In this document: one piece after another, positions 1-37,582 of the stretch
How positions within the stretch are numbered: the first letter of the stretch is position 1
How the letters are laid out: each line of letters begins with the position of its first letter
Source of the DNA: Spartobacteria bacterium
GTDB lineage: Bacteria > Verrucomicrobiota > Verrucomicrobiia > Chthoniobacterales > UBA10450
DNA length: 37,582 nt
Reading direction: 5' to 3'
NCBI GenBank assembly: GCA_003134785.1
Contig: PLCN01000010.1
Location: forward strand, 1-37,582
Program-made: the position numbers and the translations under genes
Notes under the pieces: model-generated
Database searches by the model: none
What the model saw: only the letters and a program-made list of their open reading frames with translations
What the model was told of the DNA's origin: nothing

Positions 1-250
1 CCGGATCGTACAGTTCCGCACTCGCGGAAACTTGGAAACTGCTATCCGTTCCTCCTGCGACCAGCACCCCTCCGTTGGGCAGTAAGGTCGCTGTGTGGTA
101 AACGCGTGCGGTGTTAAGGCTGCCGGTGGTGTGAAATGCAAACGGCGTATCGACGGAAGCGAATATCGACGCTTGCGATTGCACCAACAACCCCACCGCC
201 AGCAATGTCGTTTTCAATATGATCAATCCAGATCCGCGATTCGTTCTCAT
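1..250 (-). CDS. Secreted Kelch-repeat-like protein, N-terminal part
   Basis: Reading left from an ATG at 250, an open frame runs off the window edge (83 codons visible). It starts with MRTNRGSG, then a hydrophobic stretch (LIILKTTLLAVGLLVQ) consistent with a signal peptide, and then the segment LNTARVYHTATLLPNGGVLVAG followed by ASAELYDP, given here in two pieces of the mature part. The TAR-x-H-TATLLPNG-VLVAGG...AELYDP pattern is the hallmark of Kelch-type beta-propeller blades found in many secreted proteins of soil bacteria. Function beyond an extracellular propeller cannot be assigned. The upstream 49 bp closely resemble the leader of the remnant ORF at 3147-3242, so the two genes probably shared a promoter region or ancestry. 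Confidence 0.75.
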   Translation of the reverse strand, partial: MRTNRGSGLIILKTTLLAVGLLVQSQASIFASVDTPFAFHTTGSLNTARVYHTATLLPNGGVLVAGGTDSSFQVSASAELYDP

Positions 251-252
251 AT

Positions 253-301
253 TTGCCCTTCACCAAGCAATGCGGAGAAACGGGCACCAAAACGGACATC
301 G
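253..301 (-). repeat. Duplicated leader, copy 1
   Basis: About 42 of 49 bases match 3247-3295. Both copies lie directly upstream of a left-pointing start codon (ATG at 250 and ATG at 3242), beginning TTGCCCTTCACCAA in plus-strand orientation. A shared regulatory leader or the edge of a duplication are both possible. Confidence 0.6.
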
Positions 302-397
302 CACCTGAAAATAATTTCCGGTTTTGACTCAGATGAGTGATGACCCGTCATCCCCCTTCAAGCGGATGGCCAGCGAAGGTTCGAAGCGAGATCTCTC

Positions 398-3118
398 TTA
401 TTGCAAATTATAGACTTCGACCAAGCCGACGCCGGTTGTATTCCCCGCGCCTCGGACGATCGCGGTGTAATTGCCGGGAGCTAGAGTCGCTACTAAGGCC
501 GATTCCAAATCGTTCTTCGGCGGAATAGTCGTCGCCTCAATCTCTGCTTGTTGAGACTGGCCGGTTTGATCGTCGATCTTCCAGTTGTCGTTGGTCGCGA
601 TCGTAGTTCCACTTCCGTCGTGCAATTCCAACGTTGGATCGCCCAGGACGCCTGCTGCGGGAACCGATGGTCCAAGTGCACGCACAATCACTTTGGCACT
701 ACCGCCGCCAGAGCCTCCTACAATCAGGCCACCGATCATGACATTATTGCCTGTGTCCACAAATCCACGGGTGCTAATATTCGCCAGCTTGGAGTTCGCG
801 GCTTGGTCCAGATCGTAAACTTCGACCACGCCGACACCCGTTCCTCCATTCTTACCCGCAAGAATAGCGGTATATGCCCCCGGACTAAGAGTCATCACGA
901 TGGCCGATTCCAAATCGTTCTTCGGTGGAATTGTCGTGGCCTCGATCTCTGCTTGCTGTGATTGGCCGGTCTGGTCGTCGATCTTCCAGTTGTCGTTGGT
1001 GGCCAGCGTCGTGCTGCCTTGGTGTAGTTCCAAAGTCGGGTCGGACAAAGTAACGCCAACACCATTGAGCGAAGGACCTATCCCGCGAATAATGACCTTC
1101 TTTGCGTCGCACCCGGTGATGATAAAGCCACCAATAAGGACGTTGTCGCCGGTGAGAACGCGCATGCGCGTGGAAATGTTTAAGAGTTGCGAGGCAGGTG
1201 TAACCAACCCCTGCCCAGCGCCAAGTGTAACCAACACCTGCCCGGCGCCAGTAAATTCAGGGAGTTGATTGGGGGCACCGCTGGCAGCACTTCCGTAGAG
1301 ACCGGGGGCTTGAGCAACCCCGTCCACGATGAGGGAGCCGATCGTATCGGGTGTTCCAGTGAAGTCAAGATTGACTGTGGAACCGCGAACGATGCTGAGG
1401 CTGGCTGCGTCCGCGATGTAGTTATTGGTCGGGCCGTTTTGCAACGTAAGTGTGACACAAGACGCCGTCAGACTCACATTCCCGCCGCCGAGCGCGCCGT
1501 CGTGAGCTGCAATCAGGGTACCGCCGTTGATGAACGTTCCACCCGAATAAGTATTCGCATTGGTCAGAGAAAGTATTCCCGTGCTGGTCTTCGTCAGCGA
1601 ACCGGACGTGCCGCCGTTCGCACCGCCATCGGCGATGACGCCGCTGATCGTGTCGTTTTGGTCGAGCGCGCCGAGGATGAGATTCCTATTGCCGAGGAAG
1701 ACATTTCCCGCGCCGGAAAGCGAGCCGACTCCGACGCCGGCACTGGCAAAGGAAGAAGAATCGGAAATATCCACCTTGGCTCCTGACTCATTCACGATGG
1801 TGAGCCCGTCCGCCGTGGCCATTTGACGAAGGTTCACCACGCCGCCGCTCTTGTTTTGGATGAACGCGCTGCCCCCGCTGGATGAACCGTCGAAGCTGAC
1901 CGTGCCGCCGTTGTTGGTGAAGATGCCGCTGCCCGCTGTCGAAGTCTTGAAGAATTCCGTGGCTCCGCCGAATGCGCCGCTGACCGTGCCGCCGTTGTTC
2001 GTGAAGGTCCCGTTGCCGGCGGTCGCGGTGCCGGCAAAGGGAGCGAAATTGGAATCGTTGAACTTGATGACACCGCCGCTGGCCCCGCTGGCCGTGCCGC
2101 CATTGGTGGTGAAGGTGCCGTTGCCAGCGGTCGCGGTGCTCTCGAAGCCCAAGGTGCCGGCCTGGGCGCCACTGACTGTGGCACCGTTGAGGGTGAAAGT
2201 GCCGTTGCCGGCGGTCGAGGTGTTGACGAATAGCATAAGGCCGCCGCCGTTTGCGCCGCTGACCGCGCCAGCGTTGATGGTAAAAGTGCCATTGGCTGCC
2301 GTCGCGCCGCTTAAGAATTGAGTGAGGCCACCGGATGCACCGCTCACGGTGGCACCGTTGGTGGTGAAGGTGCCGTTGCCTGCCGTCGAGGTGTCGCCGA
2401 ATGCCGTTGTGCCACCGAACGCGCCGCTGACCGTGCCCCCGTTGGTGGTGAAGGTGCCGTTCATGGCGATGGAGCTGTTGTTGAAATCCAGTTCACCCCC
2501 GGACGCGCCGCTGACCGTGCCGCCGTTGTTGATGAAGGTGCCGCTGCCCGCGGTCGAGGTGTCTGAGAATGACGTGAAGCCGCTGTTTGCGCCGCTGACC
2601 GTGGCGCCGTTATTGGTGAAAGTGCCGCTGCCCGCACTCGATGAGTTTTGGAATGAGGTGGAGCCGAGACGATTGTTGACCGTGACGCCGTTGTTGGTGA
2701 AGGCCGTCAGTGCTCCTGCGGTGGCACTGTTGGTGAAGGAGATGGTACCGTCAGCATTACCACTCACAGGCGTCACGAAGTTCTGGGTGATCCCGGAATT
2801 GTTAGTGATGCCAGTGCCGCTGATGGTCAGTTGGTTGTTTGCGCCTATCGTGATGGTAAAGGCGCTCGCGCCCGCGTTGAACGTGATGCCGTTCACCTCC
2901 GTGTTTGCGGCGGAGGTGGAGACACCGGTGATGGCCGAGAACGCGAAGGTCGCCACATCCGCCGAGCCATTGGGCACGGTATTGGGCGTCCAGTTGGTGG
3001 CCGTGTTCCAATCGCTAGTAGGTGGGCTCGACTGCCACACAGAGCTGCCGGCGATGGCCGGGCTGGTGGGAAGGAGGATGCAAGCTACTAAGATCGAAGA
3101 TAGAGATATCTTGTTCAT
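398..3118 (-). CDS. Autotransporter-like repeat protein with C-terminal tandem domain pair
   Basis: A 906-aa exported protein. I chose the ATG at 3118 because it is followed at once by a signal peptide (MNKISLSSILVACILLPTSP-AIA); longer in-frame starts read through a tandem duplication and an older gene tail. Residues about 150-450 hold roughly nine degenerate 28-30-residue repeats built on GNGTFTTNGGTVSGASGG, a Gly/Ser/Thr/Asn-rich beta-helix-like passenger. Further on, the segment around LTKTSTGILSLTNANTYSGG matches the passenger-associated repeat (TIGR02601, PATR). The last 265 residues are two copies of a domain opening NISTR and closing VEVYDLD (first) or VEVYNLQ at the stop codon (second); the same pair ends two other proteins in the window. 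No beta-barrel autotransporter domain is present, so export beyond the inner membrane must use another route. Likely cell-surface or secreted; substrate unknown. Confidence 0.85.
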   Translation of the reverse strand: MNKISLSSILVACILLPTSPAIAGSSVWQSSPPTSDWNTATNWTPNTVPNGSADVATFAFSAITGVSTSAANTEVNGITFNAGASAFTITIGANNQLTISGTGITNNSGITQNFVTPVSGNADGTISFTNSATAGALTAFTNNGVTVNNRLGSTSFQNSSSAGSGTFTNNGATVSGANSGFTSFSDTSTAGSGTFINNGGTVSGASGGELDFNNSSIAMNGTFTTNGGTVSGAFGGTTAFGDTSTAGNGTFTTNGATVSGASGGLTQFLSGATAANGTFTINAGAVSGANGGGLMLFVNTSTAGNGTFTLNGATVSGAQAGTLGFESTATAGNGTFTTNGGTASGASGGVIKFNDSNFAPFAGTATAGNGTFTNNGGTVSGAFGGATEFFKTSTAGSGIFTNNGGTVSFDGSSSGGSAFIQNKSGGVVNLRQMATADGLTIVNESGAKVDISDSSSFASAGVGVGSLSGAGNVFLGNRNLILGALDQNDTISGVIADGGANGGTSGSLTKTSTGILSLTNANTYSGGTFINGGTLIAAHDGALGGGNVSLTASCVTLTLQNGPTNNYIADAASLSIVRGSTVNLDFTGTPDTIGSLIVDGVAQAPGLYGSAASGAPNQLPEFTGAGQVLVTLGAGQGLVTPASQLLNISTRMRVLTGDNVLIGGFIITGCDAKKVIIRGIGPSLNGVGVTLSDPTLELHQGSTTLATNDNWKIDDQTGQSQQAEIEATTIPPKNDLESAIVMTLSPGAYTAILAGKNGGTGVGVVEVYDLDQAANSKLANISTRGFVDTGNNVMIGGLIVGGSGGGSAKVIVRALGPSVPAAGVLGDPTLELHDGSGTTIATNDNWKIDDQTGQSQQAEIEATTIPPKNDLESALVATLAPGNYTAIVRGAGNTTGVGLVEVYNLQ
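1890..2690 (-). repeat. Degenerate tandem repeat array coding for the passenger region
   Basis: About nine units of roughly 84-95 bp, each encoding variants of TAGNGTFTTNGGTVSGASGG plus a short variable spacer. The repeats are in frame and keep the coding sequence open, so selection at protein level is likely, with copy-number change possible by recombination. Confidence 0.75.
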
Positions 3119-3148
3119 GATTCTGCGCCTGTTCATGATTCTGCGCCT
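3113..3148. repeat. 18-bp tandem duplication over a start codon
   Basis: GTTCATGATTCTGCGCCT occurs twice, at 3113-3130 and 3131-3148. The left copy holds the start codon of the autotransporter-like gene and the right copy overlaps the stop codon (3147-3149) of the remnant ORF. The duplication adds an extra in-frame ATG and five or six spurious codons upstream of the true start. Confidence 0.85.
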
Positions 3149-3242
3149 ATTGGAGGTTATAAACTTCGACCAGGCCGATGCCGGTGGTGTTGTTCTTGCC
3201 ACGTAGCGCCAGCCACCGATTGAATCGCTGATTTGTCTTCAT
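3147..3242 (-). pseudogene. Remnant ORF: start of one gene fused to the tail of a tandem-domain protein
   Basis: A 31-codon ORF. Its first part, MKTNQRFNRWLAL, resembles the start of the Kelch-type gene at 250 (MRTNRGSG) and has the same leader. Its second part, RGKNNTTGIGLVEVYNLQ and stop, is the exact ending found in the domain pair of the neighbouring autotransporter-like protein (RGAGNTTGVGLVEVYNLQ). The simplest reading is a large internal deletion that joined the first 13 codons of a secreted protein gene to its last 18. It is unlikely to be functional. Confidence 0.7.
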
Positions 3243-3246
3243 AGTC

Positions 3247-3295
3247 TTGCCCTTCACCAAACAATGCGGAAAAGCGGGCCCGAGAACGGACATTG
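3247..3295 (-). repeat. Duplicated leader, copy 2
   Basis: Second copy of the 49-bp leader at 253-301, just upstream of the remnant ORF start at 3242. It sits in the divergent region facing the ECF sigma factor gene at 3355. Confidence 0.6.
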
Positions 3296-3354
3296 AGATT
3301 TAAAAAAATTTCGCTTCCGGCGGCGCGACGGGGTAACTTTCCTTCAGGAAAAAA

Positions 3355-3936
3355 GTGGAAACACCTCTCCATCTCGAACCGCCCCACGATGTCACCCAAA
3401 TCCTGAAGGATTGGAGTGAGGGCAGCGAGGATGCCTCGGCCAGGTTGATGCCTCTGGTTTACGAAGAACTCCGCCGGCTGGCGCGCGAATACATTCGACG
3501 CGAACGCCCCGATCACACTCTCCAGGCGACTGCGCTCGTCCACGAAGCTTACCTGCGGATGGTGGACGAAAAGAATATGACCTGGAAAGACCGCGCGCAT
3601 TTCTACGGCATCGCCGCGCGCTTGATGCGGCGCATTCTGGTCGATCATGCGCGCGCTCATAACGCGGTGAAGCGCGGCGGCCTGGAGCAAAAGCTGGCGT
3701 TGGACGAAGCGCGTGATCTGCCCGCTCCCGCCGCGACCGATCTGGTGGCGCTCGACGGCGCCCTCGAGAACCTTGCCAAAACCTATCCGCGGAAGAGCGA
3801 AGTCGTTGAGCTGAAGTTCTTCGGCGGACTGGAAGCGAATGAAATCGCCGAGGTCCTCCAGATTTCGGAAAAAACCGTCCTACGCGACTGGAGCTTCGCC
3901 AAGCTCTGGCTTTGCCGGGAGCTAAGCGCCGCCTAA
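3355..3936 (+). CDS. ECF-type RNA polymerase sigma factor (pfam07638 / TIGR02999-like)
   Basis: A 193-aa sigma factor that should direct RNA polymerase to a restricted set of promoters. Region 2 is visible at about residues 15-95 (LMPLVYEELRRLAREYIRRE, ALVHEAYLRMVD, FYGIAARLMRRILVDHARA) and region 4 at about 125-190 (VVELKFFGGLEANEIAEVL, SEKTVLRDWSFAKLWL). The DHTLQATALVHEAYLR and TVLRDW signatures are typical of the Sigma70_ECF family of Planctomycetes, Acidobacteria and Verrucomicrobia. The GTG start at 3355 is preceded by AGGAA at a suitable distance. The Ser/Thr kinase gene follows in the same direction after 97 bp; in this family the kinase often takes the place of an anti-sigma factor (established pattern, here inferred). 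Confidence 0.92.
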   Translation: METPLHLEPPHDVTQILKDWSEGSEDASARLMPLVYEELRRLAREYIRRERPDHTLQATALVHEAYLRMVDEKNMTWKDRAHFYGIAARLMRRILVDHARAHNAVKRGGLEQKLALDEARDLPAPAATDLVALDGALENLAKTYPRKSEVVELKFFGGLEANEIAEVLQISEKTVLRDWSFAKLWLCRELSAA

Positions 3937-3943
3937 AGGAAAC

Positions 3944-4028
3944 TTAACCGCGGATGACGCGGATTACACAGATAGAGCAGCAGACCTCTTTTCGCCAAAA
4001 TCCGCGTTATCCGCGTAATCCGCGGTCA
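3944..4028. repeat. CGGAT-rich inverted repeat, copy 1
   Basis: Between the sigma factor and kinase genes. The left arm reads ACCGCGGATGACGCGGATTA and the right arm is its near complement (AATCCGCG...TAATCCGCGGT), with a 35-bp centre. The left arm resembles elements at 14872 and 18201, giving a family pattern of CC(A/G)CGGATGA-C(A/G)CGGATT--CAC(A/G)GAT. In RNA it would form a long hairpin that could set sigma/kinase stoichiometry. Confidence 0.75.
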
Positions 4029-4033
4029 AATTA

Positions 4034-6523
4034 ATGGTCCAGCCTGAAAGAGCGCAGCGCGTCGCCGAAATAGTAGAAGCGGCGCTCGAACGCGACGCAG
4101 CCGATTGGCCGTTATTCCTCGACGAATCTTGCGGCGATGATCTGGCGCTTCGAAAGGAGGTTGAGTCACTTCTCGGTTATCAGAAGAAAGCGACAGACTT
4201 CATCGAAGCGCCTGCCTACCAAAACCACGCAGGCTCCCTCGCGACTGAAAGCGGCGAGTTGAAGCCAGGCGATCTGCTTGGCGACTACAAGATTCTCTCC
4301 CTGCTCGGTGAAGGCGGCATGGGCGAAGTCTATCTCGCGGAAGATTTAAACCTGCATCGGCAGGTAGCTATCAAGCTCGTCAAAGCCGGTCTTGGTCGGG
4401 CAGGTCTTATTCGGCATTTCCAACGCGAGGAAAGAATTCTGGCCGCCCTCACTCATCCCAACATCGCACGTCTCTACGGCGGAGCTGTAGCTCAAGATGG
4501 ACTGCCTTACTTCGTTATGGAATACGTCGAAGGCGAGCGGCTCGACTCCTATTGCGATCTTCATCGCCTCACCATCCCGGAGCAGCTCCAACTCTTCCGC
4601 AAAATCTGCGCCGCGGTCGCTTATGCTCATCAGCACCTCGTTATCCATCGCGATCTCAAGCCATCGAACATTCGCGTAACCAAAGAAGGCGAACCCAAAC
4701 TGCTCGACTTCGGCATAGCTAAGCTCCTCGACGACGAGACGGCTCTGACTGAACAAACCTTGACACTCACCAATGTGATGACGCCGGATTATGCAAGTCC
4801 CGAGCAGGTTCGCGGCGAACCGATGACGACCGCAAGCGATGTTTATAGCCTCGGTATTGTCCTCTATGAGTTACTAACCGGAAAAAAGCCATACCGCATC
4901 AAGAGCCGGCGGCTCGAGGAAATCTCGCGCGCGATTACGGAGCAGGAACCGACCAGGCCAAGCGCGGTTATCTCGCAAGCAAGCTCTCCGCCATCCGAAA
5001 TCCGAAATCCGAAATCGTTACGCGGCGATCTCGATAACATCGTCCTGATGGCGCTGCGAAAAGAACCGGCCCGCCGTTATTCTTCGGTCGGTCAATTCTC
5101 GGAAGACATCCGGCGGCATCTCGAAGGCCTGCCGGTCATCGCGCGCCGCGACACGGTGGGTTATCGCACCTCTAAGTTTGTCGCGCGCCATCGGCTGGCA
5201 GTCGCAGCCACTGGCTTGGTCGCGCTTGCCATTCTGGGAAGTTTGCTCATCGCGCTTTGGGAAACCAGGCAAGCCCGCGCCCAGCGCGACGTCGCGCAGC
5301 GCATTAACACTTTCTTGCAGGACATGCTCGGCGCCGCCGCGCCCCAGGCGAAAGGCATTGATGTCAAGGTTGTTGATGTCCTGAGCGACGCTTCCAACCG
5401 TGCGAAAACAGAGTTGGCCAATCGGCCCCAGGTAATGGCCGACGTCTTAATGACACTCGGCAGGACTTACATCTCTCTCGGGCTCTACCAACCGGCGGAA
5501 GCGAACTTGCGGGCCGCGCTTGCGGCAAGTTTGAAAGCCAACGGCGAACTGCATTCCACTACCGCTACGACCATGGGTTGGCTGGGTTTAACTTTGTCCA
5601 ATCTTAACCAAGGCGCCGAAGGCGAATTGGTCTCACGCAAAGCTGTGGAACTCCAACGCAAGCTCCATCCTCACGGGCATGAAGATTTGGGCGTGGCCTT
5701 ATACGCTCTGGGGGTGAACTTGATCTACAACAATCATCCAAAAGCAGCACAACCCTGCCTGAAGGAAGCTTCAGAATTGATTAAGAAGCACCTGGGCGAG
5801 AACGAGGGTTATTACATGGCAGCGCTTGTCATGCTGGCGGTAGCGCATGAAAAGGCTGACGAGGCAGATTTGGCGGAGTCGCTTTATCGGCAGGCGATCG
5901 GCGTAGGCGGCCGGGTAGAACCGCGGTATCGGATCTTCCTTGCGCAGGCTCAGACATTCCTGGGAATCTTACTCATGAACAAAGCCGCTTATCCCGAGGC
6001 GGAGAGTCTGCTCCAGCAGGGCGAAACCCTTTACCGCGAGGTTTTCGGAGGCGAGGCAAATTATAGTGTCGGTGTGGTCAAGATGAACCTGGGACAGCTT
6101 TATTTTCTCAAAGGCGATTATGGCAGAGCCGAGGATGAGGATAGAAAGGCTCTCGAATTACTGCGCAAGTATTTGGGAAGTGAACATTCCTCCACCTCTT
6201 CCGCCGCCACCACCCTGGGATTAGCTTTGACGCGGGAGGGAAAGGCGGTGGAAGGCGAGACTTATTTGCGTGAAGCGCTCGCGATTCGGAAGAAAATCCT
6301 GCCCCAAGGAGACATCTTGATCCCTTACACCGCGAGTGCGCTGGGCGAATGCTTGACCACGCAGAAACGCTACGCGGAAGCCGATCCGCTGCTTACTGAG
6401 AGTTCCAGCGAGCTCAAATTGAAACTGGGCGATCGAGACAAGCGCACGATGGAAGCACGCCAGCGCCTGGTAAAGCTCTACGAGCTATGGGGGAAGCCAG
6501 ACCTGGCCGAGCGTTATCGGTAG
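4034..6523 (+). CDS. Membrane-anchored Ser/Thr protein kinase with C-terminal TPRs
   Basis: An 829-aa Hanks-type kinase. The kinase domain (about 85-370) shows the glycine loop GEGGMGEV at 92-99, Lys114 in VAIKLVK, the catalytic HRDLKPSN at 205-212, DFG at 225-227 and SPEQ in place of APE at 255-258, so all catalytic residues are present. A transmembrane helix follows at about 389-409 (AVAATGLVALAILGSLLIAL). Residues about 440-829 are TPR helices, placed outside the cytoplasm by the single-pass topology. The upstream sigma factor gene suggests a paired signalling unit. The loop at about 319-329 is coded by three perfect 7-bp repeats, an insertion absent from the standard kinase core. Substrate is not visible. 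Confidence 0.93.
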   Translation: MVQPERAQRVAEIVEAALERDAADWPLFLDESCGDDLALRKEVESLLGYQKKATDFIEAPAYQNHAGSLATESGELKPGDLLGDYKILSLLGEGGMGEVYLAEDLNLHRQVAIKLVKAGLGRAGLIRHFQREERILAALTHPNIARLYGGAVAQDGLPYFVMEYVEGERLDSYCDLHRLTIPEQLQLFRKICAAVAYAHQHLVIHRDLKPSNIRVTKEGEPKLLDFGIAKLLDDETALTEQTLTLTNVMTPDYASPEQVRGEPMTTASDVYSLGIVLYELLTGKKPYRIKSRRLEEISRAITEQEPTRPSAVISQASSPPSEIRNPKSLRGDLDNIVLMALRKEPARRYSSVGQFSEDIRRHLEGLPVIARRDTVGYRTSKFVARHRLAVAATGLVALAILGSLLIALWETRQARAQRDVAQRINTFLQDMLGAAAPQAKGIDVKVVDVLSDASNRAKTELANRPQVMADVLMTLGRTYISLGLYQPAEANLRAALAASLKANGELHSTTATTMGWLGLTLSNLNQGAEGELVSRKAVELQRKLHPHGHEDLGVALYALGVNLIYNNHPKAAQPCLKEASELIKKHLGENEGYYMAALVMLAVAHEKADEADLAESLYRQAIGVGGRVEPRYRIFLAQAQTFLGILLMNKAAYPEAESLLQQGETLYREVFGGEANYSVGVVKMNLGQLYFLKGDYGRAEDEDRKALELLRKYLGSEHSSTSSAATTLGLALTREGKAVEGETYLREALAIRKKILPQGDILIPYTASALGECLTTQKRYAEADPLLTESSSELKLKLGDRDKRTMEARQRLVKLYELWGKPDLAERYR
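4993..5017. repeat. Heptanucleotide array (ATCCGAA)x3 inside the kinase gene
   Basis: Three perfect ATCCGAA units followed by ATCG. Three units add 21 bp, exactly seven codons, so the frame is kept; they encode SEIRNPKS in a variable loop before the conserved RGDLDNIVLMALRK segment. One unit more or less would shift the frame and kill the kinase's transmembrane and TPR parts. Confidence 0.9.
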
Positions 6524-6629
6524 TATTGCAGCTCAGGGTAGTTTTCCCGCGAGCTGTTCTGAACAGCGATCAGGTATAAATGATCAATCATTTCCAGCTC
6601 CGCGGGCCGATTAATGCTGCTATTACGGG

Positions 6630-6635
6630 TATAAT
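6630..6635 (+). promoter_or_regulatory. Possible -10 element before the histidine kinase gene
   Basis: A perfect TATAAT lies in the 200-bp gap between the Ser/Thr kinase and histidine kinase genes. No good -35 box is visible at 16-18 bp. A 16-bp palindrome (AAATGATCAATCATTT, 6578-6593) lies just upstream and could be an operator. Both are weak calls. Confidence 0.25.
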
Positions 6636-6723
6636 TGGGATGACTTTCCGGCCTTCGCCAATTACTTGAGTTCGATCGTTCCGGCCTGGGGATGCAAGGC
6701 CGCGGTGAGGTCAGCTTTCTTTC

Positions 6724-8727
6724 GTGTCCTCTGAAGCCAGTAATTACATGAATAATCGAGCGTCTCTTGCCCAAGCCTTCCAGGTCCCATCGCAATCCAA
6801 CTCGCGCAGGGCAACACCGTTCGCTTACGCGGGATTGTGCTTGGTCCTGGTCCTTCTGACCGGCTTTGCGTTTTGGGTGGCTTTCACCATCAAGACCGCG
6901 GCGGAACGCGCGACGCTCGCTAACGAAATCAGCGACAGGTACGACCACGTTTTCATGGCCCTCGTCGCCGAGGAATCCCTCGAACGAAAATATCGGCTTC
7001 AACCTGGTCCTGAAATCGCCGCCCAACACCACGACACTGGGGTGGCGTTGATTGCCGGCTTACAGTCAATCTCCCAAACTGGCGACGATCACGATCGTGA
7101 CGTCGTTCAGCGAACGCTGATCACCCACGAACGTTACGTCGAAGCCACGCGCCGCATGTTTGCCGCCGTTGACGCCGGCGACAATAAAAAGGTCATCGCG
7201 ATCGATGAAAGAGAGGTCGATCCCGTGTTTGGCCTGATCGAACGAGAAATCGATGCTGCCGCCACTCACTACGATCGACAAACCTCCCGCCGGCTGGGCG
7301 ATCTGGGCCACACCGAATCTATCGTCGTCATCGCCACGCCGATTGTTTTCACGCTTGGTCTCTTTCTATTGGGTTGGTTCTGGCGGCTCCTGCGCGGCTA
7401 TCAATGGCGGATCGCTGCGGCAAATCAGCGCGAAGTGGAAGGCATCAAGGCGGACGCGGAGGCTGAAGTCGCGCGTATTACCGCAGCCGCGGAGATGGAA
7501 CGCCAGACCTTGAGCGCTCGCGACTCCATGCGGGCGAAGGAACATGCCGAGCGGGCGAGCCAGGCCAAGAGCGATTTCCTCAGCGGCATGAGCCATGAAT
7601 TGCGCACACCTTTGAATGCCATTCTTGGTTTCGGTCAGGTTTTGGAGATCGGCGACCTCAATGAGGAACAACGCGAAGCCGTTTCGCACATCCTAAAGGG
7701 AGGTCACCACTTGTTAGGCCTGATCAACGAGCTCCTCGACATCGCTCGCGTCGAAAGCGGCCAGATCGAGCTGTCGCTGGAGCCCGTCTCCGTGTCCGAT
7801 CTCGCATTCGAGTGTTTTGACCTGGTGCGTCCGCTCGCCTTGTCTCGCAACCTGCGGCTGAAAAACCTGGCCGCTGCTCAGGCGGTCGCCAGTTGCCCTT
7901 ACGTCATGGCCGATAACCAGCGTCTCAAACAAGTGCTGCTCAACCTGCTTTCCAATGCCGTGAAATATAATACCCACGGCGGCAGCATCACCGTGGAGTG
8001 CCTCGTCGCCGACGATCCAACCCGGCTGCGTATTCGTGTTACCGATACCGGCCCCGGCATACCGGAGGATCAGCAGTTAAAACTCTTTATCCCTTTCGAA
8101 CGACTGGGCGCGGATAGAACCGATATCGAAGGCACCGGTCTCGGACTTGCGCTCTCTCATCGGCTCGTCGGAGCGATGGCAGGCAGCATGGGCGTCGAGA
8201 GCGCTCCGGGGAAAGGCAGTACCTTCTGGGTGGAACTGCCGGTAGCCCTGGCCCCGGCCGAGGACCTGACGGAGGATGCCATTCTTCTCCCGGTTCCCAC
8301 CTCCGCTCTCGCCAAGCCCGTCACCATACTCTACATCGAGGACAATCTCGCCAATCTCACGCTGATCGAGCGGATCCTGAATCGGCGACCCGAAGTGAAA
8401 CTCTTATCGGCCATGCAGGGCGGCCTCGGTTTAGAACTGGCGCAGCAGCATCGCCCCGATCTGATTTTGCTCGATCTGCATCTGCCCGGTGTAGGCGGCG
8501 ACGAAGTCCTGGCCCGGTTGCGAGCGGACCCGCGGACCGCCACGATTCCCGTGGTAATGCTCAGCGCCGACGCCATGTCGGTTCAAAAAAAGCGGCTCTT
8601 GGCCGCAGGCGCCTGTGACTACCTGACCAAGCCCATCAACGTTCGGAAATTTCTCCAGCTCGTGGATGACATCAAACCTTCTTCATTCGACCGCGGTCAA
8701 TTGCTCAATCCCCAATTGGCCGCGTGA
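6724..8727 (+). CDS. Hybrid sensor histidine kinase with C-terminal receiver
   Basis: A 667-aa protein when started at GTG 6724; an ATG at 6748 would remove eight residues, and GAGGT about 12 bases before the GTG slightly favours the longer form. Two transmembrane helices (about 34-56 and 198-221) enclose an all-helical periplasmic sensor of about 140 residues, similar in layout to CHASE3 or four-helix-bundle sensors. A coiled coil (230-280) leads to HisKA with the phospho-acceptor His291 (GMSHELRTPL), HATPase with Asn411, DTGPGIP at 441-447 and GTGLGLALS at 470-478, and a receiver (about 533-652) with IEDN, Asp584 in LLDLHLPG and Lys636. A LuxR-type HTH gene follows 122 bp downstream and may be its output partner (inference). 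Ligand unknown. Confidence 0.92.
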   Translation: MSSEASNYMNNRASLAQAFQVPSQSNSRRATPFAYAGLCLVLVLLTGFAFWVAFTIKTAAERATLANEISDRYDHVFMALVAEESLERKYRLQPGPEIAAQHHDTGVALIAGLQSISQTGDDHDRDVVQRTLITHERYVEATRRMFAAVDAGDNKKVIAIDEREVDPVFGLIEREIDAAATHYDRQTSRRLGDLGHTESIVVIATPIVFTLGLFLLGWFWRLLRGYQWRIAAANQREVEGIKADAEAEVARITAAAEMERQTLSARDSMRAKEHAERASQAKSDFLSGMSHELRTPLNAILGFGQVLEIGDLNEEQREAVSHILKGGHHLLGLINELLDIARVESGQIELSLEPVSVSDLAFECFDLVRPLALSRNLRLKNLAAAQAVASCPYVMADNQRLKQVLLNLLSNAVKYNTHGGSITVECLVADDPTRLRIRVTDTGPGIPEDQQLKLFIPFERLGADRTDIEGTGLGLALSHRLVGAMAGSMGVESAPGKGSTFWVELPVALAPAEDLTEDAILLPVPTSALAKPVTILYIEDNLANLTLIERILNRRPEVKLLSAMQGGLGLELAQQHRPDLILLDLHLPGVGGDEVLARLRADPRTATIPVVMLSADAMSVQKKRLLAAGACDYLTKPINVRKFLQLVDDIKPSSFDRGQLLNPQLAA

Positions 8728-8849
8728 GTTTCTCCCTCATTAGCGGCAAACGTAATCAAGAACACGCCGTGGTTTCAACCGGCTATTTGATCTACGCCTT
8801 TCGGCGTATTGTCCCCATGCCCGATTCCCGCTAGTAAAGATCATCCCTC

Positions 8850-9146
8850 ATGTCTCCCCAGACCATGCGCGCGGCCTCCCGCGCACCCAAACCTGCTTCG
8901 GACTCGGCCGTTTCGATTGGGCTAGAGCGGTTGACTCCGCGCGAACTGGAAGTCGCCAGCTGGATCGGCCGGGGCAAACGGAACGACGAGATCGCCAAAA
9001 TTTTTGAGCGCAGCACGCCGACGGTAAAGAAGCACGTGGAAAACCTGATTAGAAAGCTCGGAGTGGAAAACCGGACCGGTGTCTGCACTTGGTGGCACGA
9101 GCACGGGAAAACACTCCCGCGCTCCGGCACCGCTGAGTCAAACTGA
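8850..9146 (+). CDS. Stand-alone LuxR/GerE-type HTH protein
   Basis: A 98-aa protein that is little more than a DNA-binding domain. Residues about 26-80 carry LTPRELEVASWIGRGKRNDE, IAKIF, TPTVKKHVENLIRKLGVENR, the typical four-helix GerE fold with the recognition helix around TVKKHVENLIRKL. There is no receiver or autoinducer domain at the N-terminus, only about 25 disordered residues. It lies just after the hybrid histidine kinase, whose receiver is fused to the kinase, so a partnership without a receiver of its own would have to be indirect. It could also be the surviving half of a split response regulator. Confidence 0.85.
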   Translation: MSPQTMRAASRAPKPASDSAVSIGLERLTPRELEVASWIGRGKRNDEIAKIFERSTPTVKKHVENLIRKLGVENRTGVCTWWHEHGKTLPRSGTAESN

Positions 9147-9339
9147 GCCGGACGGTCCGCGATTCGCTGCTGCCTTTGGCGCATACGCCTTTCGGCCCAT
9201 TTACAGCTTTCGGGCGCATCGCGCATGATGCGCGCGCTCGTGAACATCTCCCTCAGCGCTCGATCGTCCTCGCTCTCTCCGAAGCCCGCGACTGCTGGCA
9301 CACTTTCGGTTCCTGCCAGAGCGCTTCGGACTCCTTGCC

Positions 9340-9620
9340 GCTCGCTCTGGAACGCGTCGAGCGTGCGTTGCGTCTCTGCCAGCACGCGGAGCCACGCTGC
9401 CAGCGCGCGCTGCGACGATCGGTTTTTCAGGGAGGCTTCGTTCCAGCGCACGCTGGGCGCGTCCCAGCGCGCGCTGGATGTGTTTCACTCACCCGCGGGA
9501 ATTATTTCACCCGCACGCTGCCAGCGTTCCAGCGCGTGCTGCCGGGATTTCAAACGGGCGTTGCCAGTGTCCCACCGCGTGCTGGCGGCGTTCCGAGGCC
9601 AGCGATTTTTCACCCGAACC
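9340..9620. repeat. Degenerate 21-bp minisatellite
   Basis: Most of the 517-bp gap 9147-9663 holds no gene but repeats. The clearest units are TTCCAGCGCACGCTGGGCG (9441), TCCCAGCGCGCGCTGGATG (9462), TTCCAGCGCGTGCTGCCGG and TCCCACCGCGTGCTGGCGG, spaced 21-22 bp. Units of 21 bp would encode heptads like FQRALGA, but 22-bp units break the frame, so no single reading frame is maintained. It ends about 45 bp before the next gene. The part from 9147 to 9340 shows only fading copies of the same pattern. Confidence 0.7.
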
Positions 9621-9663
9621 GCAGTTCCAACCCAACAAACCTCACATCGAATCCAAACACGTT

Positions 9664-10362
9664 ATGCCTAAGTCCAGCTACATCAGCTTCAACGACGACG
9701 CCTTCGCCGCTCAGCTCCAAACCTTCAAGAACGCCATTGCCGGCTACGCCGTCGCCCTTGGCGTCAGCCCTGCCCAAGTCACCGCGCAAGCGGCGGACGC
9801 CGATTACTTCAGTTACGTCCTGGCCTGCCAGCAACTCATGCGCAACGGCGCGCTGCAATGGACTGGCTGGAAAGACCTCACCCGCGGCGGCGGCGATCCA
9901 CCGCCTACCGGCGCCCCGGTTGCGCCCGTATTTCCGACAGCCGTGCCCGCCGTCGCCCCTGGCGTCGAAGTCCGGTTCCGCGCCCTGGTCAAACAGATCA
10001 AAGGCAGCCCGGCCTATAACGAAGCCATCGGCGCCGCGCTCGGCATCGTCGGCCAGGAGCAGACCGGCCCCGATTACGCCACGATCCAGCCCGATATCAA
10101 CGCCCTCATTAACGGGATGCAGGTCTTCGTCGATTGGAATTGGAGCGGCTTCAGCGCCTTTCTCGACATCTGCGAAATCCAGGTCGACCGCAGCGACAGC
10201 AAAGGCTTCGTCCCGCTCGCCTTCGACACCACACCCGGCTACACCGACACCCAGCCCTTTCCGGCCGCGCCGGTGAAATGGACCTACCAGGCCATTTACC
10301 GCGTCGGCGATTCCCGCGTCGGCCAATGGAGCAAACCGGTGAGCGTGACGGTGGGAGGATAA
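9664..10362 (+). CDS. Uncharacterised 232-aa protein with FN3-like C-terminus
   Basis: I do not recognise a named family. It starts MPKSSYISFNDDAFAAQLQT with no signal peptide. An N-terminal helical half (to about residue 75, ending QWTGWKDL) is joined by a Pro-rich linker (GGGDPPPTGAPVAPVFPTAV) to a second helical part, then a C-terminal segment with beta character (KWTYQAIYRVGDSRVGQWSK, then PVSVTVGG and stop) that looks like the last strands of a fibronectin type III fold. It follows a minisatellite, and a copy of its last eleven codons recurs at 10857-10892, so it belongs to a gene type that duplicates and breaks here. Function unknown. Confidence 0.75.
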   Translation: MPKSSYISFNDDAFAAQLQTFKNAIAGYAVALGVSPAQVTAQAADADYFSYVLACQQLMRNGALQWTGWKDLTRGGGDPPPTGAPVAPVFPTAVPAVAPGVEVRFRALVKQIKGSPAYNEAIGAALGIVGQEQTGPDYATIQPDINALINGMQVFVDWNWSGFSAFLDICEIQVDRSDSKGFVPLAFDTTPGYTDTQPFPAAPVKWTYQAIYRVGDSRVGQWSKPVSVTVGG

Positions 10363-10471
10363 GCCCTGTAGCGGCGGGCGTGTCGTCTGCAAATCAGAAC
10401 TCGAAACCAAACGGCCGGATGTCCAAACGTCCCGCCGTTTGGCAAATGGAAATCCGCCTCATTCTCGGATG

Positions 10472-10497
10472 GTATACAATGCGCTACATTGTTATAC
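10472..10497. promoter_or_regulatory. Imperfect palindrome before hicB, possible operator
   Basis: GTATACAATG and CATTGTTATAC form an inverted repeat (one extra base in the right arm) ending ten bases before the hicB start. HicB antitoxins commonly repress their own promoter through such sites (family knowledge). Binding is inferred. Confidence 0.45.
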
Positions 10498-10507
10498 GTT
10501 GTAGTAC

Positions 10508-10714
10508 ATGAAATTTCCGACCGTAATCGATCGCGATGAAGACGGAACGTGGGTGGTGGAGTGTCCCGCCATTCCTGGTTGCGTAAGTCAGGGACGCACG
10601 CGCGAGGAAGCGATGGAAAACATCAAGGAAGCGATCGCGCTTTGCCTCGAAGTGAGTGCCGAGCGCGGCATGCCTCTCACGTTCGAAACTTCACAAGTCG
10701 AAGTCGCGGTCTAG
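10508..10714 (+). CDS. hicB: HicB-family antitoxin
   Basis: A 68-aa protein of the HicB/UPF0150 fold: MKFPTVIDRDEDGTWVVECP, AIPGCVSQGRTREEAMENIK, EAIALCLEV. The beta strands with PxIPGCxSQGxTxEEAxxNIKEAI are diagnostic. The usual role is to bind and neutralise the HicA mRNA interferase and to repress the operon. No C-terminal Arc/HTH extension is present, so DNA binding would need another surface. The start of hicA follows directly after the stop codon but breaks off after about 15 codons, leaving this antitoxin without a working local toxin. Confidence 0.88.
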   Translation: MKFPTVIDRDEDGTWVVECPAIPGCVSQGRTREEAMENIKEAIALCLEVSAERGMPLTFETSQVEVAV

Positions 10715-10759
10715 ATGCCCCAGGTTCCGTTAATGAGCGGACGCGAGGTCGTCCGCGAG
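10715..10759 (+). pseudogene. hicA: Truncated hicA start
   Basis: The 15 codons after hicB read MPQVPLMSGREVVRE, which matches the usual beginning of HicA (a short basic lead, then SGREV and a helix). Immediately afterwards the sequence turns into the local direct repeat, and none of the RGSH or IPxH core of HicA follows. I infer loss of the toxin body by recombination. Confidence 0.6.
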
Positions 10760-10862
10760 CAGTCGGGAGAATGCGAGTCAACGGAGCGAGCTGGGCAGCC
10801 GCGACGTAGATGGGCAAAACCCGAGAGGGCGAGCAGTCGGGATGAATGCGAGTCGATGGAGC
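10755..10862. repeat. Direct repeat pair, about 30 bp, 72 bp apart
   Basis: GCGAGCAGTCGGGAGAATGC, GAGTCAACGGAGC at 10755-10787 recurs as GCGAGCAGTCGGGATGAATG, CGAGTCGATGGAGC at 10827-10862. The first copy cuts hicA and the second runs into a copy of a gene tail, so recombination at this repeat probably made both scars. Confidence 0.7.
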
Positions 10863-10892
10863 AAACCGGTGAGTGTGACCGTGGGTGGGTAA
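10857..10892 (+). pseudogene. Duplicate 3' end of the 9664-10362 gene
   Basis: Eleven codons WSKPVSVTVGG and TAA are repeated here with the same protein sequence as at 10327-10362 but four or five base changes. The first ten codons are thus a fossil tail of a second family member. The next 149 bases to the STAND gene hold nothing I can recognise. Confidence 0.8.
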
Positions 10893-11041
10893 GCGGCCGG
10901 TCGCGCGGGAAATAGCCGTGATCGTCAACGCGAACACGCCCCCGCGCCATACTCCTGTTTGATTTGGTCCCGACGTCCGGCCTTCTCGCGGAATGACGTC
11001 GATGCCGTTCGTCCAAATTCGTGGTAATCTGTTATGGCACC

Positions 11042-14000
11042 ATGAAGGGAGAATTTAATTGGCTACAGTTATCAGACCTGCATTTTGGCCAGCCCAATCA
11101 AGCCGCGCTTTGGCCGAATGTGCGAAAGGCATTTTTTGACGATCTCAAGCTGATACACGACCAAATCGGACCGATCCACGCGGTGTTGTTCGCGGGCGAT
11201 ATGGTCTATTCAGGTCTAGCCGACGACTTCAATCGGTTCGAAGAAGAGGTGCTGGATAGAATTTGGAAAGAGCTAGATTCGCTGGGGTCAGGCGGTGCCG
11301 TGCTACTCGCTACGGCAGGCAATCATGATCTCGTTCGACCATCGTCAGAAAAGCCGACATCGACGCTGCGACAACTGCTGCGCCCAAATGGTTTTGCCGA
11401 AATAGCGGAGGAATTCTGGCATGCGCCCAACGAATACCTGAACCTAATAAGGGAAGCTTTTGGTAACTATCAGAAGTGGTGGTCGAAAACGAAATACCGA
11501 GGTAAGACCGGGATCACCGAAGGACTGTTACCTGGTGACTTTGCGGCATCGTTCGAGGCTGGCTCGCTCAAGGTCGGTGTAGTTGGACTGAACACTACCT
11601 TTCTACAGCTAGCTGCTGGAAACTTTGAAACGCGGTTGGAATGGGATGTCCGACAGCTCCATGAAGTCTGTGGCGACGCAGAAGACTGGTCCAAAAAACA
11701 TGATATCCGCCTGTTGATGACTCATCACGGCCCTAGTTGGCTAACTGAACGGGCGAAAGACGATTATGCCGAAATTTATCCTGCAGGGCGTTTCGCTACG
11801 CACCTATTTGGGCATATGCATGAGACCGACCTCTCTTCGATCAGAAAAGGTGGCGGCGGAGTTATTCGGAAGTGGCAGACCTCATCGTTATTCGGCATGG
11901 AAATGTTTGGGGAACCGCCTAAACAAATGCGCCGACACGGCTTCATTGCCGGAAAGATTGAGTTGGATGGCTCGGCTCCGACGATCCGGTGCTGGCCGCG
12001 CACGGCCACAAAGGATCAAGACGGATGGCGTTGCATACCAGATCATACGCGGGGCAAGCTCGAATCCGATGGTGGCACGGCTTCCGAACTGCTTGAACAA
12101 GACATCGATCAGCAGCGCCCCGCGATTGCTGACGATGAATCAAATGATACCGCTGAAGAATCCCTGCCGATCGATGAGCAGCATAGCCTAGTTCCCATCG
12201 AAACCGCCCTAACGGCGGAACCCGCAAGGGAGCGATTGCGATCTATCGCCCGTTATAGACCGAGGTCGCACGAAGGCCATCGCGCGGTTCGCAAGGAGGA
12301 ACAAGCGACCTTTGAGACCGTTGTTCAAAGATGGCGGGTAGTCTGTGTGGTTTCCGACTGGGGTCTAGGAAAGGAGGGGTTTCTTGGATGCGCTCTCGAA
12401 CGAATCGTTTCACCTCTGAGTGCCGCAGATATTTTTAGGGTTAATTGTGACGAAGCCGAAACCGTTGACAAATTGCTCGCACTTGCGGCCACCCAGCTCG
12501 GAATGTCCTTCCAGCAATTTTGTACCCTAGCCGCCGTTTTACCTCGTTCGTTTTTGATCTTCGATGAAGTGCCGAATGCCCTGCTGACAGGCGCAGAACA
12601 AGACAAGTTTAAGCGGCTAATTCGCTCTACGCTCGATTATTGTCCGGACCTGTCGATTGTTATAACGACCAGGCAGAAGCCAGATGCCGAAATATGGCGG
12701 ACGGTTGAGCTACAGCGCCTAGATGCCTTCGACGTGCGCGAATATATTGCGAATCATCCGCAGTCCCCGCCCCAGGTGGCAGATGCTGACGCCATCGAGC
12801 GCATCGAGCGGTGGTCGGGCGGGTTACCGATGCACCTGGACAGGCTGCTGGAACTACTGCCCATAACTGGCCTTTCAGACATTCTCGAAGAGGAAATGGA
12901 CCATGCCCCTACTGCAGTCGGGCTGGTTGAGCCAGTTCCAAAGGCGCTGCAGCAGGCCGTGGCGCACCTTACCAATTCCGTCAACGAGTATTCTCGACGC
13001 AGTTACAAGATGCTCAAAGTCCTAACTATCCTCGCAGAGGGAGAGACACTGCAATCTATTAAGAGATTTTATCCCACCGAGCCGTTTCACCTTCAAAATG
13101 TGACAGAATTGATGAGGTTGTTGTTGTTGGAGACGGTGAGTCCTACAGCCTCTGCCGATGACTTAGCAGCGAATCGCGCTGCTAAACCTTCGATCGAGGC
13201 TGATATTGCTAAGGTCCTTCGAATACCGCGCCAAGTGCGGGATTTTGTGCGCACACTAATCTCGGAAGAAGACAGGATGGAGATCATACACGCCTCGACA
13301 GAACTCCTCTTTGGACGGAAATGGCGTGACGGTAAAATTAGACTCCGACGTGAACTGCCGCGGTTCACTGGAGGAGTAGGCGGCGACCCTGGAAACGAAC
13401 ATATAGTAATACGCTCGCTCGTTTACGAGGGACTTGCGAAACGTAACGCTGCCACAACGAAACGAGCGGCAAATCTTGGACTAGCTTACGCAGAGAAGCT
13501 CTTGTCGGCTGACCGGTTTCGGGATTTGAGCGTCGTTGCTGGCGAATTAGTGCACCTACTCGAACAGACTGAGTTTCGGGAACAGTGCGTCGATGCCGCG
13601 GCTCTTTATGGCAAGGCGCTGCGCATGACGGGTAAACGACAAGAAGCGATCCGCGTCTTCGAGGATGCCATTGAACAAGGGCAGCAGTATTTAAGCAAGG
13701 AATCCAAGGCTTCGCTGCTATTGGGTGTTGCGCTTAGTCATGAGATGGACGGCAAATTATCGGACGCCGCCGATGCGGCGCGAGAGGCGTTGGAATTCGT
13801 ACACCCAGAGTCCGCACACGGGACACAGGCTAGAGCGATTATCATCGGGGCCACAGAATCAGGATTCGAACGGGAGAAACAGTTGGCAACGTTAGAACAG
13901 TTCGCTCGCAACAAAGAATACCTAGTTGTCGCAAATAACCTGGCATTGGACCTTGCCCGCACGGGAAAGAACGTTGAAGAATCTCTTCGACTACAGCGCT

Positions 14001-14446
14001 TGGTTCTTCGATCGAGAGGCGACGACTATAATCGAATGCGAGCTATAGTAGACCGCTCGGATCTTTTGACGCGACTGGATCGTCTCTCCGAGTTGTCTTA
14101 CAAGGACCGGCAGCTTTTGAGTGCGAGTTACTCTTACAGTTACGGGCAACGACTGAGCGGTTTGTTTGATCGCTGTCACATGGTACTCTGGTCGGTCTTG
14201 TTTAAGGAGCGGCTGTGGGCGCCACTGCTCCGAGTTTTCCGACATAGCTCGTTTTTGATGCGAATTAAAGGCGCGGATGAACAGGAGCAACGATACCTAC
14301 ACGAACTGAAGGAAGTGGATTCAAGCACGTTCAAAGATGCCGAACGCGCAGCGCTCAGAACCGAACTTCAATACTTGGACAAACGCAGACACGATACCGA
14401 AGACGGCGCTTCCCCCGAGGACTCACATGAGGGGACAACAGAATAA
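11042..14446 (+). CDS. Metallophosphoesterase-STAND NTPase-TPR protein, candidate defence effector
   Basis: A 1134-aa protein from ATG 11042; a GTG at 11021 is less likely because the family motif begins right after the ATG. Residues about 1-325 are a calcineurin-like phosphoesterase with its metal ligands: SDLHFG (Asp12, His14), FAGD (Asp53), GNHD (Asn94, His95), THHG (about 228-229) and FGHMHE (His258, His260). After a linker (about 335-395), residues about 400-640 look like a STAND NTPase: a P-loop-like SDWGLGKEGFL, Walker B FLIFDEV, sensor ITTRQKP, and a GLP motif (GGLPMHLDRLL). The remainder is helical, with TPR-like segments at about 770-960. Such effector-NTPase-repeat layouts are typical of nucleotide-dependent antiphage sensors such as Avs-like STANDs; the phosphoesterase would be the killer domain (inference). 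Base composition looks less GC-rich than its neighbours, and both flanks carry gene scars, suggesting acquisition. The P-loop lacks the usual Ser/Thr after Lys. Confidence 0.85.
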   Translation: MKGEFNWLQLSDLHFGQPNQAALWPNVRKAFFDDLKLIHDQIGPIHAVLFAGDMVYSGLADDFNRFEEEVLDRIWKELDSLGSGGAVLLATAGNHDLVRPSSEKPTSTLRQLLRPNGFAEIAEEFWHAPNEYLNLIREAFGNYQKWWSKTKYRGKTGITEGLLPGDFAASFEAGSLKVGVVGLNTTFLQLAAGNFETRLEWDVRQLHEVCGDAEDWSKKHDIRLLMTHHGPSWLTERAKDDYAEIYPAGRFATHLFGHMHETDLSSIRKGGGGVIRKWQTSSLFGMEMFGEPPKQMRRHGFIAGKIELDGSAPTIRCWPRTATKDQDGWRCIPDHTRGKLESDGGTASELLEQDIDQQRPAIADDESNDTAEESLPIDEQHSLVPIETALTAEPARERLRSIARYRPRSHEGHRAVRKEEQATFETVVQRWRVVCVVSDWGLGKEGFLGCALERIVSPLSAADIFRVNCDEAETVDKLLALAATQLGMSFQQFCTLAAVLPRSFLIFDEVPNALLTGAEQDKFKRLIRSTLDYCPDLSIVITTRQKPDAEIWRTVELQRLDAFDVREYIANHPQSPPQVADADAIERIERWSGGLPMHLDRLLELLPITGLSDILEEEMDHAPTAVGLVEPVPKALQQAVAHLTNSVNEYSRRSYKMLKVLTILAEGETLQSIKRFYPTEPFHLQNVTELMRLLLLETVSPTASADDLAANRAAKPSIEADIAKVLRIPRQVRDFVRTLISEEDRMEIIHASTELLFGRKWRDGKIRLRRELPRFTGGVGGDPGNEHIVIRSLVYEGLAKRNAATTKRAANLGLAYAEKLLSADRFRDLSVVAGELVHLLEQTEFREQCVDAAALYGKALRMTGKRQEAIRVFEDAIEQGQQYLSKESKASLLLGVALSHEMDGKLSDAADAAREALEFVHPESAHGTQARAIIIGATESGFEREKQLATLEQFARNKEYLVVANNLALDLARTGKNVEESLRLQRLVLRSRGDDYNRMRAIVDRSDLLTRLDRLSELSYKDRQLLSASYSYSYGQRLSGLFDRCHMVLWSVLFKERLWAPLLRVFRHSSFLMRIKGADEQEQRYLHELKEVDSSTFKDAERAALRTELQYLDKRRHDTEDGASPEDSHEGTTE

Positions 14447-14484
14447 TCCGACAGCAATGTCACCGCGATGGCGGTGTGGCTCGT
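14446..14484 (-). pseudogene. Fossil 3' end of a paralogue of the 18242-18985 gene
   Basis: Read leftwards these bases encode SHTAIAVTLLSD, against SHTTMTVTLLSD at the end of the exported protein coded at 18242-18985, and the DNA is clearly similar (13 identical bases at the end, then scattered changes). The stop codon itself is lost (GATTAT). The match abuts the stop codon of the STAND gene. Confidence 0.55.
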
Positions 14485-14513
14485 TTGCTGAAAGTAGAAA
14501 AGTGGGAAGCAGG

Positions 14514-14534
14514 GAGGTCAGAAGTCAGAGGTCA
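14514..14534. repeat. Heptanucleotide array (GARGTCA)x3
   Basis: GAGGTCA, GAAGTCA, GAGGTCA in tandem, overlapping the last codon and stop of the small left-pointing gene that ends at 14532. One of three heptamer arrays in the window, each with a different unit. Confidence 0.75.
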
Positions 14535-14816
14535 ATTTCGGATCGGCGGGGCCTGCTCACTCCCAATATAGTTCCGCGCCCGCGACATCACGTCTTGGAT
14601 CCAGTCGATTTTCTCCCGTTCGCAATATTGCATCAGGTCTATGACAAGACTGCAGACTGCATCCTCGGGGGCCTCGGTCAGGTCGACGACCTCTGCTATT
14701 TCCAGTATCGTCCTGTTTCCATCCGTCATCTCAGGATCGAATGCCAGGACGTGAGCCTTCAGCGCCAGTTCGGCGGCGGCAGCTGCTTCGTTCTTGATGA
14801 ATTGATTCCGGGGCAT
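14532..14816 (-). CDS. Small uncharacterised protein, paralogue 1
   Basis: A 94-aa acidic helical protein beginning MPRNQFIKNE and containing AELALKAHVLAFDPE and LTEAPEDAVCSLVIDLMQY. I do not recognise the family. It is paralogous to the gene at 17942-18145 (AELALKVHVLASDPE, LIEAPEDAVCGL). I prefer the ATG at 14816 over a GTG at 14876, because the 57 bases between are more conserved between the two loci than the coding parts, as expected for a leader, and the GTG lies inside a repeat. AAAAAGAG just before the ATG may serve as ribosome binding site. Confidence 0.6.
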   Translation of the reverse strand: MPRNQFIKNEAAAAAELALKAHVLAFDPEMTDGNRTILEIAEVVDLTEAPEDAVCSLVIDLMQYCEREKIDWIQDVMSRARNYIGSEQAPPIRN

Positions 14817-14873
14817 GGCTCTTTTTATCACGCGAACGGTTTCGATGCTACGAAATTGCGGGGAAGATTGAGC
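14817..14873 (-). promoter_or_regulatory. Conserved leader shared with 18146-18202
   Basis: About 50 of 57 bases are identical to the leader of the paralogous gene at 17942-18145, including a 23-base block AATTTCGTAGCATCGAAACC and GTT. This exceeds the similarity of the coding regions and suggests a promoter or 5' UTR element. Alternatively the frame from GTG 14876 is real and encodes a conserved N-terminus (SSPQFRSIETV). Confidence 0.45.
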
Positions 14874-14952
14874 CACGGATGAACACGGATTTTCACAGAT
14901 GCAGGGAAGTCAGCCCATCTCTATCCGTGTTTCATCCGTGTGAGTCTGTGGC
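14872..14952. repeat. CGGAT-rich inverted repeat, copy 2
   Basis: Left arm GCCACGGATGAACACGGATT, then TTCACAGAT; right arm ATCCGTGTTTCATCCGTGTG, then AGTCTGTGGC. The arms pair around a 20-bp centre. It belongs to the same family as 3944-4028 and 18201-18230. Confidence 0.8.
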
Positions 14953-15034
14953 AAGAATAGTCAGGCGCCGCCGGGGGCGTCCCTCCACAATTGGATTCGG
15001 CGTGAAATGGCGGGGAAGATTGAGCGCCGGAGCG

Positions 15035-16507
15035 TCAGAACTTGCTCACGACGGTTGTAGTCGCGTTAGCCACCCAGATGAACGAGCCATCAAAGGCGAT
15101 ACCGAACGGGTTCGTGCCAGCCGGAAAAGTGCCCAGCGCAGTCCCGTCACTCGCTCGGAACTCGGTCACGTTATTGTCGAGGCTGTTTGTCACCCAGATG
15201 TTCGCGCCATCGAATGCGACTCCCTCCGGCTGGCGCCCGACATTATAGGTCTTCACGAGGTTACCACTTCTGTTTAGCTCGGTAACTGTGTTGTCGATGG
15301 AATTTGCCACCCAGATATTTTGTCCATCAAAGGCCATACCTCTTGGGCCAGCGCCGACGTTGAAACTCCCCACCACTTGCGTGCCAAGTAGCTTCACGAC
15401 TCTAGTGCCGGCAGCGTCGCTCACCCACGCGAAGGTGCCGTCGTACATGACCTCGTGTGGCTCGCCACCAATGGCAACGGGAGAGCCGGTGATGGCAGAG
15501 CCGTCGGAAGCATCGAGAACGCTCACGCTCCCGTCGCCTGTATTCGTCACCCAAACCACACCGGTGCCGCCGTTGCCAATACCGACGGCAACGCCGGAAG
15601 GTGCGGCGCCGACCGGGAACTCGCCGGCCAGAGCGCCGTCGCTGGCGCGAATACGGCCGACCGTGTTGGTGCTGTTGTTGGCGATCCAGAGCCGCTTGCC
15701 ATCAAAGGCGATGTAAAGAGGATTGTGAACAACGGAGGCCGGATTGCCGTTACTATCGATTGTAGCGCCAAAGTTCCCGAGGATGGCACCGTCGCTGGCC
15801 CTTATCTTGGTCACACGGCTATCGTCCAGATCCGTCACCCACATGTTGGCCCCGTCGAAAGCGAGGGCAATGGGGTTAGGATTGGAACTGATCCCCACCG
15901 CAAATGACGAGGGCGCTAACCGACCCCATCTGAGCACGGCAACTTGTAGCGGGTTAATGGGCAAACCATTTGCACCTGTGGCTCCCGGGGAACCAGGAGT
16001 GCCTTGGTCACCTTTATCTCCTTTGGGACCGGTTGAGCCTGCCGCTCCGCCGGGCCCTTGGTCCCCCTTGGGGCCCGGTGAACCGGTTGCGCCGGGAGCG
16101 CCCGGATCTCCCTTTGCACCAGCGGGACCAGTGGCTCCCGTAGCCCCGGTTGCGCCTTGCGGACCGATAGGACCAGTGGCTCCCGCGGCTCCGGTTGCGC
16201 CTTGCGGACCGATAGGACCAGAGGGTCCCTGCGCACCTTGTGAACCTACCGCACCGGGTGAACCTGCAGGTCCCGTCGCTCCGGGATCTCCTTGCAAACC
16301 TTGGGGTCCGGTGTTTCCCGTGCGCCCAGGGTCTCCTTTCGGACCTTTGCTGCCGATCTCGCCAGGAGGACCTTGAGGGCCGGGAGGTCCCGGCGGGCCA
16401 GCTTGCGCAAAGGCCGCGGGTGAAATCGCCATTAGCGCAACAGCGCCCATAACCAGGAGAATCAGCCACGAGGTCCGGCTAGATGACAGATTGGATTTCG
16501 TTTTCAT
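15035..16507 (-). CDS. Secreted collagen-like protein with C-terminal beta-propeller
   Basis: A 490-aa protein. Signal peptide at 1-36 ([20 protein letters not shown] then FAQA). Residues 37-180 are 48 uninterrupted Gly-X-Y triplets ([13 protein letters not shown] onward, later GATGPIGPQ and [10 protein letters not shown]), long enough for a collagen triple helix. Residues about 190-490 form a propeller of roughly seven blades with a repeated pattern P-x-G-(I/V)-AFDG-x-(N/F)-IWV-(A/T)-N, as in YVTN/NHL-type propellers. A trimeric stalk carrying propeller heads on the cell surface is the likely form (inference). No membrane anchor or sorting signal is visible at the C-terminus, which ends VVSKF. 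Internal 45-bp repeats in the collagen part (around 16150 and 16195) could change stalk length. Confidence 0.9.
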
Positions 16508-16539
16508 GATATTGAGATTAACGAACTGGCATTGTTTCT

Positions 16540-17388
16540 TTACGGGAGGCGGTAAACCTCAACGAGGGCGATGCCGCTTGTGCCATTTTTGCCGCGCACT
16601 AACGCTGTGTAATTTCCGGGAGCAAGGTTGCGCACGATCGCCGATTCCCGATCATCTGTGGGCGCAGCGCCGGTATCACTTATGGCCTGACGGTTGTCGG
16701 TTTTCCAATCGTCATTCGCTTCCAGAAGTGCCCCGCTGGCGTCGCGTAGCTCCAAAGTTGGATCCTGCAATGGATTCGGAACGCGAAATTGCGTCAGCTC
16801 GGGACCGATAGCCCGAATGAGCACGTTGGTGGCGCTGTTTGCTACCACGAAACCAGCGATGAGAATGTTATCTCCGGACTGGACGGTCCCGCGAGTGGAG
16901 ATCTCAGCTAAAGAGTTACCCGCGGGATCGAGGTCATACGCCTCCACCAAAGCGGTTCCCGTACTATGAGCATACCCGTGAATGATTGTTGTGTAGTTGC
17001 CCGGATTAAAGACGGCAATAATCGCAGATTCATAGTCGTCCGTTGGCGCTAGCTTACTGGCTTCAATGTCTAACTCTGGCCCGTAACGCCAGTCGTCATT
17101 TGTCTGAAGCATGGTCCCTTTGGAGTCGAAAAGATCGAGAATCGGATCCTGCAGGGTACCGGGGAGCGCGGTCCCATTTACATTGATTGAGGCTCCGATC
17201 GCGCGAAGGATGACTCGCTTCGGCGCACTTCCCTTAACGATTATGCCCCCGATCAGGACATCGTCCCCCTTGCCGACAAATCCACGCGTAGAAAGATTTA
17301 TCAGATCACCGGCAGATAGGACGCCAGCGCTGCCAAGAAAGAGGGCAACGAAAACGAGAACAAAAAACGGTGCAGCCGTGCGGGGCAT
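16540..17388 (-). CDS. Secreted protein made only of the tandem NISTR-VEVYDL domain pair
   Basis: A 282-aa protein from ATG 17388 (a GTG at 17409 is possible) with a signal peptide ([20 protein letters not shown]). The mature protein is two copies of one domain and nothing else: copy 1 from [18 protein letters not shown] to ALVEAYDLD, copy 2 from [18 protein letters not shown] to ALVEVYRLP at the stop codon. Shared marks are the RAIG segment, DP-x-L-(D/E)-L, NDDW, a P-x-(D)D-x-ESAI element and PGNYT. The same pair ends the proteins coded at 398-3118 and 20905-22533. It lies 32 bp upstream of the collagen-like gene in the same direction, so the two are likely cotranscribed. I know no function for the domain; predicted all-beta. 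Confidence 0.85.
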
Positions 17389-17469
17389 TGTTTTCGCTGG
17401 CCGAATCACGAGCGCTTTTTATGTAGAAGTCGGGCAGAGGTCGAGAACTTATTTTTCCTGCTGATTTGA

Positions 17470-17631
17470 GACCCATCTTACTTCGATAACCTGCCCGCCA
17501 CCGCTGCGCTGAGCTTTCGTGGCAGCCTGGGAGAATGGAAACGGTGGATGGATGCGACTCTCGGCCTTGTCGGCGCGCTTTTGCTGTTTGTGTTCATTAT
17601 CTACGGCGCATTTGGTCCCCGACGCGAATAA
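17470..17631 (+). pseudogene. C-terminal fragment of a membrane protein
   Basis: A 53-codon open stretch after an in-frame TGA reads SYFDNLPATAALSFRGSLGE, WKRWMDATLGLVGALLLFVF, IIYGAFGPRRE and stop. It has a clear terminal transmembrane helix with a positively charged end but no plausible start. An ATG at 17549 would give only 27 residues. I take it as a remnant of a lost gene; a tiny membrane protein is the alternative. Confidence 0.35.
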
Positions 17632-17643
17632 AACGCGGGGGGG

Positions 17644-17934
17644 CTACTTCTGCTCGCCAATCGCGATAGCTGCGCGCACAGCGGTGTGGGGGGAGTGAAC
17701 AGGGGGCAATTCTAGAACGGCGATATAACGGGGTTTCGAGCTGTCATCCGCGAAATCCCAGGCGTAACAACGCTTAGCCTTGGGGTGTCCCACCAACGAA
17801 AATATTTCAACGACGCCCTCCCAAACTTGGTTTTTCCCGAACATTTCAATGATGGGAGCAGAAGATTCGTGCTTCGCCAGGCAGCGGTGCATCGCTTGGA
17901 CGGCGAGGCGGATATTCTCAATCCGTTTACTCAT
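17644..17934 (-). CDS. Small uncharacterised protein
   Basis: A 96-aa protein starting MSKRIENIRLAVQAMHRCLA and containing a mixed alpha/beta part (VVEIFSLVGHPKAKRCYAWD, YIAVLELPPVHSPHTAVRAA). No signal peptide or membrane helix. I do not recognise the family. It starts eight bases after the stop of the gene at 17942, so the two are likely an operon; with one base restored in that gene, its stop would overlap this start as ATGA, the classical layout for translational coupling. Confidence 0.65.
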   Translation of the reverse strand: MSKRIENIRLAVQAMHRCLAKHESSAPIIEMFGKNQVWEGVVEIFSLVGHPKAKRCYAWDFADDSSKPRYIAVLELPPVHSPHTAVRAAIAIGEQK

Positions 17935-17941
17935 GTCGCGA

Positions 17942-18145
17942 TCATATCAACGAGATCGTAAACAGTCCACAGACTGCATCTTCCGGCGCCTCGATCAGGT
18001 TGACCGTGTGCGCTATTTCTCGCATCGCCGCGCCTCCGTCCGACATCTCCGCCAGCATTTCAGGATCGGAAGCCAATACGTGAACCTTCAGCGCCAGTTC
18101 GGCATCGGCAACGTCCTGCTTTATTGAGGATCGCTTCGGGGGCAC
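17942..18145 (-). CDS. Small uncharacterised protein, paralogue 2, C-terminus possibly frameshifted
   Basis: A 67-aa protein from GTG 18145 (VPPKRSSIKQ), related to the gene at 14532-14816 through AELALKVHVLASDPE and LIEAPEDAVCGL. The paralogue continues VIDLMQYCEREK, while this one ends after GLFTISLI. In the next frame the DNA encodes VYDLVDMIAT, closer to the paralogue's VIDLMQY, and would stop at a TGA overlapping the next gene's ATG. A one-base deletion near 17965 is therefore likely, though the short form may still be made. Confidence 0.5.
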   Translation of the reverse strand: MPPKRSSIKQDVADAELALKVHVLASDPEMLAEMSDGGAAMREIAHTVNLIEAPEDAVCGLFTISLI

Positions 18146-18202
18146 GTCTTTTTTTACCACGCCAACGGTTTCGATGCTACGAAATTGCGGTGAAGATTCC
18201 GC
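18146..18202 (-). promoter_or_regulatory. Conserved leader shared with 14817-14873
   Basis: Second copy of the 57-base leader, with AATTTCGTAGCATCGAAACC unchanged. As at the other locus it sits between a CGGAT-rich repeat and the small gene. Confidence 0.45.
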
Positions 18203-18230
18203 CACGGATGAACACGGATTCTCACGGATG
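18201..18230. repeat. CGGAT-rich element, copy 3 (one arm)
   Basis: GCCACGGATGAACACGGATT, then CTCACGGATG, nearly identical to the left arm at 14872. The opposing arm is missing here; the 3' end of the exported protein gene begins 12 bases further on. Confidence 0.75.
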
Positions 18231-18241
18231 TGGAGCAGCTA

Positions 18242-18985
18242 TCAATCCGACAGCAACGTGACTGTCATGGTGGTGTGACTCTCATCGCTGTGTCCGAGGC
18301 CGGAGCCGGAGCTGTCTCTGGTGGCGGAGGTGGTCACCAATCTTCCGGCCGCGCGCTGATATTCGCGGGTTTCATGCTCGTGCACTTTGAAGCCGATGAG
18401 GAATTTGCTGAACCTGGCCTCAATGTTCCGGTCCATCGCCACGGGGATGCCGTCGCCATCGAGCCAGAGCTTGAGGATCGCGTCTGAACTTTTCAGCGCC
18501 TTGCGTCCCTCTTCGTCCAAGCCGAGGTCGATCCGAATAACCAGGAGCCGCGCCGGTTTTCCTTTGTGAGTGTCGGATTTGTCTTCGAGCAGAGCCGCTT
18601 TCTCCAAGCCACGGCGGAGAGGATCGGCGGCATCGAGGAGGTTGAGAGCCTGGCCTGCCTCGAGCGCTTTCAGGGTGGCGATATCGGATTTCGGCGCGTC
18701 GGGATTGGCGGTCTCCGCCCACGCGGCCTTGCGCGACTGCCGGATCTGATCGGGAGACCAGCTCAGCTTCAATCCCTCGCCGCCGCTCTCCACGATCAAC
18801 GAGGAAACTCCCTCCGACTGCTTTTGCTTGTTGCTCTCTCCGCCCGAATGGCGGGTCTTGATTTCCACGCGCGCCCGAAGCGGTTGATCGCTCTGGAGCT
18901 TTTGCAAAGTGGCGCGCACATCCGTCAGGCCGTCGGCGAAGAGGAGGGTGGGCGCGGTCAGGACGAACAGAAGAAGGAGTTTCAC
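18242..18985 (-). CDS. Exported protein of unknown function
   Basis: A 247-aa protein. I chose the GTG at 18985, followed by a signal peptide (VKLLLLFVLTAPTLLFA-DG); a TTG at 19003 lies inside a tandem repeat array. The mature part is rich in charged residues: LQKLQSDQPLRARVEIKTRH, SSLIVESGGEGLKLSW, ILKLWLDGDGIPVAMDRNIE, FLIGFKVHEHETREY, ending TVTLLSD. The beta-rich pattern of amphipathic strands suggests a periplasmic lipoprotein-carrier-like or beta-taco sheet, but without family recognition that is only an impression. A fossil of a paralogue's last twelve codons lies next to the STAND gene at 14446-14484. Confidence 0.75.
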   Translation of the reverse strand: MKLLLLFVLTAPTLLFADGLTDVRATLQKLQSDQPLRARVEIKTRHSGGESNKQKQSEGVSSLIVESGGEGLKLSWSPDQIRQSRKAAWAETANPDAPKSDIATLKALEAGQALNLLDAADPLRRGLEKAALLEDKSDTHKGKPARLLVIRIDLGLDEEGRKALKSSDAILKLWLDGDGIPVAMDRNIEARFSKFLIGFKVHEHETREYQRAAGRLVTTSATRDSSGSGLGHSDESHTTMTVTLLSD

Positions 18986-18994
18986 GAGAAGGGA

Positions 18995-19029
18995 AACGTC
19001 CAACGCTCAACGTCCAACGTCCAACGTCG
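18995..19029. repeat. Heptanucleotide array (ACGTCCA)x4-5
   Basis: Units ACGTCCA, ACGCTCA, ACGTCCA, ACGTCCA, ACGTCG in tandem, immediately upstream of the exported protein gene on the minus strand. Copy changes here would alter the distance between promoter and start codon. Confidence 0.8.
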
Positions 19030-19136
19030 AATGAGGAACAGGCGGAGGGCGGAGGTTCCGCTTTCGCCGAGGCTACGCCGTGGCGAGCAGAAGTCAGCCT
19101 CCTTCGCCGGAGCGCTTCAGCGACCAGGGGAGGCCA

Positions 19137-19322
19137 GAGGTCGCGCAGGATAACGAACGCCGGCACCGACATGACAAAATTGCGCACCAGCCGCGGCAGC
19201 ACGGAGAAGTGCCGGCGTCGCAATGGAAACTTCCATTGCAACAAAAGCAGCGCCGCGAAAAGCGCGCAGAAGATCGGACTGCCGACGTAATCGATCAGCG
19301 GGATAGATCGCATCGGTCCCAT
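19137..19322 (-). pseudogene. N-terminal fragment of a sterol desaturase/fatty acid hydroxylase family protein
   Basis: From ATG 19322 the frame reads MGPMRSIPLIDYVGSPIFCA, LFAALLLLQWKFPLRRRHFS, VLPRLVRNFVMSVPAFVILR. The pattern of a first membrane helix followed by QWxFPLRRxHFS and RLVRNFV is what I recall for sterol desaturase N-termini. After about 60 codons it loses all likeness, and none of the His-box motifs (HxxxH, HxxHH) occurs in the window. The stretch 19004-19136 otherwise holds repeats only. Confidence 0.5.
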
Positions 19323-19451
19323 AACCCTATGAGATTAAACGCCGCGCCCTGCAGCAACCCGAATCAGCGCCGATCCCAGCTACCTCGCTCCTTTTTTTTC
19401 TTGTCACGCAGCACGCGCGTGCGTTTTCCTCAGCCTCATGGTTACAGTGAA

Positions 19452-20285
19452 ATGAGGGTCATGATGAAACCTGTTCTTAGTGCCCGAATTTCGGCGATAG
19501 CCGCCGCCTTGATCGTGCTGTCCGCGCAAGCCGTCATGGCGGTTACGCGCAGCACGACAAAGCCCTCGGACCCGCCCTGGGACGTGATCATTGGGTTCAT
19601 CGTCTCGGTCGTCGTCCTCGGGGGCTTGGTCCTTTATTTCGACCGGCTTCGTTCCAAGAAAATCGAGGCCGTGGCGCAATCCCTCGGGCTGACCTTTCGC
19701 CTCAAACCAACCGAGGCCGACACCGCGCTTCCGGCCGGCTCCTACCTCGCGAATGAAGGCCATGGCCACAGCGTTTCGAACGTGCTCGAAGCGGCCAGGA
19801 GCGACGAGCTCAATTTCACCCTGTTCGATTACCAATACACAATCGGTACCGGCAGATCGGCCTGCACCTATAACCAGACTGTCACGAAAATGCAGTCTGC
19901 ATTGTTCCACCTGCCGCAGTTCATCCTCTTTCCCGAAACGTTCTTCGCCAAGATGGGAAAGATGTTCGGAAAATCCGACATCAACTTCCCAGAGTCACCC
20001 GAGTTCAGCCGTAAATTCGTCCTCCGCGGCGACGATGAAGCAGCGATTTGGGAGCTCTTCAATCCGGCGTTGCGCCAGGCCCTCGAGGCCCATGACCGTC
20101 TCACCATCGAGGGAGTGGGCGAGCTTCTCTTCATCTTCCGTGCCGGCCGCCGCTCAAAACCGGCGGAGCTTCCCGCTGAGATCGAGCAGGACAAACGCCT
20201 CGCTGCGCTTTTTTTTGAAGCACAGGGAGCGGTGGCTTCTGACGGAAGGCGTAGTGGGGCGGGGCAACCGCCTTTGCCGAGCTAA
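19452..20285 (+). CDS. Membrane-anchored protein of unknown function
   Basis: Up to 277 aa from ATG 19452; ATGs at 19461 and 19464 are also usable, with AGGG just before them. Two hydrophobic segments (about 8-29 and 45-63, WDVIIGFIVSVVVLGGLVLY) are followed by a cytoplasmic-looking domain, from IEAVAQSLGLTFRLKP through NFTLFDYQYTIGTGRSACTY and LPQFILFPETFFAKMGKMF to IEGVGELLFIFRAGRRSKPA. The layout (two helices, then a folded domain with FDY and F-x-L-RG) recalls DUF3137-like membrane proteins, a weak resemblance. The last 15 residues (SDGRRSGAGQPPLPS) are low-complexity and read into intergenic repeat sequence, so the original stop was probably lost. Nothing is seen in 20286-20431 beyond GC-rich fragments. 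Confidence 0.65.
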   Translation: MRVMMKPVLSARISAIAAALIVLSAQAVMAVTRSTTKPSDPPWDVIIGFIVSVVVLGGLVLYFDRLRSKKIEAVAQSLGLTFRLKPTEADTALPAGSYLANEGHGHSVSNVLEAARSDELNFTLFDYQYTIGTGRSACTYNQTVTKMQSALFHLPQFILFPETFFAKMGKMFGKSDINFPESPEFSRKFVLRGDDEAAIWELFNPALRQALEAHDRLTIEGVGELLFIFRAGRRSKPAELPAEIEQDKRLAALFFEAQGAVASDGRRSGAGQPPLPS

Positions 20286-20431
20286 TAAAACGGGCAACCG
20301 GCGCGGTCGCCGTGCCACCCGCAAAAAGGCTTGCGCTTTGCCATCCGGTTCCTGGTTCCTCGCCGCCGCCTTTGTAGAGCAAGTCCCCCGCTTGCGCCTC
20401 GGGCGCGACAACCGATGCGGTAGCCTGCAAT

Positions 20432-20824
20432 TTATCGCGGCGTCGCGTTCCGGCTCAAGCAAACGAAATAGACCCAGGCAATGAAGAGAAGTTGGAAGGG
20501 AAGCCGCACCCAAAGCGTCCAGGCTGGCAGGACGTAGCCCTTAATTACCATGCCGCTCGAGATGGCGTGAATATTTGCCGGAAAGACTGCGAGCAACAAC
20601 GCGATTAGCCACCAACCCGCGGCCGCTCGCGTGGCGCGGAAACAAACTCCGAGGCCTCCCAGGATTTCCGCCACGCCGCTGATCGCGACCATGACTGCCG
20701 GCCAGGGAACGTAAGTGGGAATGATCGCGATGTACGGCGTGGGCGCGATGAGATGGGCCGTGCCCGCGATGATGAAGAAAAGCGCGAGAGCGAAACGAGA
20801 AACAGTGCGCACCGTGAGATTCAA
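20432..20824 (-). CDS. DoxX-family membrane protein
   Basis: A 130-aa protein with four transmembrane helices (about 10-28, 41-60, 68-88, 104-124). The N-terminal helix FALALFFIIAGTAHLIAPTP, the second VAISGVAEILGGLGV with its Gly-Glu-x-x-Gly-Gly pattern, and the closing RLPFQLLFIAW are typical of DoxX-like proteins. Members are small integral membrane proteins linked to oxidative stress or sulfur redox complexes in some bacteria; the role here is not deducible. It is a lone gene between two secreted-protein regions. Confidence 0.8.
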   Translation of the reverse strand: MNLTVRTVSRFALALFFIIAGTAHLIAPTPYIAIIPTYVPWPAVMVAISGVAEILGGLGVCFRATRAAAGWWLIALLLAVFPANIHAISSGMVIKGYVLPAWTLWVRLPFQLLFIAWVYFVCLSRNATPR

Positions 20825-20904
20825 TCGACGCGCGTTCCGCGCCGCAAGAACTCAATTGCCCGTTGGTCCGGTTGTGCGCTGGGCGGCGCTAGCCGCGCGC
20901 CGAA

Positions 20905-22533
20905 TTAGCGGAGATTGTAAACCTCGACCAGGCCGACGCCGGTTGCGCCGTCTTTGCCGCTGACGACGGCGGTGTAATTTCCCGCGGGCAGGGTCGCGAC
21001 GATGGCCGATTCCAAATCGTTACTCGGCGGGATGGTGGTGGCGCGAATCGCGTCCGCGTCGCCGTTCTGCCAGTCGTCGTTTGAGGAAAGCAGCGTGCCG
21101 TTGACGTCGTGCAGCTCGAGCGTGGGATTGGCCAGGGCATCGGCGACGCCGAAGGCTGTGAGCGATGGGCCGATGCCGCGGATAAGAACTTTGCCGGCGC
21201 CATTGCCGCCGACGATGATGAATCCGCCGATCATGACGTTGTTGCCGGTCTCGACGAAACCGCGCGTGCTGATGTTACCGAGGGAAGAGTTCGCGGCGCG
21301 GTCGAGGTCGTACACTTCGATCAGTCCTATTCCGGTCGTGTCGCCCTTGCCGCTTTCGATGGCAGTGTAGGAGCCGGGTGGAAGGGACATGACAATGGCC
21401 GATTCGCGATCGTCCTTGGGTGGAATTTCCGTGTCGTTAATTGCCTGTTCGTTCTCTTTCCAGTCGTCGTTCGTGGCCAGAACGGTGTCGCCCTGCTTCA
21501 ATTGGAGGGTGGGATCGTTGAGCGTCCCAGTAACCCCGAAGGCGCTGAGGCTGGGTCCTATCCCACGAACCAGGACTTTCTTGGCATCGCTTCCGACGAT
21601 GATGAAGCCGGCGATCATCACTTTGTCCGCAGTGAGCACGTCCATTCTGGTGGAGATGTTCAACGGCAATCCGGTGGGCGGCTCGAGGGCGAGGAAGGTG
21701 GGTGTGTTGATCGCGCCGGCCCGGGTGGTCTTGGTGCCGTTGGGAGCGAATGCGAAAACGGTCGCGCCCGTGCTGTCGGCCTCGAGAAGATTGCCCGCCG
21801 GATCGAAGGCCAGGCCCCATGGGCCGCTCAACGCCGAAGCGAAGGTCGTTTTCGTGCCCTGTGGCGTGACTTTGGAAATGGTGCCAGCGGTAAAATCTGA
21901 AACGAAGAGATTGCCGGCGAGATCGAAGACGATCTCCTCGGGTTTTGCAAAACCGGAGAGGTACACACTCTTGGTGCCGTCAGCGGTGAATTTGAAAAGG
22001 GTGCCGGTCCCATAATCCGATTGAAAAAGGATGCCGGCGCGATCGAAGGCGAGGCCCGAAGGATTGTGCAAGCCGGAAGCGAAAGTCGTCTCGGTCCCCT
22101 CCGGTGTAATCTTCAGGATCGCGTTCCCGCCGAAATCGGCCACGAAGAGATTGCCCGCGCCGTCGAAAACCAATGCAGTCGGCATGTGGAGGCCCGAGGC
22201 GAAGGTGGTCTTCGTGCCGGAAGGGGTGATTTTGAAAATGGAGTTAGTATCTTTGTCGGCCACGAACAAGTTGCCATTGCGGTCGAACGTGAGCCCGAAC
22301 GGCCCGGTCAATCCTGAAACAAAGGTGGTGCGATTGCCGGCCGAATCGAATTTCAGCACTGAGCCCGAGCCGAACTCGGAGACGTAAAGATCACCGGTGG
22401 CCGCGCGCGCGGTCTGAATACTTGCAGCGAGGACGAGTAGGCCGGCCAGGAGAAAGAGGCGCGGCCCCAGAGATTGTTTTGGGTTAGCCCGCTCTTCGAG
22501 TTCCAGTTTCGCAGCGGTGCTCACAGCATCCAC
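20905..22533 (-). CDS. Secreted beta-propeller protein with C-terminal tandem domain pair
   Basis: A 542-aa protein. The GTG start at 22533 is chosen because GGAGGT lies six bases upstream; a TTG at 22563 has no such site. A signal peptide follows (LFLLAGLLVLAASIQTARA). Residues about 45-285 are six blades of about 40 residues with the repeated theme GTKTTFASGL-x-P-x-GLAFD-x-AGNLFVAD, an NHL or SMP-30-like propeller. Residues about 292-542 are the same tandem pair seen in the proteins at 398-3118 and 16540-17388: copy 1 NISTRMDVLTADKVMIAGF to LIEVYDLD, copy 2 NISTRGFVETGNNVMIGGF to LVEVYNLR at the stop. The first 20 residues before the hydrophobic core are unusually long and polar for a signal peptide. 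Probably extracellular; ligand unknown. Confidence 0.88.
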   Translation of the reverse strand: MDAVSTAAKLELEERANPKQSLGPRLFLLAGLLVLAASIQTARAATGDLYVSEFGSGSVLKFDSAGNRTTFVSGLTGPFGLTFDRNGNLFVADKDTNSIFKITPSGTKTTFASGLHMPTALVFDGAGNLFVADFGGNAILKITPEGTETTFASGLHNPSGLAFDRAGILFQSDYGTGTLFKFTADGTKSVYLSGFAKPEEIVFDLAGNLFVSDFTAGTISKVTPQGTKTTFASALSGPWGLAFDPAGNLLEADSTGATVFAFAPNGTKTTRAGAINTPTFLALEPPTGLPLNISTRMDVLTADKVMIAGFIIVGSDAKKVLVRGIGPSLSAFGVTGTLNDPTLQLKQGDTVLATNDDWKENEQAINDTEIPPKDDRESAIVMSLPPGSYTAIESGKGDTTGIGLIEVYDLDRAANSSLGNISTRGFVETGNNVMIGGFIIVGGNGAGKVLIRGIGPSLTAFGVADALANPTLELHDVNGTLLSSNDDWQNGDADAIRATTIPPSNDLESAIVATLPAGNYTAVVSGKDGATGVGLVEVYNLR

Positions 22534-22538
22534 TTTGT

Positions 22539-22544
22539 ACCTCC
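22539..22544 (-). promoter_or_regulatory. Strong ribosome binding site fixing a GTG start
   Basis: GGAGGT, read leftwards, lies six bases before the GTG at 22533. It is the clearest Shine-Dalgarno site in the window and decides the start of the propeller gene. Confidence 0.75.
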
Positions 22545-22563
22545 AAAGGGATCGCGCCGTCAA

Positions 22564-22791
22564 TCAAGAGGCGGTGGGGAGATCGAAATAAAAATTGCTG
22601 CCCTGGCCGACGGTGCTGCTGACACCGATGGTCCCGCCATGGGCGGAGACGATCGCTTTGACGATCGCAAGGCCAAGACCGGCGCCGCGACGATCGGCTG
22701 AATCGGCTTGCCAGAAACGATCGAAAATCCGTTCGAGACTTTCCGGTGGAATTCCGGGGCCGGAATCCTGCGAAGCCGTACCGCTCGCGCA
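22564..22791 (-). pseudogene. C-terminal fragment of a sensor histidine kinase
   Basis: Read leftwards the frame ending at TGA 22566-22564 encodes [52 protein letters not shown], ending FDLPTAS. These are the G1 (DSGPGIP), F (IFDRFW) and G2 (GAGLGLAI) boxes of a HATPase domain. Upstream of DSG the likeness ends, no N box or HisKA is present, and a palindromic repeat follows at 22867, so only about 65 codons of a kinase survive. Confidence 0.8.
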
Positions 22792-22866
22792 ACTTGTGGT
22801 CGCGACCCGAGGAGCGAAGATCGTCTCAGATGCTGCTTACAGCGGTCGGCATCCCTTTGAAACTCG

Positions 22867-22888
22867 GTGGTCATAGACCGCCGCTACA
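22867..22888 (-). repeat. TGTAGC palindrome, reverse orientation
   Basis: GGTGGTCATAGACCGCCGCT then ACA, the reverse complement of the copies starting at 26065 and 34193 (TGTAGCGGCGGTCTATGACC). It forms a short hairpin with the loop ATA. Confidence 0.85.
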
Positions 22889-22975
22889 GGAGAATGCGCG
22901 GGATACGGCATGTCTTTCAATTCGATCGATCCTTTTTTAATGAATTTCGCGGTGCGATAAACTACCGTTGTTTCA

Positions 22976-23230
22976 ATGCTTACCGATTATATCCGCGAGG
23001 CAATGCGGCTCGGTCACTACGAGTTAATGGAGGCCGGGAAATTCTTCGCCACGACTCCGGCGCTGAAAGGTTTGTGGGCGGAAGGTGCGACGCTGGAACA
23101 ATGTCGCGAGGAATTGCAAAGCACGCTCGAGGATTGGATCATGATCAAGTTGCGGCATGGTGATAAGGATTTTCCGGCATTGAACGGCATCGATCTCAAT
23201 CCCCAGCCGCAATATGCCGAGGCCGATTAA
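22976..23230 (+). CDS. hicB: HicB-family antitoxin, second locus
   Basis: An 84-aa protein: MLTDYIREAMRLGHYELMEA, GKFFATTPALKGLWAEGATL, EQCREELQSTLEDWIMIKLR. The N-terminal YIxxAMxxAHYExxE, the F-x-TxPxLxGLWAxGxTLEECxxEL core and the WIMIKL helix are typical of HicB. It should neutralise the HicA mRNA interferase coded next to it. The hicA start overlaps the end of this gene by 17 bases, but hicA has a one-base deletion, so the antitoxin is effectively an orphan. Confidence 0.88.
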   Translation: MLTDYIREAMRLGHYELMEAGKFFATTPALKGLWAEGATLEQCREELQSTLEDWIMIKLRHGDKDFPALNGIDLNPQPQYAEAD

Positions 23231-23422
23231 ACGGCGTGAGCTAATCCGAAGAATGCGTTTGCTCGGCTGGGAGGGTCCGGAATCGGGAAAGCGCCACGGT
23301 GCAATGCGCAAGGGAACGCACACGGTGCCAATCCCCACGGAACCGATCTTGATTGGACTCTCGTAAAAAGAATTTTGAAACAAGCCGATATCGATCCCGA
23401 CGAGTGGGAGCGATTGAAATGA
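23214..23422 (+). pseudogene. hicA: hicA toxin gene inactivated by a single-base deletion
   Basis: From ATG 23214: MPRPIKRRELIRRMRLLGW, EGPESGKRHGAMRKGTHTV, then the frame breaks. Shifting by one base restores NPHGTDLDWTLVKRILKQA, DIDPDEWERLK and a stop at 23420. HicA proteins have HxxMxxGxxxxxIPNPH followed by a LVKRILKQA helix, so the whole toxin is present in two frames. The span of 209 bases is one short of 70 codons; restoring CCAAATCCC for CCAATCCC near 23318 would give VPNPHG. The catalytic His region is retained in the first frame. A sequencing error is the alternative. Confidence 0.85.
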
Positions 23423-23638
23423 GGTCCGGCGGAAGGTGCCGGTTACAGCGGAACAAGTTATATTCTCCGTTCCGCCCGAACGCGCTCCCAGCGGCCCGCT
23501 ACCCGAGCGAAGCAGGGTAAATCCCAAATTTTTCGTCAGACAAAATTTCAGGGCGGCGTCGTATTGGTCTTGGAAGGAATCTTCGCACGATCCACGATTC
23601 CAGAATCCAATCGCGGCCCATTCAACATCTAAATTCAT

Positions 23639-26059
23639 ATGATGACTGACCTTCGTTTCGCGCTGCGGCAGTTGCGCAAATCGTCGGGGTTCACGCTTCT
23701 CGCGGTGATCACTCTCACGCTCGGGATCGGCCTGAACACGGCGATCTTTAGTTTGATCAACGATCTCTTCCTGCATGGCCTGCCGTTTCAAGAGCCGGGA
23801 CGGGTGGTGCACATCACCGCGGGCGACAAGGGACGCGACGTCAAGGATTTCCCTCTCGGGGCACCACGCTTCTTGCACTATCGCGATGGGCAGACGGTTT
23901 TCTCCGCGTTAGCGGGCGAGAATGGGACGGCTTTCACGCTGACCGGTCTTGGCGACGCGGTTTTGCTCCCGGCGTTTCGGGTGACGTCGAATTACTTCGA
24001 CGTGCTCGGCGTTCTCCCGATTCTCGGACGCAATTTCCTGCCACAGGAAGAGGAAACGGCGGATGTGGCGTTGGTGACGGAAAATTTCTGGAAGAAGCGG
24101 CTCGGCGGCGATCCGAATGTGATCGGGCGCACCATTGCGCTCGACGGCGCGGCCCACACGATCGTTGGTGTGCTGCCGAACATGCCGGTGATGTGGTCGG
24201 GCCCGAACGCGGAAGTCTGGACGACGAAGCCATTTCAGATCCTGGGATTCTCGCACGAGCGGATGATGCGCGGGACCGGATTTCTGCGCGTGGTCGGGCG
24301 GCTAAAGCCGGGCGTGACGGTGGACCAGGCGAGCGCGACGTTGCCTTCGCTCGAGCAAAGTTACCGGACGCAATACCCGGAGAAGATCGACGCCAACTTT
24401 ACGACGGTGCTAAAAGCGTTGCCGGAAGATGTGAGCGGCGATTTGCGGCCGGCGTTCGCCACGCTGCTCGGCGCGGTGAGTTTCGTTCTGCTGATCGCGT
24501 GCAGCAACGTGGCGAATCTGCTGCTGGTGCGTTTCAGCGGGCGGAGGCGGGAGATCGCGTTGCGCATGGCGATCGGCGCATCGCGCGGGAGTGTGCTGCG
24601 TCTCTTTATTTTCGAGAGTCTGCTGGTGAGCGCGCTGGCGGGGATCGCGGGTGCGCTGCTCGCATGGCGGTTGATCCCGCTTCTGCCGAAAATGGCGTCG
24701 GATTTTCTGCCGCTCGATCCGGTGAGCGACGCGAGCCTTTCATTGCCGGTGCTCGCTTTCACGATTGGGCTTTCGCTGCTGACCGGGCTGGTGATGGGAG
24801 TGTATCCGGCGTGGCAAAGCTCGCGCGCGGACTTGGTGGATGGACTCAAGGAAGGCGGCCGCGGCACCAGCGGCAGTGTGAAGCAGCAGCGGTTCCGCAA
24901 AATTTTGGTCGGCGCGCAGGTCGCGCTCTCGGTCACGTTGCTGGCCGGCGCGTCGTTGCTCATCGCGAGCTTTGTGCGGTTGAGCCAACAGGACGCCGGG
25001 TTCCGTTATGACCATCGTTGGGTCGGCTTCCTGACCCTGCCCGAAGCGCGTTATCCAGATCTCGGCGCGCGCCAGCGTTTTGTGGACCGGACCCAAAACG
25101 CATTGCGAGCGGTGCCGGGTTTCGAAGATGTCACGATCAGCGCAAGCGCTCCCCTCACTGGCGGCGCCGGAGCCACGCTCTACACGCGGCCAGAGGGGAA
25201 TGTCCCGCCGGTGGCGGAACGACCGGGAGCACCGTCGAATGACATCATGCCGGGATATTTACGCACCTGGGGCATCCCGCTCCTGGCCGGGCGCGATTTC
25301 GACGAACACGATATCGCCGATCGGCCCAACGTGATCCTGATCAGCCAGGCGGGCGCGCGAAAACTATTCGGCGAGGAAAATCCAATCGGACAAACGCTGC
25401 TGGTCACGAGCGGCAGTGTGCCGGTGGAGATCGTGGGCGTGGTGGGCGATGTGCGCTCGGTGCGGCTGGCGTTGCCTAACGACATGGAGTTTTATCGCCC
25501 GTGGGCGCAGGAGAGTTTTCCATTCGGTACCATCACGGTGCGGAGCGCGTTCAAGCCGGATGTGGTGACGAAGTTGGTGCAAACGGCATTGGCCAGGATT
25601 GATCCGGGCATCGCGATCTTTCAGCCGAGTTCAATGGAGGAAATCGTCGCCCGGTCTCTCGGGCAGGCGCGCCTGATGATGATGTTGCTTGGTATTTTTT
25701 CAGGCGTAGCGCTGCTGCTGGCGACGGTGGGGATTTACGGTGCGGTCGCTTACACGGTGGAGCAGCGGACGGGCGAGATCGGCGTGCGAATGGCGCTCGG
25801 CGCGCAAACGCGCGATGTGTTGCGGCTCGTGGTGGGGCAGGGAATGATGCCGGTGATCTTCGGATTGATCGTGGGATTGGCGGCGGCTCTGGCGCTCGGA
25901 AAATTGATCGCGGCGCAGCTCTATCAGGTGTCCGCGCATAATCCGCTGTTGCTCACCGGGACTGCGACGATCCTGGCGTTGGCTGCTCTGCTCGCGTGTT
26001 TATTTCCCGCTCGTCGCGCCAGCCTGCTCAATCCGGTGGTGGCGTTGCGTGCGGAGTAG
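23639..26059 (+). CDS. ADOP-type ABC permease (MacB/FtsX-like, duplicated)
   Basis: An 806-aa permease. It opens LRFALRQLRKSSGFTLLAVI and TLTLGIGLNTAIFSLINDLF, the typical MacB-type N-terminus, followed by a periplasmic MacB-PCD region (about 45-265), an FtsX block with three helices (about 275-380), then a second such half: a helix around 430-450, a periplasmic part to about 675, and three further helices (about 690-800) ending ACLFPARRASLLNPVVALRA. Four-plus-four helices and about 800 residues fit the acidobacterial duplicated orphan permease family (TIGR03434). No ATPase gene is adjacent, as the family name implies. The exported substrate is unknown. Start ATG 23639; ATG 23642 is equivalent. 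Confidence 0.92.
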   Translation: MMTDLRFALRQLRKSSGFTLLAVITLTLGIGLNTAIFSLINDLFLHGLPFQEPGRVVHITAGDKGRDVKDFPLGAPRFLHYRDGQTVFSALAGENGTAFTLTGLGDAVLLPAFRVTSNYFDVLGVLPILGRNFLPQEEETADVALVTENFWKKRLGGDPNVIGRTIALDGAAHTIVGVLPNMPVMWSGPNAEVWTTKPFQILGFSHERMMRGTGFLRVVGRLKPGVTVDQASATLPSLEQSYRTQYPEKIDANFTTVLKALPEDVSGDLRPAFATLLGAVSFVLLIACSNVANLLLVRFSGRRREIALRMAIGASRGSVLRLFIFESLLVSALAGIAGALLAWRLIPLLPKMASDFLPLDPVSDASLSLPVLAFTIGLSLLTGLVMGVYPAWQSSRADLVDGLKEGGRGTSGSVKQQRFRKILVGAQVALSVTLLAGASLLIASFVRLSQQDAGFRYDHRWVGFLTLPEARYPDLGARQRFVDRTQNALRAVPGFEDVTISASAPLTGGAGATLYTRPEGNVPPVAERPGAPSNDIMPGYLRTWGIPLLAGRDFDEHDIADRPNVILISQAGARKLFGEENPIGQTLLVTSGSVPVEIVGVVGDVRSVRLALPNDMEFYRPWAQESFPFGTITVRSAFKPDVVTKLVQTALARIDPGIAIFQPSSMEEIVARSLGQARLMMMLLGIFSGVALLLATVGIYGAVAYTVEQRTGEIGVRMALGAQTRDVLRLVVGQGMMPVIFGLIVGLAAALALGKLIAAQLYQVSAHNPLLLTGTATILALAALLACLFPARRASLLNPVVALRAE

Positions 26060-26064
26060 TTGGC

Positions 26065-26150
26065 TGTAGCGGCGGTCTATGACCGCCGTCTTTGCAGGTC
26101 ACGCTGTTCGGCGGTCAGGAAGACAGGCGCTTGTGCCAAGCGCCTCTACA
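26065..26150 (+). repeat. TGTAGC...CTACA composite palindrome
   Basis: Begins TGTAGCGGCGGTCTATGACC, which folds as CGGCGGTC-TAT-GACCGCCG, and ends with AGGCGCTTG-TGC-CAAGCGCCT and CTACA. It fills the convergent gap between the permease and the methyltransferase gene and could serve as a bidirectional terminator, although T-runs are absent. Confidence 0.85.
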
Positions 26151-26152
26151 TT

Positions 26153-27208
26153 CTACTGGGATTTGAGATGCACGACGACTTCGATCTCGGCGGTTTGGGG
26201 GAACATGTCGAAGGGCGTGATCGAGATGACGGCGAAATGTTGCTGCAATTCCGCGACATCGCGCGCCAGCGTCGGGGGATTACACGACACGTAGATCATG
26301 GTGCGTGGTGGTGAATCGAGAATGGCGCGGCGCATTTCGGCAGAGAGGCCCGTAGCGGGAGGATCGACGATCAAGGCCGTCGTTGCGAGATCGCTCTGTT
26401 GCAGGAGCCAACGCAGTTCTGTTGTGATGTCGCCGGAGACATAGGCTTCTTTTGGGCCGGCGTCTTTTTGCGCCGCTGCGATCGCGAAGCGGTCCCAATC
26501 GATGCCGACCACGCGTTCGAATTGCGGCGCGAGCCGTTTCGAAAAAAATCCCGCGCCGCAGAAGGCGTCGATCAGCAATTTTTCTTCGCCGGTGAGAATT
26601 TCAGCGGCAAAATTCGCCAGCGCTTCGGCGACTCCATCGTTCGTCTGCACGAAGACGCGCGGCCCCGAATGCGCGCGCAAGGTATAATGGCCATCACGCA
26701 CTGGCCGGGCGCGCAGTTGAGCGAGAGCATCGCTCACCTCGGACATGGCGATCGGACAGCGCTCGATGTCCAGCAACTGATGAACATCGCGCCGATAAAA
26801 TCCCACGATGCCGTCTTGCGCATGAACCGTGATGCGGTTTCGATAACTGTACGGCAAAGGCGAGGGGACCATCGGCCGCATCGGCGGGTTCGCCAGGCGC
26901 CCGATGCGCCGCATAGCTTGCTCGACCTGGCGCGCTTTTATTTCCAACTGGTGCGCGTAGCTGATGTGTTGGTAGCTGCAACCGCCGCAGCGTCCGAAGT
27001 ATGGACACTCCGGCACGGCGCGCTCCGGCGACGGCTCAAGCAGTTCGACCAATTCGCCTTCAGCGAATTGTTTTTTCTCGCGGACGATTCTCGCGGATAT
27101 ACGCTCGTGCTCGATCGTGAAGGGAACGAAGACAGCCTTCCCTTCATCTCGCGCCACGCCTTTGCCGCCAAAGGCAACGTCTTCGATCTTGAGCTCCGCG
27201 TTTCGCAT
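26153..27208 (-). CDS. RlmD/TrmA-family 23S rRNA uracil-5 methyltransferase
   Basis: A 351-aa SAM-dependent RNA methyltransferase. Residues 1-60 are a TRAM domain (LKIEDVAFGGKGVARDEGK). Cys68, Cys74, Cys77 and Cys151 (CPYFGRCGGC and ERCPIA) match the [4Fe-4S] ligands of RlmD. The SAM site is LLIDAFCGAGFFSKRL (211-226), followed by VDPPATGL, the catalytic nucleophile Cys309 in YVSCNP, and Glu341 in TAEIE as general base. It is shorter than RlmD of E. coli (about 430 aa), mainly in the central region. I start at ATG 27208, since the upstream 12 codons lie in a palindromic repeat. Which uracil it methylates (m5U747 or m5U1939 type) cannot be told. Confidence 0.9.
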   Translation of the reverse strand: MRNAELKIEDVAFGGKGVARDEGKAVFVPFTIEHERISARIVREKKQFAEGELVELLEPSPERAVPECPYFGRCGGCSYQHISYAHQLEIKARQVEQAMRRIGRLANPPMRPMVPSPLPYSYRNRITVHAQDGIVGFYRRDVHQLLDIERCPIAMSEVSDALAQLRARPVRDGHYTLRAHSGPRVFVQTNDGVAEALANFAAEILTGEEKLLIDAFCGAGFFSKRLAPQFERVVGIDWDRFAIAAAQKDAGPKEAYVSGDITTELRWLLQQSDLATTALIVDPPATGLSAEMRRAILDSPPRTMIYVSCNPPTLARDVAELQQHFAVISITPFDMFPQTAEIEVVVHLKSQ

Positions 27209-27217
27209 CGGTGCACT

Positions 27218-27325
27218 GTAGCCGTCGCCCTGTGGGCGACGCAATGAAGCGACGATTTGTCCCCGCGCTTCGCACGTGCCGCCGCCGAAGCGCTTTGGCG
27301 CGCAGGAGGCAGCGAAGCGGCTACA
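27218..27325 (-). repeat. TGTAGC...GCTACA palindrome element
   Basis: A 108-bp element bounded by TGTAGCCG and CGGCTACA. It contains CGTCGCC-CTGT-GGGCGACG as a hairpin next to the left end. It separates two left-pointing genes and provides false in-frame codons upstream of the methyltransferase. Confidence 0.75.
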
Positions 27326-27334
27326 GGGAAGAAC

Positions 27335-29348
27335 CTAGCTCATGGCGTGTTGAATCGCGGCTTCGAGTTTTTCCAGCTTCACCGGTTTGACCAGATGCGC
27401 GGAAAAGCCGGCCTCGAGACTCTTGCCGATATCGGCGTCCATGCCAAAACCGCTGATCGCGATTCCGGCGATGGGGAATTTAGAGCGCAACTGCCGAAGA
27501 AGTTCCATGCCGTTTCCATCCGGTAAACCGACATCGCTGATGAGAAGATCGAACGAATTATTTTCGGCAGCGGCCATCGCCGCTCGCATGCTGTGGACCG
27601 CGACGACATGATGACCATGCAGGACGAGCAATCTTTTCAGCGCGGCGCAAGTGTCGGGATGATCGTCGACGAGCAGGATGCGAACGCTCGTGCGCGAACT
27701 CTGCGCGGAAGCGGCCGCGGGTTTAGAACGAGCGTCGTTCAGCCCCGCCGTCTTCATGGTGAGGAGGAATGTTGCGCCGCGATCGCGGCCTTCGCTTTTA
27801 GCCGTGAGTGAAGCGCCGTGGGCTTGCGCGAGTGATTTTGAAATCGTTAGGCCAAGACCGAGTCCGCCAAAACGGCGTTGGAAGGATCGCTCGCCCTGCT
27901 CAAAAGGATTGAAAATCCGTTGCATGATTTCGGGTTCAATGCCGATACCGGTGTCGCTCACGGCAATCGTAAGAATGTCCGTCGGCTGGTTCGCGGACGA
28001 GACGGTGATAGCGCCATTTTCGCCGGTGAATTTGATCGCGTTCTTCACCAGGTTCCAAATGATTTGCTGGAATTTCGCCGGGTCGGCCATGATCCGAAAA
28101 TGACTGGCTCGGAGATCGAGCTGCACATGAAGCTTCTTCGCGCTCACTCCGGACGCGCAGATTTCGACCACGTTCGCGATGGCCTGGTGCGCATCCACGG
28201 ATTCGAATTGCAATTGCAATTTGTCTTTCGCGATCCTGGTCAGATCGAGGAGATCGTCGATGAGCTGACTTTCCAGTTCGATGTTTCGCCGCATCATCGC
28301 GAGCGTGGCGTTCAGTTCCGCCGGCAGTGGCGAATCGGATTTTAATGCGTCCAGTGCGGCGAGGACCGGCGTGAGCGGCGTTCGCAATTCATGCGAAAGC
28401 ATCGCAAGAAAATTATCCTTCGTCCGGTTCGCCGCTTCGACTGTGGCGCTTTGTTGTTCGATCGCCGCCTCCGCGCGCCGTCGTTCCGCCATGCCGGCGG
28501 AAAGGGCCATGGCCGTGACGATCAGGACAGCCGTGGAAGTTTGCAGGATGAGGAGCGATTGATTTTGCGTTTCGAGGACGAACGGACCGTAGCCGTGCAA
28601 AGTGCCCCAAACCGCCAGCGCGGAGAGAATGAAAATGCCGGTGGCCGTCTCGCGTTGGGTGAAACGGAAAGCGGTCCAGATGACAATCGCGCCGCAGATC
28701 AATGCGATTGGATAATTTTTCGCTGAGATCGGCAGCCAGCCGCCGAAAACACCCTGTCCAAGGACGAAGAGCAGGAGAAAAAGCAGGATGACTTCTGCCA
28801 TCGCCGCGCGGCCCCAGCGACGTGCCGGCGCGACCGACCAAAGAATAATAAGCGGCGCAACGATGAGATCCCCCGTCATGTCACCCAGCCACCAGGTCAG
28901 CCAGATCGGTGCGTAGTTGGTCCAATCAGCGAAACCGGCGAGGGCCAGACTCGTTAGGCCGAGAGTGGGACTGGCGAGCGTGCTGACCAGAACCGCGAGG
29001 GCGAATTTGAAAACGCCTTGAGCGCGATCGAAGACTTGCGTGCCGCCGGCAAAACGATGGACCAACCATGCCCCGGCAACTGCTTCCAGCGTGTTCCCTG
29101 CGGCGATGCCAAGGGACGTGGGAATATTGCCCGCCGTGGTCAGATTCACCAGGAAGGCGCCGATAAAAATGGCGGGCCACGCCCGGTAGCCGAGCACGAG
29201 AAGCGCCGCGAGTGCGATTCCAGCCGGCGGCCAGACCGGTGACGCGCTGGCAGAGAAACGCCAGCTTTAGGCTGAGCTTGCCGGCGACAAGATAAACAAC
29301 GGCTAAAGCGCCGACGGTTAGGGCCGTTCGAAAACGTCGAGAATGCAT
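27335..29348 (-). pseudogene. MASE1 hybrid sensor histidine kinase with N-terminal frameshift
   Basis: From ATG 29348 the frame reads VVYLVAGKLSLKLAFL, the start of a MASE1 membrane sensor, then breaks near 29250. In the next frame the same domain continues SASPVWPPAGIALAALLVLG, YRAWPAIFIGAFLVNLTT and on without interruption to 27335. The total of 2014 bases is one more than a multiple of three. Downstream come seven or so further membrane helices, HisKA with FLAMLSHELRTPL, HATPase with LVKNAIKF, SDTGIGI and GLGLGLTIS, and a C-terminal receiver with LLVDDHPD, SDVGLP and VKPVKL. All catalytic residues are kept. No good start lies between the break and the WPPAG motif, so either the gene is dead, or the reading is a sequencing error or a programmed shift. 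Confidence 0.8.
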
Positions 29349-29417
29349 CGCGACTCTGCTGCGAATCGCAGTATCTCTACGTCGGTCCGAACCGGGGTCA
29401 ACAACAACAACAAGGAG

Positions 29418-29437
29418 CGGCGGTTTACAAACCGCCG
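29418..29437. repeat. Perfect 20-bp palindrome
   Basis: CGGCGGTTTACAAACCGCCG, a variant of the CGGCGGTCTATGACCGCCG hairpins at 26065 and 34193. It lies in the 245-bp gap 29349-29592, which holds repeats and no gene. Confidence 0.8.
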
Positions 29438-29493
29438 GGGGAAGGCGGGCGGTTGGAAAGCGCCAACTCCTTGGTAGAAAGCTCGCTGACTGT

Positions 29494-29588
29494 AATGTGG
29501 GAGCGGCCTTGGTGCCGCGACAGTGTGTTAGGCCTTTGCCTAAGTGTTAGAGAAATGCGAATCGGGGCACTGAGGACCCTCCCACATT
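29494..29588. repeat. Element bounded by AATGTGGGAG / CTCCCACATT
   Basis: A 95-bp segment with 10-bp perfect terminal inverted repeats. Next to the left end is GCGGC-CTTGGT-GCCGC, a second hairpin. The architecture is like the TGTAGC elements but with different ends. It stops five bases before the TIGR04073 gene's stop codon. Confidence 0.65.
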
Positions 29589-29592
29589 GGGC

Positions 29593-29997
29593 TCAATACT
29601 GCCGCACGTAGGGATACTTCGATTCGTTGCCGAGTTCGGGCGGGAATTCCTCATACCCGGCATGGACGTAGGGAATGTGGCTCGGCAAAATCGGATAGTA
29701 GGTCCCGCGATTTACGGGAAACGGAAAGCTGAAGATTTCGAACAGCCCCGCGTGGAAGCGCATGTAGCTGCGACCCAGGCCGCGCACGACGCCGTAGCCC
29801 GCCGCGGCGGAATTTCCCTCGCGTTCGTTGATGCGGGCAATCGTGACCGGCAATTCGGCGATGCCGAAAACCACATTGGAAATCCCGCGGCCGAGCTTTC
29901 GCGTCGGGCCGTAGTCATTCGAAGGAGGATCCTGAATATCGGCCAGGGAACAGGTCGCGAAGCCGAGGACGAGCACTGCGGGGAGCAGGGTTTTCAT
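29593..29997 (-). CDS. Exosortase-associated protein, TIGR04073 family
   Basis: A 134-aa exported protein. Signal peptide MKTLLPAVLVLGFATCSLA, then the family core KLGRGISNVVFGIAELPVTI, GYGVVRGLGRSYMRFHAGLF, EIFSFPFPVN, and a Tyr/Pro-rich tail ending YPYVRQY. The order LGRGxSNxxFGxxELP, G-x-G-x-R and E-x-x-(T/S)FPFP agrees with TIGR04073, known from Verrucomicrobia and relatives that carry exosortase/PEP-CTERM systems. Its molecular role is not established. No exosortase or PEP-CTERM protein is seen within the window. Confidence 0.8.
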   Translation of the reverse strand: MKTLLPAVLVLGFATCSLADIQDPPSNDYGPTRKLGRGISNVVFGIAELPVTIARINEREGNSAAAGYGVVRGLGRSYMRFHAGLFEIFSFPFPVNRGTYYPILPSHIPYVHAGYEEFPPELGNESKYPYVRQY

Positions 29998-30040
29998 GGG
30001 GGTTATTCCAACTAAGCGATTTCGCCGAAGGAAAGCAACT

Positions 30041-31000
30041 TCAGTTTTGACTGGCGCTCCTGGCCTTTCTTCGGGTCGCGAGCATCGAGACGGTAATGGT
30101 TATTCCTAGAACAACGATGATGACGACGAGCGAGATCCAATTTGGAATGGGAAACTGTCTGGCGATGATCATCTTTGTCCCAACGAAACCGAGAATGATG
30201 GCGAGGCCGGTCTTGAGATAAATGAAGCGATCGACCATGCGTGCGAGCAGGAAGTAGAGCGAGCGCAATCCCAGAATGGCGCAGATGTTCGAGGTGTAGA
30301 CGATGAACTGGTCGGTCGTGATCGCGAAGACGGCCGGGATGGAATCGACGGCGAAGATCAGATCCATGATGTCGACCAGAATCAAGACCAGCAGGAGCGG
30401 TGTGAACATGAGCCGCCCGCGGCCGTGACCGGCTGCGCTGCGGCCGACGCGGATGACAAAGCGGCGCCCGTGGAATTCGCGCGTAATCGGCAGCATTTTG
30501 CGGCAGAAACGCATGAAGAAATTCTTCTCGAAATCGAGCTTGGCATCGCGATCGAAGAGCATGCGCAAACCGGTGAGAACGAGAAAGGCGCCGAAGATGT
30601 AGAGAACAAAGTGGAAGCGCTCCACCAGCGTTACGCCCAACCAGATCATCACCCCGCGCATCACGAGCGCCCCGAGAATTCCCCAAACCAGAACGCGATG
30701 TTGCGAGCGGGGCGGGACGCGAAAATAGGTAAAGATGAGGACGAAAACGAAAATGTTGTCGACGCTCAAGGAGTACTCGATGACGTAGCCGGTTAGAAAA
30801 TCGAGGCCGTCGTCGCTGCCTTTGGTCCTCCAAACCAAAAGGTTGAAAGCGAGCGAGAGAGCGACCCAAATCAGGCTGCGCAGCGTGGCGGCGCGCATGC
30901 TCAATTCCCGGCCGCGGCGCTTGAAGCTGATCAGATCGACGGCCAGGGCGACGAAGACGCCCACATGGAATGCGATCCAAAACCAGATGCTTGTGGGCAC
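30041..31000 (-). CDS. TerC-family integral membrane protein
   Basis: A 319-aa protein with about nine transmembrane helices. Key family segments are IEYSLSVDNIFVFVLIFTYF with acidic E and D within the membrane, VLVWGILGALVMRGVMIWLG, and the second acidic helix LILVDIMDLIFAVDSIPAVF. This is the TerC/Alx group, implicated in manganese export or tellurite resistance; which ion is moved here is unknown. I start at GTG 31000 rather than TTG 31042, since the intervening codons are not conserved in type and GGAACGG lies about ten bases upstream. It is divergent from the GreA-domain gene. Confidence 0.9.
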   Translation of the reverse strand: MPTSIWFWIAFHVGVFVALAVDLISFKRRGRELSMRAATLRSLIWVALSLAFNLLVWRTKGSDDGLDFLTGYVIEYSLSVDNIFVFVLIFTYFRVPPRSQHRVLVWGILGALVMRGVMIWLGVTLVERFHFVLYIFGAFLVLTGLRMLFDRDAKLDFEKNFFMRFCRKMLPITREFHGRRFVIRVGRSAAGHGRGRLMFTPLLLVLILVDIMDLIFAVDSIPAVFAITTDQFIVYTSNICAILGLRSLYFLLARMVDRFIYLKTGLAIILGFVGTKMIIARQFPIPNWISLVVIIVVLGITITVSMLATRRKARSASQN

Positions 31001-31211
31001 GGCGCAGACCGTTCCATGCAGTGCATGCCGTCGCAATCGCAAAGCACTAATGCAACGACTTCCTGCTCCTGCTCATGACCCTGCTCCTGATCTTTCCAGC
31101 GAGCGACGCTGCCTCACAGGATCAAGAGTAAGATTAGGATCAGGAAAACGAATACCCTCATCCAATTTCCATTCGCGCAGCGCGACCTTTTCCGTAGCTT
31201 GTTCGACCCGC

Positions 31212-33104
31212 ATGGATGCCGAATTGGAAAAGCTCGTCGAATCAGGAAAACTCACCGCCCGCGCTGCGGATCAACTCGAAAAACTCAGGCCCGGGACGTT
31301 TTGTTTGCACAAGAGCTGGGGCTTTGGCCGCGTGGCCGAGTGGAACCTGCTCCTCAATCAGATCCTGATCGATTTTCCAGGAAAGAAGGCGCACGGGATG
31401 CAGTTGACCTACGCCGCCGATAATCTCACGGTCATCCCGCCTGAACATTTTCTCGCGAAAAAAGCGAACGATCTCAAGTCGATCAGGGAGCTGGTGAAGA
31501 AGGATCCCACGGCGGTGATGCGGAACGTTCTCGAGAGCCTGGGAGGTTCCGCCACCGTCACGCAAATCAGCCAGCTCATGCTCGGCGATATTTTCACCGA
31601 GCCCGAATGGAAACGCTGGTGGGATTCGACGAAGAAGCTCTTGAACAAGGAAGGTTATTTCCTCATCCCGACCAAGAAGAGCGAGCCGATTCAGTTGCGG
31701 GGCGAGAAGGTTTCACGCCCGAACGAGCTGATCACTTTCTTCGATCACGCGCGCCAGCCGAAGGAGCAGGCGGCGGCGCTCGATCAGATCATCAAGTTTC
31801 ATCACGAATTCGACAAACCCGAGACGCAATTGCAGCCGATCGTCAACACGATTGAGGAGGCGGCGGCGCGGAATCAACGACTCAATCCTGCGCTCGTGTT
31901 CGAGCTGGTCATGGCGCGCGATGATTTGATCGAGCGCTGTCCCCAACTCAAGACCACGAATTCAAATCTGACTTTAAACCGTCTGATCGCCGAGGAGGAA
32001 ACTCGCCTGATCACGATCCTGCCGAAGCTTCCAGCCAGCAAGGAACGCCGCGTTTTGGCCGCGCTGCCAGCGTCGCTTGGCCCTGGCTGGACGGTCCGGG
32101 GATTGCAGTTGATGCAGAGCAATCATGCGCGGGCGGTCCTGCAGATTCCGCGCGTTTTTGCGGAGGCCGGAATGCAGGGCGAGTTACGCGCATTCTTGCA
32201 TCGCGGGATCCGCGAACACTCCGTCACGAGTGAAGCGCTCGTCTGGCTTTGCAAAGAACGCGAGGGTGAATGGCGCGAACTGATCACGCCAGATCTGCTC
32301 GGCGCGATTTTGTCGGCGCTCGAGCGCGACCAGCATAACGAGAACAGCCGCGGCAGTAAGCTGCGCGATTTGTTGCTCGACGATCGTGAATTGATTCCAG
32401 ATATGTTTGCCGGCGCTGAGCCGAGCGTGGCCCGCGATGCCATGCGCCGCCTGATGTTGACTCCGGTCTTCGACGAGCTGACGAAGCGCTCGCTTCTCGC
32501 CCGCATCATCAAGCTTTATCCGGAATTGGAAAGCGTGATCACGGGCGAACAAAAGGAAGAAAAAAGCGCCGCGCTAGTTGTTTCCTGGAGCAGCCTCGAC
32601 AAGCGGAAAGCCGAATACGAAGAGCTCGTGAACAAGAAGATCCCGGAGAACAGCAAGGAGATTGGGGTCGCGCGTTCTTACGGCGATCTGCGCGAGAATT
32701 TCGAGTTCAAGGCTGCGAAGGAGATGCAAGCGGTGCTGATGCGGCGGAAATCCGAGTTGGAAGCCGCGCTTCACAACGCGCGCGGCACCGCTTTCGAAAG
32801 TCCCGATACGTCGCAAGTTTCCATCGGAACGATCGTCACCCTGCGCGATTCCGATTCCGGCAAGGAAGAGGTTTACACCGTCCTCGGCGCGTGGGATGGC
32901 GACCCTGAGCGCGGCATTATTTCCTACCAGACTGCGATTGGGCAGGCGTTGCTCGGACATAAGATCGGCGAAGTGGTCACGCTGACGAACGATAACGACA
33001 CGCGGCGCTTTGCGATTCTGTCGATTTCACCGGCGCCCGTTGACGTGACTGCACCGGATCCATCGCTCACAGAAGTTCCTGCGGAACCGGTGGCGGCAGA
33101 ATAG
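31212..33104 (+). CDS. Long GreA/GreB-domain protein
   Basis: A 630-aa protein. The C-terminal part (about 460-610) is a complete Gre factor: a coiled-coil hairpin with IPENSKEIGVARSYGDLREN (tip acids Asp492 and Glu495, the pair that directs RNA cleavage) and KAAKEMQAVLMRRKSELEAA, then the FKBP-like domain with ISYQTAIGQALLGHKIGEVV. Ahead of it lie about 450 residues that E. coli GreA (158 aa) lacks: a start with PGTFCLHKSWGFGRVAEWNL and FPGKKAHGMQLTYAADNL, which resembles a CarD/TRCF-type RNA polymerase-binding fold by impression, then long alpha-helical repeats. I infer a transcription elongation factor enlarged with polymerase-binding domains. ATG 31212 starts the first convincing helix (MDAELEKLVESGKLTARAAD). 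Confidence 0.85.
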   Translation: MDAELEKLVESGKLTARAADQLEKLRPGTFCLHKSWGFGRVAEWNLLLNQILIDFPGKKAHGMQLTYAADNLTVIPPEHFLAKKANDLKSIRELVKKDPTAVMRNVLESLGGSATVTQISQLMLGDIFTEPEWKRWWDSTKKLLNKEGYFLIPTKKSEPIQLRGEKVSRPNELITFFDHARQPKEQAAALDQIIKFHHEFDKPETQLQPIVNTIEEAAARNQRLNPALVFELVMARDDLIERCPQLKTTNSNLTLNRLIAEEETRLITILPKLPASKERRVLAALPASLGPGWTVRGLQLMQSNHARAVLQIPRVFAEAGMQGELRAFLHRGIREHSVTSEALVWLCKEREGEWRELITPDLLGAILSALERDQHNENSRGSKLRDLLLDDRELIPDMFAGAEPSVARDAMRRLMLTPVFDELTKRSLLARIIKLYPELESVITGEQKEEKSAALVVSWSSLDKRKAEYEELVNKKIPENSKEIGVARSYGDLRENFEFKAAKEMQAVLMRRKSELEAALHNARGTAFESPDTSQVSIGTIVTLRDSDSGKEEVYTVLGAWDGDPERGIISYQTAIGQALLGHKIGEVVTLTNDNDTRRFAILSISPAPVDVTAPDPSLTEVPAEPVAAE

Positions 33105-33108
33105 GAAA

Positions 33109-33139
33109 TGTAGAGGTGCTTGTGCCAAGCACCTCTACA
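33109..33139. repeat. Perfect 14-bp inverted repeat with 3-base loop
   Basis: TGTAGAGGTGCTTG-TGC-CAAGCACCTCTACA, five bases after the GreA-domain stop codon. It shares its core with the right half of the element at 26065-26150 (AGGCGCTTG-TGC-CAAGCGCCT). It is placed as a terminator but lacks a T-run. Confidence 0.9.
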
Positions 33140-33196
33140 TCCGCACTGAAACCGACCTGCCTTTATTCTTCCCGGCAATCCGATACACTCTGAGCC

Positions 33197-34177
33197 ATGC
33201 CAACTGTTCCGGTCGGAGAAATCGTTGATTTCGTTGGCGGCCATTATGGTGGAGACCGAAATCATGAGATCACAGCGGTCGCTCCGCTAGCGGAAGCTGG
33301 CGCGGGACAACTGAGCTTCCTTAGTAATCGCAAATACGCCGCGCAACTTTCCCGGACCAAGGCAGGCGCGATATTGGTGCCGCAAAATCTCGATGGAGAA
33401 GACAAGCGCTGGATTCGTGTCGATGATCCTTACTTCGCGATTGCGCGGATCATGACGCGCTGGTTTTCGGACCGGCCCAGTCCAAAAGGAATCTCCTCGA
33501 AGACTTCTATCGCGCCGAGCGCCAGGCTGGGAACGAATGTGGCCATCGGTCCGTTCGTCACGATCGGCGAGAATGTGGTCATCGGGAATGACGTGACGAT
33601 TTTTCAAAACGTTTCGATCGAAGCCGGATCAGCAATAGGCGATGACTCGATCATTTATCCCAACGTAGTCATTTACGACGGCACGCGCATTGGCTGTCGG
33701 TGCATCATCCATGCAGGCGTCGTGATCGGTTCAGATGGTTATGGCTTTGCCATGCACGATGGGAAGCATCACAAGATCCCGCAGATCGGTGTCGTCCGGA
33801 TCGAAGACGACGTCGAGATCGGTGCTGGAACAACAATCGATCGCGCAGCTTTAGGCGAAACGGTGATAGGCGAGGGGACGAAAATCGACAACCTGGTTCA
33901 GATCGGGCACAACGTGAAAATCGGGAAGCATTGCCTGCTCGTCTCGCAGGTAGGTGTAGCTGGTTCCACCGAACTGGGCGATCACGTCTTTGTCGCGGGC
34001 CAAAGCGGTTTCTCCGGCCACCTCAAGATCGGCCACCGCGTCCAGGTGGCCGCGAAAAGTGCCGTGCTGGAAGACGTGCCCGACGACACGAAAGTCATGG
34101 GCTCACCCGCTGTTCCCTTCAAAGAATTCGCTCGCCGGCACGCCGCGGTGAAACGCCTGGCTAAGAAAAAGCGGTAG
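33197..34177 (+). CDS. lpxD: UDP-3-O-acylglucosamine N-acyltransferase LpxD
   Basis: A 326-aa enzyme that adds the second acyl chain to UDP-3-O-acylglucosamine in lipid A synthesis, using acyl-ACP. The N-terminal uridine-binding domain (1-100, with [13 protein letters not shown]) is followed by a left-handed beta-helix of hexapeptide repeats ([19 protein letters not shown] onward). The catalytic His238 lies in [11 protein letters not shown], equal to His239 of the E. coli enzyme, and GSDGYGFA and [18 protein letters not shown] are LpxD hallmarks. The C-terminal helix ([19 protein letters not shown]) is acyl-carrier-protein facing in homologues. It stands alone, without lpxA or fabZ nearby. 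It shows the organism makes a lipid A outer membrane. Confidence 0.95.
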
Positions 34178-34192
34178 CGCAGCGCATTTTCC

Positions 34193-34216
34193 TGTAGCGG
34201 CGGTCTATGACCGCCG
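34193..34216 (+). repeat. TGTAGC palindrome
   Basis: TGTAGCGGCGGTCTATGACC then GCCG, identical over these 24 bases to the left part of the element at 26065. It lies in the convergent gap between lpxD and the ferritin gene. Confidence 0.9.
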
Positions 34217-34296
34217 ACGATTGGTAGGGCGAGACTTTGAAAGCCCGGCCTCGCCCCTCTCGGGCTGCGTTACGGGTCGAGCCGAAGGAATAGCCG

Positions 34297-34809
34297 TTAC
34301 TCCTTCGCCGGTCCCGTCATCGTCTTCACGCCCACCCGCGCGAGGTATTCTTCCACCTGCAAAAGGTTATCCGCACCGCGCTGGACAATCTTAAGCAGAT
34401 TATCCATCGACGACACTTCCTCCAGCTGCTCGGTTAGAAACCACTGCAGAAAATTGATCGTGATGTAATCATTCTCCGACCGCGCCAGTTCAACCAACGC
34501 ATTGATTTGATGCGTAACCTTTACTTCCTGATCAAGCGAAAGCTTTATCGCGGCCTCCGCGGTTTTGAAACTTGCCTGTGGCGCATCGATCGCCGGAATA
34601 ACCACTCGTCCGCCGGCGTCCACCACGTATTTAATAAACCGCATTGCGTGTTCATTTTCCTCTTCCGCCTGTCGAAAGAAATGCTGCGACAGCTGTGGAA
34701 GCGCGTCTGCCGCGAAATGCGCCGCAATTGCGACGTACTGCATGGAGGCGCTGAATTCGTATCCAATCTGCTCGTTGATGGCGTCGACGACTTTATTACT
34801 GATCAGCAT
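34297..34809 (-). CDS. Ferritin-like iron storage protein
   Basis: A 170-aa four-helix-bundle ferritin of the FtnA type, cytoplasmic, oxidising Fe(II) and storing Fe(III). The di-iron ligands are in place: Glu18 in QIGYEFSASMQY, Glu51 and His54 in AEEENEHAM, Glu95 in LDQEVKVTHQ, and Gln/Glu near 128-131 in FLTEQLEEV. No heme-ligating Met as in bacterioferritin is evident. The length matches the family (about 165-175). It points left, convergent with lpxD and divergent from the decayed nuclease locus. Confidence 0.92.
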   Translation of the reverse strand: MLISNKVVDAINEQIGYEFSASMQYVAIAAHFAADALPQLSQHFFRQAEEENEHAMRFIKYVVDAGGRVVIPAIDAPQASFKTAEAAIKLSLDQEVKVTHQINALVELARSENDYITINFLQWFLTEQLEEVSSMDNLLKIVQRGADNLLQVEEYLARVGVKTMTGPAKE

Positions 34810-34921
34810 ATAAATCTTTCTGCGTTCCCTTTGTCTTAACGCACGAACGCTTTGCGATCAACTTGTCATCGGACGCACTCGCCTATTGCGGCGCCCAATT
34901 TCAGCCGCGAAATTGCCGACG

Positions 34922-36372
34922 ATGAGCGAGCGAGAACCACTTCCAGCGCAGCCCGGCCGCCAGGCTAATGCGATGCTGTCCGGCTGTGACTATCAAGTAT
35001 GGCAAACGGTAGCTGGGTGGTTTGATTTGCGCGGCACGGACGTCTTATATGTCGAAGGCGCAGAAGATTTCGATGTTGTCGGCACCGGACAAGGCGAGGC
35101 TGTCCAAGTAAAAGCCTCGGTAACACCGATTTCTCTCGGTCAAAAGGAGACGCAGGAGGCCGTCAGTAACTTCTGGCGATTGAGGCAGGCATCGTCACAA
35201 GCTTCGGTATCCTTCCGATTCCTCACCCGAGCGCCGTTTACGACCGAACGTGGGAACCCATTTGGAACGGGCGTGGCAGGAACGTTTTTGAACGGACGTT
35301 TTCTCTTGCGTCTGTCTGGGGGGAGTCGGAACTCGCCGTGGCGGCGCTGCGTGGTATTACCGTTGTCCTGGACGAATACATAAAGGATCACGACGCGGCA
35401 CTTGAGACGCTGGAGCGCCTGAGCCGCGAAGGCGACCTCGACTCGCATCACGTAAACGACCGCCGCGCATGCGTGTATTTCAGTCAAGCCAACTATGCCG
35501 CGGCCGAGAAAGAATGGACCATAGCTCTCGAGCGGTGGCCGAAAGACCCATCGTTTGATCACGGTGCAGCCTTTGCGGCCCGCAGCGCCGGTATTTCAGC
35601 AGCTCGGCAAGACAAGTGGGAGGCGGCGGCGAAATGGTTCTTGGAAATTCCCAATCGCCTCGACGAAAATGAAACGGCGTTTATAGCTAGCGCATATGCG
35701 GACGCCGGTTTTGCGTGGTGGAAGGCTGGCCACGCTGATAAGGCGGTTGACGCATTGATTGAAGCATGGAGACGTGCTGACAGCCTTCCGCTTGGCAAAG
35801 AGGATTTACGCGCGTTCCACACGAGGAAAATCATCAGCCATGTAATTGGTTGGCTGCATGAAAAGGTAGATGGGTCTGGTAATGATTTCACGGAGCCACA
35901 GCCAGGAATGTGCAGTACGGCGGAACTCCCGGAGCGGATCCGTGAACTGCCCGAGTCTGAACCCGAGGCCGTCTGGCTTTTATTGGTGCGTGTAGAGCGC
36001 GCTTTGAATGCCGGAACTCGCGCTGCAGAACTCGTAGGCGAGGGCGTCAAAGCAACTACGAGCGCGCCCATTCGCGCGATGTATTCCCTCGAAAAAATTG
36101 CGCGTAGTTTGGATAATGGCCAAGTCTATAACTTGCCAGCCCAGGTCATCGAAGCGGTTGAGATGATGCAAAAAGCTGCGCGCTTGGTTCCATCGGATAA
36201 TTTTGCAATCAACCAGTTTCCTCTCGGTGGATTTGGTGGCAATGATGGCCTGATTGGGGCCCCGCTGTTCCTTGCAGCGCTCCTTTCCGCCAATGTCTAC
36301 GACAAGTCAGCAAATGATGTAATTGGGGCTTGGCGGTCCTGTCTCGCGACCATTCCGCATCTACCAGAATGA
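34922..36372 (+). pseudogene. Decayed PD-(D/E)xK nuclease-TPR conflict protein
   Basis: From ATG 34922: about 125 residues with LSGCDYQVWQTVAGWFDLRG, the acidic cluster YVEGAEDFD (Glu48, Asp49) and VQVK (Lys64), then FRFLTRAPF-TTERGNPFG. This order (YQ near the start, ED, Q-x-K, then an FLT-x-ERGNPFG segment) is that of DUF4297/Cap4-like nucleases of bacterial conflict systems. The frame ends at 35383, while a different frame, open from about 35240, runs to 36372 and encodes an alpha-helical TPR-like region (LETLERLSREG, ANYAAAEKEWTIALERWP, GHADKAVDALIEAWRRAD). The span is one base short of whole codons. No NTPase core lies between, though relatives usually have one, so an internal deletion plus frameshift is likely. 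Confidence 0.65.
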
Positions 36373-36381
36373 GATCAATGG

Positions 36382-36811
36382 ATGACGCGGTTTGAAAAAG
36401 CAATTGGCGCAAATTTATCAGAAGCCGCCTTTGTTGCACGTAACCACACAGCTTCTTGGGTCGACGTAATGTTCGGTTCGCTGAATATTCTCTTGTCCGA
36501 GGATTGCTCGGCCGAGGACCTCTTTCTTGCACAAACACGTTGGCTAACGAATATCTCATTTTCGCCATGGCTGCGGCAAACCGGGGCCATGTTTTGCCGA
36601 CGGTTGGAGCGAGGTTGGTTACGCGTTATCACCCATCCGGCGCTTCCTTCGTCAGCCGACTCTGAATGTCCCGGAGATCAGACGCGCTTGCACGACTGGT
36701 TCGCCATCGCTCCGAAAGGCCCTCGCGATCTTCGAAGCAGCGCGGCCTGCGGTGAGCGCCCGGATTAGCGACGAGATAATAGCAACCATTCGATCGTTGA
36801 ACACCGAGTAA
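36382..36811 (+). pseudogene. Companion gene of the decayed locus, frameshifted
   Basis: From ATG 36382 the frame encodes a helical protein (FEKAIGANLSEAAFVARNHT, SAEDLFLAQTRWLTNISFS, WLRQTGAMFCRRLERGWLRV) up to about 36645, then continues sensibly only in the next frame (FLRQPTLNVPEIRRACTTGS, SLRKALAIFEAARPAVSARI, then IIATIRSLNTE) to TAA at 36809. One extra base near 36645 explains it. It begins nine bases after the preceding stop and in the same frame, so it may be the second gene of the same operon. I do not recognise the family. Confidence 0.6.
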
Positions 36812-36911
36812 TTCGTTCGTCATGTCGTTCAGCGGGAACACATGCGCGCCTGACTGTCTACTCGCCGGCTTCCGGCACGGTTTTCCCTGCTCGAGTGGGC
36901 GTTCCCGAAAG

Positions 36912-36949
36912 CAAAAAGCCCGATGAGATAAACTCACCGGGCTTTTTGT
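36912..36949 (-). terminator. Intrinsic terminator of the rRNA operon
   Basis: Read leftwards: AAAAAGCCCGGTGAG, a short loop, CTCATCGGGCTTTTT, a GC-rich stem with one G-T pair flanked by an A-run and a T-run. It follows the 5S rRNA 3' end directly, and its symmetry would also stop transcription coming from the left. Confidence 0.9.
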
Positions 36950-36950
36950 T

Positions 36951-37063
36951 CTGGCGACGTCCTACTCTCGCACAACCTATCGTCGCACTACCATCGGGGC
37001 TGCAGCGTTTCACTTCCGTGTTCGGAATGGGAACGGGTGGGGCCACTGCGCTATGATCACCAG
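36951..37063 (-). rRNA. rrf: 5S ribosomal RNA
   Basis: About 113 nt. Read leftwards it starts CTGGTGATCATAGCGCAGTG, has the loop segments GGGGCCACCCGTTCCCATTC and CCGAACACGGAAGTGAAACG, and ends in CGTCGCCAG, pairing with the 5' end (helix I). The CCGAAC and GAAGTGAAAC blocks are universal 5S marks. It lies last in a left-pointing operon. Confidence 0.95.
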
Positions 37064-37134
37064 AGTGCGAGGCCGGAGTGGCTCTCCGATGCTTCGCATC
37101 GAGGGCCGTTCGGCGCCGAGATCTGGTGACGCGT

Positions 37135-37188
37135 TGTAGCAGTCGGCCTATGGCCGACTCGGGCGCATCGCGCAGCGACGCGGCTACA
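37135..37188. repeat. TGTAGC...GCTACA palindrome inside the 23S-5S spacer
   Basis: TGTAGC, then AGTCGGCC-TAT-GGCCGACT, then a GC-rich segment and GCGGCTACA. The same ends and hairpin style as the element at 27218-27325. The spacer (37064-37340) otherwise holds no gene, in particular no tRNA. Confidence 0.8.
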
Positions 37189-37340
37189 GCAATTTCTCCA
37201 AAGAACTCACTGGTTCTCTGATGTCTACATACAGGAAGTGTTCCGCATTTAAGGCTTCGTTTTCGTTAATTTAGAAGTCATTCCCCTCAATTTGCCGCCG
37301 CGTCAGGTTTGACGCCGACGCGACGGGTTAATTGAAAAGT

Positions 37341-37582
<242 letters not shown>

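Follow-up and report, generated by a model that had tools for sequence, protein, structure and literature searches.

A disrupted locus beside the rRNA genes of a Spartobacteria bacterium as the very probable remnant of one large nuclease–NTPase–TPR gene

The region between a ferritin-like gene and the rRNA genes of a Spartobacteria bacterium (positions 34922–36811, plus strand) appears in the ORF list as three open pieces, which raises the question of whether several genes or a single gene once stood there. Positions refer to the whole stretch of DNA analyzed, 37,582 nucleotides in length (hereafter, the window). The first-pass annotation had described a dead conflict-type locus consisting of a nuclease domain, a helical repeat part in another frame, and a frameshifted companion gene, with the expected NTPase missing. 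On the left, the locus is flanked by the ferritin-like gene (34297–34809, minus strand), which adjoins the rRNA operon in all six same-genus contigs that span the spot. The three pieces follow on the plus strand: the first at 34886–35383, with an ATG at 34922; the second at 35338–36372, which stays open for 344 codons; and the third, the supposed companion, at 36382–36768. The second and third pieces share one frame and are separated by a single stop codon, a TGA at 36370–36372. On the right, the 5S rRNA gene (36949–37064, minus strand) lies 137 bp from position 36811, as close as had been stated, and the end of the 23S rRNA gene (37343–37582) runs to the end of the contig.

Profile searches confirmed two of the proposed parts. 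The first piece (34922–35380) matched the PADLOC profiles LmuA (E = 3.8e-5) and DUF4297 (E = 4.7e-4), in agreement with a DUF4297-like nuclease domain, although its score against NCBIfam DUF4297_antiphage (17.7 bits) was below the cut-off of 300 and no Pfam family, Cap4_nuclease included, matched it at E ≤ 1. The helical repeat part was recovered at 35185–36369, in a frame other than that of the nuclease piece, as a match to TPR_12 (E = 1.3e-4, under Pfam's cut-off). For the third piece, no convincing match was obtained among the Pfam, PADLOC, or NCBIfam profiles, and an NTPase was indeed absent from the window locus. A structure prediction of the remnant, based on a two-row alignment, reached a pLDDT of 35 and was discarded.

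The first and second pieces were each searched in 58 related genomes, including the genome of origin. Both matched in the same two genomes, their own and one other of the same genus (G005). Against the G005 protein, the E values were 4.0e-26 for the first piece and 2.3e-35 for the second, and both matches fell inside one unbroken frame of 1362 codons (L007:8150–12238). The protein encoded there (P0001), 1358 aa long from a later start, is arranged in the order nuclease, P-loop NTPase, and helical/TPR tail. In a frame-aware alignment, all three window pieces were colinear with P0001 and in the same order. Window positions 34928–35281 corresponded to residues 5–122 and positions 35281–36799 to residues 839–1351, with 184 identities over 617 aligned positions and a gap of 716 residues. 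The lost residues comprise the rest of the nuclease region, the NTPase, and the first part of the C-terminal region.

This alignment divides the locus into an N-terminal nuclease remnant (34922–35281, aligned from 34928), which keeps the E..AEDfD...QVK stretch, a junction at 35281–35284, where the frame changes, and a C-terminal helical/TPR part (35284–36369) that starts near residue 840 of P0001. Beyond the in-frame stop at 36370, the rest of the C-terminal part (36373–36811) contains frame changes near 36588 and 36647, and the aligned frame stops at 36809–36811. Since identity to the homologues was 43% and 28%, indicating distant relationship, the breakpoints, including the junction, are exact only to within some residues. 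The two late frame changes could in part be effects of the alignment.

The third piece was considered separately. Searched by itself in eight genomes of the genus, it matched only its own, and nothing in G005 reached E ≤ 1e-3; its link to the family therefore rests on one frame-aware alignment. When aligned alone with the last part of P0001, it scored 64, compared with a mean of 29.2 (SD 4.3, maximum 43) for 100 codon shuffles, a difference not explained by chance. As the third piece lies in the frame of the second, one stop codon away, and all three pieces align to one protein, it does not represent a separate companion gene. Judging from its sequence, it is the C-terminal part of the nuclease–NTPase–TPR protein. 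The NTPase, whose absence was confirmed, is by the alignment not a missing partner; it belonged to the interior of this one gene and was lost from there.

Taken together, 34922–36811 is very probably what is left of a single large gene, now a pseudogene, which was most likely gained horizontally, lost its middle, acquired more lesions, and no longer encodes a working protein. With the NTPase missing from the 716-residue gap, the locus is a dead remnant rather than a working member of the family, and no activity is expected from it. The view of a dead nuclease/TPR conflict-type locus is supported.

We examined the intact protein in the G005 homologue and in an alignment of 11 intact members. 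The PADLOC LmuA profile covered residues 17–237 of P0001 (E = 2.5e-10), and LmuA (8 members), DUF4297 (4), and mad8 (3) were the only PADLOC families found over the 11 members at E ≤ 0.01. On the intact homologue, the Cap4_nuclease (PF14130) scores of 13.4 and 16.9 bits stayed below the gathering score of 26.2, and NCBIfam DUF4297_antiphage, at 24.1 bits, did not reach its cut-off of 300; nSTAND3 was likewise under Pfam's cut-off. Weak matches in single members were obtained to AAA, AAA_16, nSTAND5, nSTAND3, and TPR models, with nSTAND3 and nSTAND5 below their cut-offs. Searched against PDB, the family profile had p97-type AAA domains as its top matches (4.5e-6); a match to the DUF4297 nuclease 8xav covered positions 16–89 (0.0032).

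At the nuclease end, E47 and D51 were invariant and E50 and Q64 nearly so, and the K of QxK was R in some members. The NTPase contained the invariant residues G320 and K321, D372, and G462, together with the nearly invariant D371, H463, and P464. We take G320/K321 to mark the Walker A stretch and G462–P464 to be the GxP motif of STAND NTPases. The presence of a nuclease and a P-loop NTPase in the intact protein is well founded, and the NTPase is likely of the STAND type. The remnant retains E47, E50, D51, and Q64 of the nuclease end. Seven invariant and 13 nearly invariant positions were compared, and the remnant differs at two of the former (T68 and T105) and three of the latter. Across the family, the C-terminal half was far less conserved than the rest. 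Of 11 plasmid proteins, seven matched the C-terminal piece of the window at E ≤ 1e-4; the Sphingopyxis and Deinococcus proteins gave 0.046 and 0.13, and the Caulobacter and R. leguminosarum proteins were unmatched at E ≤ 1.

The distribution of the family was surveyed at several scales. At a threshold of 1e-10, five of 213 genomes of the order contained six loci: that of the window; the intact one in G005 (contig C20); two in G115, one open and divergent (C567) and the other open and cut by the contig end (C364); and copies in several frames in G185 (Ca. Udaeobacter; Verrucomicrobiota) and G180. Among plasmids, 15 of 72,556 records matched, and none of 50,697 phage records did. In the viral_contigs set, none of four pattern matches was a relative. 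Scans of genome_contigs yielded one relative (a Ca. Udaeobacter contig, probably the one already counted as G185:C111) among 42 pattern matches with the intact protein and none among 24 with the C-terminal piece alone.

Frames and annotation were examined for 12 of the 15 plasmid records (H1–H12) as well as for H14 and for a record added later, H26; H13 and H15 were left out. Eleven of the 12 homologues were single frames, comprising ten annotated genes of 1292–1455 aa and one of similar size in an unannotated record. The remaining one, on R. leguminosarum pRLTp73_3 (L037 5974–10013), consisted of two genes (770 and 576 aa) that overlap by 4 bp and are split between the NTPase and the C-terminal part. 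H14, from B. contaminans (L050 5974–7818), encodes a 614-aa protein with a family-related nuclease end on another body and without any Pfam match at E ≤ 0.01.

If the locus were a decayed two-gene conflict system, with a nuclease gene and a separate companion gene, a partner should recur beside intact homologues. The first-pass annotation had raised the prospect of such an undescribed pair, and both the three separate ORFs of the window and the two overlapping genes of R. leguminosarum could be read in that way. Against it, a single frame contains both the second and the third ORF, their alignment places them in the C-terminal part of the very protein to which the first ORF belongs, and all but one of the 12 plasmid homologues examined are single-frame. 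Furthermore, the 612 frames flanking 15 loci (within about 4.5 kb; BLAST, 1e-4) gave only three weak between-locus pairs, all from L036, L038, and L040, and no fixed partner gene recurred consistently across the 15 loci under these settings. The L036 and L038 genes in these pairs were annotated as an AAA ATPase and helicases. By annotation, SIR2, HEPN, toxin–antitoxin, or restriction genes stood near some loci, and none were found by name at others. We therefore rejected the two-gene hypothesis on the single frame, the colinear alignment, and the lack of a recurrent neighbour around the 15 loci, and regard it as extremely unlikely.

Hardly more credible is the idea that the open pieces are still useful, as a short nuclease or TPR protein working without the NTPase. 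The long open frame of the second piece speaks for it, as does the B. contaminans protein, in which a related nuclease end sits on a different body. However, the nuclease region of the window is itself cut, reaching only residue 122 where the LmuA match in the intact protein extends to residue 237, the TPR part carries its own stop and frame changes, and no relative with the nuclease-plus-TPR form of the window was found in these searches. Intact homologues lacking an NTPase were looked for, and none had the window's form; the nearest, an A. pusense fragment and the nuclease-end protein of B. contaminans, were rejected as a fragment and a different fusion, respectively.

An artefact, in which the organism carries an intact gene and the contig was misjoined or misread, would leave a similar picture. 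The genome is a draft assembly of 25 contigs, and the 37.6-kb contig ends 771 bp beyond the locus, inside the 23S rRNA gene. In addition, the G180 copy also lies in several frames, in a genome that shows stops in a control gene. Nevertheless, several kinds of lesion occur in one gene, no further copy of the first or second piece exists in the genome, and a GreA-like gene, lpxD, and the ferritin-like gene beside the locus are open in the window's genome (G000). The GreA-like control (632-aa query) was stop-free in six of the seven genomes asked, including G000, G005, and G185; G180 had two stops, and only part of the gene was found in G115. lpxD, just upstream of the locus, was present and stop-free in all eight genomes of the genus. 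These controls indicate that G000 is not generally error-ridden, and we consider an artefact very unlikely. Because of the stops in its control gene, the G180 copy was left out of the decay count.

Among the seven other genomes of the genus, six had contigs reaching both the ferritin-like gene and the 5S rRNA gene, and the G003 contig ended before. The spacer between the two genes was 143 bp in G002, 287 bp in G007, 120 bp in G001, 943 bp in G005, 276 bp in G004, and 119 bp in G006, compared with 2139 bp in the window, and none of these six genomes carried a homologue in it. This supports the suggested turnover of defence genes. Window positions 36883–36942 matched G007 at 90% and positions 36840–36948 matched G004 at 70%; as these matches persist there, the end of the foreign sequence lies close to 36,840. 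In G005, the intact copy is located away from the ferritin–5S spot, on contig C20. In a tree, this copy grouped with the Ca. Udaeobacter copy (100/99) and not with the window copy, which fell outside with modest support (91/93 for the fork excluding it), a placement that is not firm. A repeat search recognised no target duplication or terminal repeat around the remnant, and composition gave no island signal, with a G+C content of 0.51–0.59 across the locus versus 0.53–0.62 in the preceding 5 kb.

The simplest history is that this lineage acquired the gene, which later ceased to function. After divergence from the sister species, a large gene for a protein of about 1,350 residues would have entered the space between the ferritin-like gene and the rRNA operon, most likely by horizontal transfer. 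Its middle would then have been lost with a change of frame, and the stop codon and further frame changes would have been added. A less simple alternative would be that the gene is old and that six relatives have each lost it completely.

Other spacers at this spot also showed features. Inspection by eye suggested a methyltransferase-like product for a different frame, on the minus strand, within the 943-bp spacer of G005 (L045 2447–3389); the ferritin–5S spacer may collect foreign genes. In G007 (L042) and G004 (L046), a terminator-like stem seemed by eye to occur a second time, together with a short repeated stretch of the 5S side, as if part of a 5S unit had been duplicated. Elsewhere in the window, an open frame of 1141 aa (11021–14446, plus strand) resembles, at its N-terminus, PADLOC PDC-S60 (1.5e-14) as well as an endonuclease model named "Effector" (2.3e-8). 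It also matches TPR weakly and is probably the other conflict locus to which the first-pass annotation referred. An ECF sigma factor (Sigma70_ECF, 2.2e-58) lies beside a Ser/Thr kinase–TPR protein at 3355–6523.

A second case of loss was seen on plasmids, where the full-length gene of A. fabrum pAt1D1478 and a fragment on A. pusense pAt1 belong to the same family as the window remnant. The fragment (L049 6001–7347) retains 1190 bp of the C-terminal half, 99.4% identical to the A. fabrum gene. It is without the N-terminal 60% or so, whereas the window remnant suffered an internal loss instead. Where the N-terminal part would be, a restriction–modification locus and a DUF6883 gene are found, the latter ending 87 bp upstream. 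Downstream are an RHE_PE00001 gene and an integrase, a pair that also accompanies the A. tumefaciens homologue (80% over 2468 bp). The A. pusense fragment shows that, in this other lineage, loss was recent and followed a different course.

We compared the family with known systems. As described in PMC12931631, Avs (AVAST) proteins resemble the intact homologue in being one large protein with an N-terminal effector, a central NTPase (of the STAND type in Avs and likely so in the homologue), and C-terminal TPR/helical repeats; Avs5, for instance, is composed of Sir2, nSTAND3, and repeats. The effector of Avs5 is thus Sir2, whereas that of the present family is a Cap4/LmuA-like nuclease, and in the window remnant the NTPase is gone. 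STAND–TPR conflict proteins are also treated in PMC8195603 and PMC7159879. Of 122 PDB matches, the best 60 included no Avs-named molecule, and no Avs-named family was present among the PADLOC hits of the intact homologue and the 11 members. PADLOC 2.0.0 includes Avs models.

In the HerA–DUF4297 system (PMC11291478), the nuclease and ATPase are two proteins, whereas the present family fuses them into one. The family nuclease end is distantly related to that of HerA–DUF4297 (PDB 8xav, E = 0.0032; PADLOC DUF4297, 5.7e-6), and no neighbouring gene that could be a separate HerA ATPase recurred around the 15 loci in the BLAST comparison described above. The best PADLOC match of the nuclease end was LmuA of Lamassu. 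Lamassu pairs LmuA with the SMC-like LmuB; no recurrent partner gene was seen around the 15 family loci in the same BLAST comparison.

In intact members, the TPR tail would sense an invader, the NTPase would switch and assemble the protein, and the DNase, once switched on, would cut DNA. From their layout and weak profile matches, it is reasonably probable that intact members are sensor-DNases acting like Avs proteins, and the intact gene is probably of a kind that defends against viruses. Searches of PADLOC 2.0.0, Pfam, and NCBIfam returned no model of the family's own, and no description of the family or of the window locus was found in the part of the literature covered. We tentatively propose, as a possibility on the doubtful side, that the intact relatives, from Verrucomicrobiota and from plasmids of Rhizobiales, Burkholderiales, and other groups, make up a so far undescribed defence family in which one gene encodes an LmuA/Cap4-like DNase, a STAND-like NTPase, and TPR. 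Its turnover may be so fast that one would commonly meet remnants such as the window locus, the A. pusense fragment, and the broken copy of Ca. Udaeobacter.

The locus thus appears to be an unremarkable example of the acquisition and later decay of a defence gene, in which the gene-free sites remain visible in sister species. It also corrects a tempting misreading, as the pieces of a broken large gene can mimic a multi-gene system. The intact relatives, poorly covered by the family models used here, are candidate nuclease–STAND–TPR sensors and provide a modest lead.
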